A stretch of DNA of 64,000 nt from Prochlorococcus marinus str. MIT 0919. Its GTDB lineage: Bacteria; Cyanobacteriota; Cyanobacteriia; PCC-6307; Cyanobiaceae. Position 1 is the stretch's first letter. Every line of letters begins with the position of its first letter. Shown here piece after piece: positions 1 to 64,000 of the stretch. Location of the stretch: assembly GCF_027359375.1 (NCBI RefSeq), contig NZ_CP114779.1:62001-126000 (forward strand), written 5' to 3'. The position numbers were made by a program, and so were the translations under genes. The notes beneath the pieces were generated by a model that ran no database searches, was not told the DNA's origin, and saw nothing but the letters and a program-made list of their open reading frames with translations.

Positions 1-2
1 AA

Positions 3-161
3 GACAATTCATGGCAACAAGAATTTTTAGAGATGAAAGCACATAAACCTAAAGACATAAAACTATTAATGGATGGGCCTAGAGGTTTGATGGATGCAAT
101 GAAACTTGGTTCTCTCCATGAGGAATACAAGCGATTGAAGAAGAGGCAAAACAATGAGTGA
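3..161 (+). CDS. Partial small protein, C-terminal part (cut by window edge)
   Basis: Open frame entering from the left edge and ending at TGA 159-161. It overlaps the next start codon by 8 bases. The visible 52 residues are hydrophilic and lysine-rich at the end. The stretch LLMDGPRGLMDAMKLGSLHE resembles KFLKDGPKSLTDSWFLSALY of the next gene, and both have a D-x-x-W near the start of the aligned part, so the two look like tandem paralogues. I do not recognise a family. The start lies outside the window. Confidence 0.5.
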   Translation, partial: DNSWQQEFLEMKAHKPKDIKLLMDGPRGLMDAMKLGSLHEEYKRLKKRQNNE

Positions 162-417
162 CATCAATTGGAGAGAAGAATTATTGGACTCTGCAAAGTT
201 CAATCAAAAAGAAGACAAGTTTTTGAAGGATGGTCCAAAGTCATTAACTGATAGTTGGTTTCTTAGCGCTCTGTATACACGTTGGAAAAAGATGAAAGGT
301 TATAGAGAACCTCCTACATCTAATTACCAAAGTTCATTTCTGGAATGGGAGCATCGACTTGCAAAAGGAGAGTTTTATGTCCTTACTGAAAAGGACTTCT
401 CCTATCCAGACTGGTAG
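154..417 (+). CDS. Small hypothetical protein, paralogue of the upstream gene
   Basis: 87 aa, hydrophilic, with no membrane segment or signal peptide. ATG overlaps the upstream stop by 8 bases and the next small gene starts 6 bases after its stop, so it sits in a compact operon of five tiny genes. The DGPKSLTDSWFLSALY segment matches the upstream partial protein. Rich in W, Y and F (four W), suggesting a folded small domain. Function unknown. Confidence 0.65.
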   Translation: MSDINWREELLDSAKFNQKEDKFLKDGPKSLTDSWFLSALYTRWKKMKGYREPPTSNYQSSFLEWEHRLAKGEFYVLTEKDFSYPDW

Positions 418-423
418 CAACCT

Positions 424-567
424 ATGCAATTGATTGAACAGCACAAGAAATTTATTGCTTGGTATCAAGAGAAACTTGGTCTGTCTGATTATGGATTGCT
501 TTGGTTTGTTTTTTTTAAAGGAGTATTCCTCACTCTGATCATTGAGCGACTAATCATTCATCGTTGA
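424..567 (+). CDS. Small single-pass membrane protein
   Basis: 47 aa, with an ATG 6 bases after the previous stop. A short hydrophilic N-terminal part (QHKKFIAWYQEKLGLSDYG) is followed by one hydrophobic helix (about residues 25-43) and a basic tail. It shares the layout Y-x-x-LGL-x(4-5)-W-x-x-F-x-x-G-x-F with the 49-aa product at 736-885, so the two are probably duplicates. Function unknown. Confidence 0.55.
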   Translation: MQLIEQHKKFIAWYQEKLGLSDYGLLWFVFFKGVFLTLIIERLIIHR

Positions 568-574
568 GGTTCCT

Positions 575-736
575 ATGACTATTGATTGGAATATTGCCAG
601 AAAGCATTGCACTGAAAAGAACTGGAAATGGACGCTGGATTTGATCGACAAATATCAGAAGGAGATGGAAGAACTAAAGGATGAGAATGTGAAACTCAAG
701 CGACAATTAGTTCTTCGCTCTCAACTGAATAAGTAA
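575..736 (+). CDS. Small coiled-coil protein
   Basis: 53 aa, ATG 7 bases after the previous stop. It is highly charged; the second half (KYQKEMEELKDENVKLKRQL) has the heptad leucine/valine spacing of a coiled coil. Its TAA overlaps the next ATG (TAATG), implying translational coupling. The first part, DWNIARKHCTEKNWKWTLDL, resembles nothing I recognise. It sits between two similar small membrane genes. Confidence 0.55.
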   Translation: MTIDWNIARKHCTEKNWKWTLDLIDKYQKEMEELKDENVKLKRQLVLRSQLNK

Positions 737-885
737 TGCTTGCAACCATCCGACAAGTACATGACTCGACCATTGATCGCTATAGAAGGTTGGGTCTAAA
801 CAACTCCACGATTGCTTGGTTGCTATTTGCCGAAGGTTTGTTTGTGGTTCTAGCAGGCAAAACGATCGCGGGGATTATTCACTAG
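736..885 (+). CDS. Small single-pass membrane protein, paralogue of 424-567
   Basis: 49 aa. The start overlaps the previous stop by one base. The pattern YRRLGLNNSTIAWLLFAEGLF matches YQEKLGLSDYGLLWFVFFKG of the gene at 424-567 in spacing of LGL, W, F and G, followed by a hydrophobic helix. Last gene of the compact cluster; a 480-bp gap holding only the tRNA follows. Function unknown. Confidence 0.55.
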   Translation: MLATIRQVHDSTIDRYRRLGLNNSTIAWLLFAEGLFVVLAGKTIAGIIH

Positions 886-1043
886 CTGTTGTCTTTCCAG
901 AAAGGCAAATAAAACTAATGTCACGAGACTCCTGTCGAAATTAGTGCTAACCAATATCGGCCCCTCATAAAAAAGCAGTCATACCCAAGAAGCTTTTAGC
1001 ACTCCTTTAGCACAACTGTTTTTACTATTCCCTGAAATCCTAG

Positions 1044-1117
1044 TCGGGGCGACAGGATTCGAACCTGCGACCTAGTGCTCCCAAAGCACCCGCGCTACCA
1101 AACTGCGCCACGCCCCG
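1044..1117 (-). tRNA. tRNA-Pro (anticodon TGG)
   Basis: On the minus strand the 74-nt sequence folds as a cloverleaf. The acceptor stem is CGGGGCG/CGCCCCG with discriminator A, the anticodon stem-loop is GGTGC-TTTGGGA-GCACT (anticodon TGG), and the T arm carries GGTTCGAATCC. CCA is not encoded. A second proline tRNA (GGG) lies at 31498-31571. Confidence 0.97.
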
Positions 1118-1320
1118 AATAGAAATTATTTTAGAGCTACATGAGCTATTAAGCATTAAAGAATTGATTTCCAGACTGACTAGTTGATTTGCATGACAGA
1201 TTAAAAAGGATATTTATATCGGTATTTTCATTCCAATTATAGTTTTTTTATAAAAAGCAGTGCTTTTGTTTCCCAAAGGTATTTTTTCTTGTCAAAGTGG
1301 TGTTAGGGACTTAATTAAAT

Positions 1321-1530
1321 ATGCTAAATGAACATAAAAGGCTTCAGGGAGAGGAGCTTGCTTCTTATATCAAAAAAAATGGACATAAGTTTCATGGGGA
1401 TGGAGATCAATTGTGCGTCGCAGTAGGATATGGAATTGCTGCAGATGATGGTTCTATAAAATGCAATCTGTCTCATTTTACTAATGAGCTTGATAAAGTT
1501 TCTGATTCTCATAGTGAGGAAGATTATTAG
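1321..1530 (+). CDS. Small soluble hypothetical protein
   Basis: 69 aa. It starts MLNEHKRLQGEELASYIKKN, with a helical N-terminus, then a glycine-containing middle (VAVGYGIAADDGS) with two cysteines and an acidic tail (SEEDY). No membrane segment. Reads like a conserved picocyanobacterial unknown. The 72-aa antisense frame over the same bases lacks comparable composition and is taken as a shadow. Confidence 0.6.
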   Translation: MLNEHKRLQGEELASYIKKNGHKFHGDGDQLCVAVGYGIAADDGSIKCNLSHFTNELDKVSDSHSEEDY

Positions 1531-1599
1531 CTCTTCACCCAACAGCTCGTTTTTTACTTGTGAATTGCTTTAGATCATCTCTCTTCAACCAATAAACTT

Positions 1600-2028
1600 T
1601 TGACTACAGATTTCTTTTTCTCAATTTTGTTTAGGTTACTTTCTTTTCTTTTTTCAGGAGTTAATTCTTTGTCTAATCAAATACCGAAACAAATTTGGAG
1701 TTCAGTTGAACACTTAGTCCATCTCAGTGAGTTGAAGTATAAACTTAGAGATTTTAGAGGAGCTATTGAAGATAAAAGAAAGGCAAGAGAATTGATATCT
1801 TTATGTTTAAATATAAAAGGTGCAGAAGGTCAATTTAAAAAATTAATTAGGCTGTCTAAAGGTGATAAAATTAAGTATGATTTAATAGATGATTACAAGG
1901 GGAAATTAGATTTCACTAAAAGAGAAGAACTTGTATTTAAGCTTGAGCAAGTAAGCGAAGAAAAATATAACTCTGGAGACTATAAAGGGTCTATAAGAGC
2001 CTTAAGAAGATCTGAAAAATACTACTAG
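1600..2028 (+). CDS. Small protein with TPR-like repeats
   Basis: Up to 142 aa from a TTG start; a later TTG near 1669 is equally possible, as no ATG is available. The hydrophobic first 20 residues could be a signal or anchor. Two segments, KYKLRDFRGAIEDKRKAREL and KYNSGDYKGSIRALRRSEKY, have the A/G-Y-x(3)-G/D-[FY]-x-G-A/S-I spacing of tetratricopeptide repeats, so a protein-interaction role is inferred. Basic, and not linked to either neighbour. Confidence 0.6.
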   Translation: MTTDFFFSILFRLLSFLFSGVNSLSNQIPKQIWSSVEHLVHLSELKYKLRDFRGAIEDKRKARELISLCLNIKGAEGQFKKLIRLSKGDKIKYDLIDDYKGKLDFTKREELVFKLEQVSEEKYNSGDYKGSIRALRRSEKYY

Positions 2029-2057
2029 ATTATTAGTACAAATTTAATAAAAAAGGT

Positions 2058-2303
2058 TCAATTATTTTTTGGCGAAAATTTTGGTTCATAGACGGCTCCA
2101 TTACACATTGCCACTGACATTGCATTAATTCCTTGTTCACCTTTGACTGGCAGGCTAGCTATGGACTCAAGCCATTGTTTGTGCGTTTTAAAACATTTGT
2201 TCCAGTGAGATGCTTGACGAGAAATTGGTATTAATTCGATAGCAATCCAGCCTATGCCCAAGACAATGATTCCTATGGATGTATTTTGAATAGATCCTCT
2301 CAT
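2058..2303 (-). CDS. Small membrane-anchored hypothetical protein
   Basis: 81 aa. One transmembrane helix at residues 8-27 (TSIGIIVLGIGWIAIELIPI), followed by a hydrophilic domain with two cysteines (WNKCFKTHKQW and VAMCNGAVYE), perhaps exported and disulfide-bonded. Standalone gene with over 200 bp of non-coding sequence upstream. Function unknown. Confidence 0.6.
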   Translation of the reverse strand: MRGSIQNTSIGIIVLGIGWIAIELIPISRQASHWNKCFKTHKQWLESIASLPVKGEQGINAMSVAMCNGAVYEPKFSPKNN

Positions 2304-2533
2304 TTGTTGAAAATTTTGATTAGGCCATACCAGAGAACGTAGCGTACTAAGAAATCAATCAAAATGTTGCTTAATACATTGATTCTTCCTTTGCAAGTTG
2401 ATTAGTCTTCAGCTCTTACTTGATCAGGACGTCCCTTTTTTAAATAAAATTTTACAAGACTGTATTACTAGGATCAATTACTGTTTTCTAATTTGCGTCT
2501 AATTGCTAGAAAGAGTAAAAGTGCATTTTTACA

Positions 2534-2659
2534 ATGGAACATAACTATGCAATGAATCTCCTCATTCCTTTAGTTGGCATTGCCCCTTTGTTTATGTTTT
2601 TTATTTTAAGAAGTCCAAAAAAATCAACGAAAAAGAAGGTTTGGACTAGACCATCTTAA
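2534..2659 (+). CDS. Tiny single-pass membrane protein
   Basis: 41 aa from ATG. MEHNYAMNLLIPLVGIAPLF begins a hydrophobic helix (about residues 8-26), followed by a strongly basic tail (RSPKKSTKKKVWTRPS), the N-out/C-in arrangement expected from the positive-inside rule. Function unknown; typical of the small membrane proteins filling this region. Confidence 0.5.
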   Translation: MEHNYAMNLLIPLVGIAPLFMFFILRSPKKSTKKKVWTRPS

Positions 2660-2741
2660 TTAACTACCCTGGGATAGGTTTTAAGGTATTAATACTGTAA
2701 ATAGTCTTTAAGAAAAATTAGTAGTGAAAAGCTAGTAAAAA

Positions 2742-2858
2742 TTAAGCAAGACTCTTGCAAATAATAAGTACTGCTATCAAAATCATGGCAGCTCTTCCAT
2801 GATTTATCTCTGATCTGGATAGACGGCCAAATGAGGACATCAATAGCTTGCAGTTCAT
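2742..2858 (-). CDS. Mini high-light-inducible-protein-like peptide (CAB/ELIP/HLIP motif)
   Basis: 38 aa on the minus strand. Residues 15-33 read R-SEINHGRAAMILIAVLI: this carries the E-x-x-N/H-x-R-x-A-M signature of the chlorophyll-binding helix of HLIPs and LHC proteins, followed by a hydrophobic helix. HLIPs (small CAB-like proteins) are thylakoid proteins that bind chlorophyll/carotenoid and protect photosystem assembly, and Prochlorococcus carries many copies. This one is shorter than the usual 45-100 aa and has NHGR rather than NGR. Start is the only ATG. Confidence 0.6.
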   Translation of the reverse strand: MNCKLLMSSFGRLSRSEINHGRAAMILIAVLIICKSLA

Positions 2859-2912
2859 ACCGTTTATAGCGAAGAATTTTTTAGAAGCTAGTGCTTTTTT
2901 CTGAAAAACCTG

Positions 2913-3083
2913 TTACTGCCAACGACCTATAAGAAACCTTAATAATTCATCTATGTCTTCATCAGGGCAGTTGGTTTCTTTTTGCAAAGTTTGGCAAGCC
3001 TCTTGGATCTTTTTATAAGACTCTTTGACAATTCCTTCTTGTGCTATGGCTGCCATCATTTGCTCGCTTGTGAATTCAGTCAT
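2913..3083 (-). CDS. Small soluble protein, paralogue of 10107-10283
   Basis: 56 aa. Helical and acidic, with no membrane segment. The segment IQEACQTLQKETNCPDEDID matches VKEACMRLQEKTNCSNEVVI of the 58-aa product at 10107-10283, and both begin M-x-E-[FY]-T-x-[ED]-Q. The two conserved cysteines (EAC and TNC) could bind a metal or form a disulfide. Function unknown. Confidence 0.6.
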   Translation of the reverse strand: MTEFTSEQMMAAIAQEGIVKESYKKIQEACQTLQKETNCPDEDIDELLRFLIGRWQ

Positions 3084-3276
3084 TCTTATTGCTCAGCAAA
3101 TAAAGTTTAATGTATTTGTTGCTATTGATAATTCGAGATTCTTCTGCGGCTAGTTAATTGGAAGTTGATATTACAGTATTTACAATGCTTTTACAGATAG
3201 AGAACATTTGGATTGCTTGCTCATTTCTCTGCCTGATGGAAATCGTGCCCACAAGCCAAGTTGAATAAGAGATAGA

Positions 3277-3447
3277 TTATTTTAAACCTTGATAGGCAGG
3301 TATCATCATCCCACCACCCTGGTCATCGTCGTCGTCAAAACCCCTTGCTATAAGTTCTAGTAAAATTAGAGCTGCCATTGGATAAAAACACCAAACGAAG
3401 GCTTTCCATATTGGAAAACTTTCTACGGCAGATTGAAGTTCTCCCAT
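3277..3447 (-). CDS. Small membrane protein with poly-aspartate tail
   Basis: 56 aa. One hydrophobic helix (about residues 13-32, containing FVWCFYPMAALILLELI), then GFDDDDDQGGGMMIPAYQG. Five consecutive aspartates followed by three glycines form an acidic, flexible tail. Well-formed start; 48 bases downstream of the SemiSWEET gene's non-coding flank. Function unknown. Confidence 0.55.
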   Translation of the reverse strand: MGELQSAVESFPIWKAFVWCFYPMAALILLELIARGFDDDDDQGGGMMIPAYQGLK

Positions 3448-3526
3448 TTTTTGTACAACTGTTTGAAAGAACTTAAATGATTTCTAGAAAAAACGTGTGC
3501 CGGTTTATACGAACTGCAAGGTTCTT

Positions 3527-3796
3527 TTAATAGATCAGCTTTAGTATGAGAATAGTCAGATTAAAGATTAAGGTGATAATGTTTGCTATTAAAACTGGTA
3601 TTGATTTGGTTTGAATTGCATAGATGATCCAGAATATAAGACCTGTTATAAACATTATTAACATGACTATGGAGAGCCCATCTGTCTTTCTACTTTTCCA
3701 TGTCTTCACGACCTGAGGGAAAAAAGCAAAAGTTGTCAACGCAGCCGCTACAAATCCAAAAAGGTCAGAACTGACTAGAAATCCGTTAGTGTCCAT
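3527..3796 (-). CDS. SemiSWEET-type sugar transporter (PQ-loop, MtN3 family)
   Basis: 89 aa with three predicted transmembrane helices (about 11-28, 43-62, 66-87). The signature FPQVVKTWKSRKTDGLS places the P-Q pair at residues 27-28, followed by the basic K-x-W-K-S-R-K-T-x-G-[LI]-S stretch typical of SemiSWEETs. Family members dimerise to form a sugar uniporter in the cytoplasmic membrane. The length equals the family norm (80-100 aa). The substrate is not readable from sequence. A 26-aa hydrophobic frame just upstream overlaps its start and is probably chance. Confidence 0.85.
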   Translation of the reverse strand: MDTNGFLVSSDLFGFVAAALTTFAFFPQVVKTWKSRKTDGLSIVMLIMFITGLIFWIIYAIQTKSIPVLIANIITLIFNLTILILKLIY

Positions 3797-4133
3797 GCTG
3801 CCATGAAATTAAACTTGTCTCCAAGATACATATAAATGAAATCATTAGTACTAGGGAATCTTGCATCAATCGGCAAAATCAAAAAGATTACTTCCATTGA
3901 TAGCACTTAAGTACCAAACTAGTTTCTATGAAAATAATATCGATCTTGGGGATACTTGAAATTTAATCTATCAAGTCAGGATGATCTATATCTAACAGAT
4001 ATAGATATTAAGCTTTAAATACATTTTCCTCAAATAAATAATGTGTTTATCCTTTGTCATGACTAAATTAATAAACTTCCTATGTAGTAGTGAATTCAGA
4101 CTCTATATGTTGAAAAACCATAATAAAACATAA
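3797..4133. other. Intergenic region without a convincing gene
   Basis: AT-rich spacer between the SemiSWEET gene and the terminator of the DUF4278 gene. It contains only short frames (a 30-aa frame on the plus strand at 4041-4133 and 22-26-aa frames on the minus strand), none with a clear ribosome-binding site or recognisable composition. Confidence 0.4.
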
Positions 4134-4134
4134 A

Positions 4135-4159
4135 AAAAGCTCTTCTAAGAAGAGCTTTT
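4135..4159 (-). terminator. Rho-independent terminator of the DUF4278 gene
   Basis: Perfect inverted repeat AAAAGCTCTT / AAGAGCTTTT (4135-4144 and 4150-4159) with a 5-nt loop. On the minus strand the stem is followed by a T run, 19 bases after the stop of the small gene at 4178-4279. The symmetric A/T flanks could also act on plus-strand transcripts. Confidence 0.8.
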
Positions 4160-4177
4160 AAAAAGATAGAGGATTAA

Positions 4178-4279
4178 TTAGCTTTGGTATTGCTTGCCAC
4201 GATAGGTGAGAGTTACATGCTCCTTTGATACCGCAGCTTTGTGCTGAATGTACTTTTGACCTCTATAAGTTAAAGACAT
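4178..4279 (-). CDS. DUF4278 small protein
   Basis: 33 aa with the family signature L-T-Y-R-G-x-x-Y repeated: SLTYRGQKYIQHKA and TLTYRGKQYQS. DUF4278 proteins are short, basic, cyanobacteria-specific and of unknown function, often seen among stress-responsive transcripts. The gene has its own terminator downstream and a structured 100-nt leader upstream, so it is an independently transcribed unit. Confidence 0.75.
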   Translation of the reverse strand: MSLTYRGQKYIQHKAAVSKEHVTLTYRGKQYQS

Positions 4280-4379
4280 AATGAGTCTCCGAAATAAGCT
4301 CAAGTCCCCGTTCCATGGCTTGAGTCGAACTGCGGCTCTCGTATGAGAGTTGAACGTTTTAGTAGCTTTTGCTACAAAA
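4280..4379 (-). promoter_or_regulatory. Structured 5' leader of the DUF4278 gene (three hairpins)
   Basis: Three consecutive perfect inverted repeats lie directly upstream of the start codon: GTAGC/GCTAC with a TTTT loop plus A/T extension (4357-4379), CTCTC/GAGAG with a 4-nt loop (4336-4349), and CTCAAG/CTTGAG with a 14-nt loop (4299-4324). On the transcript they occur in that order before the AUG. This is more structure than a normal spacer in this AT-rich genome. It could be a regulatory leader or a small RNA processed from it; no known riboswitch class is recognised. Confidence 0.4.
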
Positions 4380-4490
4380 ATATCTTAGAGCTATGCTTGC
4401 AAGGCTGATGTTCAGCTTGATACAAAAAATCAATTTAAAATTTGATTCTTCTTGTAAAACTTTTTCACCAATTTAAGCTTTCATTAAGCA

Positions 4491-5105
4491 ATGACTTTTC
4501 TGAGATTTATAGCTATTGATTTTGTTTTTATTTTAATAGGGTTGGTTTTATGGTTTTTACTCACAAATTTGCAAAAGAAAAAAAATGTTCTTTTAGATAA
4601 AGGTATGGAGAATCTTTTACCAGCTATGCCAACCTTCTCTGAGCTTATTGATATGGAGATTTGTGCAAAGAAAGATGGTACTGGGATTACTTTTGATTCA
4701 TTGATAGGAAATTGGAAGTTTATAAATGTCTGGAAGCAGGGAGATGAAAATATGGATGTCTTATCAAGTAATTTACTTAGGTTATTTTCGGCATCGCTTC
4801 ACTTGGAGAGACAGGTGAACGAAACTTGTGAATCTAAATTTAACTTATGTAATTCAATTAATTTTGGTAGTTTATATATAAACTTTGTAGGAGCTGGAGA
4901 ATTAAAGGGGAAGCAGCCATTGCTGCTATTCTTCTTTCAAAGAATAGAGCTTAAATTAGGTGAAAAAACTATTTTCAGCCGTTTACTTGATATACCAGAT
5001 GAAAAAAATAGGCCTTTTTTTGCTTTAATAAAATTAGCAAGTAATGGAAAGTTGCTTACGGCAAGAGGCAGGGGAGGGGGGTTAGCAATATGGTTTAAAA
5101 ATTGA
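4491..5105 (+). CDS. Membrane-anchored hypothetical protein, possibly fibrillin/lipocalin-like
   Basis: 204 aa. N-terminal anchor (residues 7-25, IAIDFVFILIGLVLWFLLT), then a soluble domain containing SLIGNWKFINVWKQGDE and a C-terminal RGRGGGLAIWFK. The G-x-W start and the glycine-rich last strand recall PAP/fibrillin or lipocalin barrels, which bind lipids or pigments. That assignment is by eye and weak. Standalone gene; its 3' side is convergent with the DUF2130 gene. Confidence 0.75.
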   Translation: MTFLRFIAIDFVFILIGLVLWFLLTNLQKKKNVLLDKGMENLLPAMPTFSELIDMEICAKKDGTGITFDSLIGNWKFINVWKQGDENMDVLSSNLLRLFSASLHLERQVNETCESKFNLCNSINFGSLYINFVGAGELKGKQPLLLFFFQRIELKLGEKTIFSRLLDIPDEKNRPFFALIKLASNGKLLTARGRGGGLAIWFKN

Positions 5106-5194
5106 TTTAGTGAAAATAGTTAATGTTTAAATATCTTTATAGTTTGCAATTAAATACTTTAATGCTAGAAAGTATTAACTCAACAAAAATACTA

Positions 5195-6487
5195 TCAGGC
5201 TGCATTTTGATTTTTTAGGTTACTAAACTTTCTAGCCATAGTAGGGTTATTTTTAGTTAACTTCTTAACACTTATATCTTGAGCTTTGTCATTGGCTAAT
5301 CGTAAATTCCTATCAGCGCCAAGAAGTGAATCTTTGGTTTTTTGTAAATGCTCTATTGATTTGTCAATTTCTTCTATGGCACTCTGGAATCGCCTAGATG
5401 CAAGGTTGTAGTTCTTTCCAAATGCATTTTTAAAAACGTCTAAGTTATTTTCAAAATCAGTTATATCTATATTCTGTGCCTTTACCAGCATGAGTTCTGA
5501 CTTATATTCAAGAGACTTCATTGCAGCATTGCGCAAAAGGGTAATGATTGGAATGAAGCATTGTGGCCTAACTGCAAACATCTTTGGATATCTGTGTGAT
5601 AAATCAGTAATACCCGAATTGTAGAAATCATTATCGGGCTCAAGTTGAGAAACTAAAACCGCATATTCGCAATTTTTTTGAATGCGATCTTTGTTTAATT
5701 CTTTTAGAAAATCCTCATTTTTTTTCTTGTTGGCTGTCATATCACTTTCATTTTTCATTTCGAACATAATTGAAACTATTTCAACACCTCCTTCATTGAA
5801 TTCACGAAAAATATAATCACCTTTACTGCCACTACTTATATCATTATCTTTCTCAAAGTAAGCTTTTGGGAACGCAGTTGCACGAATCCTATTGAACTCT
5901 ATTTCACAATGTTGCTCTAGAGACTCTCCAATCATTTTAGTTGACAGTCTTAGCTTCATGTCTCGCAACCTGTCAATTGCATCATCACGATCTTTGATTT
6001 GAATTTCGTATTTCTCTTTAAGTGATTTTTCAGCTAGTTGCCTCTCGAGTGAAATTTTTTCTAGTTGACTCTTGAGATTACTTTGTTCTTTGTGCATTTC
6101 ATTTACTGCTTCTGTAATAGCAAGCTTTTGCGTGATTTTATTGCTTTCTTCAATTCGCTCTAATTTATTTTGTAGTTGACTACACTCTATTTCTGAAGAG
6201 CGCTTGACTTCGTGTAGGGCTAAGTTTTTTGCAATTTCTGCAGAAGCAAGCTTGGTTCCCAAGGCTTGTATTTCTATGTCTTTTGCTATTAGAGATTCAT
6301 GCATTTCCATTTGAGTTGTTTTTTTTACTAGCTCAATGGACTTGGCCTTGTCTTTTTCCGCTAGTAAAAGTCTTTCATTTACCTCACTGTCAAACTCCTT
6401 ATCTCTTATTTGCTTGAGAATCTTTGAGTAGGCACCCTCATCTACGCTGAAAGACTCCCCGCATTCTGGACAATTTATTTTGTTCAT
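5195..6487 (-). CDS. DUF2130 coiled-coil protein
   Basis: 430 aa. N-terminal CPECGES (C6/C9, half a zinc ribbon), a long charged coiled coil (about residues 20-190) and a C-terminal DUF2130 domain with [40 protein letters not shown] and [14 protein letters not shown]. The conserved E-M-K-N-E and K-x-N-x-x-F-L-x-x-L-x-x-D residues are those of the family. DUF2130 proteins occur sporadically in bacteria, and a nuclease-like fold has been discussed. Function unknown; sporadic presence fits the accessory setting. Confidence 0.85.
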
Positions 6488-6774
6488 TCTAGATGGGTTC
6501 CTTCATTGCTTGATGTTTATAGGCCATTTTTATCTCTATAGCTATGTTCTGCAAGAATTTTGTTAAAGCTCTTATACCCTTTTCATCCCTGACAAGATTT
6601 TAGAAGATATTCTCTTTTTTTTGTATTGAGTGATTCTTCTTCTTTTTACTTCGATTGTTTTCTCAGTAAAGCCTTACTTGCTTGTTAGAAAAATTTGATA
6701 TTGACTTTTTTCTAAGAGACTACTTATCTTTTGTAAATTCACTTAAGATTAGGTATGTATATCTTTTGATTGCC

Positions 6775-6918
6775 ATGCCTGTCGCAACTAAAACTCGTCC
6801 TAGAACTATTACTAGGCTTGGAAAGTTTACGTCTTCCAAGCTAGTCCAAAACCTAGGTAGTAATTCAGAGCAATATTCTTTTCAAGGTGATTTAAGAACG
6901 GTTCATGGAAGAGACTAG
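6775..6918 (+). CDS. Small basic hypothetical protein
   Basis: 47 aa from ATG 6775 (MPVATKTRPRTITRLGKF). A longer frame from TTG 6682 is open, but its extra 31 residues are an unrelated hydrophobic stretch, so the ATG is preferred. The N-terminal half is strongly basic (K/R 7 of the first 24) and the end is QGDLRTVHGRD. No membrane segment. Function unknown; could bind nucleic acid. Confidence 0.5.
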   Translation: MPVATKTRPRTITRLGKFTSSKLVQNLGSNSEQYSFQGDLRTVHGRD

Positions 6919-7081
6919 GTTTTTATCCTAGAAGGATGATGGGATTTATTTTGCTAGAGCTTAAAGGTAAAGCGTTCTTTTTTTAGATCGCCTTTGAATT
7001 TGTTTTATACACTATTAATTTTTATATATGCTTAACGCCTTTTTATAACCTATATAAATAGAACTATTAATCATTAGAATT

Positions 7082-7249
7082 ATGACTAATTTATTATTTT
7101 TCACCCTTTTTATTTGTGTAGTAGCGCTGATATCCCTTTTTCAAACTTTAAGAAGGCTGGTGGACCAACAAATTGAGGAGCAGATGAAAAGAATTATACC
7201 TATAAAACAAATAAGAAGATTGGTTAAAGTCAGGATTAAATTTCGTTAG
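7082..7249 (+). CDS. Tiny membrane protein with basic tail
   Basis: 55 aa. Hydrophobic residues 3-22 (NLLFFTLFICVVALISLF), then an amphipathic basic tail (RRLVDQQIEEQMKRIIPIKQ and IRRLVKVRIKFR). Layout of an inner-membrane microprotein with a cytoplasmic amphipathic helix. Function unknown. Confidence 0.5.
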   Translation: MTNLLFFTLFICVVALISLFQTLRRLVDQQIEEQMKRIIPIKQIRRLVKVRIKFR

Positions 7250-7281
7250 ATTATCTTTACGATAACTGTACAAATTTTTCT

Positions 7282-7485
7282 TTAAAAATTTTTCGTCTTA
7301 GCTAAATTTAGGCTCATCAAATTTGATAACTTATTGGTGTTATTTATATGATTTTGAATGAATTGAAAGATATTTCTTACAGGAAAAAATAACAGACTCT
7401 TATTTTTATCATAGAAAGTAATACCATTCTGTTCTTTTAGCAAATCAATTTTTATAAATGCAAAACCGCCTGTGCTCATAAACAA
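7282..7485 (-). CDS. Doubtful small ORF
   Basis: 67 aa starting MFMSTGGFAFIKIDLLKEQN. Composition is plausible (ITFYDKNKSLLFFPVRN) but there is no family resemblance, no clear ribosome-binding site and no operon context. It lies convergent with the preceding small membrane gene. Reported as possible only. Confidence 0.3.
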   Translation of the reverse strand: MFMSTGGFAFIKIDLLKEQNGITFYDKNKSLLFFPVRNIFQFIQNHINNTNKLSNLMSLNLAKTKNF

Positions 7486-7806
7486 TACTTAACGAAACTT
7501 ATCAGCACCTTGCATAGTTTTTAAATTAATTGCTTGGCTTATATACTTAGCTTCCTGTGATTTTTGTATGCATCATAATTTGACACTTCAACCCATCTTT
7601 ACTTGATATCATGCTCAAACTGAATCAATATTATTTAAATATTGATTGAGATAGTATTAAGTAATAGACTAATTTAAGTTGGGATATCATGCTCTCATTT
7701 GATAGGTTGCCATGTTGACTTAAATTTTTAATGATCAAGCTTCTATTTGCATTGGTGTTGATAGAGACAGTATTGATGCTTAAATCTGATTAACTAGAAT
7801 TTTAAG
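7486..7806. other. Intergenic region with an AT-rich hairpin
   Basis: A perfect 10-bp inverted repeat AATCAATATT / AATATTGATT with a 5-nt loop lies at 7623-7647. The sequence GATATCATGCTC occurs twice (about 7601 and 7684). A 20-aa hydrophobic frame (7731-7793) is open, but nothing supports its translation. Otherwise nothing is seen. Confidence 0.4.
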
Positions 7807-8043
7807 ATGATTAGGAATCTTTTTTTTATACTACTTGGCGTTTTAGGTGGGCTTTGGGTCGCTTGGCCAGGCATTCTCCTAGAAGAGAACTGGAGTTGTG
7901 CTAAAGAGATCGTTGCTAAATCACAAGAAGACAGTACTGATATAAGAGCTCTTTTAGCTGTTTCGCCTCAGTATTTGTTAAAACAGAAAAATCAAGGGAG
8001 CATGGATAAGATTCGGATAATTGGCGATGCTTGTTTTAGGTAG
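7807..8043 (+). CDS. Small exported or membrane-anchored hypothetical protein
   Basis: 78 aa. N-terminal signal/anchor MIRNLFFILLGVLGGLWVAW, then a hydrophilic domain with two cysteines (ENWSCAKEIVAKS and GDACFR at the very C-terminus), possibly disulfide-linked outside the membrane. This arrangement recurs in other small products of this region. Function unknown. Confidence 0.6.
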   Translation: MIRNLFFILLGVLGGLWVAWPGILLEENWSCAKEIVAKSQEDSTDIRALLAVSPQYLLKQKNQGSMDKIRIIGDACFR

Positions 8044-8161
8044 CTATACAAGCTTAATTTTCAAGAAGAAACTTAAGAAAGAATGGAGCTTCTCTTTTTA
8101 TTACGCGCTTAATGAGAAATCTCACTAGCTTCTCTGGTATTCCTGCGAGTACAAGGTTCAA

Positions 8162-8269
8162 ATGGCTCAACGCATTGCTGTTGCTTTAAACTCTCCTTTT
8201 CGAGAATTAGTCGAGTTTGCATTTTTCTGTGTAGTTGGTTTTACAGCTGGATCTATAGGCCTGATATGA
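8162..8269 (+). CDS. Tiny membrane protein
   Basis: 35 aa (MAQRIAVALNSPFRELVEFA followed by a hydrophobic helix to the end). Its TGA overlaps the next ATG (ATGA), so the two tiny genes are probably translationally coupled. Function unknown. Confidence 0.45.
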   Translation: MAQRIAVALNSPFRELVEFAFFCVVGFTAGSIGLI

Positions 8270-8367
8270 GGTTTGCAGTATTACTTTTCTCTGTTTCAGT
8301 TGGAGTATTTTTATACTTTATGGCGTGTCTTTGGCGGGATTTAGTTAGAAAGCCAAGGATGAGCTAA
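8266..8367 (+). CDS. Tiny membrane protein, coupled to the upstream gene
   Basis: 33 aa: a hydrophobic helix (residues 2-22) with a basic tail (WRDLVRKPRMS). It overlaps the previous stop by 4 bases. Two coupled single-helix peptides suggest a small heteromeric membrane assembly, but no function can be assigned. Confidence 0.45.
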   Translation: MRFAVLLFSVSVGVFLYFMACLWRDLVRKPRMS

Positions 8368-8439
8368 TTTAAAACCATTTTTCAATGTGCATTAAGCATT
8401 AAGTGATTAGAGGCATCAGTTTTTTCTCAACAAAAGCTA

Positions 8440-8461
8440 GGTCTTGAAAAATTTCAAGACC
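8440..8461 (-). terminator. Inverted repeat, possible terminator
   Basis: GGTCTTGAAA / TTTCAAGACC, a 10-bp perfect repeat with a 2-nt centre. It lies 57 bases downstream of the minus-strand gene at 8518-8658 and 73 bases after the plus-strand gene ending at 8367. The T run is poor on both strands, so terminator function is uncertain. Confidence 0.45.
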
Positions 8462-8517
8462 CAACTTAAATAGCTGCTTTTAACTTAATGGTTAGCAGTT
8501 GGCGAGATAACTAGCTT

Positions 8518-8658
8518 TTACTTACCATCGGTATCAAATTTCTCGAGGTTAGGACCTGCAATTACTCCTACAATCGCAAATAGAAGTATGGAGGCGACTC
8601 CAACTCCTGCTGCAGTTGGGTTAAAGCCACCTAAAGTGATGGTAGAAAGAAGATTCAT
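8518..8658 (-). CDS. Small single-pass membrane protein, paralogue of 21503-21652
   Basis: 46 aa from ATG 8658 (MNLLSTITLGGFNPTAAGVG). The frame can be extended to a GTG at 8715, but similarity to the paralogue starts near residue 3. A segment AAGVGVASILLFAIVGVIAG followed by P-N aligns with SAAYIGIAFIALFAVMAVLV followed by G-P-D in the 49-aa product at 21503-21652: a helix, then a short polar tail. Function unknown. Confidence 0.6.
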   Translation of the reverse strand: MNLLSTITLGGFNPTAAGVGVASILLFAIVGVIAGPNLEKFDTDGK

Positions 8659-8944
8659 GAATAGCAGCCAGAACTTGGCATTACATTCCAGCGAGCTTAC
8701 AAAGTTACCGTTCACGTATTAGTCATTCACGGCAAATCTTCTTATTTAGTTGGATTAATGGTACGGACTGCCATCCCTTTTTAATTAAAGGTGATCAGAT
8801 AATCAAGTAAAGCCTGCTAGTGCGGCCTAGGAAATTCTATTAATCGATAGAGATTTTTTATGACCTTTAACTGCTTAGTTTTAGGTTCTTTGCAGAATGA
8901 ACTAGAATTATCGTTATGTTCTTTTCAGATCTTTGTTATATGGT

Positions 8945-9310
8945 TTATACAAAAAAGTCTAGCTTTGGATCATCTGCGAATGGATTGATAAAACTATCAA
9001 TTAGATCTTTGTTTCTTTTTAATCCATATAGTCTTGATATCTTTATAACAAAGATATTTAAAGCATCAGAAAAGGAATCCTCGAGTATTTCTTCTAATTT
9101 CTGACAAAAATCTTTTTCAAAGCTTTTACTTGCCATTTGCGCTTCAATCTCAACAACTTTCTCTAGACCTGCCTTTGTTAAATTTGATTTGATTTTAGTT
9201 AGTCCTATAGATAGAAATTGAAGTGCAAACTTATCCAGATCTCTTTCGTATTGCTTTTGAGCATTTTTCCTTGAACTTGTTGCATACTCTTCACTAATAG
9301 TGTACTCCAT
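8945..9310 (-). CDS. Hypothetical helical protein
   Basis: 121 aa from ATG 9310 (MEYTISEEYATSSRKNAQKQ); the upstream extension MLWQYLQYCYLIQFS is judged non-coding. Charged, all-helical prediction, with FEKDFCQKLEEILEDSFSDA and a hydrophobic stretch ALNIFVIKISRLYGL. No family recognised. Single-gene unit. Confidence 0.6.
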   Translation of the reverse strand: MEYTISEEYATSSRKNAQKQYERDLDKFALQFLSIGLTKIKSNLTKAGLEKVVEIEAQMASKSFEKDFCQKLEEILEDSFSDALNIFVIKISRLYGLKRNKDLIDSFINPFADDPKLDFFV

Positions 9311-9487
9311 AGAAAATTGTATAAGATAACAATACTGTAAATACTGCCATAGCAACTTTGCGATCGTTTTTTTGAAAGTCTTATTGTCTTATTTGTAAAG
9401 TTGAAAAATAGACTTCATGCTCTTTCAATGGATACAACAAATCTCATAGACAGATTTGTTGTAGGTTTCTGCCCTAACTAAGCTGTT

Positions 9488-9781
9488 TTATTTTGAGGCA
9501 GAGCTTCTTCTAACTAGTCTTCTTCCCTCTGGACTTTCTTTTTCTTCAGAGGTCTTTGTTTTATTCGCATCTTTATTCTCTGTAGAATCTTTTTCTTCCA
9601 TTTCAGCACAGACTCCTACTATCATTGCGGCCTCAACTTGATTAGGGAGGTCACCTATGGTTATAAGTGCTTTAAGCACTAATTGCAGTCTAGGATCTCT
9701 ATCAAGTTCAGGACGCAGCTTCTTAACTGTGTGCCAAAGCTCTTTGGTCACTTCTTTGAGAAGGGCTTTATCAGTAGTCAA
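9488..9781 (-). CDS. Picocyanobacterial conserved hypothetical protein (TIGR03894-like)
   Basis: 97 aa. Ordered N-terminal part (KELWHTVKKLRPELDRDPRL, then LVLKALITIGDLPNQVEAAM) and a disordered charged tail rich in K, E, S, T. The first 60 residues resemble the short Prochlorococcus/Synechococcus family catalogued as TIGR03894; this is from memory and uncertain. Function unknown. Divergent from the next gene across a 325-bp gap with two hairpins. Confidence 0.7.
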   Translation of the reverse strand: MTTDKALLKEVTKELWHTVKKLRPELDRDPRLQLVLKALITIGDLPNQVEAAMIVGVCAEMEEKDSTENKDANKTKTSEEKESPEGRRLVRRSSASK

Positions 9782-10106
9782 AGCAAATTTTCTTGATGAT
9801 GATTGTTAAACCTAACAGGCAATCAGTTTCAAGCAACTTATTTATCGAAACAAACCTGTTTTTTGGTTTGAAATCAATTCATTTAAGAACTTCTGTCATC
9901 TTCCCCTCGCGAAGATGACAGAAAATTTTAGCTTTGGGAACCAACTCAAGCTATTCCAGGGATTTGGGCATGAATCTGGCTGATTGAAGCTTCTGATTGA
10001 TACCACATTATGATTTTGGCTATATGAAAAACTGTTTGTTGAGATAACCTTAATTCAATTGGATACCTGTTTAACCTTATCCTTCTAATAAGAACTTAGC
10101 TTTCTC
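9782..10106. other. Intergenic region with two hairpins, possible small RNA
   Basis: Between divergent genes. CAAACC/GGTTTG (9851-9870, 8-nt loop) is followed by a 13-bp perfect stem TTCTGTCATCTTC / GAAGATGACAGAA with loop CCCTCGC (9891-9923). The second is by far the longest perfect stem in the spacer and cannot be the terminator of either flanking gene, as both are transcribed away from it. A small RNA or its terminator is possible. A 40-aa frame across the hairpins (9796-9918) is considered chance. Confidence 0.4.
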
Positions 10107-10283
10107 ATGCGTGAATACACCAAGGATCAATTAACCGAGATTTGCGAAGATGCCTTTATAAAAGTAAAAGAAGCCTGCATGCGTCTTCAAGAAAAGACTA
10201 ATTGCTCGAATGAAGTAGTTATTGAAATGCTAAATAATGTCTCTGAATTTTATTTGTCTCAAGATGGAGATGTCGAAGCTTAG
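10107..10283 (+). CDS. Small soluble protein, paralogue of 2913-3083
   Basis: 58 aa, start MREYTKDQLTEICEDAF. It shares the KEACMRLQEKTNC core with the 56-aa product at 2913-3083, including both cysteines; here a third cysteine (EIC) is present. Helical, no membrane segment. Function unknown. Confidence 0.6.
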   Translation: MREYTKDQLTEICEDAFIKVKEACMRLQEKTNCSNEVVIEMLNNVSEFYLSQDGDVEA

Positions 10284-10424
10284 ACGATCTAAGTAATAAA
10301 TTGATATGCTAAAAGTAAAATTATCAATAGAAGGTATAAAAACTTAAGAATAATCACTCACGTATTTTTACCAATTACATAATTTAGAATTTTGATGTAG
10401 AACTTTAATAGGCGCCATTGTACG

Positions 10425-10571
10425 ATGAACTTTAATTCAAGGGTTCAGGCCCCATTAACTTGTGAGTTGCCACGAAGGAAAATTGCTATTGAGGCACTTT
10501 TAGGAATACTTTGGAAGAAAGAAAAGAAAAATAGACCAGCTTGGATGCTAAATGAATTAAATAATTATTAG
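10425..10571 (+). CDS. Tiny basic hypothetical protein
   Basis: 48 aa (MNFNSRVQAPLTCELPRRKI). Basic middle (LWKKEKKNRPAW) and polar ends. No membrane segment or recognised family. The start is the first ATG; no strong ribosome-binding site. Moderately doubtful. Confidence 0.45.
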   Translation: MNFNSRVQAPLTCELPRRKIAIEALLGILWKKEKKNRPAWMLNELNNY

Positions 10572-10598
10572 AATATAAATAATCGATTTTACAACTCA

Positions 10599-10847
10599 TC
10601 ATATTTTTTCTAAGGACTCATTATCAATCTCAGATAACTCGTCTTCGAAAAACCATTGATTAGTACCAGCAACAAGTTCAAGAACAAGACCAAACTGGTT
10701 TCCATCTACCATCTTATAGCCAATTAATTTGCCTAAAGAGTTTTTTGAAAGCTCTTTTAAAAGCTTACTAGGAAGACGATCTTGAACTTTGCAGACTTCG
10801 ACCCTTAGAATTTGACCATTCTTTAACTTGGAAGAATCTTTAATCAC
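10599..10847 (-). CDS. DUF2862 protein
   Basis: 82 aa. It carries the family pattern: an initial G-x-x-x-R-V, then KVQDRLPSKLLKELSKNSLG, IGYKMVDGNQFGLVLEL and the terminal WFFEDEL. DUF2862 is a small cyanobacterial SH3-like beta domain of unknown function. A second copy lies at 18791-19183, so the window has two paralogues. Confidence 0.75.
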   Translation of the reverse strand: MIKDSSKLKNGQILRVEVCKVQDRLPSKLLKELSKNSLGKLIGYKMVDGNQFGLVLELVAGTNQWFFEDELSEIDNESLEKI

Positions 10848-11108
10848 TGATCGATACTCACTGCATTGGAATAATTATGTAAAGAACTTAAATTTTTGTC
10901 AATAAATAATTTGATTTTTATATATGTAAAATAAGGAATTTTTTTAGTTTAAAACTACTTCATATGGCTTGTTCCCTTTGATGGTCCAATTGTTTTATAT
11001 ACAACTTAAAAATGATTTATCTAACTGCCAATAAACTATTAACTTATCCTTATTTTAAATAGGAGACAAGCTAACTTTTTTGATAAAATTTACTTATTTA
11101 ATTGCTAG

Positions 11109-11291
11109 TTAATGGTTACACCATAAACCACATGTTGTGGTAATTACAGCAACAACTAAACCTCCCCACTTCAAAAACTTTTGAGGAGCATTGAATGTTG
11201 TTGCTACTAGTATTGCAGAAAGATTGACAATTATTAGCTGTTCAGAACTAGGGGAGATACCAAACAAACCGGTTGCAGTGATTAAAACCAT
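11109..11291 (-). CDS. Small membrane protein
   Basis: 60 aa with two hydrophobic segments (about 17-32 and 41-57) separated by APQKFLKWGG; C-terminal CGLWCNH has two cysteines and a histidine. No family recognised. Isolated gene in an AT-rich neighbourhood. Confidence 0.5.
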   Translation of the reverse strand: MVLITATGLFGISPSSEQLIIVNLSAILVATTFNAPQKFLKWGGLVVAVITTTCGLWCNH

Positions 11292-11634
11292 TGATTTTTT
11301 TTTATATTTACCAACTTATCCAATATTTAATCAGCAATACTTTTTTCTTAAGAAAATTAATGATCATTGATAATGTTATTTTTACGAGCTCAGATTATTT
11401 CATAAATCTAGTTTGCATTTAAGTTTTTTTGATTCCATCTCCACAGATCTCGTAACACTATGTTTTTGTGAAAAACTTTTTTGAAGAACCTTGAATAGCT
11501 AAATTTTGGCCGGATCATAACTTTCTTAAATGATCACTAAAAACTTCTCATGCTCTTAATGTCTTTAATTCGCACCAATCTACTTGACATTCCTAATTGA
11601 CATTGCAAATTTGAGCGTAGATTTTCTAATCATT
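11292..11634. other. Intergenic region upstream of the ParA-like gene
   Basis: AT-rich, with only frames of 20 aa or less. The open frame of the ParA-like gene extends upstream to TTG 11584, but the extra 17 residues precede the conserved first beta-strand and are unlikely to be translated. Nothing else seen. Confidence 0.4.
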
Positions 11635-12300
11635 TTGTTCATCACTGTCTGTGGTCAGAAAGGTGGAGTAGCTAAAACCTGTACTTCAATTCACTTAGCA
11701 AGTGTTTGGTCTTCTAAAGGTAAAAAGGTTTGTGTCGTTGATGCAGATAGGAATCGCTCTGCCCTTGCTTATGGATCTAGAGGGAATTTACCTTTCAATA
11801 TTGTTCCAGTAGAGGCAGCAGCAAAAGCTACTCGATTTGCAGATGTTGTGATTACTGATGGACAAGCTAGTACTGATGAAGAGGAACTTAAGCATTTAGC
11901 TGCTGGTTCTGATTTGGTAATCTTGCCAACTGCACCCAAGGCAAGATCAGTTGAACTAACAGTTGAATTAGCATCTTTGCTTAAAGAATTAAATATTCTT
12001 CATGCAGTTCTTTTGGTTAAAGTTGATTTTAGGCAGAAGCGAGTAGCTGATGAGGCAAGAGCTGCTCTTAATAAATTTGATTTAAAAGTTTTACAAGGTG
12101 AGATCCCTTTGCTTTCTGCATTTGACAAAGCTGAGAATCAAGGATCTGCAGTTTTACATGCAGTTGATGATAAAGGTCGCTCCGATCCTCGACGAATGTC
12201 GGGATGGTCGGCCTATTGCTCTACTGCTACACAAGTTCAATGCCTGATTTCGAAGCACTCATTCGCCATCAACAACAACGTCCTCCCACTGAGCGCCTGA
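11635..12300 (+). CDS. ParA/MinD-type ATPase, orphan
   Basis: 221 aa from TTG 11635, chosen because the protein then begins directly with the first strand, FITVCGQKGGVAKTC. That is the deviant Walker A (K-G-G-x-x-K-T) of ParA ATPases. CVVDADRNRSA is the switch I region and VVITDGQA replaces the usual Walker B D-x-P/D-x-x. There is no ParB next to it; Prochlorococcus chromosomes often carry such orphan ParA proteins. The last 60 bases overlap the next gene in another frame, so the C-terminus from about residue 200 may be unreliable. Confidence 0.8.
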   Translation: MFITVCGQKGGVAKTCTSIHLASVWSSKGKKVCVVDADRNRSALAYGSRGNLPFNIVPVEAAAKATRFADVVITDGQASTDEEELKHLAAGSDLVILPTAPKARSVELTVELASLLKELNILHAVLLVKVDFRQKRVADEARAALNKFDLKVLQGEIPLLSAFDKAENQGSAVLHAVDDKGRSDPRRMSGWSAYCSTATQVQCLISKHSFAINNNVLPLSA

Positions 12301-12497
12301 AAGTTCTTGAGCCTTTAAGTAAGCTTGAGAAAAAAAAGAGAAGTCCTGAAATAGTAAATAAAGCAATTATGCTTGGTTTTTTTGCAGGAATAGTCGGCTC
12401 TTTAATTAGCACCCCTTTATTTATTCTTTCTTTTGAAAAAGGATTGATTAATTATGAGTTTTTAACAAGTAAAATTCTTAATTTAATTGCTTCTTAA
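12240..12497 (+). CDS. Small membrane protein overlapping the ParA-like gene
   Basis: 85 aa from ATG 12240 (MPDFEALIRHQQQRPPTERL). A proline-rich basic N-terminal part is followed by one hydrophobic helix (KAIMLGFFAGIVGSLISTPL) and a polar end. The start lies 61 bases inside the ParA-like gene in the +1 frame. Together they may be a coupled ATPase/membrane-partner pair, an inference from order only. An ATG at 12204 is less likely. Confidence 0.6.
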   Translation: MPDFEALIRHQQQRPPTERLKVLEPLSKLEKKKRSPEIVNKAIMLGFFAGIVGSLISTPLFILSFEKGLINYEFLTSKILNLIAS

Positions 12498-12541
12498 ATC
12501 ATGCTTGATTGCCAGTCAAGAAAAATAGTTAACTATTTAAA

Positions 12542-12733
12542 ATGACAAGTAAAGAAAAACATAGCCACTCTGAGAAGAAAGGGCTTAAGAAACTTAAGCT
12601 TGTCAAGCCAGACTCTAATCAGCCAATTGGCTTGTGGCTATTTGTTTTTTTCTTAAATCTTTTTGGATTAGTAGGTTTTTGGTATCTTAAGTCACATGAT
12701 ATTGATTTGTATGCTTTTAGAGGAGGGGGATAG
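12542..12733 (+). CDS. Small basic single-pass membrane protein
   Basis: 63 aa. Lysine-rich N-terminal 27 residues (KEKHSHSEKKGLKKLKLVK), one hydrophobic helix (IGLWLFVFFLNLFGLVGFWY), short C-terminal tail ending RGGG. 44 bases after the preceding gene, same strand, so possibly one operon with the ParA-like gene. Function unknown. Confidence 0.6.
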   Translation: MTSKEKHSHSEKKGLKKLKLVKPDSNQPIGLWLFVFFLNLFGLVGFWYLKSHDIDLYAFRGGG

Positions 12734-12852
12734 ATTCTTTTAAGTCATAATTCCAAGCCACGTTAATTTCTTATTATGACAATTAAGTAATCACTACTAT
12801 TGCCATCTCAAGTTAAATGAGTTTTTTTATAAAAAACACCTGAGGGTTAAAG

Positions 12853-13041
12853 ATGCTAAAAGCACTTTTCTGGGGAATGCTAGGGGCATCAAGTAATTAT
12901 TATGGAGACGCGATAGGGCTTGCTCCCATTGCACTTGGAGGAAGATTAGGGAAAAAAGATCTCTTGCCAAAAAATAATTTTTGGGAAAGAGAATGCGCAT
13001 TAAATCCAAATAGGATTGCATGTTTAAACTACGACTCATAA
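12853..13041 (+). CDS. Small hypothetical protein with C-terminal cysteine pair
   Basis: 62 aa. Weakly hydrophobic glycine-rich N-terminal half (LFWGMLGASSNYYGDAIGLA), then RECALNPNRIACLNYD. The C-x(3)-N-P-x(3)-A-C-L-x-Y-D ending is reminiscent of small exported picocyanobacterial proteins. The antisense 78-aa frame over the same bases is a shadow. Confidence 0.55.
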   Translation: MLKALFWGMLGASSNYYGDAIGLAPIALGGRLGKKDLLPKNNFWERECALNPNRIACLNYDS

Positions 13042-13141
13042 TTTTGAGTCCTATACACATCATTCATCTTTCTAAATGTCTGAATTTCAACATTAGTCCA
13101 TCATATTTTTTTTAAATGTATATACCTTCAATGTAAAACCA

Positions 13142-13273
13142 ATGACTATTCTAACAACGACTAACATTATTATTGATTCCTTAGGCACTGAACCAAAGGA
13201 GATCCTTGGCTTTGAAACAGATGAAGACCTTGAGTTTGCTTTAAAAGAGCTGATGAAAGAGACTTCAGATTAA
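13142..13273 (+). CDS. Tiny acidic protein
   Basis: 43 aa (MTILTTTNIIIDSLGTEPKE). The C-terminal half is strongly acidic and helical (GFETDEDLEFALKELMKETS). No cysteine and no membrane segment. Function unknown; the coherent composition argues for a real gene. Confidence 0.45.
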   Translation: MTILTTTNIIIDSLGTEPKEILGFETDEDLEFALKELMKETSD

Positions 13274-13392
13274 TCGCTAGTTTTATTGAAGTACATATTT
13301 TTTTTAACAATGTAGCCTTACGTATGGGGGCTAATAATAATTACCTGCCTAGTGTTTATTTTTTTATAGAATAATTTATTGTGTTAACTTTA

Positions 13393-13518
13393 TTAGGTTT
13401 GTAGTTTTTTAGTTAATGCCACTGAAGCTTCTTTAAGTAATTCTCTTATACCAGCAATTACTAACCAAGAAAGAATACCTCCAATAGCAAGAGGAAGAAT
13501 TTGACTGAGTTCAGACAT
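13393..13518 (-). CDS. Tiny membrane protein with strong ribosome-binding site
   Basis: 41 aa (MSELSQILPLAIGGILSWLV). Hydrophobic helix at residues 7-23, followed by an amphipathic KEASVALTKKLQ tail. An AGGAGG Shine-Dalgarno sequence precedes the ATG at normal distance, better than most genes here, so it is likely well expressed. A nested inverted repeat lies 47 bases upstream. Function unknown. Confidence 0.6.
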   Translation of the reverse strand: MSELSQILPLAIGGILSWLVIAGIRELLKEASVALTKKLQT

Positions 13519-13564
13519 TTTTGATCCTCCTTCTAGATGTGAGCTAGGGGCACAAGCACCCACC

Positions 13565-13617
13565 CCTTAAGAAAAAATAGCTAATTATCCATAGCGATTA
13601 ATTAGCTTCCCTTAAGG
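13565..13617. repeat. Nested inverted repeat (two-step hairpin)
   Basis: CCTTAAG (13565-13571) pairs with CTTAAGG (13611-13617), and inside it AGCTAATTA (13579-13587) pairs with TAATTAGCT (13599-13607). It lies in the leader of the minus-strand gene at 13393-13518 and downstream of the minus-strand gene at 13678-13998. It may be a terminator-like or regulatory element; neither strand has a run of T directly after the outer stem. Confidence 0.6.
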
Positions 13618-13677
13618 TCATATGTTATTTCTAAATCAAGAATTGGATGTTGTCTATGAGATAAAAAACTTAGGTAT

Positions 13678-13998
13678 TTATACTTCTGACAATTCATCTC
13701 TTTCTTCTGGATCCCTAGCAGCATACCAACCTTCAATGGCTGTAATTACGGCTATGCATACTAGACCTAAAAAAATGTTGGACTCATTGGCTGCTTGAAG
13801 TGGATCTGAAGGATCAACCCTTAATTCCCTAAGAGAACCTATAGATACCCACAATGCCGATACAATAGTTGTTATCCAGTAAGCCTTCCATCTCCGTTGA
13901 TATATATAACCTGTTCCTAAGCCTGGAAACAGATTTAAAATTGCAGCCACCCAACCGGCTGAGGAAGACAGGATTTGCTGTTTATTTAATTGGTTCAA
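13678..13998 (-). CDS. Conserved membrane protein, TM2-like
   Basis: 106 aa with about three hydrophobic segments. The N-terminal half contains AILNLFPGLGTGYIYQRRWK, close to the N-x-F-x-P-G-x-G-x-[YH]-x-Y motif of TM2-type proteins in which two helices flank a short basic loop. Tail is charged (DPEERDELSEV). Function unknown. Confidence 0.7.
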   Translation of the reverse strand: MNQLNKQQILSSSAGWVAAILNLFPGLGTGYIYQRRWKAYWITTIVSALWVSIGSLRELRVDPSDPLQAANESNIFLGLVCIAVITAIEGWYAARDPEERDELSEV

Positions 13999-14063
13999 TT
14001 TGTAGCCCTTTTAATCATTCTTTGAGCTTAAATCAATTTATATCTATTTTTTTAAATAATTAC

Positions 14064-14780
14064 TCAGGATGCAATCTCCTTATCCTCCACTTCATAATTT
14101 GAATTTAATTCCTGTTGATTTAAATCAGTTAGAGATTCTGTGTAGAAATTATCTTTGTTAGCATCTTCTTCTTCTTGGTTAGGAGTGATTTCTGACTGGG
14201 TTGTATTTAATTCTTCTTGGTTAGGAGTGATTTCTGACTGGGTTGTATTTAATTCTTCTTGGTTAGGAGTGATTTCTGACTGGGTTGTATTTAATTCTTC
14301 TTGGTTAGGAGTGATTTCTGACTGGGTTGTATTTAATTCTTCTTGGTTAGGAGTGATTTCTGACTGGGTTGTATTTAATTCTTCTTGGTTAGGAGTGATT
14401 TCTGACTGGGTTGTATTTAATTCTTCTTGGTTAGGAGTGATTTCTGACTGGGTTGTATTTAATTCTTCTTGGTTAGGAGTGATTTCTGACTGGGTTGTAT
14501 TTAATTCTTCTTGGTTAGGAGTGATTTCTGATTGGGTTGTATTTGAGTCCTCTTCCAAGGGATTATTTGATGTAATGGCTTCTTTTTTTTCTTCTTCAGC
14601 TTGAATCAGGCCTTGTATTGCAGTTATTAGGTCTTTTGCATTCTCAAATAAGTCTTTCAGATTCTTAAAAATATCTCTGAGGATATTTTTTATTTCTTCT
14701 GCTTTTTCCCCTTTGTTAGTAATCAGTATTACAGTTGGGATGCCTATTAGAAGGATTATAAAGAAAAGGAATCCAATCAT
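14064..14780 (-). CDS. Membrane-anchored protein with nine 14-residue acidic repeats
   Basis: 238 aa. N-terminal transmembrane helix (residues 3-20), then a charged helical segment (KNILRDIFKNLKDLFENAKD) to about residue 70, then nine copies of NTTQSEITPNQEEL (about residues 79-205) and a polar C-terminal tail ending VEDKEIAS. The repeats are acidic, rich in N/T/Q/E/P and predicted disordered, a stalk or surface-exposed spacer. With an N-terminal anchor the repeats would face the periplasm or the cytoplasm. Unknown function. The number of repeats probably varies between strains. Confidence 0.8.
   Translation of the reverse strand: MIGFLFFIILLIGIPTVILITNKGEKAEEIKNILRDIFKNLKDLFENAKDLITAIQGLIQAEEEKKEAITSNNPLEEDSNTTQSEITPNQEELNTTQSEITPNQEELNTTQSEITPNQEELNTTQSEITPNQEELNTTQSEITPNQEELNTTQSEITPNQEELNTTQSEITPNQEELNTTQSEITPNQEELNTTQSEITPNQEEEDANKDNFYTESLTDLNQQELNSNYEVEDKEIAS
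14170..14548. repeat. 42-bp tandem repeat, nine copies, in frame
   Basis: Nine head-to-tail units of 42 bp inside the gene at 14064-14780. The units are almost identical at nucleotide level: the ninth differs by one C-to-T change (14530 region) and diverges at its end. Such identity, including silent positions, points to recent expansion or ongoing homogenisation by slippage or recombination. The unit is a multiple of three, so copy-number change keeps the frame. Confidence 0.95.
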
Positions 14781-15100
14781 GAACTTAAAAGAATATATGT
14801 CTTAAGATCACTCGTATAACATTATTTATCAAGTGGTTTGCAATAACCTTTTAAGATATTTGTTTTAATAGCAAAATATACAATTTTAAGATTTAAGGGA
14901 TACTAAAACTTTAGTGATTTTTGCATGACATCCTATTGATATGAAAAATAATTTCCAGTTAGCTAGTCATGGAAATGAGGAATTCTAGGAGCTATGTTCC
15001 TATAAAAGCAAGTCTATATAGGAAGTATAAGAACTTTTTGCTTGACGAATTTAGCTTTTATTAACCAAGAGCCTTCAAATTTAGAGATCAAAGCACTTTG
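14781..15100. other. Intergenic region, one marginal ORF
   Basis: 320 bp. A 31-aa frame at 14969-15064 (+) starting MEMRNSRSYVPIKASLYRKY is open and basic, but has no clear ribosome-binding site. Nothing else recognised. Confidence 0.35.
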
Positions 15101-15256
15101 CTATGAAACAGAAAAAATTTTGTTGGAGATTACAAAATAGAGTAGACCAATAGATGTAATGGATAATATAACTCCAGCAATTACAAGTCCTAGAGAGCGA
15201 TTCGAAGGATCGCTAGGGATTTTCTGGATTCTTTTTTTAGTCTCTTTTTTACTCAT
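15101..15256 (-). CDS. Small single-pass membrane protein
   Basis: 51 aa. Lysine-rich N-terminus (MSKKETKKRIQKIPSDPSNR), one hydrophobic helix (LGLVIAGVILSITSIGLLYF), short tail. Orientation N-in predicted by the positive-inside rule. Function unknown. Confidence 0.55.
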   Translation of the reverse strand: MSKKETKKRIQKIPSDPSNRSLGLVIAGVILSITSIGLLYFVISNKIFSVS

Positions 15257-15382
15257 GATTACCTTTATTTGGTAAAGGAAACTCTGACAAGCTCATTTAG
15301 CCTGTCACAATGACCAATGTTTATGACCATTTCACCCTTATTTGTTTCATCTAATGCTAGTTCTATTAAATAACAAAAAAAA

Positions 15383-15556
15383 ATGACTAACACTGAACCC
15401 ACAAATAATGAGCCAAAATGGGATTACACCTCAAGTAGGCAGAATCTAATTACTGGTGCTTTAGTAGTAGGAGGTAATCTCCTAGTAGTAATTCTCTACC
15501 TTCTTTATAAAACTGTGCCAGCTGTTCATCAGATTATCTCAGGCAAGCCGATTTGA
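15383..15556 (+). CDS. Small single-pass membrane protein
   Basis: 57 aa. Polar N-terminus (MTNTEPTNNEPKWDYTSSRQ), hydrophobic helix (ITGALVVGGNLLVVILYLLY), C-terminal KTVPAVHQIISGKPI. ATG is the first in frame. The next small membrane gene begins 40 bases later on the same strand. Function unknown. Confidence 0.6.
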   Translation: MTNTEPTNNEPKWDYTSSRQNLITGALVVGGNLLVVILYLLYKTVPAVHQIISGKPI

Positions 15557-15596
15557 CCTGTTTGCTTTAATTAGTAAGAGTTTACCCCTTTATTAA

Positions 15597-15794
15597 ATGA
15601 CCACTTTTCGAGACAGGGTTAATGCCCATCTTCCAATCGTTCTTCAGACCCTAAGTACGCTGTCTTTAATTTTGATAGCTTTAACGGCTCTATGTGGATC
15701 AAGATCGCTAAAGAAACTGGCCGATTCTCATGAAGTTTCACAAACCACTTCAAGTACAAGTTCTCAAATGATTAAATCAAATCACGTTCATTGA
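15597..15794 (+). CDS. Small single-pass membrane protein
   Basis: 65 aa. Short N-terminal part (MTTFRDRVNAHLPIVLQTLS), helix at about 16-33 with a cysteine after it, then a serine/threonine-rich, probably disordered tail (SQTTSSTSSQMIKS). Possibly in one unit with the preceding gene. Function unknown. Confidence 0.6.
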   Translation: MTTFRDRVNAHLPIVLQTLSTLSLILIALTALCGSRSLKKLADSHEVSQTTSSTSSQMIKSNHVH

Positions 15795-15929
15795 AACCAT
15801 ATTTATTTACTATAGATAACATAGAGAGTTGTACTTGTTGGTAGTTTAAGAAACTTTCTGAATAAATAATTTTAATTAATATTTTTGGCGCAATTATAAA
15901 GAATGCCTCTTGGTTCAGATTGAAATTAT

Positions 15930-16457
15930 TTAATTCTTAGATTTGGAGGCCTTCAAGCACAGTAAAGTAAAAAAAAATAATGTAAGTATTGGTAATAAAG
16001 AAATAAAGGCAAATAAGCTAGCAGTAACTATTAAAACTATAAGCAATATTAGAGCCAATGCTATGGAAAATCTGATGATTTTTTTTAACCAGAAACGACC
16101 TGCTAACTTATCAAAATGATCTTGAAGCTTATTTCGTTCGATTTTTAGATCAAATAATTGTCTTTGGTGCCAAGCAACAGATTTCTGAGCATTTGAGTCT
16201 ACAATTTTACGTTGTAAACCATTCCAGAAATTACCTTCCTGGCTAAAAAATGATCTAACTCTTACAGTTTGCGCCTCTAATATTGCGTTAGTTGTTTCAT
16301 TAATCTCTCTATCTAGTGATTGGATTTTGCTTAACAAAGATGTTTGATAAGATGAATATTTATATTGAATGATCTTTCTATTTGGGGACACTCTGGCTTG
16401 ACCCAGAAAAGGCAGCTTTGGAAATGAAAAAACTTTTCTTATATTTCTTATTATCAT
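15930..16457 (-). CDS. Coiled-coil membrane protein of unknown function
   Basis: 175 aa. The N-terminal 20 residues are basic and aromatic; a charged helical middle (SLLSKIQSLDREINETTNAI ... LKIERNKLQDHFDKL) forms a coiled coil, followed by a long C-terminal hydrophobic block (about residues 128-168) likely making two helices. No recognised domain. A plus-strand 49-aa frame overlaps its first 34 bases antisense. Confidence 0.65.
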   Translation of the reverse strand: MIIRNIRKVFSFPKLPFLGQARVSPNRKIIQYKYSSYQTSLLSKIQSLDREINETTNAILEAQTVRVRSFFSQEGNFWNGLQRKIVDSNAQKSVAWHQRQLFDLKIERNKLQDHFDKLAGRFWLKKIIRFSIALALILLIVLIVTASLFAFISLLPILTLFFFTLLCLKASKSKN

Positions 16458-16595
16458 TAGTGAAAGTATATGAAAAGTTAATAAAGCTTAGCCTGAAAGT
16501 AAAACAAAAAACTCAAAATTGTTCTATGGACAATAGCTTAATAGCTTATTCCTTTTATAATTCTTCTATTTGAGGACTTTAGTACATAGACTCAT

Positions 16596-16627
16596 AAAAA
16601 AAAGGGGCCAAATCGACCCCCTTTTTT
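16596..16627 (-). terminator. Strong terminator hairpin
   Basis: On the minus strand AAAAAAGGGGG - 9-nt loop - CCCC followed by eight T. It lies at the 3' side of the structured RNA candidate (16640-16890) and is not needed by any minus-strand protein gene, since the nearest upstream coding gene has its own terminator at 16907-16938. That placement is the main reason to assign the RNA to the minus strand. Confidence 0.8.
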
Positions 16628-16639
16628 AAGATTATTTGA

Positions 16640-16890
16640 AGCTTTTCATATTTGGCTCCTGGGGCCTAGTTTCCAGGTGTTTGGCTTTACTCTTCTGAGG
16701 GCACCTAAACGATGCATAAGAGTACCGACTGAATTGACGCACCTAAATCGTTGATCCTTGTCGCTTCAGACGATAAGCCTACTTATAAATTGAGACTGTT
16801 GGAGCAGGGCCAGAGTTAGATCGCTTCTGTTAGATACTCAGGTGGAGTGTCTACCATTTTCAGCGCCTCCGAGATCGATAGTCATATTCT
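16640..16890 (-). ncRNA. Structured non-coding RNA candidate, possibly 6S RNA
   Basis: About 250 bp with no open frame, GC clearly above the flanks, bounded on both sides by terminators. Read on the minus strand, 5'-half ACTC-CAC-CTGAG can pair with 3'-half CTCAG-AA-GAGT, and further 5'/3' pairs exist (ACTCT-GGC with GCC...AGAGT). This gives a rod-like fold as in 6S RNA. A local hairpin CCTGG-10 nt-CCAGG sits near the 3' end. I found no tmRNA tag, no T-loop sequence and no RNase P or SRP signature. The 6S assignment is tentative. Confidence 0.45.
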
Positions 16891-16906
16891 TAAGGTACCT
16901 AATAAA

Positions 16907-16938
16907 AAAAGCAATCAGCCTTTATGCCCATTGCTTTT
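16907..16938 (-). terminator. Terminator of the TauE/SafE gene
   Basis: AAAAGCAAT / ATTGCTTTT stem (16907-16915, 16930-16938) with a 14-nt loop. On the minus strand it is followed by seven T and lies 55 bases after the stop at 16993. Confidence 0.75.
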
Positions 16939-16992
16939 CCTTGGTAATTGACTTATTAGTAAGAGTTTGGCCCGTATTTATATACGCGCTAG

Positions 16993-17763
16993 CTAAATCG
17001 CCTTTAAAATAAGCGAAGTTCCAACAGCAAATGAAATAATTTCGAATGCTTTTTTTACCAGTTTTTCTCCTTTAGCAATTGCTATATGAGCTCCAATATA
17101 CCCACCTAAAAGGGCCCCTCCAATCAATGCTGGTAGCCATTCCCATCGGATTGCTGTATTCATGGCTAATGCAACAGCCCCGGTACCATTCCAGACAACC
17201 CCTACAAGAACAAGCGTGTAAGCAATCGCGCTTGTATAAGACAGACCAAACCACACAACCAGCCAAATTGTTACGAATAAACCTGTCCCTGAGGCTAGTG
17301 AACCATTTATTAAGCCAATAATGAATAGAACAAAACCACCACTTAGTTTCTTAGTTAACGAAATTTCTTGTTTATTAGATAAGTTATTTATATGAGGACA
17401 CTTTGCCGAAAATATTCCCAAGAAAAGAGTTAACGTCCCGAGGGACAAAGCACCTGCTCTTTCTGGTATCACAAGAGCCAATTGCGAACCAACTAAAACC
17501 CCAGGCAATCCACAAAAAAGAATAAAAGCCGAAAAGGATCTTTTCAAACTCCTTTTCTTAAAGTATTGCAAGCTTGCTCCAATACCAAGTGCAACGCTTG
17601 CCATTTTGTGAGTTGCTAAAGCAGTAGGGAATTGGAGTCCTAGCAATAACAAAACTGGTAATTGAATTAACCCAGCACCTCCTCCCGATAGCGCGGAAAG
17701 TAAATTTGCAAATATTGCAACAAGAAATAAGATTCCTTGAAACCCGTAAATATATATATTCAT
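16993..17763 (-). CDS. TauE/SafE family sulfite/anion permease
   Basis: 256 aa, very hydrophobic, with about eight transmembrane segments. N-terminal LLSALSGGGAGLIQLPVLLL and the second-half repeat FIIGLINGSLASGTGLFVTI carry the glycine-rich G-x-G-x-G motifs of the two TauE (DUF81) repeats. Members export or import small anions, such as sulfite, sulfoacetate and other organosulfur compounds. Substrate unknown here. Standalone gene with its own terminator; over 400 bp of non-coding sequence lies upstream. Confidence 0.85.
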   Translation of the reverse strand: MNIYIYGFQGILFLVAIFANLLSALSGGGAGLIQLPVLLLLGLQFPTALATHKMASVALGIGASLQYFKKRSLKRSFSAFILFCGLPGVLVGSQLALVIPERAGALSLGTLTLFLGIFSAKCPHINNLSNKQEISLTKKLSGGFVLFIIGLINGSLASGTGLFVTIWLVVWFGLSYTSAIAYTLVLVGVVWNGTGAVALAMNTAIRWEWLPALIGGALLGGYIGAHIAIAKGEKLVKKAFEIISFAVGTSLILKAI

Positions 17764-18243
17764 TGATCCTGCTTAATGGTTATTTGATTTAGCTAAAGTT
17801 TTATTGGTATATATTAATATGGAATTTGTATATAATCAATATTAATTGAATGAAATTATAGAATGATTCAATTCTTCTAATAAATAATTGCCAATTAATT
17901 TCCTAAAATTAACCCAATTTTTCCGTTCAAATCAAAAGTAAAAATACAATTTTACTTATCCCTGACAACTAACTTATCTAAAAAATATAAAAATTTAATC
18001 AAAGAGCTTTTTATACTTACAACACTAAAACATCAATGATTGCCAGGGCCAATCTTTGAAGCACTTGTGATTTCAGACTGCTAAAAGAGATAGGTATAGT
18101 TCGGAGCTTAAGAACTGGCGCAATCTCCCTTGACAACCTATGTCAGGGAAAGGGGATGCCATTGTTTCGTAATCTTTTGGTTGACGTTTTTTTTTGTGCC
18201 AACCTTTCGCTTCTCCTATATTAATAATAAAAATTTTATAGAA
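17764..18243. other. Long AT-rich intergenic region
   Basis: 480 bp between divergent genes. No ORF above 10-15 codons with a start, apart from a plus-strand extension of the next gene from 18130 that encodes a non-conserved cysteine/phenylalanine-rich stretch. One inverted repeat AATTGAAT / ATTCAATT (17844-17873) is present. Otherwise nothing recognised; it must hold both promoters. Confidence 0.4.
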
Positions 18244-18789
18244 ATGAACTTAATTCCCTTATTGAAGTCAAAGCTTAAGGCTAAAGTAAAGTCGATATTT
18301 GGAGAATCTTTTAATAAAAATACTTGTATGTCAGCAAGGTCTTTAAGCAATGGACTTCTTGAATGTAAATGGGAATTAAGTATGTCGGATAAATCTAAAT
18401 TATTTCAAAGAGGTGTTTTTTGTTTGGGCATAAGGATTTTTGATGTAACCCTTAAAAGCTCTCAGGAGATATCTACATGCATCATGAAGGAAGTTCAAAT
18501 TAATAGGAACTTGAGAAAGTGTTTGATTAAGCCACCAATATCTGACGGTGTTATTTTAATTGAAATTGGATTCAGAGCCCCTTCTAGTAAATGGGAGATA
18601 CTCTCAAGCTTTGAACTGAAATTAAGAGAAAGAAATTTAGTTAAGTATTACCCCGATGACTCTTGGTTTTACGAACCTTCTCAAGAAAAAGAGGAAAATA
18701 TTCACCAAAAACTCTATAATTTATCAAAGGGTTTGCGTAATGGAGGCTCTGAGAGAATCCAATCTCTAGAAGAAACCAAAACAAATTGA
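18244..18789 (+). CDS. DUF4912-like protein
   Basis: 181 aa from ATG 18244 (MNLIPLLKSKLKAKVKSIFG). The core contains FCLGIRIFDVT, then a spacer, then ILIEIGFRAPSSKWEILSS. This resembles the [LV]-x-R-[IL]-[FY]-D-V-T ... E-[IL]-G-[FY]-R pattern of DUF4912, a beta-rich domain of unknown function in cyanobacteria. The C-terminal 40 residues are charged and low-complexity. Convergent with the DUF2862 gene, 1 base apart. Confidence 0.65.
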   Translation: MNLIPLLKSKLKAKVKSIFGESFNKNTCMSARSLSNGLLECKWELSMSDKSKLFQRGVFCLGIRIFDVTLKSSQEISTCIMKEVQINRNLRKCLIKPPISDGVILIEIGFRAPSSKWEILSSFELKLRERNLVKYYPDDSWFYEPSQEKEENIHQKLYNLSKGLRNGGSERIQSLEETKTN

Positions 18790-18790
18790 T

Positions 18791-19183
18791 TTAGAAAATA
18801 TCTTTGGAGGAGTATATAAGCCATTTTGCAAAATTAAGAGGGTTAAGGATATAGGCTAACTCTTTTGAATGTTCCGTATATTGATAACTAATTATTCTAT
18901 TTGGCTTTATATTAGTATTTTTATTTGTTTTAATTGCTTTAATCTTGCCTGCATTCTCTCGAAGTTCTTTGTTAAAGAACCAGTGAGTTGATTCATCATC
19001 TAACTTTATGAAAAATCCAATGTCAGTTCCATCAGTGATTTTATAGTCGATGATCACTCCAGAAGAGTCTTTTTGAAGCTTTTTAAAAAGCTCTTCAGGG
19101 ATCCTATCCTTGATTCTATTGACATCTATGGAAACCTCAGAGCCAATTTGAAAAAGGTCACTAAAATTGTCTACTCCTTCCAC
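18791..19183 (-). CDS. DUF2862 protein with C-terminal extension
   Basis: 130 aa. Residues 7-75 match the small DUF2862 domain: GSEVSIDVNRIKDRIPEELF, IIDYKITDGTDIGFFIKL and HWFFNKEL. Paralogue of the product at 10599-10847. An extra 50-residue tail (IISYQYTEHSKELAYILNPL) is not part of the family. Function unknown. Confidence 0.7.
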   Translation of the reverse strand: MEGVDNFSDLFQIGSEVSIDVNRIKDRIPEELFKKLQKDSSGVIIDYKITDGTDIGFFIKLDDESTHWFFNKELRENAGKIKAIKTNKNTNIKPNRIISYQYTEHSKELAYILNPLNFAKWLIYSSKDIF

Positions 19184-19335
19184 AACTCAATAAATATGGT
19201 TTTATATACTAACTTCTAATTCGCTTAATAAGTCCAGTTTTAGCCAACTTCTTTTTTGTTATAGATATATTTTTTAATTCATTAAACTGGGCGCTTTATT
19301 TAAGTCTTATTTAGTTATCAGTAGAGGAGAAGGTC

Positions 19336-19488
19336 TTAGCTGGGTTTGTTTCCTCGAATTTTTTTGAAAGCTGCTGATATACCTATAAGCAATACTCTTA
19401 ATACCAGAAAGCCAAAGGCTACAAAACCCATGATTAAGACAATGGAAAGAATTGACGATCCCAGATCGATTTGACTAAGGTCCTGCAT
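19336..19488 (-). CDS. Small single-pass membrane protein
   Basis: 50 aa (MQDLSQIDLGSSILSIVLIM, helix to about residue 37, then KKIRGNKPS). The overlapping 77-aa frame at 19434-19667 in another register is regarded as noise. Function unknown. Confidence 0.55.
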   Translation of the reverse strand: MQDLSQIDLGSSILSIVLIMGFVAFGFLVLRVLLIGISAAFKKIRGNKPS

Positions 19489-19917
19489 TGGATTTTTTCT
19501 AGATTGTTTAGATCAGAAGATATAACTTTTATATTAAGAGTAATTATACATATATCAGAGGTTTTAATTAATATTGATGCTTTGCTCAAAGTTAATTTGA
19601 ATTTTTTCTGTGATCTTCTTGACTGATAAGCGACATATGCACTTCTCAAAAGCAAATCTTGAATCACTAATCATAGTTGTTAATTCAAATAGTTATTTGT
19701 TTTAAAATATATATTTTGAGTATAAGAATGTATACCCTGTTGCCTACGACAATTGGATTTACAACCTTTAAATATTTTCTTGGGATTACTTCTTAAATGC
19801 ATTGGTTTTATTGTTAAATTTGAGATAATACTAGAACTGTTAAAGGAATAGACTGAAAATATCACTTGTTTCTATTTTTTATTAAATCAATAAGCCAATC
19901 TAGATTTCATCAGTAAA
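19489..19917. other. Intergenic region without a convincing gene
   Basis: Minus-strand frames of 77 and 61 codons are open but have random-looking composition (lysine/asparagine/serine-rich, no hydrophobic periodicity) and no ribosome-binding sites. Several 22-aa plus-strand frames exist. I see nothing that can be defended as a gene. Confidence 0.4.
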
Positions 19918-20238
19918 TCAAAAACCTTTTTCTTCTAGATCAGCATTGTGAAGCTTTTGCATCTCAACCATTTCCGCACATGTTAAAGCAGGCCTATAAA
20001 GGAATTCACAACCAAACGCGGATCTCCAAAACATAAAATGCTTAAAGAGCGCTTTTGAATCAGATGCTTTGCATATAATACAAAGTTCTCCTGATTCAGG
20101 CATATGCAATCTAGCTATTAATTCAAATCCCTCAAACTTATCCATCTTTGCACCATCTTCCATATACTTTATGAAAGCGGTGTAGCCTTCATCTTGAGTC
20201 TCAGAAGGAACTACACAAGTAACAACGTAAAATTGCAT
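19918..20238 (-). CDS. DUF3303-like small protein
   Basis: 106 aa. Ferredoxin-like alpha/beta pattern: MQFYVVTCVVP, a helix, then GFELIARLHMPESGELCIIC, ASDSKALFKHFMFWRSAFGC and a C-terminal EFLYRPALTCAEMV. The G-x-x-[LI]-x-x-R-x-H ... G-x-x-x-x-x-x-A-x-[DS] layout resembles DUF3303, a stand-alone dimeric alpha/beta barrel family. Function unknown. Confidence 0.65.
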   Translation of the reverse strand: MQFYVVTCVVPSETQDEGYTAFIKYMEDGAKMDKFEGFELIARLHMPESGELCIICKASDSKALFKHFMFWRSAFGCEFLYRPALTCAEMVEMQKLHNADLEEKGF

Positions 20239-20320
20239 TAGACTCTAGAAACTATCTATATTTTTACTAGCATAATGGAATTTTTCGGCAATTTGTTAGA
20301 AGAACAAAAAATTTATTAGC

Positions 20321-20506
20321 TTATGATAGCCAGGACCCACCTTTCGATAAGACTTTCAAATATGCATCAATTGCATCTCTGTTTGCTTTCTTGATATCGA
20401 GTACTTTATTAGGAGCTACTCTTTTTTGCTTGTATATAGGATTTAGAGGGCCATCAAACAATCTGTCTAAAATTGACTTCTTTCTTTTTAAATTAATAAC
20501 AGCCAT
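20321..20506 (-). CDS. Small basic hypothetical protein
   Basis: 61 aa from ATG 20506 (MAVINLKRKKSILDRLFDGP); an 18-residue upstream extension to 20560 is less likely. Basic and helical (VLDIKKANRDAIDAYLKVLS). No membrane segment or known family. Confidence 0.5.
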   Translation of the reverse strand: MAVINLKRKKSILDRLFDGPLNPIYKQKRVAPNKVLDIKKANRDAIDAYLKVLSKGGSWLS

Positions 20507-20724
20507 TAGAAATAAACTATGGTTAATTTCATAGATAGCTAATTTTTCTAATGAATGCAATGTTTAATCTTTAGGATACATTGATTCTACAAGCCTTTTT
20601 TCGAGAGTTTATGGTTTTAAGTTGCTTATATCTTCTTCTTTGCCTTTGCTAGATGCAAATGTTTCTTGATGCAGTCGCTTGGTATGTTAAATATTGGTCA
20701 TTATTTTAAACAACTTGGTTCCGT

Positions 20725-20922
20725 ATGAATATTAAGGAGATCATCCAGGCATATGCCTTTCCGAGCTTGGCCGTCTTAAGCACTGCAAGCTTAGTTTCAA
20801 TTGCAGCTTCTTTAATGCCACTTTCCGAATGGGCCAGAAATCAAAACGATTGTGTAGAGAGGACAGTCGCTTTCAAAGGACTTCCTGACAAAGTGTGGAG
20901 TTGTAATGGAGGAGGTGATTGA
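20725..20922 (+). CDS. Small exported/membrane-anchored protein with C-terminal cysteines
   Basis: 65 aa. N-terminal hydrophobic helix (FPSLAVLSTASLVSIAASLM), then a short domain with NDCVERTVAFKGLPDKVWSC. Two cysteines 21 residues apart suggest a disulfide outside the membrane, as in other small products here. Unknown function. Confidence 0.6.
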   Translation: MNIKEIIQAYAFPSLAVLSTASLVSIAASLMPLSEWARNQNDCVERTVAFKGLPDKVWSCNGGGD

Positions 20923-21113
20923 TGGTCATTCAGCCAACCTGTTTGGTTGAACTATCTCTTTTGGGTTGATTTGAAAAGTAAAACTAATAAAGACGTTTTG
21001 GAGAGAAAATTTTCTATATCCAAACTGGTTAGGGGAACCGAACTTGAAAAGAGTCTTTTTTGTACTTATACCTTCGTTTGTCATCGAAAATCCAATCACA
21101 AGGCCCCCATTCC

Positions 21114-21251
21114 ATGGAAAAGGACGCTCGTTCTTCTCTCGAAAGCGCATTAGATGAATCAAAGTCCAAAGGCAAGGAGCGCTTAACTCAGGCTCTCCTG
21201 CAAGCATTAGAGGACCATCATAGAGAGCTTAAAAAATCCAAAGCTGCCTAA
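21114..21251 (+). CDS. Small helical protein
   Basis: 45 aa from ATG 21114 (MEKDARSSLESALDESKSKG). Entirely charged and helical (RLTQALLQALEDHHRELKKS). Upstream codons in frame back to 21060 belong to an unrelated composition. Function unknown. Confidence 0.5.
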   Translation: MEKDARSSLESALDESKSKGKERLTQALLQALEDHHRELKKSKAA

Positions 21252-21442
21252 AACTTGCACTTATGAGGTGGCTCCTAACAAAAAAATATATATTTATCTA
21301 AGTTTACTGCTTAATTTTAATAAGCCAAGAAAGGTCTGCTGACATTAGCTATTGGGTTTATTAACTTTAAAACTTGTATGAATATTCGTTAGAAATCAGC
21401 TGACTAGCAGCTCCTCCTCCTTGCCTTAAATCTACATATATT

Positions 21443-21475
21443 AAAAGGGGCTTCCTTGCGTGAGAAGCCCCTTTT
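21443..21475 (-). terminator. Strong bidirectional terminator
   Basis: 12-bp perfect stem AAAAGGGGCTTC / GAAGCCCCTTTT with a 9-nt loop. It lies 28 bases after the minus-strand gene at 21503-21652 and also follows the plus-strand gene ending at 21251, so it can serve both. Confidence 0.85.
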
Positions 21476-21502
21476 GGGTTTTTAAATAATCTCTATTGGT
21501 CT

Positions 21503-21652
21503 TTAATCTTTTTTGGAAGGATAATTCATTTGGTCATAGTCAGGACCAACTAATACTGCCATTACTGCGAAGAGAGCTATAAAAGCTATACCAATGTAAG
21601 CAGCCGAAGGAGCTGGTGTACCAAGAAGAGATGCGAAGTTAAGAGGAATCAT
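21503..21652 (-). CDS. Small single-pass membrane protein, paralogue of 8518-8658
   Basis: 49 aa (MIPLNFASLLGTPAPSAAYI; helix about 18-36; tail GPDYDQMNYPSKKD). It shares the P-x-A-A-x-[VI]-G-[VI]-A ... LFA-[IV] ... [IV]-x-G-P-[ND] pattern with the product at 8518-8658. It has its own terminator. Resembles the size and layout of low-molecular-weight photosystem subunits, but I cannot match a named one. Confidence 0.6.
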   Translation of the reverse strand: MIPLNFASLLGTPAPSAAYIGIAFIALFAVMAVLVGPDYDQMNYPSKKD

Positions 21653-22040
21653 GACTGATAGTAAACAGTGCTATTAATACATCAAAAACTTCTTTTGTAG
21701 TGTCCTTTTATTTACAATTGGTTAGACACTCAATTTCCAAAGGGGGCAATAAAAGCCGGTATTAATTTGGTTCTGGGCGTTTTTATTGGAATTTGGGCTA
21801 GTAGCAATGCGTAATAACTCCTAACCAAATCAAGATATTTAGTTTGCATCACCCAACAAAATTCTTTATTTTCAAAAGTCAAAGACTTAGCACTTCTCTA
21901 AGGTTGATTAAGATATATATCCCCTCAAAATGAATATTTTGTTGCCTTAAGTGAATTTTCCTAGCCTAGTATTATTAAGTTTAACTTTCTTCTTAGATTG
22001 CGTTTGCAACTCTAATAAATAAATATACCTATTATTTGGA
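21653..22040. other. Intergenic region containing a start-less small frame
   Basis: 388 bp. The plus-strand frame 21710-21814 reads YNWLDTQFPKGAIKAGINLV and then a hydrophobic helix to TAA. It looks protein-like (amphipathic start, one membrane helix), but the only possible start codon downstream of the preceding stop is ATT. Either it is a gene with a rare start, or it is a decayed remnant. Nothing else seen. Confidence 0.35.
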
Positions 22041-22244
22041 TTACCTTCTACCTGCTTGAGACCAAGTTATAAACCAATCAGATTTTGTTTTCAATAAATT
22101 TTCTGGCATAGAATCCTGCAGTTCTGAGATAGCAGCTCTCATGTATGGATTGCCAGCATCAAACTTTTCAAAGAAATCAATTAGATTAAGAACATAATTA
22201 TCATTTATATCTTTATGCTTGATTGATTTGAAATCATTAATCAT
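22041..22244 (-). CDS. Small soluble hypothetical protein
   Basis: 67 aa (MINDFKSIKHKDINDNYVLN). Mixed charged/aromatic composition with LIDFFEKFDAGNPYMRAAIS and a terminal WFITWSQAGRR. It looks folded; no membrane segment. No family recognised. Confidence 0.55.
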   Translation of the reverse strand: MINDFKSIKHKDINDNYVLNLIDFFEKFDAGNPYMRAAISELQDSMPENLLKTKSDWFITWSQAGRR

Positions 22245-22462
22245 TGTTTTTGTGCAGAAAAATTAGTCTGTAAATTAATTAAAAATGCCTGCCTATGTAG
22301 CTCCCCCTTTGTTAAGAAACAAGGAATCATTAGAGCTAGTATTGGCTCAAACTTAAGATAACTTCTTTGGAATATTTAGCTATGGTTTTTTACAAAGATC
22401 TTTTTATCAAAATATTTAATTTATGATTTTCAGACGATTTTAATTTGTTCTTAAGTGGTTCT

Positions 22463-23650
22463 TTAGCCTTTACCAGCTTCTGCTAAGTCTTCCTGGAGTC
22501 TGTTCTCACAAGCTAAAACTCTTGCCCAGCAAGGTAATTGTTGCGTTACGGGTGATTCCAGGAATTTTAGTATTGCTGGCCTAATGATTTTAGAAAATTT
22601 CTGTATAGCCAGCTCTTCTTCATGCCTGTTATAAGGAAGTTGATTAACGGCCGAATCCAACCCGAATTGTTTAACTCGATCTTGCCCAACGCGCCTAAAA
22701 AGGACTTCTAAGTTTGAAAGTTGTGAATCTGATAATGATTCAGCTTGATGTTCCATTAATCCTCTTAAAACACTAGAGAGGATCTCTGTACACATTTTTT
22801 GAAGACCTTCTTTTGGGTTCTGTCCAATACCTTTATGCTTGTGATCAAATATCCCTAGATCCACTTGTGCAATCCTTGAAATCCTTACATTCTTATAAAC
22901 CTCTGATAAAAGTCCAATTTCCAATCCCCAATCGCAAGGGATTCTTAGATTCATTCCAAGATCTTTTGTAAAAGCAAATTCTCCAGCAAGCGGATATCTA
23001 AATTCTTTTAGGTATTCAAGGAAAGAACCATGGCCAACTAATTGTTCCAATGAAGTTAATAGAGGGCCAACAAAAAGCCTTGTTGCTCTTCCTTGAAGAG
23101 CATTTGTTTCTAAAGACAATCGACTATAGAAAGCTTTTACGTATGAGATGCCATGAGATGGCTCAAGCAAGGGCTGAAGCATTCTGATCGGATATGCAGA
23201 ACTAAAAGTTCTTATATCTGCATCAAATAGAGCTACGACTTCTGAACTTCGAGTGGCTATACCAATGCCTTGCCAAACGGCCCAGCCTTTGCCTGGTGTT
23301 CCAATTAAATCCAAGCCGTTATTTGCTTGAGTTTGGAGTAGTTCAATTACAGAAGGACTATTTGTCCATTGAACATGCACTGGGTAAGGCATTGTTTCGA
23401 AGAATGCCTTGGCTTCTAAGACTTCTTCTCTTGAGTTGGCTGATAAAGCAATTACAAGTTCATTTAATCCATCTAAATTTTTCAGAACATCTCTGATGAG
23501 CTTCAAAGCAGGCCTTCTGAATTCTTCGAACAAGCAAGGTATCAAGATGGAGGTGGGTCTTTTTGATAGCCCTTGCCTTAAGTTGTCTAGAGAATCTCCA
23601 GCAACCCCATACTCATGAATTGTTGTTATCAAACCCTGTTGAAAGTCCAT
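22463..23650 (-). CDS. gpgS: Glucosyl-3-phosphoglycerate synthase (GT81 family)
   Basis: 395 aa from ATG 23650 (MDFQQGLITTIHEYGVAGDS); a 17-residue extension to 23701 would overlap the divergent gene and is rejected. GT-A fold: SILIPCLFEEF first strand, GKGWAVWQGIGIATRSSEVV, the metal-binding DxD as FDADIRTF (D143-D145) and FDHKHKG. These are hallmarks of GpgS, which joins NDP-glucose and 3-phosphoglycerate to glucosyl-3-phosphoglycerate. The divergent phosphorylase, phosphatase and glycerate kinase genes confirm the pathway. The product, after dephosphorylation, is the compatible solute glucosylglycerate, known from marine picocyanobacteria under salt stress or nitrogen limitation. Confidence 0.88.
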   Translation of the reverse strand: MDFQQGLITTIHEYGVAGDSLDNLRQGLSKRPTSILIPCLFEEFRRPALKLIRDVLKNLDGLNELVIALSANSREEVLEAKAFFETMPYPVHVQWTNSPSVIELLQTQANNGLDLIGTPGKGWAVWQGIGIATRSSEVVALFDADIRTFSSAYPIRMLQPLLEPSHGISYVKAFYSRLSLETNALQGRATRLFVGPLLTSLEQLVGHGSFLEYLKEFRYPLAGEFAFTKDLGMNLRIPCDWGLEIGLLSEVYKNVRISRIAQVDLGIFDHKHKGIGQNPKEGLQKMCTEILSSVLRGLMEHQAESLSDSQLSNLEVLFRRVGQDRVKQFGLDSAVNQLPYNRHEEELAIQKFSKIIRPAILKFLESPVTQQLPCWARVLACENRLQEDLAEAGKG

Positions 23651-23695
23651 TCGGTATTTAGTGCAACAGAATGTAAGTAGTGTTCTAATGATCCT

Positions 23696-25465
23696 GTGCA
23701 AAGTATTGGTAAATACTCAGTGACAGGATCGCAACAGCCACTAAAGAAGTTGAGTGGATTACTCAAAGAAGTTTACAGCGACCACTCTGCAGAAGAATTC
23801 AATTATATGTGGTCGCAATTGCTGCAGATTTTGAATGAGGATGGTTGTCGAGACATTGCCTCTGAAAAAAAAGCTGAGCTATGGGATTCTTCTACTGCCG
23901 TTTTGATCACATATGCGGATGGTATATATCAACAAGGAGAACCTAGCTTAAAGACACTTAAAAAACTCATTGATAATTACTTAACTGATCTTTCTTCTGT
24001 AATACATATCCTACCTTTCCTATGCTCTACAAGTGATGGAGGCTTTGCTGTCTCTGATTATGAGAAGTTGGAACCTCGCTTTGGAGGTTGGGAAGATTTA
24101 AATGATCTTTCTAAAGAACATATATTGATGGCAGATTTGGTTTTAAACCATGTTTCATCTTCACATCCATGGGTTCAGCAATTTATAAAGTCAAAAGAAC
24201 CTGGAAGTAAGTATATATTTTCACCACAACATTCTGATGATTGGAGTAATGTTATAAGACCTAGAAGTAGCTCTCTTTTTACAAGCTTAGCAACTATAAA
24301 TGGGACTAAAGAGGTTTGGACAACTTTTGGACCTGACCAAATTGATGTTAATTGGAAAGAACCATATATAGTTATTGAGTTTTTAAAATTAATTATAAGG
24401 TATATAAAATCTGGAATAAAATGGATAAGGCTTGATGCTGTTGGATATATATGGAAAGAATCAGGAACTACTTGTCTTCATAGGACTCAAGTTCATCAGT
24501 TAGTTAGGTCATTAAGAATAGAAATGGAACAAATTTTTTCGGAAGGTGTTTTAATTACTGAAACCAATGTTCCTGAGAAGGAAAATATATCTTATCTCCA
24601 ATCTGGTGATGAGGCTCACCTTGCATATAATTTTCCATTGCCACCATTATTACTTGAAGCTTTAATATCTAATAAATGTGATCTCTTAAATAATTGGCTC
24701 TGTTCTTGGCCTGAATTGCCGAAAAATACTGGCTTTCTTAACTTTACTTCTTCACATGATGGTATAGGTTTACGACCTTTAGAAGGGTTAATGGATAAAA
24801 ATAGAATGCGAAATTTATTAATAGCCTGTGAAAATAGAGGCGGTTTGATTAGCCATAGAAGATTATCTAACGGTGAAGATAAACCGTACGAATTAAATAT
24901 AAGTTGGTGGAGTGCAATGAAAAATGATGGAAGAGATTCTTCATTATTTCAATTTGAGAGATTTATTTTAAGTCAGTTATTTGTAATGTCATTAAAAGGT
25001 GTACCTGCTTTTTACTTGCAAGCATTAATGGCATCTGAAAATGACTTGAAAACTTTTACTAAATCTGGTGAGAGGAGAGACTTAAATAGAGAGAGATTTG
25101 AAGCATCTACGTTATTTAACAAATTAGAAGACGAACAATCTTTGCCAAGCAGAAATTTGAAATTACTAAAAAAAGCTATGAATCTTAGAAGAGAGCTAAG
25201 ATCTTTTCACCCAGATCAACCAATGAAATGTGTTACTAAGAATCGTAGTGATCTTGTAATACTATTTCGAGGAGAAGGCCGTGATACTTTGATGGCGATT
25301 TATAATATGACAAATGCAAAGTTATGCTATTCCCTTTCTAATATTTTAAGAGTCGAAGGCAAATTTATTTCTTCTTGGAAAGATTGCTTGAATAACTTTA
25401 AATCTCATCAAAACCGCATCGAGTTGAGTCCTTATTCTGCTCATTGGCTGATTCCATTATTTTAA
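23696..25465 (+). CDS. GH13 sucrose/glucosylglycerate phosphorylase-like enzyme
   Basis: 589 aa from GTG. Alpha-amylase fold of the sucrose-phosphorylase subfamily (GH13_18): VIHILPFLCSTSDGGFAVSD, ADLVLNHVS, nucleophile D247 in IRLDAVGYIW, acid/base E289 in LITETNVPEKENISY, stabiliser D355 in TSSHDGIG. Family members phosphorolyse sucrose, sucrose-6-phosphate or glucosylglycerate. Next to gpgS, gpgP and a glycerate kinase, glucosylglycerate phosphorolysis to glucose-1-phosphate and glycerate is the best fit, but sucrose is not excluded. Its stop is 4 bases before the next ATG, so the three plus-strand genes form an operon. Divergent from gpgS by 45 bp. Confidence 0.85.
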   Translation: MQSIGKYSVTGSQQPLKKLSGLLKEVYSDHSAEEFNYMWSQLLQILNEDGCRDIASEKKAELWDSSTAVLITYADGIYQQGEPSLKTLKKLIDNYLTDLSSVIHILPFLCSTSDGGFAVSDYEKLEPRFGGWEDLNDLSKEHILMADLVLNHVSSSHPWVQQFIKSKEPGSKYIFSPQHSDDWSNVIRPRSSSLFTSLATINGTKEVWTTFGPDQIDVNWKEPYIVIEFLKLIIRYIKSGIKWIRLDAVGYIWKESGTTCLHRTQVHQLVRSLRIEMEQIFSEGVLITETNVPEKENISYLQSGDEAHLAYNFPLPPLLLEALISNKCDLLNNWLCSWPELPKNTGFLNFTSSHDGIGLRPLEGLMDKNRMRNLLIACENRGGLISHRRLSNGEDKPYELNISWWSAMKNDGRDSSLFQFERFILSQLFVMSLKGVPAFYLQALMASENDLKTFTKSGERRDLNRERFEASTLFNKLEDEQSLPSRNLKLLKKAMNLRRELRSFHPDQPMKCVTKNRSDLVILFRGEGRDTLMAIYNMTNAKLCYSLSNILRVEGKFISSWKDCLNNFKSHQNRIELSPYSAHWLIPLF

Positions 25466-25469
25466 ACTC

Positions 25470-26261
25470 ATGATTATTTCAAAAGACTGGTGGATAGTAA
25501 CAGATATTGACGGAACTTTAATGGATCATGACTATAATTATGATCCTGCACTGCCAACAATTAGCTGGCTCAAAGATATTGGTATACCAATTATTCCTTG
25601 TACTAGTAAAACAGCTACAGAGGTTAGAAGTCTTAGGGAAGAACTAGGATTGAATGATCCCTATATCGTTGAAAATGGAGGTGCAATATATGGATTTGAA
25701 GCATCAAAAAGAAAAGAATGGGAATTAATATTGGGTAAAAGTTTTAAGGAATTGAGGCTCATATTAGATTCAATTTCTCAAGAAATAGGTTATTCACTAA
25801 AACCTCTTAACGACTTGTCTCATGCAGAAATAAAATCCCTTACAGGACTAAAGGGTGATGCGATATTGAAAGCTCTTGATAGAAAATGGAGTGTTCCTTT
25901 CTTAAATCCACCATCTTCTGATAGAGACAAATTAATTGAAATCGCAAAGAAATTTGATGCTAATATATATAAAGGTAATAGGATGAGTCATTTACTTTCG
26001 CAAGCGAGTCATAAAGGCTTAGCAGTTCTTAAATTAAAGCAATATTTAAATAAACCAGATGTCAAAATAATAGGGCTAGGAGATTCTCATAATGATATCC
26101 CTTTATTAGAAGCTGCCGATTATTCAATTGTTGTTCCCGGAAATAAAGGTCCTAATGAATTCTTATTAGAAGGGATAGAAAAAGGTGAATATATTCTAGC
26201 TCCAAAACCTCATGCAGAGGGATGGGCTATATCGATTAGAAATTTATTAAATTCTGTCTAG
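25470..26261 (+). CDS. gpgP: Glucosyl/mannosyl-3-phosphoglycerate phosphatase (HAD-IIB)
   Basis: 263 aa. HAD motif I at the N-terminus: VTDIDGTLM with nucleophile D12 and D14. PCTSKTATEVRSLREELGL and YIVENGGAIYGF belong to the cap-linked MpgP family, and motif IV is LGDSHNDIPLLEAAD (about 203-217). The enzyme removes phosphate from glucosyl-3-phosphoglycerate (or the mannosyl analogue) to yield the free osmolyte. Four bases after the phosphorylase and 7 before the kinase: one operon. With GpgS it completes synthesis. Confidence 0.88.
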   Translation: MIISKDWWIVTDIDGTLMDHDYNYDPALPTISWLKDIGIPIIPCTSKTATEVRSLREELGLNDPYIVENGGAIYGFEASKRKEWELILGKSFKELRLILDSISQEIGYSLKPLNDLSHAEIKSLTGLKGDAILKALDRKWSVPFLNPPSSDRDKLIEIAKKFDANIYKGNRMSHLLSQASHKGLAVLKLKQYLNKPDVKIIGLGDSHNDIPLLEAADYSIVVPGNKGPNEFLLEGIEKGEYILAPKPHAEGWAISIRNLLNSV

Positions 26262-26268
26262 ATTTTAT

Positions 26269-27270
26269 ATGGATTTAAATAAAGAAAAATCAGAAGAAAT
26301 ATTAACTTCATCTAGTCTTTGGCCAGAGAGTATAAATTCAAGTATTAAATTTCCTAAAAAAGGGTTTCATGAATTGTTAGCTGATATGGGTTGGAAATTT
26401 TCAGATTGGATATCTTTTTGGATGTCATTAGATGCAGAGAACCTAGCCTCTAATTATTGGTCGAAAGGGACAAGAAAAGATTGGGTTTGGGGGTTAGGAA
26501 TACCTTTACTTACTCAAATTAAAAATTCTTGCAACCTCGAAAATTCCAAGAGAATCATTGGTATATCAGCTTTACCTGGCTGTGGTAAATCTAGTTTAGG
26601 AAGGTGGTTGGAAGAATCTTCAAACCAAATTGGTATAGATATTAATGTTATTTCATTAGATGATTTTTATTTTACTGGTGAAGAACTCGATAAAGTTATG
26701 AAGGACAATCCTTGGAATGTGCCTAGAGGAATCCCTGGAAGTCATGATATACAACTTCTGGAAGACACTATTCTGCAATGGATAGACTCTGGCAAATTAC
26801 TTGCTCCAAAGTTTGATAAATCTTTAAGAAATGGAATGGGAGACAGATCGACTTGGATCAATACCCAACCTAAAATATTGATTATCGAAGGTTGGTTCCT
26901 GGGTTGTAAACCATTAAAAGTAAAAGGAAACAAAACAGATTTATTTACACCAAAATTAACAGATTTAGAAATTAAATATAGAGAAAAAATCCAGCACTCT
27001 CTTAAGCAATACCTTCCTATTTGGGAACTAATTCATAGAATTTGGCATATTAGAGCAACTGATTTCTCTTCTACATTTAAATGGAAAGTAGATCAAGAGA
27101 ATGAAATGTTTCATCAAAGGGGAAGCGCATTGCAAGGAAAATCTTTAAAAACTTTTGTTAGGATGATAGAAACTGCTATTCCTCAGGAAAGTCTAAATAC
27201 TATTGACAGTAGTGTATTGATTGATATTAATCAATTACGTGAGATTTTATATGTAGGTAGACCCTTCTGA
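26269..27270 (+). CDS. D-glycerate 3-kinase-like P-loop kinase
   Basis: 333 aa. An N-terminal 90 residues precede the kinase fold. P-loop GISALPGCGKSSL (about 98-110), then VISLDDFYFTGEEL and LIIEGWFLGCKPL, the pattern of plant/cyanobacterial GLYK and YgaC/YfhN-type kinases. Phosphorylates glycerate, normally in photorespiration. Here, last in the glucosylglycerate operon, it can return glycerate released by phosphorolysis to phosphoglycerate. It may serve both pathways if it is the only copy in the genome. Confidence 0.82.
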   Translation: MDLNKEKSEEILTSSSLWPESINSSIKFPKKGFHELLADMGWKFSDWISFWMSLDAENLASNYWSKGTRKDWVWGLGIPLLTQIKNSCNLENSKRIIGISALPGCGKSSLGRWLEESSNQIGIDINVISLDDFYFTGEELDKVMKDNPWNVPRGIPGSHDIQLLEDTILQWIDSGKLLAPKFDKSLRNGMGDRSTWINTQPKILIIEGWFLGCKPLKVKGNKTDLFTPKLTDLEIKYREKIQHSLKQYLPIWELIHRIWHIRATDFSSTFKWKVDQENEMFHQRGSALQGKSLKTFVRMIETAIPQESLNTIDSSVLIDINQLREILYVGRPF

Positions 27271-27371
27271 GCAATTTGAAAAAAATTTTCATTGCTTATA
27301 TTCATATTAGTAATTGTTTATACAGCAATTTCTTTAATTTAGGGCTTTAGTGGCTTTGCATATATGCATTT

Positions 27372-27599
27372 ATGATTGAATTTTCTTACAGAAATAAGAC
27401 TAGTAGCATGCTAGTCATTAGGTGTATTGGCCCAGATAATTATTTTTTAGAGCGTGTTATTTTTTCTTTTGAGACAATAGTATTTATGGCACCAGAGGCC
27501 TCCAAAGTTGAGATTTGGGGTCATACGTCTTACGGTCCAACCCTTGAGCAAAGAATTAGAATAAGTGCTTCTTCACGAGAATACCCCTTGGCAGCTTAG
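27372..27599 (+). CDS. DUF1830 protein
   Basis: 75 aa. FSYRNKTSSMLVIRCIG, DNYFLERVIFSFETIVFMAP and KVEIWGH match the cyanobacterial DUF1830 signature (C/S-Y-x-N-x-T-x-x-x-x-[IV]-x-R-x-x-x-x-x-x-[FY]-x-E-R-V-[IV]-F). Small beta-sandwich protein of unknown function. Followed by a good terminator. Confidence 0.8.
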   Translation: MIEFSYRNKTSSMLVIRCIGPDNYFLERVIFSFETIVFMAPEASKVEIWGHTSYGPTLEQRIRISASSREYPLAA

Positions 27600-27620
27600 C
27601 TAGCTTGTTAATTATACTAT

Positions 27621-27651
27621 AAAAACCTTTTATAGTTTTTTAAAGGTTTTT
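27621..27651 (+). terminator. Rho-independent terminator after the DUF1830 gene
   Basis: 10-bp stem AAAAACCTTT / AAAGGTTTTT with an 11-nt loop and a T-rich 3' arm, 22 bases after the stop. Confidence 0.75.
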
Positions 27652-27802
27652 ATCAAATATATTTTATCAAAGTGTCTATTACATGACTTTATTTTTCCCT
27701 TAAACTAACCTAGAATTCTTCAGCTCAAAATTTCACTTTTCAACTCTCTCGATAAAATTACCCTATAATAATTTTTATACTTTAAAAAGTAATTACAAAC
27801 CA

Positions 27803-28180
27803 ATGGAATCTTATATCTATTTAATTAAAAATAAAGACCTGCATATAATAGGGGTGGCAAATAATATAGATAAAGCCCAAAAATTATTAAAACCAGGGGT
27901 TCTGGTTGCCCATGTTAAGACTGATAACTCTGGTTTTATCTGTAAACAACTGTATCAAAGGTTTTCGGAATGCCGTATTCCAATGTCAGATTATTTCAGG
28001 TTAAATGCTTCACAAGTAGAAGAGTGCAAGAATACAATGAGGTTGAACGCAGACAAGGCATATTTTGAACCTATCTTTAAAGGATTGACCCTTGTTTTTA
28101 CGTTTCTTATTTCGTGGATAGCGTTGTTCTTCTTGATAATAAAACTAGGGATTAATCCTATCTTTGAAAGATTCTTTTAA
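27803..28180 (+). CDS. GIY-YIG-superfamily-like domain fused to a C-terminal membrane helix
   Basis: 125 aa. Residues 3-68 follow the T5orf172/Mug113 version of the GIY-YIG fold: SYIYLIKNKDLHIIGVANN replaces GIY...YIG, then AQKLLKPGVLVAHVKTDNSG, LYQRFSECRIPMSDYFRL (the L-x-x-x-F-x-x-x-R-I-x-x-x-E/D-[FY]-F-R-L end). The usual catalytic arginine after YIG is not evident (A/K in its place), so nuclease activity is doubtful. A hydrophobic helix (about 94-117) follows, which is unusual: the domain would be membrane-tethered at the cytoplasmic face. Confidence 0.65.
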   Translation: MESYIYLIKNKDLHIIGVANNIDKAQKLLKPGVLVAHVKTDNSGFICKQLYQRFSECRIPMSDYFRLNASQVEECKNTMRLNADKAYFEPIFKGLTLVFTFLISWIALFFLIIKLGINPIFERFF

Positions 28181-28257
28181 GGACTAGTATTAGTTTCCTA
28201 ATATTTGCCGAATTATGTTTTAAAATAGGTTTAACTTAAGAAAAGTATTTTTTTATT

Positions 28258-28392
28258 ATGGACCTTGGGAATATTTTATTATGGTCAGCAATACCCTTTG
28301 TCGGCATAACTATATATTTTGGAACTAAGAATGGTTATTACAATACAGAAAAATATGGAGGCGACGGCTGCGCTCATGATGTCAAGAGATAA
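28258..28392 (+). CDS. Tiny membrane-anchored protein
   Basis: 44 aa. Helix MDLGNILLWSAIPFVGITIY, then FGTKNGYYNTEKYGGDGCAH and DVKR. Aromatic/glycine-rich tail with one cysteine and one histidine. Coherent enough to be a conserved microprotein; function unknown. Confidence 0.5.
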   Translation: MDLGNILLWSAIPFVGITIYFGTKNGYYNTEKYGGDGCAHDVKR

Positions 28393-28443
28393 TATTTGAG
28401 TTAGATAAGTCGAATTGTCTTTTGCTTAAATGATAATTGCTGG

Positions 28444-28734
28444 TTATTGATCACCGTTATATACGCAAGTCCAACGATTGTCGAATTGCCAAACAGGCTT
28501 GTAAATTGCTTTGGTTATTTTCTCTCCTGCTTGTTGGCATAATTCAAGAGATTTCATTGGAATTGCATAAAGTGATGGGCTAGTAATACCGCTAACCTCT
28601 GGCCTTGAGCCTGGCCCTTGTCGATAACTTCCCATTACCAACCAGTAGGCAGCTTGAGCTCTGATTGGGGAAAATGCCAATCCAATTATTATTGCAAGCG
28701 TTGAGAAGGAGATTCTATGAATGGTGTTGCTCAT
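28444..28734 (-). CDS. Small secreted hypothetical protein
   Basis: 96 aa. Clear signal peptide (residues 1-28, STLAIIIGLAFSPIRAQA, cleavage after AQA) and a mature part of about 68 residues with two cysteines (LELCQQAGEKI and RWTCVYNG), likely disulfide-bonded in the periplasm. No family recognised. Confidence 0.7.
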   Translation of the reverse strand: MSNTIHRISFSTLAIIIGLAFSPIRAQAAYWLVMGSYRQGPGSRPEVSGITSPSLYAIPMKSLELCQQAGEKITKAIYKPVWQFDNRWTCVYNGDQ

Positions 28735-28854
28735 TTAATAAAGCACTTTTACTTAGGCTAGTTACCTTTAAGGAAACAGTTCATATGAATTGATTTTTAT
28801 CTGACAAATTTATATATGTATGTACCTTCGTTTTGCTCACTTTTAAATACTTCA

Positions 28855-29691
28855 ATGTTTTTAGAAGAGTGTTTTAGACAGTTTGTGTTGGGTTTTATTC
28901 AAGGCTGCACGGAGTTTTTACCAATAAGTAGTACTGCGCACCTAAAGGTCATCCCTGTTCTACTTGGTTGGGGCGATCCAGGAGTATCCGTGACTGCGGC
29001 AATACAATTTGGAAGTATCATTGCTGTTTTTGTTTATTTTTCAAATGATCTCAGATCTGTAGCCAAAGGTTTCTCTGCAACTTTCTTAAGAGGGAATTGG
29101 TCTAAACCGAACGCAATATTGGCAAATTCTTTAATAATGGCTACTTTGCCAATTTTATTTGCAGGAGTAATAGTTAAGTTTTTTTGGCCTGGCTACCAGA
29201 TTTCTCAATTAAGGACGCTCTCTTCTATAGGAATTATCTCAATAATTATGGCTTCTATTCTTGCCATTGCAGAAAAATATTCTAGTGCTCATAAAAGTTT
29301 TGAAAAGATTAGTGGCTTTGACGGTTTTTTTGTTGGTTTGGCTCAAGTAATTGCTTTAATACCAGGTGCTTCTCGCTCTGGAGTGACGATTACGGCAGGC
29401 CTGATAAGAGGATTAGATCGTAATTCGGCAGCCAGGTTTTCATTCTTGATTGGGATACCTGCAATTACTTTTTCCGGTCTGGTTGAAATTAAAGATGCAA
29501 TTCACTCAGGGTATTCAGGAGGTCTTTTACCTTTATTCGTTGGCATTGCTACGGCAGCAATAACATCGTGGTTTGCTATTGATTTCCTTTTAAAATTCCT
29601 TCAGAGGAATAGCACAATTATTTTTGTAATTTACCGATTCTTTTTCGGATCATTTTTGTTAGTTTGGTCTTATTTAATTAACACAGCATGA
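28855..29691 (+). CDS. uppP: Undecaprenyl-diphosphatase
   Basis: 278 aa from ATG 28855 (MFLEECFRQFVLGFIQGCTE); ATG 28816 would add 13 residues not typical of the family. Polytopic BacA/UppP: motif 1 QGCTEFLPISSTAHL and motif 2 ALIPGASRSGVTITAGLIRG, the two catalytic loops with the conserved E, S and R. Dephosphorylates undecaprenyl-PP to recycle the lipid carrier for peptidoglycan and polysaccharide synthesis. Its stop overlaps the next small gene (ATGA). Confidence 0.95.
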   Translation: MFLEECFRQFVLGFIQGCTEFLPISSTAHLKVIPVLLGWGDPGVSVTAAIQFGSIIAVFVYFSNDLRSVAKGFSATFLRGNWSKPNAILANSLIMATLPILFAGVIVKFFWPGYQISQLRTLSSIGIISIIMASILAIAEKYSSAHKSFEKISGFDGFFVGLAQVIALIPGASRSGVTITAGLIRGLDRNSAARFSFLIGIPAITFSGLVEIKDAIHSGYSGGLLPLFVGIATAAITSWFAIDFLLKFLQRNSTIIFVIYRFFFGSFLLVWSYLINTA

Positions 29692-29855
29692 TAGCGAATT
29701 TTATTTTCGACTTCATTACTGTTAAATTTGGTGAGTTGGACCTCCCAATCTCAACGATTGTTATTTTATTATCCATCACTGTTTTTATTTTCGTGGCAGT
29801 TGGACTGAGCTCATTTAAATTAATACAATCTGCTTTTGAAGAAGATGAAAAATAG
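29688..29855 (+). CDS. Small membrane protein coupled to uppP
   Basis: 55 aa. Start overlaps the uppP stop by 4 bases. One helix (ISTIVILLSITVFIFVAVGL) and an acidic end (FEEDEK). Followed by a terminator, so it closes the operon. Probably co-expressed with UppP; function unknown. Confidence 0.65.
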   Translation: MIANFIFDFITVKFGELDLPISTIVILLSITVFIFVAVGLSSFKLIQSAFEEDEK

Positions 29856-29882
29856 TTTTTAATGATTATAGATTTATAATAA

Positions 29883-29915
29883 AAAACTTCCCAGTGCAGA
29901 CATCTGGGAAGTTTT
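29883..29915 (+). terminator. Terminator of the uppP operon
   Basis: 12-bp perfect stem AAAACTTCCCAG / CTGGGAAGTTTT with a 9-nt loop, 27 bases after the last stop codon. Confidence 0.88.
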
Positions 29916-30225
29916 GAAACTACTCATAATTAATAAAACCTTATTTTTCGAAGTATGCCATAGTAGTTTCTACTTATTTTTGCCAAAAGTAGCCTTGCGA
30001 TTTTGATTTGCATAATCACTTGTATTTTCTTTTATTTATCGTTTTATTTTCAGATAATAAACTTACGTTTTTGACAATTTATAATAAATTAAGGTGATAC
30101 AATTGTTTGTTAAATATTTTTCGAAATAACTTGCAAAATTAATCACTTTTTAGAAAACCTATATCTTGCTCTTGCTGTCCTTGAAATGCTATATAAATGA
30201 TGCTTGATTTATTCCCGAGTTTACT
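29916..30225. other. Upstream region of pstS
   Basis: 310 bp without an ORF. A TATAAA-like -10 lies near 30190. I looked for the direct-repeat Pho box expected for PhoB control of pstS and did not find a convincing copy. Nothing else recognised. Confidence 0.4.
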
Positions 30226-31215
30226 ATGGCCTTTGCGAAAAAGAGCCTACTAACTGCTTGCTTAGTATCAGTTTCCACTAGTATTGTTGCATGCGGATCT
30301 AATTCAATATCAAACACCAGATTGAGTGGAGCAGGTGCTTCATTCCCTAGCAAGATCTATACGCGCTGGTTTGCTGATCTGGCTAAATCTGGTGGTCCTA
30401 AGGTTAACTATCAAGCAGTTGGTTCGGGATCGGGTCGTAAAGCTTTCATAGATGAAACTGTTGATTTCGGCGCCTCTGATGATCCTATGAAACTAAATGA
30501 TATATCTAAGGTCTCGCGAGGACTTGTTCAGATTCCCGTGATTGGCGGGACTATTGCATTTGCTTACAACAACCCTGAGTGTGAACTTAAGCTCACTCAA
30601 GTTCAGGCTGTCCGTGTAGCTATTGGCAAAGTCTCTAATTGGAGTGAACTTGGCTGCCAGGCCCAAAAACTCACTTGGGCCCATCGCTCTGATGGTTCAG
30701 GGACAACCAAAGCTTTTACTAATTCAATGGAGGCTTTCTCTGAAGAATGGACATTAGGAACTGGTAAATCAGTTAAATGGCCTTCTGGCATTGGAGGAAA
30801 AGGCAATGCAGGGGTTGCAGGAGTGATTAGAAATACACCAGGTGCCATTGGCTATCTCAATCAGTCATATATCAATGGTTCCATCAAGGCAGCTGCTTTG
30901 CAGAATTTGTCCGGTGAATTCTTGAAGCCAAGCATTGAATCTGGATCTAAAGCACTAAATGGAATTGCTTTAGATGAAAACCTTGCGGGTATTAATCCAA
31001 ACCCATCAGCAAGCGGTGCATATCCAATTACAACTCTTACATGGATCCTTGCCTATAAAAATGGGAATGGTATTAAAACAAAAGCCATTAAAGAGTCATT
31101 GAACTATTTACTCACTGATGAAGCACAAAGCAAAGCTTCTGAATTAGGATTTGTTCCTCTTAAGGGGAGCATCTTGAGTAAATCTCGTGCTGCAGTTGAG
31201 CGTATAGCCCAATAG
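30226..31215 (+). CDS. pstS: Phosphate ABC transporter substrate-binding lipoprotein
   Basis: 329 aa. Lipoprotein signal with lipobox ending IVAC (C23). The PstS fold is shown by SGAGASFPSKIYTRWF, VGSGSGRKAFIDETVDFGAS with D/D-P-M, and WAHRSDGSGTTKAFTNSM, which bind phosphate through S, D, R and G-x-G-T-T loops. It scavenges phosphate in the periplasm for PstCAB; the permease genes are not adjacent. In Prochlorococcus it is strongly induced by phosphate starvation. Confidence 0.95.
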   Translation: MAFAKKSLLTACLVSVSTSIVACGSNSISNTRLSGAGASFPSKIYTRWFADLAKSGGPKVNYQAVGSGSGRKAFIDETVDFGASDDPMKLNDISKVSRGLVQIPVIGGTIAFAYNNPECELKLTQVQAVRVAIGKVSNWSELGCQAQKLTWAHRSDGSGTTKAFTNSMEAFSEEWTLGTGKSVKWPSGIGGKGNAGVAGVIRNTPGAIGYLNQSYINGSIKAAALQNLSGEFLKPSIESGSKALNGIALDENLAGINPNPSASGAYPITTLTWILAYKNGNGIKTKAIKESLNYLLTDEAQSKASELGFVPLKGSILSKSRAAVERIAQ

Positions 31216-31497
31216 TGTCTTCTATTACTAAGGCTCGAATCACATCTTTCTTTTTTGTTGACTGGTATTAATATATTTTTAGAAAAATACTTTACTCTTC
31301 AAACTTATTGCGTAACTACAATACTAATATCTGAGATTATTTTATATTTACTCTTAATCCCTTTCTATTCAAACAACTATTTTAAAACCACTGTTTACCT
31401 ATAAAAACCTTTATAGTATGCTTTCTTTTGCATAACGTCTGGTTTTGATTACCTCTTTAAATTGGTATTGGGTAGAAATAAATTCAATGATGCTTAA

Positions 31498-31571
31498 TCG
31501 GAACGGCGGGATTTGAACCCACGACCCCCACTACCCCAAAGTGGTGCGCTACCAAACTGCGCTACGCCCCG
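31498..31571 (-). tRNA. tRNA-Pro (anticodon GGG)
   Basis: 74-nt cloverleaf on the minus strand. The acceptor CGGGGCG pairs with CGTTCCG (two G-U pairs), the anticodon arm is CCACT-TTGGGGT-AGTGG (GGG), and the T arm is GTGGG-TTCAAAT-CCCGC. The weak acceptor with two adjacent wobble pairs is mildly unusual. Second proline isoacceptor in the window. Confidence 0.95.
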
Positions 31572-31591
31572 TAAAATGAAGTTATCATACG

Positions 31592-31963
31592 CTAATCAAA
31601 AAAATATCTTCTACTTCCTTTTGTAGATATTTCTTTCTTTAGCTTCTGCAGAATTTTTTTTGCCAACAAGTTTTTAGATTGCCTTGCATATTCCTCTATT
31701 TTTAATTCCTTTGCTAAAAGTCTTAATTCACTGAATCGTAAGGTTGATACTTTGAGCTCGGGTTCCACATTCCAAGCGAACCCTGTTTTGGGAAGTTTTT
31801 TATGAGAATGTTTGTTTTCTAATTCAATTGTAATTTCTGCCAACCATTCTGGGATAAGTACTAATAAAATTGCAAAAAATGCATAAATCCTCATTAAACT
31901 ATTAGATACTGGTTTCATATCAACTGAGCTTTTCCTGTCTTCTTTTTTTAATTTATTATCCAA
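31592..31963 (-). CDS. Conserved hypothetical protein with SAP-like C-terminus
   Basis: 123 aa. One hydrophobic helix (about 25-43, IYAFFAILLVLIPEWLAEIT), a linker with KLPKTGFAWNVEPELKVSTL, and a C-terminal two-helix unit (LRFSELRLLAKELKIEEYAR ... LAKKILQKLKK) spaced like SAP/LEM motifs. Function unknown. The neighbouring 59-aa membrane gene is on the same strand. Confidence 0.65.
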   Translation of the reverse strand: MDNKLKKEDRKSSVDMKPVSNSLMRIYAFFAILLVLIPEWLAEITIELENKHSHKKLPKTGFAWNVEPELKVSTLRFSELRLLAKELKIEEYARQSKNLLAKKILQKLKKEISTKGSRRYFFD

Positions 31964-32011
31964 TTTCTGTTAATCCATGTAATTAGCTTTAAACATTTAC
32001 TTTGGATATAT

Positions 32012-32191
32012 TTATAGTGTTTGTTCTAGATCTGACATTGACTTGATCGATGTTATCGATGAGTCTTTCCATTGAATAGATGGTTCTGTATTGAATTTAG
32101 ATGGCCTAAAGGTAAATATAAAGCTAAATATTAATAGTATCGTAGCCAAAATAATTAACAAAACCGTATTGTCTGGAAGAGGTTCTTTCAT
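32012..32191 (-). CDS. Small single-pass membrane protein
   Basis: 59 aa. Helix at 9-28 (TVLLIILATILLIFSFIFTF), then a hydrophilic tail with PSIQWKDSSITSIKSMSDLE. It starts 3 bases before the msrA stop region, so it likely belongs to the msrA transcript. Function unknown. Confidence 0.55.
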   Translation of the reverse strand: MKEPLPDNTVLLIILATILLIFSFIFTFRPSKFNTEPSIQWKDSSITSIKSMSDLEQTL

Positions 32192-32193
32192 CG

Positions 32194-32934
32194 CTATTTA
32201 TTCTTGTTCATACTTGTAAGACTTATAGGCTCAATTGTGCTTCTAAGTATACAATGATTAATAGACCAGTCAAAGTTAGACCAAATTAATTTATCTAGCT
32301 TATAATTTGAACCTTTAAAATTATCTAACAATATTTGTGTAGGCATTGCAGAACAATAGGGCCTGCTCCCTGGCTTTGCTAGATATTGCTGATGATACTC
32401 TTCGGCATAGTAGAACAATTGATTATTACTTATTTCAGTTTGAATTGCTCCATAACCTTTTAATGATAAAAGCTCTTGATATCTTTCTTTGCTAGCAATT
32501 ACTAGTTCAATTTGATTTTTGTTAGTTGGGAATATAGCAGATCTATATTGTGTACCTCTATCATTGCCTTGGCGATGATATTGTGTGGGATCATGACATT
32601 CCCAAAATAATTTCAGAAGATCACTTAAATCGATAACTTTTTTATTCCAAACAACTTTAACGACCTCGCTGTGACCTGTTCTTCCAGAGCATACATCTTT
32701 ATAACTTGGATTATCAAAGTCTCCACCTGCATATCCGACTGCAGTTGTTTTGACGCCAGGTAATTTCCAAAACCCTTTCTCAGCACCCCAGAAACACCCA
32801 CAACCGAAAAATATTTCTTCTTCGTCATGATTTAAGGGCTCATTTAATCTTGTCTTTAAAACATAGTGGAACCACTCTTTGGAATTCATTGTTTTATTTT
32901 TAATCGGTTTTGGATTTAGCCAGTTCGCAAACAT
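32194..32934 (-). CDS. msrA: Peptide methionine-S-sulfoxide reductase
   Basis: 246 aa. Catalytic loop FFGCGCFWGAEKGFW with nucleophile C47, then VGYAGG, SYKDVCSGRTGHSEVV and FYYAEEYHQQYL. It reduces methionine-S-sulfoxide in proteins using thioredoxin. The extension after the MsrA core (last 40 residues) is unusual. Downstream gene of the DUF-type membrane protein at 32942-33193 (7-base gap). Confidence 0.93.
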   Translation of the reverse strand: MFANWLNPKPIKNKTMNSKEWFHYVLKTRLNEPLNHDEEEIFFGCGCFWGAEKGFWKLPGVKTTAVGYAGGDFDNPSYKDVCSGRTGHSEVVKVVWNKKVIDLSDLLKLFWECHDPTQYHRQGNDRGTQYRSAIFPTNKNQIELVIASKERYQELLSLKGYGAIQTEISNNQLFYYAEEYHQQYLAKPGSRPYCSAMPTQILLDNFKGSNYKLDKLIWSNFDWSINHCILRSTIEPISLTSMNKNK

Positions 32935-32941
32935 TGAGAAA

Positions 32942-33193
32942 TCATTCAGTTAATTGTTGTGGGTCAAGTTCTATATGATTCAGCAAGGTAGTTACAAAGG
33001 CAAATAATAAGAATGGAAGGCTTATAACTAAGATCAGACCAACACCAACAAGTGCAAATATTGGCCTTGATGCGCCCATTAGACCTAGTCCCCCAGCAAG
33101 ACTAACAAAAATGACTGCCATCCATGCCAAGATTTGAATATAGATATCACCAAATGTAAGGTTGCATCTGATGGTGTACTTTGTGGGAGTCAT
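32942..33193 (-). CDS. Conserved small membrane protein
   Basis: 83 aa with two transmembrane helices (about 20-40 and 46-70). Contains SLAGGLGLMGASRPIFALVG. Just upstream of msrA in the same direction. Common in picocyanobacteria in my recollection, function unknown. Confidence 0.65.
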   Translation of the reverse strand: MTPTKYTIRCNLTFGDIYIQILAWMAVIFVSLAGGLGLMGASRPIFALVGVGLILVISLPFLLFAFVTTLLNHIELDPQQLTE

Positions 33194-33300
33194 TGCCTAA
33201 GCATATTTTCTTTACCTTTAGCAAACTAAAAGAGTTAAGTCTTTTGTTGTAATCAATTAAACTATTTTGGTAGAAAATTACATAAGGAAAACTACTTAGT

Positions 33301-35043
33301 TTAGTTAAGCCCCTGCGTGGCTTGCTCCCTTTCCCATAGCCTTTTGTAAAGCCCACCTATACTTATTAGTTCTTTATGAGTTCCTTCTTGTTCTAATCTT
33401 CCGTCATTTAAAACTAATATTCGATCACACGCAGCTGCGGCTGAAAGCTGGTGGCTGATCATTAAAATTGTTCTATTAGTTTTACTTCTGATAGATGTAA
33501 GTATTGCCGCAGCAGTTTTATTGTCAACACTTGCCAAAGCATCATCAAGAACGATTACTGGCGCACTGATTAAAAGCGCTCTACCGAGTGCTGTACGTTG
33601 ACGTTGGCCTCCACTTAAGGTTATCCCTCTTTCCCCTACTAATGTATTAAAACCATCTGGGAAACCTTTTATATCGTCAATTAATCTGGCTTGAATAGCA
33701 GATTCCTCTACTTGATCTTTGCTTGCTTTGGGGTCCCCGTATTTAAGATTATCTTGAAGAGAAGTTGTAAAAAGGTAACCTTCTTGAGGGACTAATGCGA
33801 TGTTTTTACGAAGGTCTTCAAGCTTTAAATCGATAATATCATTTTCATCTAGAAACAGTTGTCCTTTGGATACATTAATCATGCGTCCAATTGCTCTTGC
33901 AAGGGTTGTTTTGCCGCAGCCAACAGGACCAACTATTGCAACTAGTTCTCCAGGCTGAATGACAAAACTAAGTTTGTTTAGTATTGCCCTTTTACTCCCT
34001 TCGTAATTGATAGTAAGTTCTCGAGCTTCTAGTTTCCCTATAACAGGCTTGGCAAGACTTTTAGTTTTAAACTTGTTTTTTATATTTGGCTTTCTATTTA
34101 ATAGCTCTTCTACACGATCAAGACTTACTTGTCCTATTTGGAAAGTGTTTAATGTAAAGCCTAGTAGTGCTGTAGGAAAAACTAGTCGTTCAACATAGAG
34201 TATTAGGGCAATTAAGCCTCCTATAGTAAGCGCACCTTTTTCAAGCAGCCCACTGCCTAAAGCTATTAGAAGCAAAAGTGAGATTGAAGATATTCCTTGA
34301 AGAAGAGGGAATAAGGTACTGGCTGTTCTAGCTAAATTAATCGCTGAATTTCTATAATTATTGTTTAACTTTGAGAAGGCTTGCTTCTCTGATGCCTCTT
34401 GGCCATAAATTTTTATAGCGCTAATCCCGGAAAGATCTTCTTGAATGAGTTCACTTAGTCTAGAAAGAGCTTCTTGTTGTCTTCTCCTTTGTCGAACCAT
34501 CCTTCCGCCAAATAATCCGACTGTCCCAAGCATTAATGGATAAAGAGAAATTGCTGCGATTGTTAACCATGGACTAATTGCAAGCATGGCTGGGATGGTA
34601 AAGCAATATGCCAACAAGGTATTTGTAAGGCTTAAAACGGTAAAGCCAAGAAGCCTTCTAATATTTTCAACATCACTTGTTGCTCTGCTTATTACTTCTC
34701 CACTGCCGATTTCTTGAACCCAACTTGGGTCTTGGATCAATAAATGATCAAATAATTTCTGCCTTAGATCAACTTCAACTTGACGACCCACTCCAAATAC
34801 AAGCTGCCTTGATATAAGCCGCACTATTCCCATAATGGTTGCAAGCAAAATAATCCAGATTGAATTCTTAAGAACATCCTTAAAAGCGAAACCTTCTTTT
34901 AAAGCATCAACAATTCCCTTTACTTCCATTGGAATTGCAACACTTAAAAGATTTACGACAACTAGACTTATTGCTCCAAGTATCAATGTCTTTCTATGAG
35001 GCTTTAAATACCTATTTATTAGATCTAAGCGAAAAGCGAACAT
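33301..35043 (-). CDS. ABC exporter, fused membrane and ATPase domains (MsbA/MdlB-like)
   Basis: 580 aa half-transporter. Six-helix membrane domain (about 15-310), then ATPase: Walker A IVGPVGCGKTTLARAIG (about 370), Q-loop VPQEGYL, signature LSGGQRQR (about 476), Walker B VIVLDDALASVD and H-loop MISHQ. Works as a dimer in the cytoplasmic membrane to export lipids, peptides or drugs. Substrate unknown. The C in the Walker A (GPVGCGKTT) is acceptable. Divergent from the DUF3288 gene. Confidence 0.9.
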   Translation of the reverse strand: MFAFRLDLINRYLKPHRKTLILGAISLVVVNLLSVAIPMEVKGIVDALKEGFAFKDVLKNSIWIILLATIMGIVRLISRQLVFGVGRQVEVDLRQKLFDHLLIQDPSWVQEIGSGEVISRATSDVENIRRLLGFTVLSLTNTLLAYCFTIPAMLAISPWLTIAAISLYPLMLGTVGLFGGRMVRQRRRQQEALSRLSELIQEDLSGISAIKIYGQEASEKQAFSKLNNNYRNSAINLARTASTLFPLLQGISSISLLLLIALGSGLLEKGALTIGGLIALILYVERLVFPTALLGFTLNTFQIGQVSLDRVEELLNRKPNIKNKFKTKSLAKPVIGKLEARELTINYEGSKRAILNKLSFVIQPGELVAIVGPVGCGKTTLARAIGRMINVSKGQLFLDENDIIDLKLEDLRKNIALVPQEGYLFTTSLQDNLKYGDPKASKDQVEESAIQARLIDDIKGFPDGFNTLVGERGITLSGGQRQRTALGRALLISAPVIVLDDALASVDNKTAAAILTSIRSKTNRTILMISHQLSAAAACDRILVLNDGRLEQEGTHKELISIGGLYKRLWEREQATQGLN

Positions 35044-35128
35044 AGCCTTGTTTACTATGTGATCAAACTTAGTAGCTCTAGGGAACTATTGTGATCATTT
35101 TTGCCTGTTTGACTAAGGATAACCTTTG

Positions 35129-35434
35129 ATGAAAGATCAAAATCACCCTCTTTATTCTATAGATCGTGAACTAGTTGATCGTTTGCTTTCAAAGCTTTCT
35201 CCCACAGACGAGGATCTTGTTGATCTAGCAAGATTATTTAGCAGATATTCAGACTTCCCCGGAGCTGAGACTTTGCAAAAGGATATGACCAAGACATTAA
35301 AACTTTGGGGAATGGATAGAGATCAACTGAATTCGAAAACTCGTGAGATTTGGGCAAAAGGGTATAGGCCAGGTAAAAACATAGATAACACAGTTGGTTC
35401 AGGTTTTGATACTTCTGAAAAGTCAGAACCTTAG
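35129..35434 (+). CDS. DUF3288 protein
   Basis: 101 aa from ATG 35129. HPLYSIDRELVDRLLSKLSP, DLARLFSRYSDFPGAETLQK and LKLWGMDRDQLNSKTREIWA match the cyanobacterial DUF3288 pattern (H-P-x-Y-x-x-D-R-x-x-V-x-x-L-L ... Y-x-x-F-P-G-A). Helical, soluble, function unknown. A terminator hairpin lies 77 bases after its stop. Confidence 0.82.
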   Translation: MKDQNHPLYSIDRELVDRLLSKLSPTDEDLVDLARLFSRYSDFPGAETLQKDMTKTLKLWGMDRDQLNSKTREIWAKGYRPGKNIDNTVGSGFDTSEKSEP

Positions 35435-35510
35435 TTTGATGACAAAACATAATTACAATGGATTGTCTGGTTTAAATTTGTTTTTATCTTTTGAAGATCT
35501 TTCTACATAT

Positions 35511-35542
35511 CCCGGAGTGCGAAAGAAGCACCCGGGCTTTTT
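35511..35542 (+). terminator. Terminator hairpin directly upstream of trpD
   Basis: CCCGG-A-GTGC / GCAC-CCGGG stem (one bulged A, 7-nt loop) followed by CTTTTTT, ending 9 bases before the trpD ATG. It fits a terminator for the DUF3288 transcript. Its closeness to trpD would also allow attenuation of trpD, but there is no tryptophan-rich leader peptide. A 38-codon frame (35439-35555) runs through it and overlaps the trpD start by ATGA. Confidence 0.8.
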
Positions 35543-35551
35543 TCTGAGTTT

Positions 35552-36598
35552 ATGACCATGTCAAATTTTTCTTGGCCGAAAGTTCTTGACAAGCTTTTAG
35601 AAGGAAATGAACTGCAAATAGTTGAAGCAAGTTCTCTTATGAAAGCTTGGCTGAATGAAGATCTTACCCCTGCCCAGACAGGAGCTTTTTTGGCTGCTTT
35701 GCGATCAAAAGGATTAACCGGACTAGAGCTGGCTACCATGGCAAAGGTCTTAAGAGAGGCATGCTCTTTCCCGTTTGCTATACCTGAAATGTTTTTAGTG
35801 GATACATGCGGGACTGGAGGAGATGGTGCTGATACTTTTAATATTTCAACAGCGGTTGCTTTCTTAGCATCATCCTTGGGAGTCTCCGTAGCAAAACATG
35901 GCAATCGAAGTGCTAGTGGGAAAGTCGGATCAGCAGATGTATTAGAGAAAGTTGGCATTAAATTAGATGCGCCTTTGCTCGAAGTGGTAAATGCTTTAGA
36001 AGAAACAAACATTTCATTCTTATTTGCTCCCCTTTGGCATTCTTCTTTGGCAGGCCTTGCTCCTTTTAGGAAACAATTAGGGGTTAGAACAGTTTTTAAT
36101 CTTCTTGGTCCATTAGTTAATCCTTTTAGACCTAAGGCTCAAGTTCTTGGAGTAGCCAAACCAGAGCTTTTAGACCCTATGGCTGAAGCATTACAGGAAT
36201 TAGGATTAACTCGTGCAGTAGTGGTTTATGGGGCTGGAGGCTTAGATGAAGCATCCTTAGAAGGGCCTAGCCAAGTTCGTTTCCTGAAAGATGATCAAAT
36301 AACTTCTGCCGAAATTGATATAACTGATTTAGGTCTTACTCCGTGCTCTAATTCTGACCTTAAAGGAGGTGACCTCAATTTAAATGCCAATATTCTGACC
36401 TCAGTTTTAAAAGGGGAAGGAACGCGCTCTCAAAGGGAAGTAGTTGCTTTAAATACTGCATTAGTTCTTTGGGCATCTTCAGTTGAAGATGATTTAAATA
36501 AAGGGGTAAAAATGGCTTTAAATGCTCTTGAAACTTCAATGGGCTGGAAAAAATTGGAGAATCTAAAACAATTTCTTAAATCGCATTCTGAGGATTAA
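35552..36598 (+). CDS. trpD: Anthranilate phosphoribosyltransferase
   Basis: 348 aa. PRPP-binding [35 protein letters not shown] and the [13 protein letters not shown] segment are diagnostic. Second step of tryptophan synthesis: anthranilate plus PRPP to phosphoribosylanthranilate. Other trp genes are not adjacent. carA follows 11 bases downstream. Confidence 0.96.
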
Positions 36599-36609
36599 GA
36601 ATTATTTTG

Positions 36610-37752
36610 ATGAATTATTCTTTGAAAGACTCTGCATTGTTAGTTTTATCAGATGGTACTTTTCTTGAAGGAAAACCATTTGGTTTTAGAGATACTGTAA
36701 TTGGTGAAATAGTTTTTAATACAGGAATTACAGGTTATCAAGAAGTTTTAACTGACCCTAGTTACCATGGCCAACTAGTTACGTTTACGTACCCTGAATT
36801 AGGTAATACTGGGGTTAATGAAGAGGATTCGGAATCTAACTCTCCATATGTAAGAGGGGTTATCGCAAGGCAAATAATTAAGGAACCAAGTAATTGGAGA
36901 TCTCAAATCAATTTAGAGAAATGGTTAGAGAAAGAAAAGGTTGTAGGCATTTATGGTGTTGATACACGTGCTCTTGTAAGGCATTTAAGAGATTTTGGAA
37001 CTATGAATGCTGCAATATCTACAGATGGAAAATCTTCGCCATTTCAATTGCTGGAGAAACTTAAAAATGCTCGATCGATGGAAGGGCTGAATCTTGTAGA
37101 AGATGTTACAACCCCAAGAAGTTATAAATGGACTTCAATCAGAGCAGCTTCTTTTGATAAAAGATTAAAAGTTAATCAATCAAAGCCTCTAAAAGTAGTT
37201 GCTATTGATTTTGGAATTAAAAGGTCAATACTTAATCGATTAGTAGCTTATGGATGCGAAGTAGAAGTATTACCAGCAAATTCTAAACTTGCAGATGTTT
37301 TAAATTTATCTCCTGAAGGAGTTTTCCTTTCAAATGGGCCAGGAGATCCTTCAGCTGTTAAGCAGGGCATCTCATTAGCAAAAGAACTTATTGATTCAAC
37401 AGATCTGCCTGTTTTTGGAATCTGTCTAGGGCATCAAATTCTAGGCTTGGCACTTGGAGGTCAAACTTTTAAGCTTCCTTATGGGCACAGGGGTTTAAAT
37501 CATCCATGCGGCTCAACTGGTCAAATTGAAATTACTAGCCAGAACCATGGATTTGCATTAAAGGCTTCTTCCCTGAGTGAAAAAACAGTGGAAATAACGC
37601 ATTTAAATCTTAATGATAAAACTGTTGCAGGCATTGCAATGATTAACAAGCCAGTTTTTGGGGTTCAATATCATCCAGAAGCTAGTCCTGGCCCGCATGA
37701 TGCGGATTATCATTTTTCAAGATTTGTTGAACTGATGTTAGAACGCCGCTGA
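36610..37752 (+). CDS. carA: Carbamoyl-phosphate synthase, small (glutaminase) subunit
   Basis: 380 aa from ATG 36610 (a TTG one codon earlier is unlikely). The N-terminal CPSase_sm domain has [40 protein letters not shown] and [15 protein letters not shown]. The C-terminal class I amidotransferase has [16 protein letters not shown] (nucleophile Cys near 271) and [14 protein letters not shown]. It supplies ammonia from glutamine to CarB for arginine and pyrimidine synthesis; carB is elsewhere. Confidence 0.96.
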
Positions 37753-37834
37753 AAAATGGTTGATTCGCTTCGATATAACTACACTTCTTTTCAGAAGTAC
37801 AAGGGGGCTTAATCCCATAAAAGATTTACAGCGA

Positions 37835-38182
37835 TTGACCGTTTCATTACGCGGTGGTTTCGAAAGGCGTAAAGGTTGTTTGGTGTTTTATTTCACTGGA
37901 CAGCTAGATGCTTACTCAGAAAAACAATTTTCAGACTTTATCAATGATGTTTTTAGTTCTAACCAACTACCAATGGTGATAGATCTTTCAAAAATAGATT
38001 TCATTGATTCTTCTGGCTTAGGAGCGATGGTGCATACAGCAAAGCAATGCAAGAAATCCAAGAGATCTTTTGTTGTTGTTGGCAATCCAAGAGTGATTCA
38101 AACCATTAAATTGGTTCGATTAGAGGATTTTTTACATTTAGTGCCTGATCTAGACACTGCGTTGACCAAATTGGCAGCTTGA
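37835..38182 (+). CDS. STAS-domain anti-sigma factor antagonist
   Basis: 115 aa from TTG 37835, where the family-like LTVSLRGGFERRKGCLV begins; TTG 37760 would add 25 unrelated residues. STAS fold: FTGQLDAYSEKQFSDFINDV, VIDLSKIDFIDSSGLGAMVH with the phosphorylatable serine in D-S-S-G-L-G. Family members bind or release an RsbW/SpoIIAB-like kinase according to phosphorylation. A matching kinase gene lies at 63266-63658. The stop overlaps the mrnC start. Confidence 0.85.
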   Translation: MTVSLRGGFERRKGCLVFYFTGQLDAYSEKQFSDFINDVFSSNQLPMVIDLSKIDFIDSSGLGAMVHTAKQCKKSKRSFVVVGNPRVIQTIKLVRLEDFLHLVPDLDTALTKLAA

Positions 38183-38586
38183 CTGACTGGCTTCGACTAC
38201 AGGTGCCATCAGGGTGTCCTGATGATTTAGGGCCTTTGCAATTAGCTTGGCTTGGTGATGCCGTTTGGGAGATGCATCAAAGAATAATGTTTTGTAAGAC
38301 ACCTGCTCGATCAAAAGACTTACATGAAGCTGTTGTATCGAAGGTCAATGCGGAAAGCCAAGCTAAGGCTTTATCTAGACTAGAAGTTTATTTAACTGAT
38401 GTGGAAAAACAATTGGTTAGGCGGGGTAGGAATAAAGTTGGACGCGGATCTCGTAAACTAGATGTAGCAATATATTCACAGGCAACTGGATTTGAAACGC
38501 TAATAGGTTGGTTGTTTTTGAAAAATCCAGCTCGTCTCGCGCAGATTCTGGATCGATTAGAGGAAAACGAATCTTTTTGCCCATAA
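38179..38586 (+). CDS. mrnC: Mini-ribonuclease III
   Basis: 135 aa from TTG 38179 (4-base overlap with the STAS gene). RNase III catalytic domain without a dsRNA-binding domain: LAWLGDAVWEMHQRIMF (metal-binding D), RGRNKVGRGSRKLDVAIYSQ and ATGFETLIGWLFL (catalytic E). In cyanobacteria it matures 23S rRNA and other structured RNAs. The adjacent TrmH-family methyltransferase is also rRNA-related. Confidence 0.9.
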   Translation: MTDWLRLQVPSGCPDDLGPLQLAWLGDAVWEMHQRIMFCKTPARSKDLHEAVVSKVNAESQAKALSRLEVYLTDVEKQLVRRGRNKVGRGSRKLDVAIYSQATGFETLIGWLFLKNPARLAQILDRLEENESFCP

Positions 38587-38597
38587 CTATTAAGAAA

Positions 38598-39815
38598 ATG
38601 ACTCCTGCTAATCGTCGTGGCTCTAATTTTTCATCCTCTTCTGGAAAACCAAAAGGTGGCAATAGGACTTATTCATCTAGAAGAAGGAAAAATTCTAATT
38701 TGGAAGAACGTAGAAGGAGTTTTAAATCAAAGGCTGAAGAATTAAATTCACAAAAATCTTTAAAAAATTCATTCACAGAAAGTAATCAATCACTTCAAAC
38801 ATATAGCTCTAGAAGGAATTCCAGAAACAAAAATAACTTTTCAAGTGAAACCCAAAATTCTTTTAGGCGAACAGAACACAAAAACAATTCTACAAAATTT
38901 GTAGAAAGCAAAGATAGAAATCAATTAGTTAGTTCAAATAGAGGTCGTTCTAGTAGACATGGAAGTTTTGACAGTAGTTACGCAGAAACCTCATCTGAAA
39001 CTTTCAATAATGAAAGGGATGTTAATGATATTTTTTGGGGACGACACTCCACTCAGGCTATTTTAGAATCAGGAAGACCCCTTCATAGAATTTGGTGTAC
39101 TCCTGAATTAAGAACCTCATCTAAGTTCCTACAACTTCTTAAAGATTCCAAAGCTTTAGGAGTACTCGTTGAGGAAGTTTCATGGGCCAGATTAGGTCAT
39201 ATAACTAAAGGTGGAGTTCATCAAGGCATAGCTCTTCAAACAGCAGCATCTGAAACACTTGATTTAAGCACTTTGATAAAGGGATGTTCCGACCTGGGAG
39301 AATTTCCTGTTTTATTAGCTTTAGATGGACTCACAGACCCTCATAACGTAGGGGCAATAGTTCGCTCTGCAGAGGCTTTTGGTGCCCATGGCTTGATTTT
39401 ACCCCAAAGAAGAAGTGCAGGCTTAACTGGTTCAGTTGCAAAAGTTGCTGCTGGGGCTTTGGAGCATTTGCCAGTGGCTAGGGTGGTTAATTTGAATAGA
39501 TCTTTAGAGGAGCTGAAGAAATTTGGCTATAGAATTATTGGTCTGGCGGAAGAAGGAGAGAATATTTTAAATGAAATAGATGTAGAAGGTCCTTTAGTAA
39601 TAGTTATAGGCTCTGAAGGGAAAGGGCTTTCAGTTTTAACACGAAGGACTTGCGATCAGTTAGTGAGGATACCTTTAAGAGGGGTCACTTCAAGCTTAAA
39701 TGCTTCAGTTGCTACTTCTATTTTCCTCTATGAGATTGCAAGTAAAGGGTGGATGAAAGGTATGTCTGGGCAGGCTGCGTCGCCTAAGTTGGTCCGAGCA
39801 AAATTATCTAATTAA
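38598..39815 (+). CDS. rlmB: TrmH-family (SpoU) RNA 2'-O-methyltransferase
   Basis: 405 aa from ATG 38598. The first 140 residues are a basic, serine/arginine/asparagine-rich disordered extension (SRRKNSNLEERRRSFKSKAE), typical of the cyanobacterial enzyme. The SPOUT core then has NDIFWGRHSTQAILESGRPL, motif 1 LDGLTDPHNVGAIVRSAEAF, motif 2 VIGSEGKGLS and motif 3 IPLRGVTSSLNASVA. It methylates ribose in 23S rRNA (or tRNA) using SAM via a trefoil knot. Exact target inferred from the family only. Confidence 0.9.
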   Translation: MTPANRRGSNFSSSSGKPKGGNRTYSSRRRKNSNLEERRRSFKSKAEELNSQKSLKNSFTESNQSLQTYSSRRNSRNKNNFSSETQNSFRRTEHKNNSTKFVESKDRNQLVSSNRGRSSRHGSFDSSYAETSSETFNNERDVNDIFWGRHSTQAILESGRPLHRIWCTPELRTSSKFLQLLKDSKALGVLVEEVSWARLGHITKGGVHQGIALQTAASETLDLSTLIKGCSDLGEFPVLLALDGLTDPHNVGAIVRSAEAFGAHGLILPQRRSAGLTGSVAKVAAGALEHLPVARVVNLNRSLEELKKFGYRIIGLAEEGENILNEIDVEGPLVIVIGSEGKGLSVLTRRTCDQLVRIPLRGVTSSLNASVATSIFLYEIASKGWMKGMSGQAASPKLVRAKLSN

Positions 39816-40063
39816 ATAGTGCCATAAAATCTATTTTTGCTTTTAAATATGATTCTTAAAAGTTTTAGGATAATTCTTCAGATGAATTTCTTGTTTTTTT
39901 TAATTGAATCAGCGTAAAAGATTTTGTAGCAATATTTCTATTAGACCCGCCTTTTGAAGCTATGCAATTTACTTATTGATCGAGAGGATTTTTTTGGAGT
40001 CAGGAAAAACCTTCTTTTTTTATTACTTCACCATTAAAATAGTTGAAGATCATCAAAGTAGTT

Positions 40064-40294
40064 ATGGGCCCAATCAGGGCGGTTCGAAATTTAGGTAACA
40101 GTTTAGGTCTGGCCTGGTGGGCTAGAGTTCAGACTAATGAACCTAATGTGACTTATTGGTTTGGACCTTTTTTAACTAAGCGAAGTCTTTCAAAGAAGCT
40201 TTTAGTTTTTGTGGACGACTTATCTGCAGAAGGCTCAGATTCAATTAGTCATACATTTATTCGTTGTCGGAAAGCAGAGCCTTTAACAAGTTAG
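40064..40294 (+). CDS. DUF1816 protein
   Basis: 76 aa from ATG 40064 (MGPIRAVRNLGNSLGLAWWA); TTG 40043 would add 7 residues. LGLAWWARVQTNEPNVTYWF, GPF and FVDDLSAEGSDSISHTFIRC match DUF1816, a short cyanobacterial family of unknown function also seen at the C-terminus of some phycobilisome-linker-like proteins. Confidence 0.82.
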   Translation: MGPIRAVRNLGNSLGLAWWARVQTNEPNVTYWFGPFLTKRSLSKKLLVFVDDLSAEGSDSISHTFIRCRKAEPLTS

Positions 40295-40350
40295 GTTTTG
40301 GGACTCGCTCCTGATAGCGTCTTAATTAAATAACCAAATTCAAATCAATA

Positions 40351-41817
40351 ATGTCTATCGCCGAATGGCGTCAGAAACTTCACCTCGGCGAGGTGTCTTC
40401 TCTGGAGCTAGTAAATGAACAACTCTCTCGAATAAAGAAAGTTGATCAAAAGCTTCATTCTTTTTTGCATGTTGACGAAGAGCGTGCGCAGAAGACTGCC
40501 AAAAAAATTGATGAAGCTCGTAGTTCTGGAAAGAGGTTGCCTCCTTTAGCAGGAGTCCCTATTGCTATCAAAGATAACCTTTGTACAAAAGGAATTACAA
40601 CAACATGCTCCAGCAAAATGCTGGAGCAATTTGTTCCTCCTTATGAATCAACAGTTACAAAAAAACTTTGGGAAGCAGGAGCGGTACTAATTGGGAAAAC
40701 AAATCTTGATGAATTTGCAATGGGAAGTTCTACAGAAACTTCCGCTTTCGGACCAACATTAAATCCATGGGATTCATCTCGTGTCCCAGGAGGTAGTTCT
40801 GGTGGCAGCGCAGCTGCTGTTGCTTCTGGACTTTGTATTGCTGCCTTAGGATCTGATACGGGGGGTTCGATTAGGCAACCAGCATCTTTTTGTGGAGTAG
40901 TGGGATTAAAGCCAACTTATGGACGTGTAAGTCGATGGGGGTTAGTTGCTTTTGCAAGCTCCTTGGATCAAGTTGGTCCATTTACTACTAATGTTTCTGA
41001 TTCTGCTGAGATTTTGCAAGTTATCTCTGGTCATGATCCTTTGGACTCAACTTGCCTGAACGAATCTGTTCCTAATTATTCTGAACTTTTATCAAAACCT
41101 ATTAAAGGATTGCGAATCGGAATAATTAAAGAATGCCTTGAGCAAAAAGGTATTGATCCTGAAATTAAAGAATCAGTTACTAAGGCAGCTACACAACTTC
41201 AATCTTTAGGGGCTGAATTGATAGAGGTCTCTTGCCCACGTTTTAATGATGGGATAGCAACTTATTACGTAATAGCCCCTTCAGAGGCTTCGGCCAATTT
41301 GGCAAGATATGACGGAGTTAAATATGGATATAGAGCAAATAGTGAAGATAATCTAGAAAAAATGACATCTTTGACGAGAGCAAATGGATTTGGTAGTGAG
41401 GTTCAACGGCGTATTTTGATAGGAACTTATGCATTATCTGCAGGGTACTTCGATGCTTATTACAAAAAAGCACAACAAGTGAGAACTCTTATCAGTAATG
41501 ATTTTTCTAACTCTTTCAAAAAAGTAGATATACTTTTGACCCCTACATCTCCAACAACTGCTTTCAAGTCAGGTAGTCATAATGATGACCCTCTAGCAAT
41601 GTATTTATCTGATCTACTGACGATTCCTGCGAATTTAGCTGGTCTTCCTGCGATTTCTTTGCCCTGCGGTTTTGATAGCTCTGGATTGCCTATTGGGCTG
41701 CAATTAATTGGCAATGTCCTTGGGGAACAACGTTTGCTTCAGGTTGCTTATCAATATGAACAAACAGCTGACATCATGAGCAGCTGCCCAGAAGGGGAAT
41801 TAATACCAACAAAATAA
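40351..41817 (+). CDS. gatA: Glutamyl-tRNA(Gln) amidotransferase subunit A
   Basis: 488 aa amidase-signature protein. K74 ([10 protein letters not shown]), the cis-serine in [15 protein letters not shown] (about 146-153) and the nucleophilic serine in [14 protein letters not shown] (about 173) form the Ser-cisSer-Lys triad. It hydrolyses glutamine so that GatCAB can convert Glu-tRNA(Gln) to Gln-tRNA(Gln), the only route in cyanobacteria. gatB and gatC are not adjacent. Confidence 0.96.
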
Positions 41818-41880
41818 GATCACCATATATAGTGTTTTCTTTCAGTAAGTACACTTTATATTGCGTCTGGCAATAGAATT

Positions 41881-44800
41881 GTGGCTATGGGATTCGTACC
41901 TTTACATAATCACAGTGATTACAGTCTGCTTGATGGAGCAAGTCAGTTGCCATCTATGGTTGAGAGAGCAAAGGAGCTTGGATTTCCAGCACTTGCGCTA
42001 ACTGATCATGGAGTTATGTATGGGGCAATTGAGCTTTTGAAGTTATGTAAGAAAGCAGGCATCAAGCCTATTATTGGCAATGAAATGTATATTATTAATG
42101 GCTCAATTGAAGACCCTCAGCAAAAAAAAGAGAAAAGATATCACCTAGTTGTTCTTGCAAAGAATGATGTTGGTTATAAGAATTTAGTTAAATTAACAAC
42201 TATAAGTCATTTAAAAGGGATGAGAGGTCGAGGGATTTTCTCAAGAGCATGCATTGATAAGGGTCTATTAAAAACTTATTCAGAAGGTTTAATAGTTTCA
42301 ACAGCATGTCTTGGTGGAGAAATACCTCAAGCTATTTTGCGAGGTAGATACGATACTGCAGTCGATGTTGCTAAATGGTATAAAGATGTTTTTGATGATG
42401 ACTTTTATTTAGAAATTCAAGATCATGGCTCAGTAGAAGATCGGATAGTAAATGTAGGTATTTGTCGCATAGCAAAAGAGCTTGATATTAAATTAGTAGC
42501 TACTAATGATGCACATTACCTCACCAAAGATGATGTAGAAGCTCATGACGCATTGTTATGTGTTCTTACCGGAAAACTGATTAGTGATGAAAAGCGGTTG
42601 AGATATACCGGGACAGAATATTTAAAATCAGAAGAAGAGATGAATAAACTCTTTTTAGATCATTTAGACCCAAAACTAATACATGAAGCAATAAATAATA
42701 CAGAGAAAGTTGCTTGTAAGGTCGAAGAATATAATGTATTAGGGACTTATAAAATGCCACAGTTCCCTGTGCCAGAGGAAACTAGTTCGATTGATTATTT
42801 GAAAAAAGTTTCATTAGATGGCTTAAAAGAAAGACTTGATATAAGTAAAGTAGATTTAATAGATAAAGAATATTTAAATAGATTAAATTCAGAGATAAAG
42901 ATTATAGATCAGATGGGTTTTCCAACTTATTTTTTGGTTGTATGGGATTATATTCGTTTTGCCAGAAATAATGGAATACCTGTAGGCCCTGGAAGAGGAT
43001 CTGCTGCAGGTTCTTTAGTCGCTTACTCTTTGGGTATTACTAATATCGACCCAGTAAGTAATGGACTTTTGTTTGAAAGATTTCTAAATCCTGAAAGAAA
43101 ATCTATGCCTGATATAGATACTGACTTTTGTATTGAAAGAAGGGGTGAAGTAATTGATTATGTGACTAGGCGTTATGGAGAGGATAAGGTAGCTCAAATT
43201 ATAACTTTTAATAGGATGACCTCTAAGGCTGTACTTAAAGATGTCGCCAGAGTTATGGATATACCTTATGGAGATGCTGATAGGTTGGCAAAGTTAATAC
43301 CTGTGGTAAGAGGTAAGCCAGCAAAGCTTTCTGAAATGATAGGGAAGGATACACCTAATACTGATTTCAGAGATAAATATCAAAAAGATCCTTTAATTAA
43401 AAAATGGTTAGATATGGCTATCAGGATTGAGGGTACAAATAAAACATTTGGGGTTCATGCTGCAGGTGTTGTAATTGCCTCTGACCCTTTGGACAGTTTA
43501 GTCCCTCTTCAGAGAAATAATGATGGTCAAATAATTACCCAATATTTCATGGAAGACATTGAATCTTTAGGCTTACTTAAGATGGATTTTCTTGGCCTTA
43601 AAAACTTAACGATGATAGAAAAAGCTGTAGGTCTCGTGGAAGATTCTGTTGGTGAAAAAATTCATATAAATAATTTAAGCATGGATGATGATAAAACTTT
43701 TGAACTTTTATCTAGGGGTGATTTGGAGGGTGTTTTTCAGCTTGAATCAAGTGGAATGCGCCAAATAGTAAAAGACTTAAGACCATCTTCTTTAGAAGAT
43801 ATATCTTCAATACTTGCCCTTTATAGGCCAGGCCCTTTGGATGCAGGGCTTATTCCTAAATTTATCAATCGAAAACATGGGAAGGAAAAAGTTGATTTCC
43901 CTCATTCTTCATTAGCTCCAATCCTCAGCGAGACTTACGGGATAATGCTTTATCAAGAGCAAATAATGAAAATTGCTCAAGACCTTGCTGGATATTCATT
44001 AGGTCAAGCAGATCTTTTAAGAAGAGCAATGGGTAAAAAAAAGGTTGAGGAAATGCAAAAACATAGATCATTTTTCTTGGAAGGTTCTAAGAAAAATGGA
44101 ATTGATTCCAAAATCGCTAATGATTTATTTGATCAAATGGTTCTTTTTGCTGAGTATTGCTTTAACAAAAGTCACTCAACTGCATATGGAGCTGTTACTT
44201 ATCAAACTGCATACTTGAAGGCGCATTACCCAGTTGCTTACATGGCAGCTCTATTAACTGTTAATTCAGGTTCGAGCGATAAAGTTCAGCGCTATATCTC
44301 TAATTGCAATTCAATGGGAATTGAGATAATGCCTCCAGATGTGAATTCTTCAGGAATTGATTTTACTCCTAAAGAAAACACTATTCTTTTTGGCCTTTCA
44401 GCGGTTAGGAATCTCGGTGATGGAGTAATTCGTAAATTGATCAAGTCTCGGGAAGAAGATGGACCATTTGATTCGTTGGCAGATATATGTGATCGAATCC
44501 CTTCTAATACTTTGAACAGACGGGGGTTGGAGGCATTGATACATTCTGGTGCACTTGACTCATTTGATGAGGAGTCAAATAGAGCCCAGCTAATGGCTAA
44601 CCTCGATTTGACGATCGATTGGGCTGCATCTCGAGCTCGTGACCGTATTAGTGGGCAAGGGAATTTATTTAATATGAGTTCTAATGCTTCTCAAGATTCA
44701 ACTGCTGAGATGATTTACTCTCCTCCTCAAGCTCCTTCTGTTGATGATTACTCTCCAATAGAAAAATTGAGATTAGAGAAAGAATTGATAGGCTTTTACC

Positions 44801-45402
44801 TTTCTGATCATCCCTTGAAGCAGCTTTCTTCCCCAGCAAAGTTGATAGCACCAATAAGTCTAGGAGCATTGGACGAACAAATTGATAAATCAAAGGTGAG
44901 TGTTATTGCAATGATTAATGAGATAAGGGTCGTTACCACCAGGAAAGGTGACAGGATGGCCATACTGCAAATTGAAGATTTGACCGGTTCTTGCGAGGCT
45001 GTGGTTTTCCCGAAAAGTTATCAAAGGCTTTTAGATCACTTGGTTTCTGAAGCAAGATTGTTGGTTTGGGCTTCCGTAGATCGAAGAGATGAAAATGTCC
45101 AGCTTATAGTTGATGATTGTCGTTCAATAGATGAAATGAAATTTGTTTTGGTAGATTTATTGCCTGAACATATAGCCGATATTAGCTATCAATATCGACT
45201 TAGAGAATGTCTATATAGCCATCGTCCTTCAAAAGATGAGTTAGGAGTAAGAGTACCAGTTGTTGCAGTTATTAGAGATGGAGACCATCCTAAATATGTA
45301 CGTCTAGGACATCAGTTTTGTGTTAAAGATGCTGATGCAGCTGTTGAATCTTTGCAACGCATTTCCTTTCAGGCAAGCTGTAGCGCGAGCCTAGTTAAAT
45401 AG
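41881..45402 (+). CDS. dnaE: DNA polymerase III alpha subunit
   Basis: 1173 aa from GTG ([20 protein letters not shown]), the usual DnaE length. PHP domain at the N-terminus, palm aspartates in PDIDTDF (about 410-416), [18 protein letters not shown], and the C-terminal OB-fold/tau-binding part ([20 protein letters not shown]). Replicative polymerase. It is not the split-intein DnaE form of many freshwater cyanobacteria: the gene is continuous here. It ends 1 base from the convergent PAM68-like gene. Confidence 0.97.
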
Positions 45403-45831
45403 TTAGCTTTGATTTTTTGGACTTACAGCTCTAAAAGCTGTTCGCATTCTTCCAATATTCGGACGTATATTCTCTAATCCTAAAAGGCTTCCTGGAGACT
45501 CCTCCCAACTTGCAGAAAGTATGCCATAGCTCAAGCCTAAAAGGCCAACAAAAAAGCATAGGGCTGAACTGGTCAGAGTAATAGCTGGTGGGACATCTGC
45601 AATTCCTTTAACAATAAGAAGATAACTTCCTATGAATACACCCATCCCAGATAAAGTTGGCAAGCCCGTTGTAAATGCAATCCTTCTAGCCATCCTATTT
45701 GCAACTACTTTCGGTATAAATGAATCTCGCTTCTTTTTAGAGCCAAGGTTTTTAGATCTAATTTGCGTTTTGTTTTCAAAAGTAATCTGCTTTTGAGGCC
45801 CTTTCTCTGATGCTTTAAAATTGTTAGTCAT
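45403..45831 (-). CDS. PAM68-like photosystem II assembly factor (DUF3464)
   Basis: 142 aa. Basic N-terminal part, then PKVVANRMARRIAFTTGLPT and two membrane helices (about 63-83 and 88-110) followed by SYGILSASWEESPGSLLG, the PAM68/DUF3464 pattern. In Synechocystis and plants this protein helps assemble PSII (CP47). Located just downstream of rpsO in the same direction. Confidence 0.85.
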   Translation of the reverse strand: MTNNFKASEKGPQKQITFENKTQIRSKNLGSKKKRDSFIPKVVANRMARRIAFTTGLPTLSGMGVFIGSYLLIVKGIADVPPAITLTSSALCFFVGLLGLSYGILSASWEESPGSLLGLENIRPNIGRMRTAFRAVSPKNQS

Positions 45832-45856
45832 TTAATTAAGCCTTAAAACTTAAAAA

Positions 45857-46126
45857 TTAACCTCTAATTTTTAATTTTGTTATTAGATCATTATAGCGCT
45901 TATCACTTTTCCCTCGAACATAGTTAAGTAATCTCTTCCTTTGCCCAATCATTTTTAAAAGTCCTTGCCTAGAAGAGAAGTCATGAATATTTTTTTGAAG
46001 ATGATTGCTTAGTTTCGAAATCCTCTCGCTTAGCATTGCGACTTGAACTTCTGCAGAACCAGTATCGGTTCCATGGGTTTGATGCTTGTTGATTAGTTCC
46101 TGCTTCTCTTTAGTATTTAGCGTCAT
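45857..46126 (-). CDS. rpsO: 30S ribosomal protein S15
   Basis: 89 aa, standard length. [40 protein letters not shown] and [11 protein letters not shown] are the conserved 16S-rRNA-binding helices. 25 bases before the PAM68-like gene and 66 bases after ruvA. Confidence 0.97.
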
Positions 46127-46192
46127 TGTTGAATTGCTTTTAAACTGTAGGAATGTTTGAAGAGTCCTTAATCTAACTCCTAATGTCGCTTT

Positions 46193-46861
46193 CTATCCAG
46201 TTTGTTGGTTTAGTTTTGTGAGAGTTTTTTTAAAAAGGCTATCAAAATCAAGCTTTTGAGTACTGACAGCATTATTGCCTTTGGGGTATGTCTCTGTGCA
46301 ATGTTCTATGGAAACTGCTTTTAAAGCATCTAAAATTTCAGGATCAGAAAATCCGAGGTTCTCAAGAGTACTTTTCACCTCATTTGATAAATCTTTGGGA
46401 AGTTCATTGATTGAGAGGGGTGGAGTTGGAAAATTTGCTTTTAATTCGAAGTCAGATAGCTTACTTTCTAGCTCTAAAACCAGTCTTTGGGCTGTTCGAT
46501 TGCCTATCCCCGAAGATCGAGTTAGCTTTTTAATATCTTGACTGATAATGGTATGTAATAGTTGTTCGAAGTCATTATCTTCTAGAAGTACCATCCCCGT
46601 CTGAGGCCCTACTCCATTAACGCTTATTAATTTTCTAAATAAGTCTCTCTCTTGTTGTTGGTTAAATCCAAACAAGTTCGAACCATCTTCTTTCACAATT
46701 TCATGAATCCAAAGAGTTATTTCTTTGCAACTCTTTATCGTTAGAAGACCCCTTTTAGTAAGTTGGACTTCATAGCCAACTCCATTGCAAGCTAATACCA
46801 GCCCAGATCGTGTCCCATAGTGCCAGTTTTGTATTACGTCACCTTTAAGCCAGCTGATCAT
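46193..46861 (-). CDS. ruvA: Holliday junction DNA helicase subunit RuvA
   Basis: 222 aa. N-terminal OB domain (MISWLKGDVIQNWHYGTRSG), helix-hairpin-helix motifs LISVNGVGPQTGMVLL and RSSGIGNRTAQRLVLELESK, and the flexible linker to a C-terminal RuvB-binding domain (LENLGFSDPEILDALKAV). Tetramer that binds four-way junctions; ruvB is elsewhere. Confidence 0.95.
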   Translation of the reverse strand: MISWLKGDVIQNWHYGTRSGLVLACNGVGYEVQLTKRGLLTIKSCKEITLWIHEIVKEDGSNLFGFNQQQERDLFRKLISVNGVGPQTGMVLLEDNDFEQLLHTIISQDIKKLTRSSGIGNRTAQRLVLELESKLSDFELKANFPTPPLSINELPKDLSNEVKSTLENLGFSDPEILDALKAVSIEHCTETYPKGNNAVSTQKLDFDSLFKKTLTKLNQQTG

Positions 46862-46892
46862 TAGATAAATAGATTTTATTAATTAGCTAGTG

Positions 46893-47285
46893 TTAGCCTC
46901 CATCCATTTGGCAACCAATCATTGCGCCTGCCGCTCCCCCAGCCGGAACAGCCCACCATCTATCTTTACCTCTAGTGCCTGACATTGTTAACCCTGCACC
47001 AAGCAAGCCACCAATAAGAGAACCCTGACTGCAGTCATTATTGTCTACGTTTGACGGAACTGCCTCCCTAACAGTCTTATTAGCCCCTCTTGAGCTGCAA
47101 GGCACTTCAACAGTTTCGGTCCAGCTTTCAACATAGCCAGGAGATTCTGCAGTCCCAGGGAAATATTCCTCCCTATATTCTTCTTTTGTACAAGTCCTTG
47201 ATCTTGCATATCCTCTTTGGGATTCATTGGCAAGAACTGGTGAGAAGAGCCCTAAGGAAAAAATAAAAGCAAATAAAATCTTCAT
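46893..47285 (-). CDS. Secreted glycine-zipper protein
   Basis: 130 aa. Signal peptide (MKILFAFIFSLGLFSPVLAN), a mature part with four or five cysteines (RTCTKEEYREEYFPG, VEVPCSSRG, NNDCSQG, IGCQMDGG) and C-terminal glycine zippers GSLIGGLLGAGLTMSG and AGGAAGAMIG resembling the 17-kDa outer-membrane antigen family. Probably periplasmic or outer-membrane associated; function unknown. 14 bases after the EamA gene. Confidence 0.75.
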   Translation of the reverse strand: MKILFAFIFSLGLFSPVLANESQRGYARSRTCTKEEYREEYFPGTAESPGYVESWTETVEVPCSSRGANKTVREAVPSNVDNNDCSQGSLIGGLLGAGLTMSGTRGKDRWWAVPAGGAAGAMIGCQMDGG

Positions 47286-47299
47286 ATCTTTTTAGGGGA

Positions 47300-48211
47300 T
47301 TATTTTGATCCTATTACTAAATCTAGATCTGCTCTAGCAGATACGCTAATTAATGTTGCTCCAAATACACATATTGCTCCAGATAAAAGGTATCTGTTTA
47401 AGGGCTCTGCAAAAATTAGTACTCCCCAGATGGCGGCAAATATCACTTGTGTGTAATTGATCGAGCTAGCATGTGCTGCCGGAAGCAGACGTAATCCATC
47501 AGTGATACATTGTTGCCCAATTTGAGTAAAAAGACCTATGCCGAGAAGCCATATCCATTCTCCCTCGGTTGGTAAAACACCTTCTGCTAATAAAATTGGT
47601 AGGCAAATTGGTGCCGAAATAAGTGGGAAATAATGAACGATAACTAAAGGATGTTCCCTCTCGGATAACTTCCTAACGCATACATAAGCGAAAGCAGTCA
47701 GTATTGCGCCGATTAAAGCAATTCCAAGTGCGAAAATAGGCATCCCTAAATTTAGTGAGTTATTTTTAAGAGGTTGTGCGACAAGGGTTATCCCTATCCA
47801 TCCAAGTATTAGTGCAATAAGGATTCTTTTTCTTATAGATTCTTTTAGAAAAATCTTTGCAGCAATTGCTGTAAAAGTTGGATAACTGTATTGAATTACT
47901 GTTGCTGTAGCAATAGGTAAGGAAAATAGGGCTTTGAAAATGCAAAACAACGCTCCTGTTCCTGCTAAACCTCTTATAAGTAATAACTTTTTATTTGAAC
48001 CCCAAGGATTAACTCCTTGCTTCTTCAGTAGAAACCTTGTAATAGCAAGGCTTATAACAGACCTTATGAAGATTAGCTCTGCGACTGGTAGTCTTCCTCC
48101 AATCTTTTTTACGCATACAGTCATCAGACTAAATGCCAATGCACTAATGATTAATGATTGAAATGCCTGAACTTCTTGATTCTGATGGTTACCCCATAAT
48201 GGCAAGAGCAT
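47300..48211 (-). CDS. EamA/DMT-family permease
   Basis: 303 aa with ten hydrophobic segments in two EamA repeats. PVAELIFIRSVISLAITRFL and the second-half QCITDGLRLLPAAHASSINY plus LIFAEPLNRYLLSGA show the P-x-x-x-x-x-R and E-P motifs. Exporter or importer of amino acids or other metabolites; substrate unknown. Divergent from dnaG across 117 bp. Confidence 0.88.
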   Translation of the reverse strand: MLLPLWGNHQNQEVQAFQSLIISALAFSLMTVCVKKIGGRLPVAELIFIRSVISLAITRFLLKKQGVNPWGSNKKLLLIRGLAGTGALFCIFKALFSLPIATATVIQYSYPTFTAIAAKIFLKESIRKRILIALILGWIGITLVAQPLKNNSLNLGMPIFALGIALIGAILTAFAYVCVRKLSEREHPLVIVHYFPLISAPICLPILLAEGVLPTEGEWIWLLGIGLFTQIGQQCITDGLRLLPAAHASSINYTQVIFAAIWGVLIFAEPLNRYLLSGAICVFGATLISVSARADLDLVIGSK

Positions 48212-48328
48212 ATTTTGCTTTGATTTGGAATTGAAAAATCGAGAATGGAAAGATCACATGGTTCACTTTTCTTTAGAACTTAGAACTAATTAGTAGACCA
48301 AAACCTGTATGACCTTCAAAATAATCTA

Positions 48329-50386
48329 ATGGTAAACCCTCGTATTCATCCACATACAATTGAAGCTGTAAAAGATAGAGCAGACATCGTTGATGTTGTA
48401 GGGGAACATATTGTTTTAAAGAAAAAAGGAAAGGAATATATCGGAATCTGTCCATTTCACGATGACAGTAAACCTTCTATGACTGTTTCTCCAGCAAAGC
48501 AATTTTATTATTGCTTTTCTTGTGGGGCAGGCGGAAATGCCATCAAGTTCTTGATGGAGTTGCAAAGAGAGAGTTTTGTAGATGTTGTTTTAGGCCTGGC
48601 TAGAAAATACCAACTACCTGTAGAAACTTTAGAAGGCCCTCAGCAAGAACGTCTTCGTCAAAAGCTATCTCGTAGGGATAATCTTTATAAAATTCTTGAT
48701 CTGGCCAAAGGGTGGTTCCAATCTCAGTTGTTCTCTAATGAAGGTAAGCAGGCTCTTGATTATTTAGTTAAAAAGCGAAAGTTCAATCAGAGTACAATTG
48801 GTGAATTTGAATTGGGCTTTGCTCCTAACTCTTGGGATGGCCTTTTAAAGCATCTTTCGCATGTAGAAAGTATTTCTCAAAATCTATTGGAAGAGGCTGG
48901 TTTGCTTATTGCGCGCAAGTCTGGAGAAGGCTTTTATGATCGATTTCGGAATCGTCTTATGATTCCTATTAAGGATCGGCAAGGTAGGGTTATTGGCTTT
49001 GGAGGGAGAACACTTGATGGCTCAGATCCAAAATATTTAAATTCTCCTGAGACTGAACTCTTTGAGAAAGGTAGCCACCTTTTTGCTTTAGATAAGGCGG
49101 TCAACTCAATCAGAAAAATCGATAAAGCTGTTGTTGTAGAAGGATATTTTGATGCAATAGCTCTCCACGCTGCCGGAATTGCTAATTCAGTTGCTTCACT
49201 AGGAACTGCTCTTAGCAATAAGCAAATCACGCAGTTATGTCGTTGTAGTGATAGTAAGAGGATAATTCTTAACTTTGACTCTGATGGAGCAGGAGTTCGT
49301 GCTGCTAATCGAGCAATAGGAGAGGTTGAGCATTTGGCAATGCAGGGGCAATTAGAACTTCGAGTTTTACATTTGCCTTCAGGTAAGGACCCTGATGAGT
49401 ACCTTCAAGAACATTCCCCCGCTGATTACAAAGCTCTTTTAGAGAAGTCTCCACTTTGGATTGATTGGCAAATTGATCAGGTTTTTATAGGCAATGATCT
49501 CTCTAAGGCTGATCAATTTCAACGCGTAGTGAGTGGCTTGGTTCAACTATTAGGTAAATTGCCTCAGTCAGCTGTACGTACACATTATCTCCAAAAAGTA
49601 GCTGAGCGATTAAGCGGGGGACAAGCTCGTATTGCCTTGCAGTTGGAAGATGACCTTCGCAGGCAGGTCAAGGGACAACGTTGGCACGGTCAATCTTCGC
49701 GACTCGATAAACCTGGTGATGCAAGCCTCAGGGAACGTAATGAAGCTGAAATTATACAGCTTTATCTCCATTGCCCTATTCATAGATCTACTATTCGTCG
49801 AGAATTAAGGCAAAGAGAATTAGAGGATTTTGCCCTTCAACATCATCGCTTGCTGTGGTCAACCATTAGTGAACTTGAAGAGAACAATATAGGAGCTTCA
49901 CTTTTGGAGTCTATTTGTAGAGGTGACTCTCTAGGAGAGGAGCTTTCTCAGATAGAACTTCCTAGACTTCTGTTAGATCAATTTGCTTTTGAAAATAATA
50001 GTATTCTTTCTTCTAGGCTTATGCCCTTACTAGAACTTGGAGAACTGCAAAAGGCCGCAATATCTAAGCCTATCTTGCAACTTCGTGGGATTCTCGCAGT
50101 TTTGGAACGGCAAAAGTCTCTTAGACGTTGCCGTCACCTGATAGAAGCTTGGAGTGGTCAGCGGCTTGAAACCCTTGAGACGTGTATAGCTTCATTGCTT
50201 GAGCAAGAAAAAAATAATCCTAATGAGTCATGTGAGATGGAATTACGTATTGATAAAATGTTTGACGAGTTAAATATTGATGCTATTAATTTTCAGAAAC
50301 TTTATTACAGTGAACGCAAGCACCTTGTTTATTTAGATAAGCAACGGTGTGCAATTTCTAATGATCAAGAGACGCGTTTAGCATGA
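48329..50386 (+). CDS. dnaG: DNA primase
   Basis: 685 aa. CHC2 zinc finger (ICPFHDDSKPSMTVSPAKQ, then CFSCGAGGNA), catalytic TOPRIM core with VVVEGYFDAIALHAAGI (about 267) and IILNFDSDGAGVRAA, and a C-terminal DnaB-interacting region (from about 430). Synthesises RNA primers. Normal length for cyanobacteria. Convergent with the HExxH gene downstream. Confidence 0.96.
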   Translation: MVNPRIHPHTIEAVKDRADIVDVVGEHIVLKKKGKEYIGICPFHDDSKPSMTVSPAKQFYYCFSCGAGGNAIKFLMELQRESFVDVVLGLARKYQLPVETLEGPQQERLRQKLSRRDNLYKILDLAKGWFQSQLFSNEGKQALDYLVKKRKFNQSTIGEFELGFAPNSWDGLLKHLSHVESISQNLLEEAGLLIARKSGEGFYDRFRNRLMIPIKDRQGRVIGFGGRTLDGSDPKYLNSPETELFEKGSHLFALDKAVNSIRKIDKAVVVEGYFDAIALHAAGIANSVASLGTALSNKQITQLCRCSDSKRIILNFDSDGAGVRAANRAIGEVEHLAMQGQLELRVLHLPSGKDPDEYLQEHSPADYKALLEKSPLWIDWQIDQVFIGNDLSKADQFQRVVSGLVQLLGKLPQSAVRTHYLQKVAERLSGGQARIALQLEDDLRRQVKGQRWHGQSSRLDKPGDASLRERNEAEIIQLYLHCPIHRSTIRRELRQRELEDFALQHHRLLWSTISELEENNIGASLLESICRGDSLGEELSQIELPRLLLDQFAFENNSILSSRLMPLLELGELQKAAISKPILQLRGILAVLERQKSLRRCRHLIEAWSGQRLETLETCIASLLEQEKNNPNESCEMELRIDKMFDELNIDAINFQKLYYSERKHLVYLDKQRCAISNDQETRLA

Positions 50387-50418
50387 ATTTGATGCTTAGT
50401 ATAGGGAAACTTTCTTTA

Positions 50419-50883
50419 TTAGAAACAGTATTTTTTTAAGACATTTATAACACTTCTAGGTTGATCTTCTATTAAATATGCTTCGTATTCTTTCTCTTTT
50501 TCTCCTGTTAGTTTTACTGAGCCACGATAGGCTTCAATTTTTTGTTGACTAATTTTTGCATTACTTTTAAGTCCTAGGTTTAGCGGTTCTCCTTTATTAC
50601 ACTCCTGAGCTATATGGACTGACTCATGCCTTAAGGCCCTTCTTATCATTAAGCCTGTTTTGAAATTGTCGTTATTAGGCATATTTCTTGAAAACTGATA
50701 ACCACCATATTTCATTGCATTTTTTGTACATATGACAATCTTTCGCTGCCTTTTCTTTAAGAATCCAAAAAATTTATCTCCCAATAGACACAGAGGGCTA
50801 TTTTCTTCTACTGAATAGTTTGCTTTATAGATTAGTTCTAGAATTTCTTTCTCATGGTGATTTAAGAATACAAGGAATTCCAT
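50419..50883 (-). CDS. Putative HExxH metallopeptidase-like protein
   Basis: 154 aa from ATG 50883 (MEFLVFLNHHEKEILELIYK); ATG 50928 is possible. The centre carries RRALRHESVHIAQECNKGEP: H-E-S-V-H is a zinc-metallopeptidase-type motif on a predicted helix. A following EAYRGSVKLTGEKEKEYEAY could supply the third ligand. No signal peptide, so it would act in the cytoplasm. No known family matched by eye. Downstream of umuC in the same direction. Confidence 0.65.
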   Translation of the reverse strand: MEFLVFLNHHEKEILELIYKANYSVEENSPLCLLGDKFFGFLKKRQRKIVICTKNAMKYGGYQFSRNMPNNDNFKTGLMIRRALRHESVHIAQECNKGEPLNLGLKSNAKISQQKIEAYRGSVKLTGEKEKEYEAYLIEDQPRSVINVLKKYCF

Positions 50884-50979
50884 TTGATATACCCTGCCTC
50901 TAAGTTTTAAGAGGTTTTCAAAGAACAAATAATATTATAATCGGTCCTCTTTTTTAACCAACTACGCTTTTGCCTGGAT

Positions 50980-52248
50980 TTATGCATTGACAATAGGGAT
51001 GTCTTTTAGTCGTGTGGTTGCTGCTGGACTTAAGTTCTGGCGTCGCATTTCCCAATGTCTGCTTACTCCGCATGCAGCCCATTGAATAGTACCGTTTCCA
51101 TAGAGTTGATTTAAATGGTCTATTACGCTCATCAATCGTTCTCGTTGTAAATACTTTTGGGGCTTCTGCTGTTTCAGAAGATGTAGCTGTAGATGATCGT
51201 TCCTTGTCAGGTTTTGCATGATAACCCCTGCTTTTATAAGTTTGTGATATGGGCAAAAGATACGTTCTACCAAGTCTAAAGAAACTCTTAGCAGTACGGC
51301 CGTATCATTGCTGTGAAGATATAGCTGTCTTGTGGCAGATTGACTATAAAAGTTTTTTGTATAATTGCTTGTGCGTGTGAATACTGTTATAGAGCCAGCA
51401 TATTGGTTTTGCTTTCTTAATTTCTCACCTGCTCGTACAACGTATGTTGCTATTGCTTGACGCAATTCTTCTATCTTTGTTATAGGCTTGCTAAAGCTTC
51501 TACTTACACAAGTCTCTTGCTTGGCACTTGGGTAAACCGATAAAGGCACGCAGGTATACCCTTGCAATTCTTTTTGTAGACGTATCCCTACAACTCCACA
51601 CTTTGCTTTTAGCTCACTACTTGGCATGTCCCGTAGTTGTCTGGCATTATGAATACCTTTAATGCGACACCAGTGAGCTAGTTTTTTCCCAATACCCCAT
51701 ACATCTTCTATTGCAATGCTTTCAAAAAACGCTTCTTTGTTGCTTGCATTCTCTAGATCAAATATTCCCGCATAATTCGTTATTGTTTTTGCTAAGTGGT
51801 TGGCGAGTTTTGCTTGCCCTTTGTTTATGCCAATGCCAATTGAGATCGGGAGCCCTAGGCTTTGATATATGTTTGCTCGTAGTTGCCTTGCCCAAGGGAA
51901 AAGGTTTTTATTGGGAGGACGGTTGATTTCTCCAAAAGCTTCGTCAATTGAATAGACCTCGATTTCTTCACAGTGAATTTTAAGAAGAGTCATTAGCCTT
52001 TGGCTCATGTCACCATACAAGGCATAATTTGAACTTCGTACTGCAACGTCAAGTCTTTCTAACGTTGCACGTATTTTGAAATACGGTTGTCCCATAAGGA
52101 CTCCAAGTTGTCGAGCTTTGGCATTGCGGGCTATAACGCATCCATCATTGTTGGATAAAATCACTAAAGGACGTTCAACTAAAGACGGATCGAAAACTTG
52201 TTCACAAGCTGCGTAAAAGTTATTAGCATCGATTAGTACGATTGCCAT
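50980..52248 (-). CDS. umuC: Y-family DNA polymerase, UmuC
   Basis: 422 aa. N-terminal MAIVLIDANNFYAACEQVFD with the first catalytic D, PLVILSNNDGCVIARN, and the second acidic pair in VYSIDEAF (about 100). Helix-hairpin-helix VWGIGKKLAHWC, little-finger domain to the end (IMQNLTRNDHLQLHLL). With UmuD' it forms the translesion polymerase V. A 3-bp gap to umuD indicates one operon. The 100-aa frame at 50954-51256 in another register is a shadow. Confidence 0.95.
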   Translation of the reverse strand: MAIVLIDANNFYAACEQVFDPSLVERPLVILSNNDGCVIARNAKARQLGVLMGQPYFKIRATLERLDVAVRSSNYALYGDMSQRLMTLLKIHCEEIEVYSIDEAFGEINRPPNKNLFPWARQLRANIYQSLGLPISIGIGINKGQAKLANHLAKTITNYAGIFDLENASNKEAFFESIAIEDVWGIGKKLAHWCRIKGIHNARQLRDMPSSELKAKCGVVGIRLQKELQGYTCVPLSVYPSAKQETCVSRSFSKPITKIEELRQAIATYVVRAGEKLRKQNQYAGSITVFTRTSNYTKNFYSQSATRQLYLHSNDTAVLLRVSLDLVERIFCPYHKLIKAGVIMQNLTRNDHLQLHLLKQQKPQKYLQRERLMSVIDHLNQLYGNGTIQWAACGVSRHWEMRRQNLSPAATTRLKDIPIVNA

Positions 52249-52251
52249 AAA

Positions 52252-52704
52252 TTAAAATGACTTGGCAATCCGGCTTAGCTTATGAATTGCATATATGGCT
52301 ACGCCCCAAATATGAACATTGTCGTAATTATTGAGATTGATTGATGGATAATTAGGGTTTTCTGCTTCTAGATAGAGAGTTTCCTTTTGAAAAACTAGTT
52401 TCTTTAGAGTAAAAGCCCCATCTAACATGGCCACTACAACACACCCTGGCTGAGGATTTATGCTTCGGTCTACAACTAAAAGATCTCCGCTTTCAATCCC
52501 AGCATTAATCATGGAATCTCCCTTCACTTTAAGAAAAAAGGTGCTAGAAGGATTGCGGATCAAGTGCTCATTGAGATCAATCCCGTTGTCAATGTAGTCT
52601 TCCGCAGGCGATGGGAAGCCTGCTGCTACGTACTCATTAGCCAAAGGGAGGGATGCTTTCTTTAAGCGATCCTTTAAACGGATTGGCAATTGAGAAGCCT
52701 CCAC
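52252..52704 (-). CDS. umuD: UmuD, S24 family self-cleaving protein
   Basis: 150 aa from GTG. Cleavage site AAG-FPSPAEDY (A28-G29), catalytic S64 in VKGDSMINAGIESGD and K101 in FTLKKL: the LexA/UmuD Ser-Lys dyad, without a DNA-binding domain. RecA-stimulated self-cleavage makes UmuD', the partner of UmuC. The Ala-Gly cleavage site replaces the Cys-Gly of E. coli UmuD. Preceded by a LexA-box-like sequence. Confidence 0.93.
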   Translation of the reverse strand: MEASQLPIRLKDRLKKASLPLANEYVAAGFPSPAEDYIDNGIDLNEHLIRNPSSTFFLKVKGDSMINAGIESGDLLVVDRSINPQPGCVVVAMLDGAFTLKKLVFQKETLYLEAENPNYPSINLNNYDNVHIWGVAIYAIHKLSRIAKSF

Positions 52705-52721
52705 GACTCGACTCTACGTAT

Positions 52722-52735
52722 GGTACAAATATACT
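52722..52735 (-). promoter_or_regulatory. LexA-box-like operator of umuDC
   Basis: On the minus strand AGTATATTTGTACC, 18 bases upstream of the umuD start. The cyanobacterial LexA operator is close to AGTAC-N4-GTACT (R-GTAC-NNN-D-GTWC-B), so this copy has one full half-site and one mismatch in the other. SOS control of umuDC is expected, hence the moderate call. Confidence 0.5.
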
Positions 52736-52770
52736 ATACATAGAATTGAGTCATGAAAGCATAAGCTTCT

Positions 52771-53208
52771 TTAATGTCTGTGATATGGCCCCCCTTGGAT
52801 TATTGTGCTCGCTCGATAGAGTTGCTCTAAAAGTAAAAGACGGGCTATCTCGTGCGGGAAGGTCAGCATTGATAAGCTTATTTTGTAGTCAGCCATAGCT
52901 TTAATTTCAGGGCTAAGTCCATTGGCTCCACCAATGATAAAAACGATCCGTTGTGAAGCTATATTTTCTAGATGTTCTGAAAAAGCAATAGAAGTTAATT
53001 TCTCACCATCTTCTGCGAGGGCTATTAGTATCTCTCCATCCTTAATCGAAGTTTTAATTGCTAGAGTTTCTTTCTTTGTATCCCCATCGCGTAATTCTGT
53101 AACTGTTAATCCAGGCAGCCTTTTGAGGTAAATATTGATTCCATTTTTAATCCAAAGCTTTTTTATTTTTCCTATAGCAATAACTCTATAGCGGGATGGA
53201 TTAAGCAA
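52771..53208 (-). CDS. rlmH: 23S rRNA (pseudouridine1915-N3)-methyltransferase
   Basis: 145 aa SPOUT protein. IVFIIGGANGLSPEIKAMAD and the invariant C-terminal knot ARLLLLEQLYRASTIIQGGP-YHRH. Homodimer that methylates pseudouridine 1915 in helix 69 of the large subunit. Slightly shorter than the usual 155 aa. 34 bases after the gene at 53243-53602. Confidence 0.93.
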   Translation of the reverse strand: MLNPSRYRVIAIGKIKKLWIKNGINIYLKRLPGLTVTELRDGDTKKETLAIKTSIKDGEILIALAEDGEKLTSIAFSEHLENIASQRIVFIIGGANGLSPEIKAMADYKISLSMLTFPHEIARLLLLEQLYRASTIIQGGPYHRH

Positions 53209-53242
53209 AATTATTTAGTTTGGTGTGATGTTATTAATAGCC

Positions 53243-53602
53243 TTAGTCTTCTTCTTCTTCAAGTAATAGCTTTTTGAATGGTACGTAGAGATCTTCTAGT
53301 TGTCTGCTTTCATTGAAGTTGATTAGTTTTTTAGACTTGCTTTCACGTGAATTCGTGTCAGCTAGAAACTTGGTTTCAAGTTCTTTTAGTCGAGATATAA
53401 GATGTTGAGGGACTTCCCCGTTGGGACTTGCTTTTATAAGTTCTTTAAAAAGCTCTTGGGGGTTCTCTTCTGTTTCAATTCTGTGGAGTTGTAGATTAGA
53501 GGTATCTTTTTTCTTGGGCACTTTTTCAGGCGCGGGAAGCTTCTCTGGAAGTTGTCGACGTAACTCTTGAAGCCGTTCGATGTTTTGTGGGTCAAGACTC
53601 AT
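53243..53602 (-). CDS. Conserved hypothetical protein
   Basis: 119 aa. Highly charged, helical (NIERLQELRRQLPEKLPAPE, HLISRLKELETKFLADTNSR), acidic end LLLEEEED. No cysteine and no membrane segment. Upstream of rlmH in the same operon. I recall similar proteins in picocyanobacteria, but no function. Confidence 0.7.
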   Translation of the reverse strand: MSLDPQNIERLQELRRQLPEKLPAPEKVPKKKDTSNLQLHRIETEENPQELFKELIKASPNGEVPQHLISRLKELETKFLADTNSRESKSKKLINFNESRQLEDLYVPFKKLLLEEEED

Positions 53603-53740
53603 GTATTCAAGCTGTTTTACCAGAAACAGGCATCAATTAACTTACGCTCATATTGTGATGGGTACAAGCTCTTGTTCTTTTATTAATACCCATAGATTTG
53701 TTAATTTGTGATGGGTTTATAAGATAAGGAAAACAAAAAC

Positions 53741-54574
53741 ATGGTTTTTGTAGGGCATAGACCTCGGAAACGTTTTGGCCAGCATTGGTTGGAGGATGTA
53801 GCTGTCTTAAAACAGATAGTACAAGCAGCAGATATAAGTGAAAATGATCGAGTTTTGGAAATAGGGCCTGGGAGAGGTGCTTTGACTGAAAAGTTGTTAA
53901 ATTCAAAGGCGTCTTTAATTCATGCAATTGAATTAGATATTGATTTAGTTGAAGGCTTGAAGAAACGCTTTTCTGATGAATCGCGTTTTAGTTTGGAGGT
54001 AGGTGATGTGTTAACAGCTTCATTGGCGCCCCCTAGTGGGATGAATGTTAACAAGGTGGTAGCTAATATTCCTTACAATATAACTTCTCCACTCCTTTAT
54101 AGATTGGTTGGGAGATTAGGCGTTTTCCCAGAGATAAACTATCAAAGATTAGTATTGCTTTTGCAGAAAGAAGTTGCTGAAAGAATTCTTGCGAAACCCG
54201 GTCAAAGTTCTTTTAGTGCAATGAGTGTAAGGATTCAATTGATGGCCAAAACTTATAGTATTTGTGATGTTCCTCCAAAATGTTTTAAACCGGCTCCAAA
54301 AGTGCATTCAAAGGTAGTTGTTATAAAGCCTTTTTCTAGAGAAGAAAGATTGGGGCTTGATTTAGAAAAAAGAGTTGAGTCTTTGCTGAAAATGGCTTTT
54401 TTAGCAAGACGTAAGAAGTTGAGAAATACTCTGGGAAATATTAAGCCTCTTGATGATTTAGAGATCCTGTTAGGACAATTGGGGATTAGTCTGGATCAAA
54501 GGCCTCAGGAATTGTCTCCAATGAACTGGGTAGATTTAGCAAGAGGCATTGAAAGCTTTGGGAACAGCTTTTGA
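53741..54574 (+). CDS. rsmA: 16S rRNA dimethyladenosine transferase
   Basis: 277 aa. HRPRKRFGQHWLEDVAVLKQ, SAM-binding VLEIGPGRGALTEKLL, acidic loop AIELDIDLVEGL, catalytic VVANIPYNITSPLL (N-[IL]-P-Y) define RsmA/KsgA, which dimethylates A1518 and A1519 during 30S maturation. The stop overlaps the start region of ispE. Divergent from the 119-aa gene across 138 bp. Confidence 0.96.
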   Translation: MVFVGHRPRKRFGQHWLEDVAVLKQIVQAADISENDRVLEIGPGRGALTEKLLNSKASLIHAIELDIDLVEGLKKRFSDESRFSLEVGDVLTASLAPPSGMNVNKVVANIPYNITSPLLYRLVGRLGVFPEINYQRLVLLLQKEVAERILAKPGQSSFSAMSVRIQLMAKTYSICDVPPKCFKPAPKVHSKVVVIKPFSREERLGLDLEKRVESLLKMAFLARRKKLRNTLGNIKPLDDLEILLGQLGISLDQRPQELSPMNWVDLARGIESFGNSF

Positions 54575-54585
54575 AGCATTTGATT

Positions 54586-55539
54586 ATGAACAGTACCTCT
54601 TTATCTCTAGATAGCTCATTAACAGTTTTTGCCTCTGCAAAGATCAATTTGCATTTAGAAGTTTTAGGCCTACGTAAAGATGGCTTTCATGAATTGGCAA
54701 TGGTGATGCAAAGTATTGATTTGGAAGATCAGATTGAAATATCCGAGGTAAATAATGGTCAGATAAAACTTGTATGTAATGACAAAGATTTAAGTGTGGG
54801 TGATGATAACTTAATTGTGAAAGCAGCAAAGTTGATAAAAAGACGTTCCGGGCTGGAAAATTTAGGTGCGTTGATACATTTAACAAAAAATATTCCTATT
54901 GGAGCAGGCTTGGCGGGGGGCTCGAGTGACGCGGCAGCAGCATTGGTGGGGCTTAACAAGTTTTGGAAATTAAAATTTTCAGAAGGTCAATTAGAGGAAA
55001 TGGCATCAGACCTTGGTTCTGATGTGCCTTTTTGTATATCAGGGGGAACTCAACTTTGTTTTGGAAGGGGTGAACGTTTAGAGCCGATAAATGTCTCAAG
55101 CTCAAAGATGGGATTAGTACTTATTAAAGATCCATCTGTCTCAGTATCAACGCCTTGGGCTTATGCAAGATATAGGGAAATTAATGGCAAAAATTACTTG
55201 AGTAATGAAGTTGATTTTGAAAAGAAACGTAAACAGCTTAGAGAAGTCTCTTGGTTGAGAGAATTGGGTAAATATGATCCTCCACCATTAATGAATGACC
55301 TTCAAACAGTTGTTCAACCAGTGACTCCGGCAGTTGAGCAAGCTTTGAGCTTTCTTGTCTCTTTAAACGGTAATCTCGCAGTAGCAATGAGTGGCTCAGG
55401 GTCTGGTTGCTTTGGACTTTTCCCTGACTTTGACAGCGCTAAAGAAGCTTTTGATAGTAATCGCAAAGGTCTTCAAAAATGTGGATTACAAGGTTGGTGT
55501 TGCAGGCTTAGCTCAAAAGGAATAAGACTTAGTAAGTGA
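54586..55539 (+). CDS. ispE: 4-diphosphocytidyl-2-C-methyl-D-erythritol kinase
   Basis: 317 aa from ATG 54586 (MNSTSLSLDSSLTVFASAKI); TTG 54571 is in frame but less likely. GHMP kinase: AKINLHLEVLGLRKDGFHEL, ATP-binding PIGAGLAGGSSDAAAALVGL, C-terminal AVAMSGSGSGCFGLF. Fourth step of the MEP isoprenoid pathway, which feeds carotenoid and chlorophyll synthesis. Overlaps the DUF3082 gene start by 4 bases. Confidence 0.95.
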   Translation: MNSTSLSLDSSLTVFASAKINLHLEVLGLRKDGFHELAMVMQSIDLEDQIEISEVNNGQIKLVCNDKDLSVGDDNLIVKAAKLIKRRSGLENLGALIHLTKNIPIGAGLAGGSSDAAAALVGLNKFWKLKFSEGQLEEMASDLGSDVPFCISGGTQLCFGRGERLEPINVSSSKMGLVLIKDPSVSVSTPWAYARYREINGKNYLSNEVDFEKKRKQLREVSWLRELGKYDPPPLMNDLQTVVQPVTPAVEQALSFLVSLNGNLAVAMSGSGSGCFGLFPDFDSAKEAFDSNRKGLQKCGLQGWCCRLSSKGIRLSK

Positions 55540-55910
55540 GTGTAAAAAACAAACCCAATTTGCCTCTAGAAAACAAAGGGGAGTCGGAATTAAAGGACTC
55601 CTTGAGCAAAAATGATGCAGAAGCGAAGAAAGCATTGAAAAAGGGACCTTTAAGTTTCTTGTCAGGTGCTTTAACTAGCCTTCTTTTGGCGTGGGTTGCA
55701 TTGTTGCTAAGTGAAAAGCTTGTAATTTATTTCACAATTCACGCTCCAAATTATTCTTCTCCAATAGCTCAAAGTATTGGTTCTGGCTTTAAAACATTAG
55801 TTATAGGAATGTCTTTTTTGGCGACTTTTAGCTTTGGTTTCATAGGTTTAGGATTGGTAATTGTATTTATTCGAAGTTTGTTTGATGTCAAGGGAGTTGA
55901 AGGTGATTAG
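55536..55910 (+). CDS. DUF3082 membrane protein
   Basis: 124 aa from GTG, overlapping the ispE stop. Charged N-terminal 38 residues, then two hydrophobic helices (about 40-63 and 82-115); GPLSFLSGALTSLLLAW and FGFIGLGLVIVFIRSLF fit DUF3082. Cyanobacteria/plastid family, unknown role, commonly placed behind ispE. Confidence 0.85.
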   Translation: MSVKNKPNLPLENKGESELKDSLSKNDAEAKKALKKGPLSFLSGALTSLLLAWVALLLSEKLVIYFTIHAPNYSSPIAQSIGSGFKTLVIGMSFLATFSFGFIGLGLVIVFIRSLFDVKGVEGD

Positions 55911-55957
55911 TTTTTAAGTAATAAAATATTGAGCTGTTTTCTTAAAGGAGGACTCAG

Positions 55958-56053
55958 ATGACACTTCATGACCTTGGATTATTAGTTCTTTTGCTAAGCC
56001 CTGGCATGCTGCTTTCTGTCTTGATTCTTTCTACATTTGCTGCAGGCGGTTAA
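55958..56053 (+). CDS. 31-residue membrane peptide with strong ribosome-binding site
   Basis: MTLHDLGLLVLLLSPGMLLS followed by a hydrophobic end (VLILSTFAAGG). AAAGGAGG lies 8 bases before the ATG, one of the best Shine-Dalgarno sequences in the window. Size and layout are those of tiny photosystem or cytochrome subunits, but it matches none of the named ones I know. Between the DUF3082 gene and pdhB. Confidence 0.6.
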   Translation: MTLHDLGLLVLLLSPGMLLSVLILSTFAAGG

Positions 56054-56104
56054 TTTGGCACAGTTTGTTATAGCTTGGATAAATTAGCGGGATTGGTTTG
56101 GATT

Positions 56105-57097
56105 GTGAAAACTGTCGAAGGTACACTTCTTTTTAATGCTCTTCGCGAGGCCATTGATGAGGAGATGGCAAGAGACCCTCATGTATGTGTGATGGGCGAA
56201 GACGTAGGGCAATATGGAGGGTCTTATAAAGTCACCAAAGATTTGTATGAGAAATATGGAGAACTAAGAGTATTAGATACTCCAATTGCAGAAAATAGCT
56301 TTACAGGTATGGCAGTAGGAGCAGCTATGACAGGTCTGCGGCCAATAGTTGAAGGCATGAATATGGGGTTTCTTCTTCTGGCTTTCAATCAGATCTCTAA
56401 CAATATGGGGATGTTGCGTTACACAAGCGGAGGTAATTACACAATCCCTACAGTTGTGCGAGGCCCTGGAGGTGTTGGGAGGCAATTAGGCGCTGAACAT
56501 AGTCAAAGACTTGAAGCTTATTTTCATGCAGTTCCTGGTATCAAGATAGTGGCTTGCAGCACCCCTACCAATGCTAAAGGTCTAATGAAAGCCGCCATTA
56601 GAGATAACAATCCCGTCTTATTCTTTGAGCATGTGCTTCTTTATAATTTGAGCGAGGAAATCCCTGGAGGGGATTATGTTTGTGCTTTGGATCAGGCAGA
56701 TATTGTAAAGGAAGGGAAGGATCTAACTATATTGACTTATTCACGAATGAGACACCATTGCTTAAAAGCTCTGCCTCAATTAGCAGAAAAAGGTATCGAT
56801 GCAGAATTAATTGATCTAATAAGTCTTAAGCCTTTTGACTTGAAAACAATATGTAATTCTATTAGGAAAACAAACAAAGTGATAATTGTTGAAGAGTGTA
56901 TGAAAACAGGGGGAATAGGAGCTGAATTAATAGCTCTAATTAACGAAAACTGTTTTGATGATTTGGATGCTCGTCCTATTAGGTTGTCGAGTCAGGACAT
57001 CCCAACCCCATATAATGGTCAATTAGAGAATTTAACAATTATTCAGCCTCATCAAATTGTTGAAACTGCAGAACAGATTATGAATAAAGGGCTTTAA
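56105..57097 (+). CDS. pdhB: Pyruvate dehydrogenase E1 component, beta subunit
   Basis: 330 aa from GTG 56105, since homology begins at [20 protein letters not shown]; the frame extends to TTG 56075. [20 protein letters not shown] (thiamine-pyrophosphate-binding Glu), [20 protein letters not shown] and [12 protein letters not shown]. Forms E1 with PdhA. Followed 3 bases later by secD, an arrangement common in picocyanobacteria. Confidence 0.95.
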
Positions 57098-57100
57098 TTT

Positions 57101-58585
57101 ATGGCTCGTCAACAAGGTTGGTTCGCTCTTATTCTTGCGTTAGTAATAGCTGCTAGTTCAGTTTGTTTTAGTCAGCCATTTCAACTTGGACTAGATCTTC
57201 GTGGAGGTAGTCAACTAACTCTTGAGATTCAACCAACGAAAGACATTACGGAGATACAGCCTGAGCAAGTCGAAGCTGTTAAATCAGTATTAGACAGAAG
57301 AGTTAATGGATTAGGTGTATCAGAATCAACTCTTCAAACTATTGGAACAAATCAACTGATTTTAGAACTCCCTGGTGAGCAGGACCCTTCTAAAGCATCA
57401 AGAGTTTTAGGTAAAACAGCACTTCTTGAATTCCGGGCTCAGAAGAAAGGAACAAAAGATGAAATTAAAGAACTTCAGAGCCTTCGCTCTTTACTAATCA
57501 GAGTTAGTAACTCTGATTCAAGCCCTGATGGAAGCAAAGGAATTGAAAAAAATGATGAACTTGTAAAGAAGCAGCTTGAATTGCTTAACAACTCTCTAAG
57601 CATCAAAGACAGGGCTGGAAGCAATGCTGAGCAGATTAAAATAATAAAGAGGGCATTAAATCAAAAAATCTTAGAACTCTTTGAGCCTGCTGAGTTGACT
57701 GGGAAAGATCTAATCAGTGCTGGGAGACGTCAAGAGCAGAATCTCTCTACTTGGGAGGTAACATTAACTTTTAACCAAGAAGGCGGAAATAAATTTGCAG
57801 AATTGACAAAGTCAATCGCAGGGACGGATCAATTACTAGGGATTATTCTTGATGGAGAATCAATTAGCGAAGCAAGTGTTGGAGAGCAATTTAATGTTGC
57901 AGGAATTACTGGTGGTTCGGCAACTATAAGTGGAAATTTTACTGCAGATTCGGCTAGGGAATTAGAGGTCCAGTTAAGGGGCGGCTCATTGCCATTACCA
58001 GTGGAAATTGTTCAGGTACGAACTATAGGGCCTACGCTTGGTGCCGAGAACATTAATAGAAGTTTGATAGCTGCAATGACAGGCTTGTTTTTGGTGGCCG
58101 TCTTTATGATTATTTTTTATAGGGTGCCTGGTTTTGTGGCAGTTATAGCGTTAAGCTTTTATGCCATTTTTAATATATCTTTATATGCTCTCATCCCTGT
58201 GACTTTAACTCTCCCAGGGGTCGCAGGATTTATTCTTAGTATTGGCATGGCTGTGGATGCAAATGTTTTAATTTTTGAAAGAGTTAAAGATGAGCTTCGT
58301 AGAGGGAATACATTAATTCGTTCTATTGAGACAGGTTTCTCACAGGCCTTTTCTTCGATTATTGATGGCCATATAACTACTTTAATTAGCTGTATAGCAC
58401 TTTTTTATTTAGGAACTGGCTTTGTAAAGGGCTTTTCGGCAACTCTAGGTATTGGAGTAGTTATAAGCTTGTTTACAGCCCTTTCATGTACTCGGGTGTT
58501 ATTACGCTTCCTTATGAGTTATAAAACCTTGAGACGTACGTCTAATTTCTTGCCTGGGCATCAAATCCCATCCTCACTCCAATAA
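57101..58585 (+). CDS. secD: Protein translocase subunit SecD
   Basis: 494 aa. N-terminal helix, FQLGLDLRGGSQLTLEIQPT, the large periplasmic P1 domain (about 30-310) and five C-terminal helices with LSIGMAVDANVLIFERVKDE. SecDF uses the proton gradient to complete protein export through SecYEG. Four bases after pdhB and 9 before secF. Confidence 0.96.
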   Translation: MARQQGWFALILALVIAASSVCFSQPFQLGLDLRGGSQLTLEIQPTKDITEIQPEQVEAVKSVLDRRVNGLGVSESTLQTIGTNQLILELPGEQDPSKASRVLGKTALLEFRAQKKGTKDEIKELQSLRSLLIRVSNSDSSPDGSKGIEKNDELVKKQLELLNNSLSIKDRAGSNAEQIKIIKRALNQKILELFEPAELTGKDLISAGRRQEQNLSTWEVTLTFNQEGGNKFAELTKSIAGTDQLLGIILDGESISEASVGEQFNVAGITGGSATISGNFTADSARELEVQLRGGSLPLPVEIVQVRTIGPTLGAENINRSLIAAMTGLFLVAVFMIIFYRVPGFVAVIALSFYAIFNISLYALIPVTLTLPGVAGFILSIGMAVDANVLIFERVKDELRRGNTLIRSIETGFSQAFSSIIDGHITTLISCIALFYLGTGFVKGFSATLGIGVVISLFTALSCTRVLLRFLMSYKTLRRTSNFLPGHQIPSSLQ

Positions 58586-58594
58586 GTTGCAACT

Positions 58595-59575
58595 GTGACT
58601 TCTTCTTCACCTGATAGAGCTAAATTATCTTTCCCAGTAAGTCGTTATCGATCCAGAATATGGCTAGTTTCAGCACTTGCAGTGATAATTAGTTGCGTTG
58701 GTCTAATAAGTTCTTGGCTTAATCCCTCAATAAGGTATCCATTGCGTCCGGGATTGGATTTTACAGGAGGCACACAAATTAAGCTTGAGCGGCAATGCTT
58801 GGATAAATGTACACCATTGAAAATATCTGCTATTTCAAAGGAATTACAAGAAAAGACATTGCCAGAAGAAATATCAACTTCTATACCAAATATCTCAACT
58901 GCAAGAGTGCAATTTTTGGACGGCTATAAGTCAATTGTAATAAGATTGCCTTTTCTCTCTCCAACTCAAGCAGAGCAAATTGTTGACATACTTATCCCTA
59001 TCGCAGGACCATTTGAGCCTGGGGGAAAAGCCATTGATACTATTGGCCCTACATTAGGCACTCAATTGCTTAAGAGTAGCTTTATATCTTTAATTGTGGC
59101 TTTTACTGGAATCGCATTATATATAGGCTATAGATTTGATAGGACCTTTGCATTTCTAGCTCTTATAGCTTTAATGCATGACTTGTTAATTGTGTGTGGT
59201 ATCTTCTCTTGGTTGGGAATTTTTCTAAATCTTGAAGTTAATAGTTTATTTGCTGTTGCTTTGCTTACAATTTCGGGTTATTCAGTGAATGATACCGTTG
59301 TTGTTTTTGACAGAATACGAGAAATAAATTCATCTCAGGATACATTAAAAATTAACCAGAAGGTTGACTTGGCAGTTAGTGCAACATTGGCTCGGACCTT
59401 GTATACAAGCTGTACAACACTTTTACCTTTAAGTGCCTTGATATTTTTTGGAGGTGATACTTTGTTTTGGTTTTCTATAGCCTTGGCTCTTGGAGTAGTC
59501 ATTGGAAGTTGGTCTAGTATAGCTTTAGCACCTTCATTGCTAACTCTTAGATCGAATATAAAAATTAAAGAATAA
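58595..59575 (+). CDS. secF: Protein translocase subunit SecF
   Basis: 326 aa from GTG. YPLRPGLDFTGGTQIKLERQ, six helices, LLTISGYSVNDTVVVFDRIR are SecF signatures. The 30-residue region QCLDKCTPLKISAISKELQE with two cysteines is in the P1 domain. Partner of the adjacent SecD. Confidence 0.95.
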   Translation: MTSSSPDRAKLSFPVSRYRSRIWLVSALAVIISCVGLISSWLNPSIRYPLRPGLDFTGGTQIKLERQCLDKCTPLKISAISKELQEKTLPEEISTSIPNISTARVQFLDGYKSIVIRLPFLSPTQAEQIVDILIPIAGPFEPGGKAIDTIGPTLGTQLLKSSFISLIVAFTGIALYIGYRFDRTFAFLALIALMHDLLIVCGIFSWLGIFLNLEVNSLFAVALLTISGYSVNDTVVVFDRIREINSSQDTLKINQKVDLAVSATLARTLYTSCTTLLPLSALIFFGGDTLFWFSIALALGVVIGSWSSIALAPSLLTLRSNIKIKE

Positions 59576-59583
59576 TTGTCTTA

Positions 59584-59814
59584 ATGAGATCCGATCGTAA
59601 AAGAACGTTAGCTTTTAATATTAAACATCTCTGGTTCCCAGTTTTTTTGATACTGCTTGCATTTTGGGAGTTGCGTATAGACATAAGACTAATATTTGAT
59701 CACTTCACGTTCATGGCTTTAACCTTTGCCATTAAGAATCATCCTCTTGCGAGTACAATACTTATCTTTAGCCCATCATTAATTAAAGAGTATTATAAAT
59801 CGTTTAAGAATTAA
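59584..59814 (+). CDS. Small membrane protein downstream of secF
   Basis: 76 aa, 8 bases after secF. Basic start (MRSDRKRTLAFNIKHLWFPV), one or two hydrophobic segments and a basic end. Position suggests co-transcription with secDF; a role in export cannot be shown. Confidence 0.65.
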   Translation: MRSDRKRTLAFNIKHLWFPVFLILLAFWELRIDIRLIFDHFTFMALTFAIKNHPLASTILIFSPSLIKEYYKSFKN

Positions 59815-59842
59815 TTATTTTATTAATGCTATACATTATAAG

Positions 59843-60913
59843 TTAGGTTTCTAATTTTGCTCTATCTAAAATGTCATTTATAAATATCTCTTTAACTAGT
59901 ATTTTTATAACAACTGCCAAGGGAAGTGATAGCAATAAACCTATTGGGCCAAAAATAATTGTAAATATAAATTGAGCAGTTAAAGTAAGGCCCGGTAATA
60001 GATTTACTTTGTGCTGCATTACTGAAGGTGTTATTATATAACTTTCTAAATTCTGAATAACTATATAAGCACCTAGGATTGCTATAGCTTTCCATGGCGC
60101 ATCAGTTAAGGCGACAGACATTGGGAAAATAGTGCTAAGTGTTGGCCCTATATTTGGGATTATGTTTAATATTCCTGCTAGTAATGCATTGGCTACTACT
60201 AGTTTTATGCCAAGAATGTAGAGGAAAATTCCAGCGAGTAAGGCAACAAATGATGAGCTTATTATTACACCTATCATCCAATTGCTAAGAGCATTGCCGC
60301 ATTCCTTCATTATAAACCTTGCTCTATGCTTATAGAATGAAGGAACTAAAGATATGCATACTTCCTTATATGCATCAGGTTGAATTGCAATCATTAAACT
60401 TATTGAGATAACAAAGACTATCTGGACAGCACCTACTCCTAAATTACCTGCTATATTTAAAAGTCTTTTTAGGCTATCTGTAATACCGTTTGCTAGTGAA
60501 ACGCCATCTGGTAATGAATTAAACTCATTAAGAATAAAGTTTTCTTTTATAATATTCTTTGCGTTGTTACCGTATATAAACTCTAGTAGTTTGCTAATAT
60601 TTTCTACACTTATTTCCCATAAAGCTTTAGCAGCAGATGGAAGTTGAATTATTAACTGTTGAAATTCATCTGTGAACTGAGGTATTACAATTACCATTGA
60701 GATTGAAAATATTAAAATTAAGCTTGAGACGGCAATAAAAAATGAGATTATTCTAGGTAGCTTTGACATAGACTGTATCTTGCCTATAAAAGTACATAAA
60801 GATATTGAAAGTACTACACCAGCAAAAAGTATTATAAATACATTTCTAAGGCTCCAAATTATTAAAGTTGAAGTTACTAGTGCAAAGAGTGATAACCAGT
60901 TAGAAAATTTCAA
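59843..60913 (-). CDS. AI-2E family (PerM/YdiK-like) permease
   Basis: 356 aa, about eight transmembrane helices in the usual AI-2E arrangement: N-terminal pair, long loop (QLIIQLPSAAKALWEISVEN), and C-terminal LLAGILNIIPNIGPTLSTIF, a family signature, plus VIQNLESYIITPSVMQHKVN. Family includes autoinducer, ion and auxin exporters; substrate unknown. Convergent with the secDF unit; shares the strand with psb28. Confidence 0.88.
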   Translation of the reverse strand: MKFSNWLSLFALVTSTLIIWSLRNVFIILFAGVVLSISLCTFIGKIQSMSKLPRIISFFIAVSSLILIFSISMVIVIPQFTDEFQQLIIQLPSAAKALWEISVENISKLLEFIYGNNAKNIIKENFILNEFNSLPDGVSLANGITDSLKRLLNIAGNLGVGAVQIVFVISISLMIAIQPDAYKEVCISLVPSFYKHRARFIMKECGNALSNWMIGVIISSSFVALLAGIFLYILGIKLVVANALLAGILNIIPNIGPTLSTIFPMSVALTDAPWKAIAILGAYIVIQNLESYIITPSVMQHKVNLLPGLTLTAQFIFTIIFGPIGLLLSLPLAVVIKILVKEIFINDILDRAKLET

Positions 60914-60918
60914 TTTAT

Positions 60919-61272
60919 TTATTTTTCTGAATAACCCAAACCATTATTTTCTGCATAACGTTTTGCAAATCTCATAAACCTTTGAAAATCTGCCTCTGTT
61001 TTCCATGTATATGTAGATTCGATAGCATTAGGCTCACCATTTAAAAATCGTGCTTTTATTTCCCTTGTTTTGAGTTCACCTTCTTCATCAAGCATTGTCA
61101 TTCCAGTTATATCGCCAACAGATTCTTCAGATAATGCTTTTGGCTTTTCAAATATAAAAATTGCTTGCCCCGTTTTTCCATCTTTACTCCTAGTTAGACG
61201 AATCTCAGGAACCACTTCCTCGTTAACGCCTTTGTAGAATTGAATGACAGGATTGATTTTTGATTGGCTCAT
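60919..61272 (-). CDS. psb28: Photosystem II assembly protein Psb28
   Basis: 117 aa from ATG 61272 ([20 protein letters not shown]); ATG 61281 adds three residues. [40 protein letters not shown] and [20 protein letters not shown] are diagnostic. Binds the CP47 pre-complex during PSII assembly and repair on the cytoplasmic side. 5 bases before the AI-2E gene. Confidence 0.95.
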
Positions 61273-61330
61273 GAATCCCACTAGTTAAATCTCATATTAA
61301 TGAAAAAAAATTATTTGTGGAAATTTAGTA

Positions 61331-62374
61331 TTAATAGACATGACCACCTTTTATAAGTTTTTCAGCTCCTAATTCATAACTCAATCCCGACAAGTCTATT
61401 GTTTCTACTCTCTTGGCTTTATTTAACTCATATTCATAGCACTTGTCATAATAATCCAACATTGCCACGCATGCTTCTCTCCAGTCTTCATCTTTTATTG
61501 CGTCTATAGCCTTTTTAGTTCTCTGTGGACCCAACCGTTTACTTATTCTCATTGTTGCAAACTCAAGTTGTTTTTTTGAGTGCTGACTGTATTGGCTTAC
61601 TAGTATTTTGATCCGCTCTTCTTTGCTTCTACTTATTTCAACTACGTCTGCAGACTTCATTTGATTGAATAAACCATTGGGAATCCTGCATTTACCTAAG
61701 CTTGCACTTTCTGCTTCAAGCCAAATCCTTTGGTAGTTATTACTTGTAAAAAGTTGAAGCTTTTCAGCTAATAAATTTTCAAATTGCTCTGAGCTTGGTT
61801 GTGATGGCAGCCCTAGAGAACCAAAACTACTTCCTTTATGATTCGCTAGGCCTTCTAGATCTATGACGGAAATGCCTTTCTCTTGCAAAGCTAATAGAAG
61901 AGATGTTTTACCTGTACCTGTTTTCCCTCCTAGTAATTTTATTGGCCACTCTTTTTCAAATTCTTCTAACACCCATTTTCGATAGACTTTATACCCACCG
62001 TTTAACAGTATTGGATTAAGTTCCAAGACATTTGCAAGCCAGCCCACACTTAAAGACCGAAGTCCTCCTCGCCAACAATATATTTTGAGGAATGTGCCTG
62101 CAGAGCTTTGGAATTTATGCTTTAAAAAATCTTTTAATTTAGAAAGTTTAGGTTTAATGATTTTTAATCCTAAGATAATTGCCTGTTCACGGCCTTTTTT
62201 CTTGTAAAAGGTACCTACTAACGCCCTTTCATTGTTATTGAACAATGGAATATTCGTTGCTCCTGGTAAATGCCCTTGCTGAAACTCTTTTGGACTGCGA
62301 ATATCAATCAATGGACCTTCTTTGTTACGGAAAGTCTTTAGACAATATGAGGGGGGGGGACCAATGCCTGACAT
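61331..62374 (-). CDS. mnmH: tRNA 2-selenouridine/geranyl-2-thiouridine synthase
   Basis: 347 aa. N-terminal rhodanese domain (LIDIRSPKEFQQGHLPGATN, catalytic Cys in IYCWRGGLRSLS) and a P-loop domain (LGGKTGTGKTSLLLALQ). This is the SelU/MnmH arrangement, which geranylates and selenates 2-thiouridine at the wobble position of tRNA. A run of nine C codes for P6-P8 near the start, a slippage-prone site. Divergent from the GUN4 gene. Confidence 0.9.
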   Translation of the reverse strand: MSGIGPPPSYCLKTFRNKEGPLIDIRSPKEFQQGHLPGATNIPLFNNNERALVGTFYKKKGREQAIILGLKIIKPKLSKLKDFLKHKFQSSAGTFLKIYCWRGGLRSLSVGWLANVLELNPILLNGGYKVYRKWVLEEFEKEWPIKLLGGKTGTGKTSLLLALQEKGISVIDLEGLANHKGSSFGSLGLPSQPSSEQFENLLAEKLQLFTSNNYQRIWLEAESASLGKCRIPNGLFNQMKSADVVEISRSKEERIKILVSQYSQHSKKQLEFATMRISKRLGPQRTKKAIDAIKDEDWREACVAMLDYYDKCYEYELNKAKRVETIDLSGLSYELGAEKLIKGGHVY

Positions 62375-62413
62375 AGTGGGCCAAAGCTGATTTAAGGAAA
62401 CAGGTTGCGAGCC

Positions 62414-63142
62414 ATGCCTTCAGATTCCTCTGATTCAACCAATATGACTATTCAAGAGCTTCTTGAGAGATTCTCGAGCGGTTCTTCGAGACAGAAACGT
62501 CGACTTATTCAATTGGTCGAGGAAAGGTCTGATGATTTTGTTGCAATGGGGTCAGATTTATTGCAAAACTTTGATGATGAAAGTGATGACTGGTGCGCAG
62601 GTTGGATTTTACAGGTTTGTCAAAGACATCAACCTCTTTTAATTTCTAAATTGATTAGTTCAAATTCAAAGGGCTGGTTTAAGACAGTTTCAGCTAGAAG
62701 TATTGATTATTCAATATTGCAGCAGTCTCTTTTAGAAGAACGTTTTGAAGATGCAGATAGGATTACTAGTGCACTTTTAAGAGAGTTGGCAGGCGACGAT
62801 GCAGTCGAGCGAGGATATGTTTACTTTAGTGAGGTTAAATCAATTCCAGATGCTGATTTAGTTACCCTTGACAGGCTCTGGATTGCCTATTCACAAGGAA
62901 GATTTGGCTTTACAGTTCAAGCAAGAATTCTTGATTCATTAAAGGGTAGATACGACATGCTTTGGCCAAAGATTGGTTGGAAAAAAGATGGTGTTTGGAC
63001 AAGGTACCCGAAAGCCTTTAATTGGTCGATTAGTGCCCCTGAAGGACATATGCCTCTAGTCAATCAATTGAGAGGTGTTCGTCTAATGGATGAATTACTT
63101 AACCATCCTGGATTAAACTCTCGAAGAAAAATAAAGCCTTAA
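62414..63142 (+). CDS. gun4: GUN4-domain protein, Mg-chelatase activator
   Basis: 242 aa from ATG 62414. An N-terminal helical-bundle region (residues 1-95, SSRQKRRLIQLVEERSDDFV) precedes the GUN4 core: LLEERFEDADRITSALLREL, GYVYFSEVKSIPDADLVTLD, RLWIAYSQGRFGFTVQARIL. GUN4 binds protoporphyrin IX and Mg-protoporphyrin and stimulates Mg-chelatase in chlorophyll synthesis; the two-domain form is typical of cyanobacteria. Confidence 0.93.
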   Translation: MPSDSSDSTNMTIQELLERFSSGSSRQKRRLIQLVEERSDDFVAMGSDLLQNFDDESDDWCAGWILQVCQRHQPLLISKLISSNSKGWFKTVSARSIDYSILQQSLLEERFEDADRITSALLRELAGDDAVERGYVYFSEVKSIPDADLVTLDRLWIAYSQGRFGFTVQARILDSLKGRYDMLWPKIGWKKDGVWTRYPKAFNWSISAPEGHMPLVNQLRGVRLMDELLNHPGLNSRRKIKP

Positions 63143-63265
63143 CGCCCGAAAAAAGTTAAATTAATAGCGGTGGTTCCTTTTTAAACTCACACATCTAGGT
63201 TTTGATACTTAGGAGTTAATAAATTGTTTTTAAGCAATTTATTTGATCTTTGATCTCTTTTTCTT

Positions 63266-63658
63266 GTGCGATCATTTTGTTGGGAAGATTTTACTCTTCC
63301 TTCCACTCTCAAACTTGCTCCGCTTATAAAGCCATTACTGGAACCTATTCAGTGCAAAAAAACAATCGATAGGGTTGAGCTTGGCTTGCATGAGGCATTA
63401 GTAAATGCAGTTTTACATGGGAATTCGGCTAATCCAGAAAAGATCATAAGAGTCCGTAGAGTTACCACACCTAATTGGCTTATTTGGCAAATACAAGACC
63501 AGGGATGTGGTTTTCCCATTTCTGCAAGGGTTAAAAGTTTACCTTCTGAGTTGGATGCTGAAAGTGGCCGCGGTCTTTTTCTTATTCACCAGTGTTTTGA
63601 TGATGTCCGTTGGAGTCGTAATGGCAATAGGCTTCAAGTGGCTTGTAAGCGAAATTAA
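63266..63658 (+). CDS. Anti-sigma-factor serine kinase (RsbW/SpoIIAB-like, HATPase_c)
   Basis: 130 aa from GTG. GHKL ATPase motifs: N-box VELGLHEALVNAVLHGNSAN, G1 QDQGCGFP, G2 ESGRGLFLIHQCFDDVRW. No other domain, as in RsbW/SpoIIAB. Such kinases sequester a sigma factor or phosphorylate a STAS partner; the STAS gene at 37835-38182 is a candidate. Target sigma factor not in the window. Confidence 0.85.
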   Translation: MRSFCWEDFTLPSTLKLAPLIKPLLEPIQCKKTIDRVELGLHEALVNAVLHGNSANPEKIIRVRRVTTPNWLIWQIQDQGCGFPISARVKSLPSELDAESGRGLFLIHQCFDDVRWSRNGNRLQVACKRN

Positions 63659-63662
63659 ATTA

Positions 63663-63917
63663 TTAAACTTTGGGACATCCGGGATCCTTTATTTCTTTCT
63701 TGGCCCATAGCAAAGCTTGATTAATAAGTGATTGAATATCATCAACTTCACCATCATTGACTATTTGAGAAATAGCAGAAATAAGCAACTCTGCAGATCT
63801 CCGGTCTGAATCATTTTTAAACTTATGCCAATTAATATTATCTATAGTCAGATTGGAATGAAGTTCTTTTACTAATTTTTTTGTGGAAGGGTTCCATTTT
63901 GAGTTTTTGTTTGCCAT
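63663..63917 (-). CDS. Conserved small protein (possibly DUF6439)
   Basis: 84 aa. Helical, NKNSKWNPSTKKLVKELHSN, then DRRSAELLISAISQIVNDGE and a terminal DPGCPKV. Cyanobacterial family as far as I recall (DUF6439); function unknown. Convergent with the anti-sigma kinase gene, 4 bases apart, and just downstream of a partial gene on the same strand. Confidence 0.7.
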   Translation of the reverse strand: MANKNSKWNPSTKKLVKELHSNLTIDNINWHKFKNDSDRRSAELLISAISQIVNDGEVDDIQSLINQALLWAKKEIKDPGCPKV

Positions 63918-63920
63918 GAC

Positions 63921-64000
63921 TTACCCTGGGAAGAACTTTGCGATTGTATTTATAAGTGTGTCTAGGTTATCAATTCTATTATTATCTTCTAACCAGTCCC
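63921..64000 (-). CDS. Partial gene, C-terminal end (cut by window edge)
   Basis: Minus-strand frame entering from the right edge, ending at TAA 63921-63923. The visible C-terminus reads DWLEDNNRIDNLDTLINTIA and KFFPG. No family can be assigned from 26 residues. The next gene starts 3 bases after its stop, so the two are an operon. Confidence 0.6.
   Translation of the reverse strand, partial: DWLEDNNRIDNLDTLINTIAKFFPG

Follow-up and report, generated by a model that had tools for sequence, protein, structure and literature searches.

The four genes at 22463-27270 of the window, by which we mean the whole 64,000-nucleotide stretch analysed here, probably constitute a picocyanobacterial glucosylglycerate module that joins synthesis to phosphorolytic recycling, a reading to which we give a probability of roughly 0.88. 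All four ORFs are intact: gpgS, for glucosyl-3-phosphoglycerate synthase (22463..23650, minus strand, ATG at 23650, 395 aa), is transcribed away from the genes for a putative GH13_18 glucosylglycerate phosphorylase or GGaP (23720..25465, plus strand, 581 aa), a gpgP-type HAD phosphatase (25470..26261, plus strand, 263 aa) and a GLYK-type D-glycerate 3-kinase (26269..27270, plus strand, 333 aa), which is the gene set and orientation described in the first-pass annotation. Gene identities and arrangement come from the sequence, while characterised relatives and the transcripts published for strain NATL2A are the basis for inferring the reactions, the flux direction and the control. On this basis GpgS would join NDP-glucose and 3-phosphoglycerate, GpgP would dephosphorylate the product to glucosylglycerate, a compatible solute, the GH13_18 enzyme would use phosphate to split this solute into glucose-1-phosphate and D-glycerate, and GLYK would turn glycerate into 3-phosphoglycerate. 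The cluster and the cycle are already known, having been described in 2024 in the related strain NATL2A, where a glucosylglycerate operon with recycling to glucose-1-phosphate and 3-phosphoglycerate was presented (Coe et al. 2024, PMC11631117); this window contributes another member, a corrected phosphorylase start, and comparative points on linkage and decay.

By published sequence criteria, taken from a 2020 review, the GH13 protein reads as a strict glucosylglycerate phosphorylase of the YcjM type. These criteria are a (T/S)ETN motif and a Glu in loop A (Franceus and Desmet, PMC7178133); the protein has ITETN at strand 5 (residues 279-283, including N283) and KPYELN in loop A (E391), both invariant with YcjM, together with the GH13 catalytic residues D239, E281 and D347. 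The activity of the Meiothermus GGaP is severely impaired when either Asn275 or Glu383 is exchanged (PMC7178133), and N283 and E391 were equated with these two residues by motif, the Meiothermus sequence itself being unaligned. Similarity to E. coli YcjM extends over the full length (32% identity, 327 bits), and fingerprints, catalytic residues and full-length similarity all match the GH13_18 GGaPs (EC 2.4.1.352) of Meiothermus silvanus, Spirochaeta thermophila and E. coli (YcjM), so that comparison with the YcjM subgroup points to the activity that had been proposed. It is very unlikely that the protein is instead a glucosidase or a sucrose phosphorylase and that glucosylglycerate undergoes no phosphorolytic recycling. 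Earlier picocyanobacterial surveys do name the gene gmgG, for glucosyl(mannosyl)glycerate-glucosidase (PMC9361551, PMC7522525), and a sucrose-phosphate synthase is encoded in the same genome, so sucrose is made there. Moreover, besides a Pfam alpha-amylase match, the best curated model for the protein is that of sucrose phosphorylase (NCBIfam sucrose_gtfA), yet its score of 170 bits falls far below the 334-bit cut-off. Where sucrose phosphorylases carry the loop-A motif N(L/V)D(I/L/V)YQ the protein reads NGEDKPYE, the solved sucrose and glucosylglycerol phosphorylases have Gln rather than Glu in loop A and other residues in place of TETN, and YcjM is the closest characterised relative found here. 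A search for viral copies of the phosphorylase found none.

The synthesis arm is assigned on several grounds. The gpgS product is identified as GpgS by its best NCBIfam model, GpgS_Meth (E 1.8e-116, full-length alignment), by a weaker match to solved GpgS structures (E about 1e-14), by the co-occurrence of its gene with the phosphorylase in 48/48 genomes and by the literature, the GpgS_Meth score (389 bits) lying below the curated 700-bit cut-off. The phosphatase is classed as gpgP-type, although the model that it matches above cut-off, NF001217 (404 bits against 373), is named for mannosyl-3-phosphoglycerate phosphatase; it also matches solved MpgP relatives. Its substrate is read as the glucosyl form because gpgS is a neighbour and because Prochlorococcus is reported to have glucosylglycerate among its major solutes (PMC11631117).

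The arrangement of these genes is widely conserved. Among 121 genomes of one family, by content Cyanobiaceae, the phosphorylase (counted at >500 bits) is present in 48, and gpgP accompanies it in all but one, in which the gene is cut by a contig end. When the family genomes were pooled with 80 named Prochlorococcus contigs and duplicates removed, gpgS proved divergent from the phosphorylase in each of the 119 distinct loci, and gpgP came next after the phosphorylase in 116 of them (the exceptions being L106 and, at a contig edge, L065 and L120); the arrangement is therefore not due to chance. Placing the phosphatase with the phosphorylase had struck the first-pass annotation as odd, but it is a fixed arrangement across the family rather than an oddity of this genome. 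The kinase gene follows gpgP in 96/119 loci, all of them Prochlorococcus-type, five further loci ending too early to tell. It is next to gpgP in 0/18 Synechococcus-type loci (a label given from sequence distance and genome size, not a taxonomic test), in which at least 700 bp of sequence past gpgP is available in ten and 81 to 672 bp in eight, and in genomes of the Synechococcus type the best match to the kinase is at another place in the genome. The gpgS-gmgG-gpgP cluster of marine Synechococcus (PMC7522525, PMC9361551) similarly has a divergent gpgS, then the GH13 gene, then the phosphatase, but its kinase gene is unlinked and its GH13 protein is annotated as a glucosidase. A published table (Table 4 in PMC9606707) lists NATL1A gpgP and gpgS under well-separated tags, NATL1_05721 and NATL1_09131, one of which may be a different gene; here, in contrast, gpgP and gpgS are neighbours except in a few loci at contig ends.

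The kinase resembles solved D-glycerate 3-kinases (PDB 7xpc, E 1.5e-18; 6ckg, E 8.4e-15) and has the P-loop PGCGKS, homology and P-loop together defining the plant-type GLYK; being of this 3-kinase type, it should phosphorylate glycerate to the GpgS substrate 3-phosphoglycerate, in keeping with the earlier proposal that it returns glycerate to phosphoglycerate. No other glycerate kinase was recognised in this genome, from which GarK/GlxK and MOFRL glycerate kinases are absent by searches that were both positive in control genomes. However, the kinase is found in 109/121 Cyanobiaceae genomes, many without gpg genes, and in four loci its frame is open beside decayed cycle genes: L053 (G085:C8:38500-45000) has intact gpgS and gpgP and only a degenerate fragment of the phosphorylase, L054 a truncated gpgS, L055 a gpgP fragment, and L056 fragments of both gpgS and gpgP. 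G085 is thus apparently a natural case of glucosylglycerate synthesis kept without phosphorolysis. In L057, which has gpgS fragments, the kinase frame holds a stop. The kinase tree (11/35 inner branches starred) had too little support to show how often the cycle was lost independently, and such a count was dropped.

Since it is the sole recognised glycerate kinase and persists where the other genes are missing or decayed, the kinase is probably shared and not dedicated to the cycle, and it probably also handles photorespiratory glycerate, which would bring two glycerate sources to one enzyme. A stronger version, in which it is a general photorespiratory enzyme that owes its place in the operon to genome compaction and plays only a small role in glucosylglycerate recycling, would account for its wide occurrence, its open frame in the four decayed loci and its lack of linkage in Synechococcus-type loci. 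We nonetheless consider this rather unlikely: the kinase gene is adjacent in every Prochlorococcus-type locus whose contig is long enough, which upholds its link to the locus in relatives, and this genome has no other recognised enzyme for the glycerate. In addition, GGaP genes elsewhere in bacteria lie near genes for glycerate kinase, GpgS or GpgP (PMC7178133), although E. coli ycjM differs in having ABC transporter and kojibiose phosphorylase genes, and not gpgS, as neighbours. A shared kinase that also serves the cycle thus remains the preferred reading.

The start of the phosphorylase gene, and with it the size of the divergent region, had to be revised. A region of 45 bp had been described, which rested on a GTG start at 23696. 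When the window was aligned with nine close relatives (ten loci in all), L012 had GTA and L007 had GCG in place of this GTG, and in L013 the codon stands before an in-frame TAA. At the place of window position 23720, by contrast, 10/10 loci have a GTG or TTG and then ACAGG. As the 23696 codon is unusable in three loci and the 23720 start is common to all ten, the gene most likely begins at 23720, so that 69 bp (23651-23719), not 45, separate the divergent genes. The genome that holds the window measures 1,716,770 bp, against 1,688,963 and 1,751,080 bp for those of its nearest relatives, which we take to be Prochlorococcus MIT9211 and SS120; every named locus of a close relative that the genome collection contains is from Prochlorococcus.

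Over the corrected start codon lies a 41-bp palindrome (23690..23730), of which no earlier report was found in the literature; it may act as an operator of the NtcA type or as a hairpin in the mRNA. It contains GTA-N8-TAC at 23703-23716, a form shared by a site in the MIT9313 glnA promoter used for NtcA binding (PMC5767323), and this element is exact and at the same place in 8/10 close loci, its N8 varying. An NtcA operator was nevertheless rejected as the settled reading: the element occurs in 1/109 of the other loci, at a different place, and is thus a feature of one clade only, the six-base GTA/TAC pattern is at chance frequency within the window, and a hairpin fits the outer arms equally well. 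The RNA hairpin fold has a z of -5.3 in the window and of -1.3 to -3.2 in five relatives; pair counting across the close loci gave 0 compensatory changes and pairing not above shuffles, and the hairpin was likewise rejected as the settled reading. The main text of a proteomic study of nitrogen limitation in SS120 (PMC5451487) contains nothing on glucosyl compounds, sucrose phosphorylase or compatible solutes. That in this low-light Prochlorococcus clade the palindrome, as operator or as hairpin, determines by nitrogen status which way glucosylglycerate flux runs is an idea that we regard as unlikely.

By textbook stoichiometry, one turn of the proposed cycle uses up one NTP, converted to NDP with release of pyrophosphate, and one ATP, amounting to about three phosphoanhydride bonds, and phosphorolysis of glucosylglycerate instead of its hydrolysis saves one ATP. 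The statement that the cycle closes with little energy loss was therefore too strong. As gpgS and the other three genes are transcribed in opposite directions, synthesis can fall while recycling rises, and in dark-tolerant NATL2A the synthesis and recycling transcripts do change in opposite directions (PMC11631117). In sum, what the first-pass annotation observed is confirmed and its interpretation is supported in part.

Closest to hand for comparison is locus L070, whose genome we take to be that of NATL2A. Its operon resembles that of the window in its four genes, their order and the divergent gpgS, but lacks the palindrome at the phosphorylase start, and a TauE/SafE-family gene (3557-4330, plus strand, in L070) adjoins gpgS in convergent orientation there, whereas its counterpart in the window (16993-17763, minus strand) is 4.7 kb from gpgS. 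This gene is probably the putative transporter mentioned beside the operon by Coe et al. (2024), who found it upregulated together with recycling, with synthesis down, in dark-tolerant NATL2A, and uptake was proposed (PMC11631117). The recycling arm could accordingly use mainly glucosylglycerate taken up from heterotrophs and not the cell's own pool, but the distance between the TauE/SafE-type gene and gpgS in the window, and the fact that synthesis and phosphorolysis genes nearly always occur together, make this improbable, and recycling of the cell's own glucosylglycerate is preferred. Beside gpgS, the 2.2 kb at 20238-22463 are without ORFs of at least 100 aa and have small ones only. Known RNA families were not found at the locus; elsewhere in the window a glutamine-II riboswitch is present at 4299-4359 (minus strand, 72.7 bits).

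Very abundant phototrophs of the ocean have glucosylglycerate among their main nitrogen-free solutes, and a cycle able to make and reuse it would link salt balance with the storage of carbon and with survival in the dark. To this picture the comparison adds testable detail, namely that the kinase is linked to the other genes only in Prochlorococcus and that it outlasts the other genes of the cycle.
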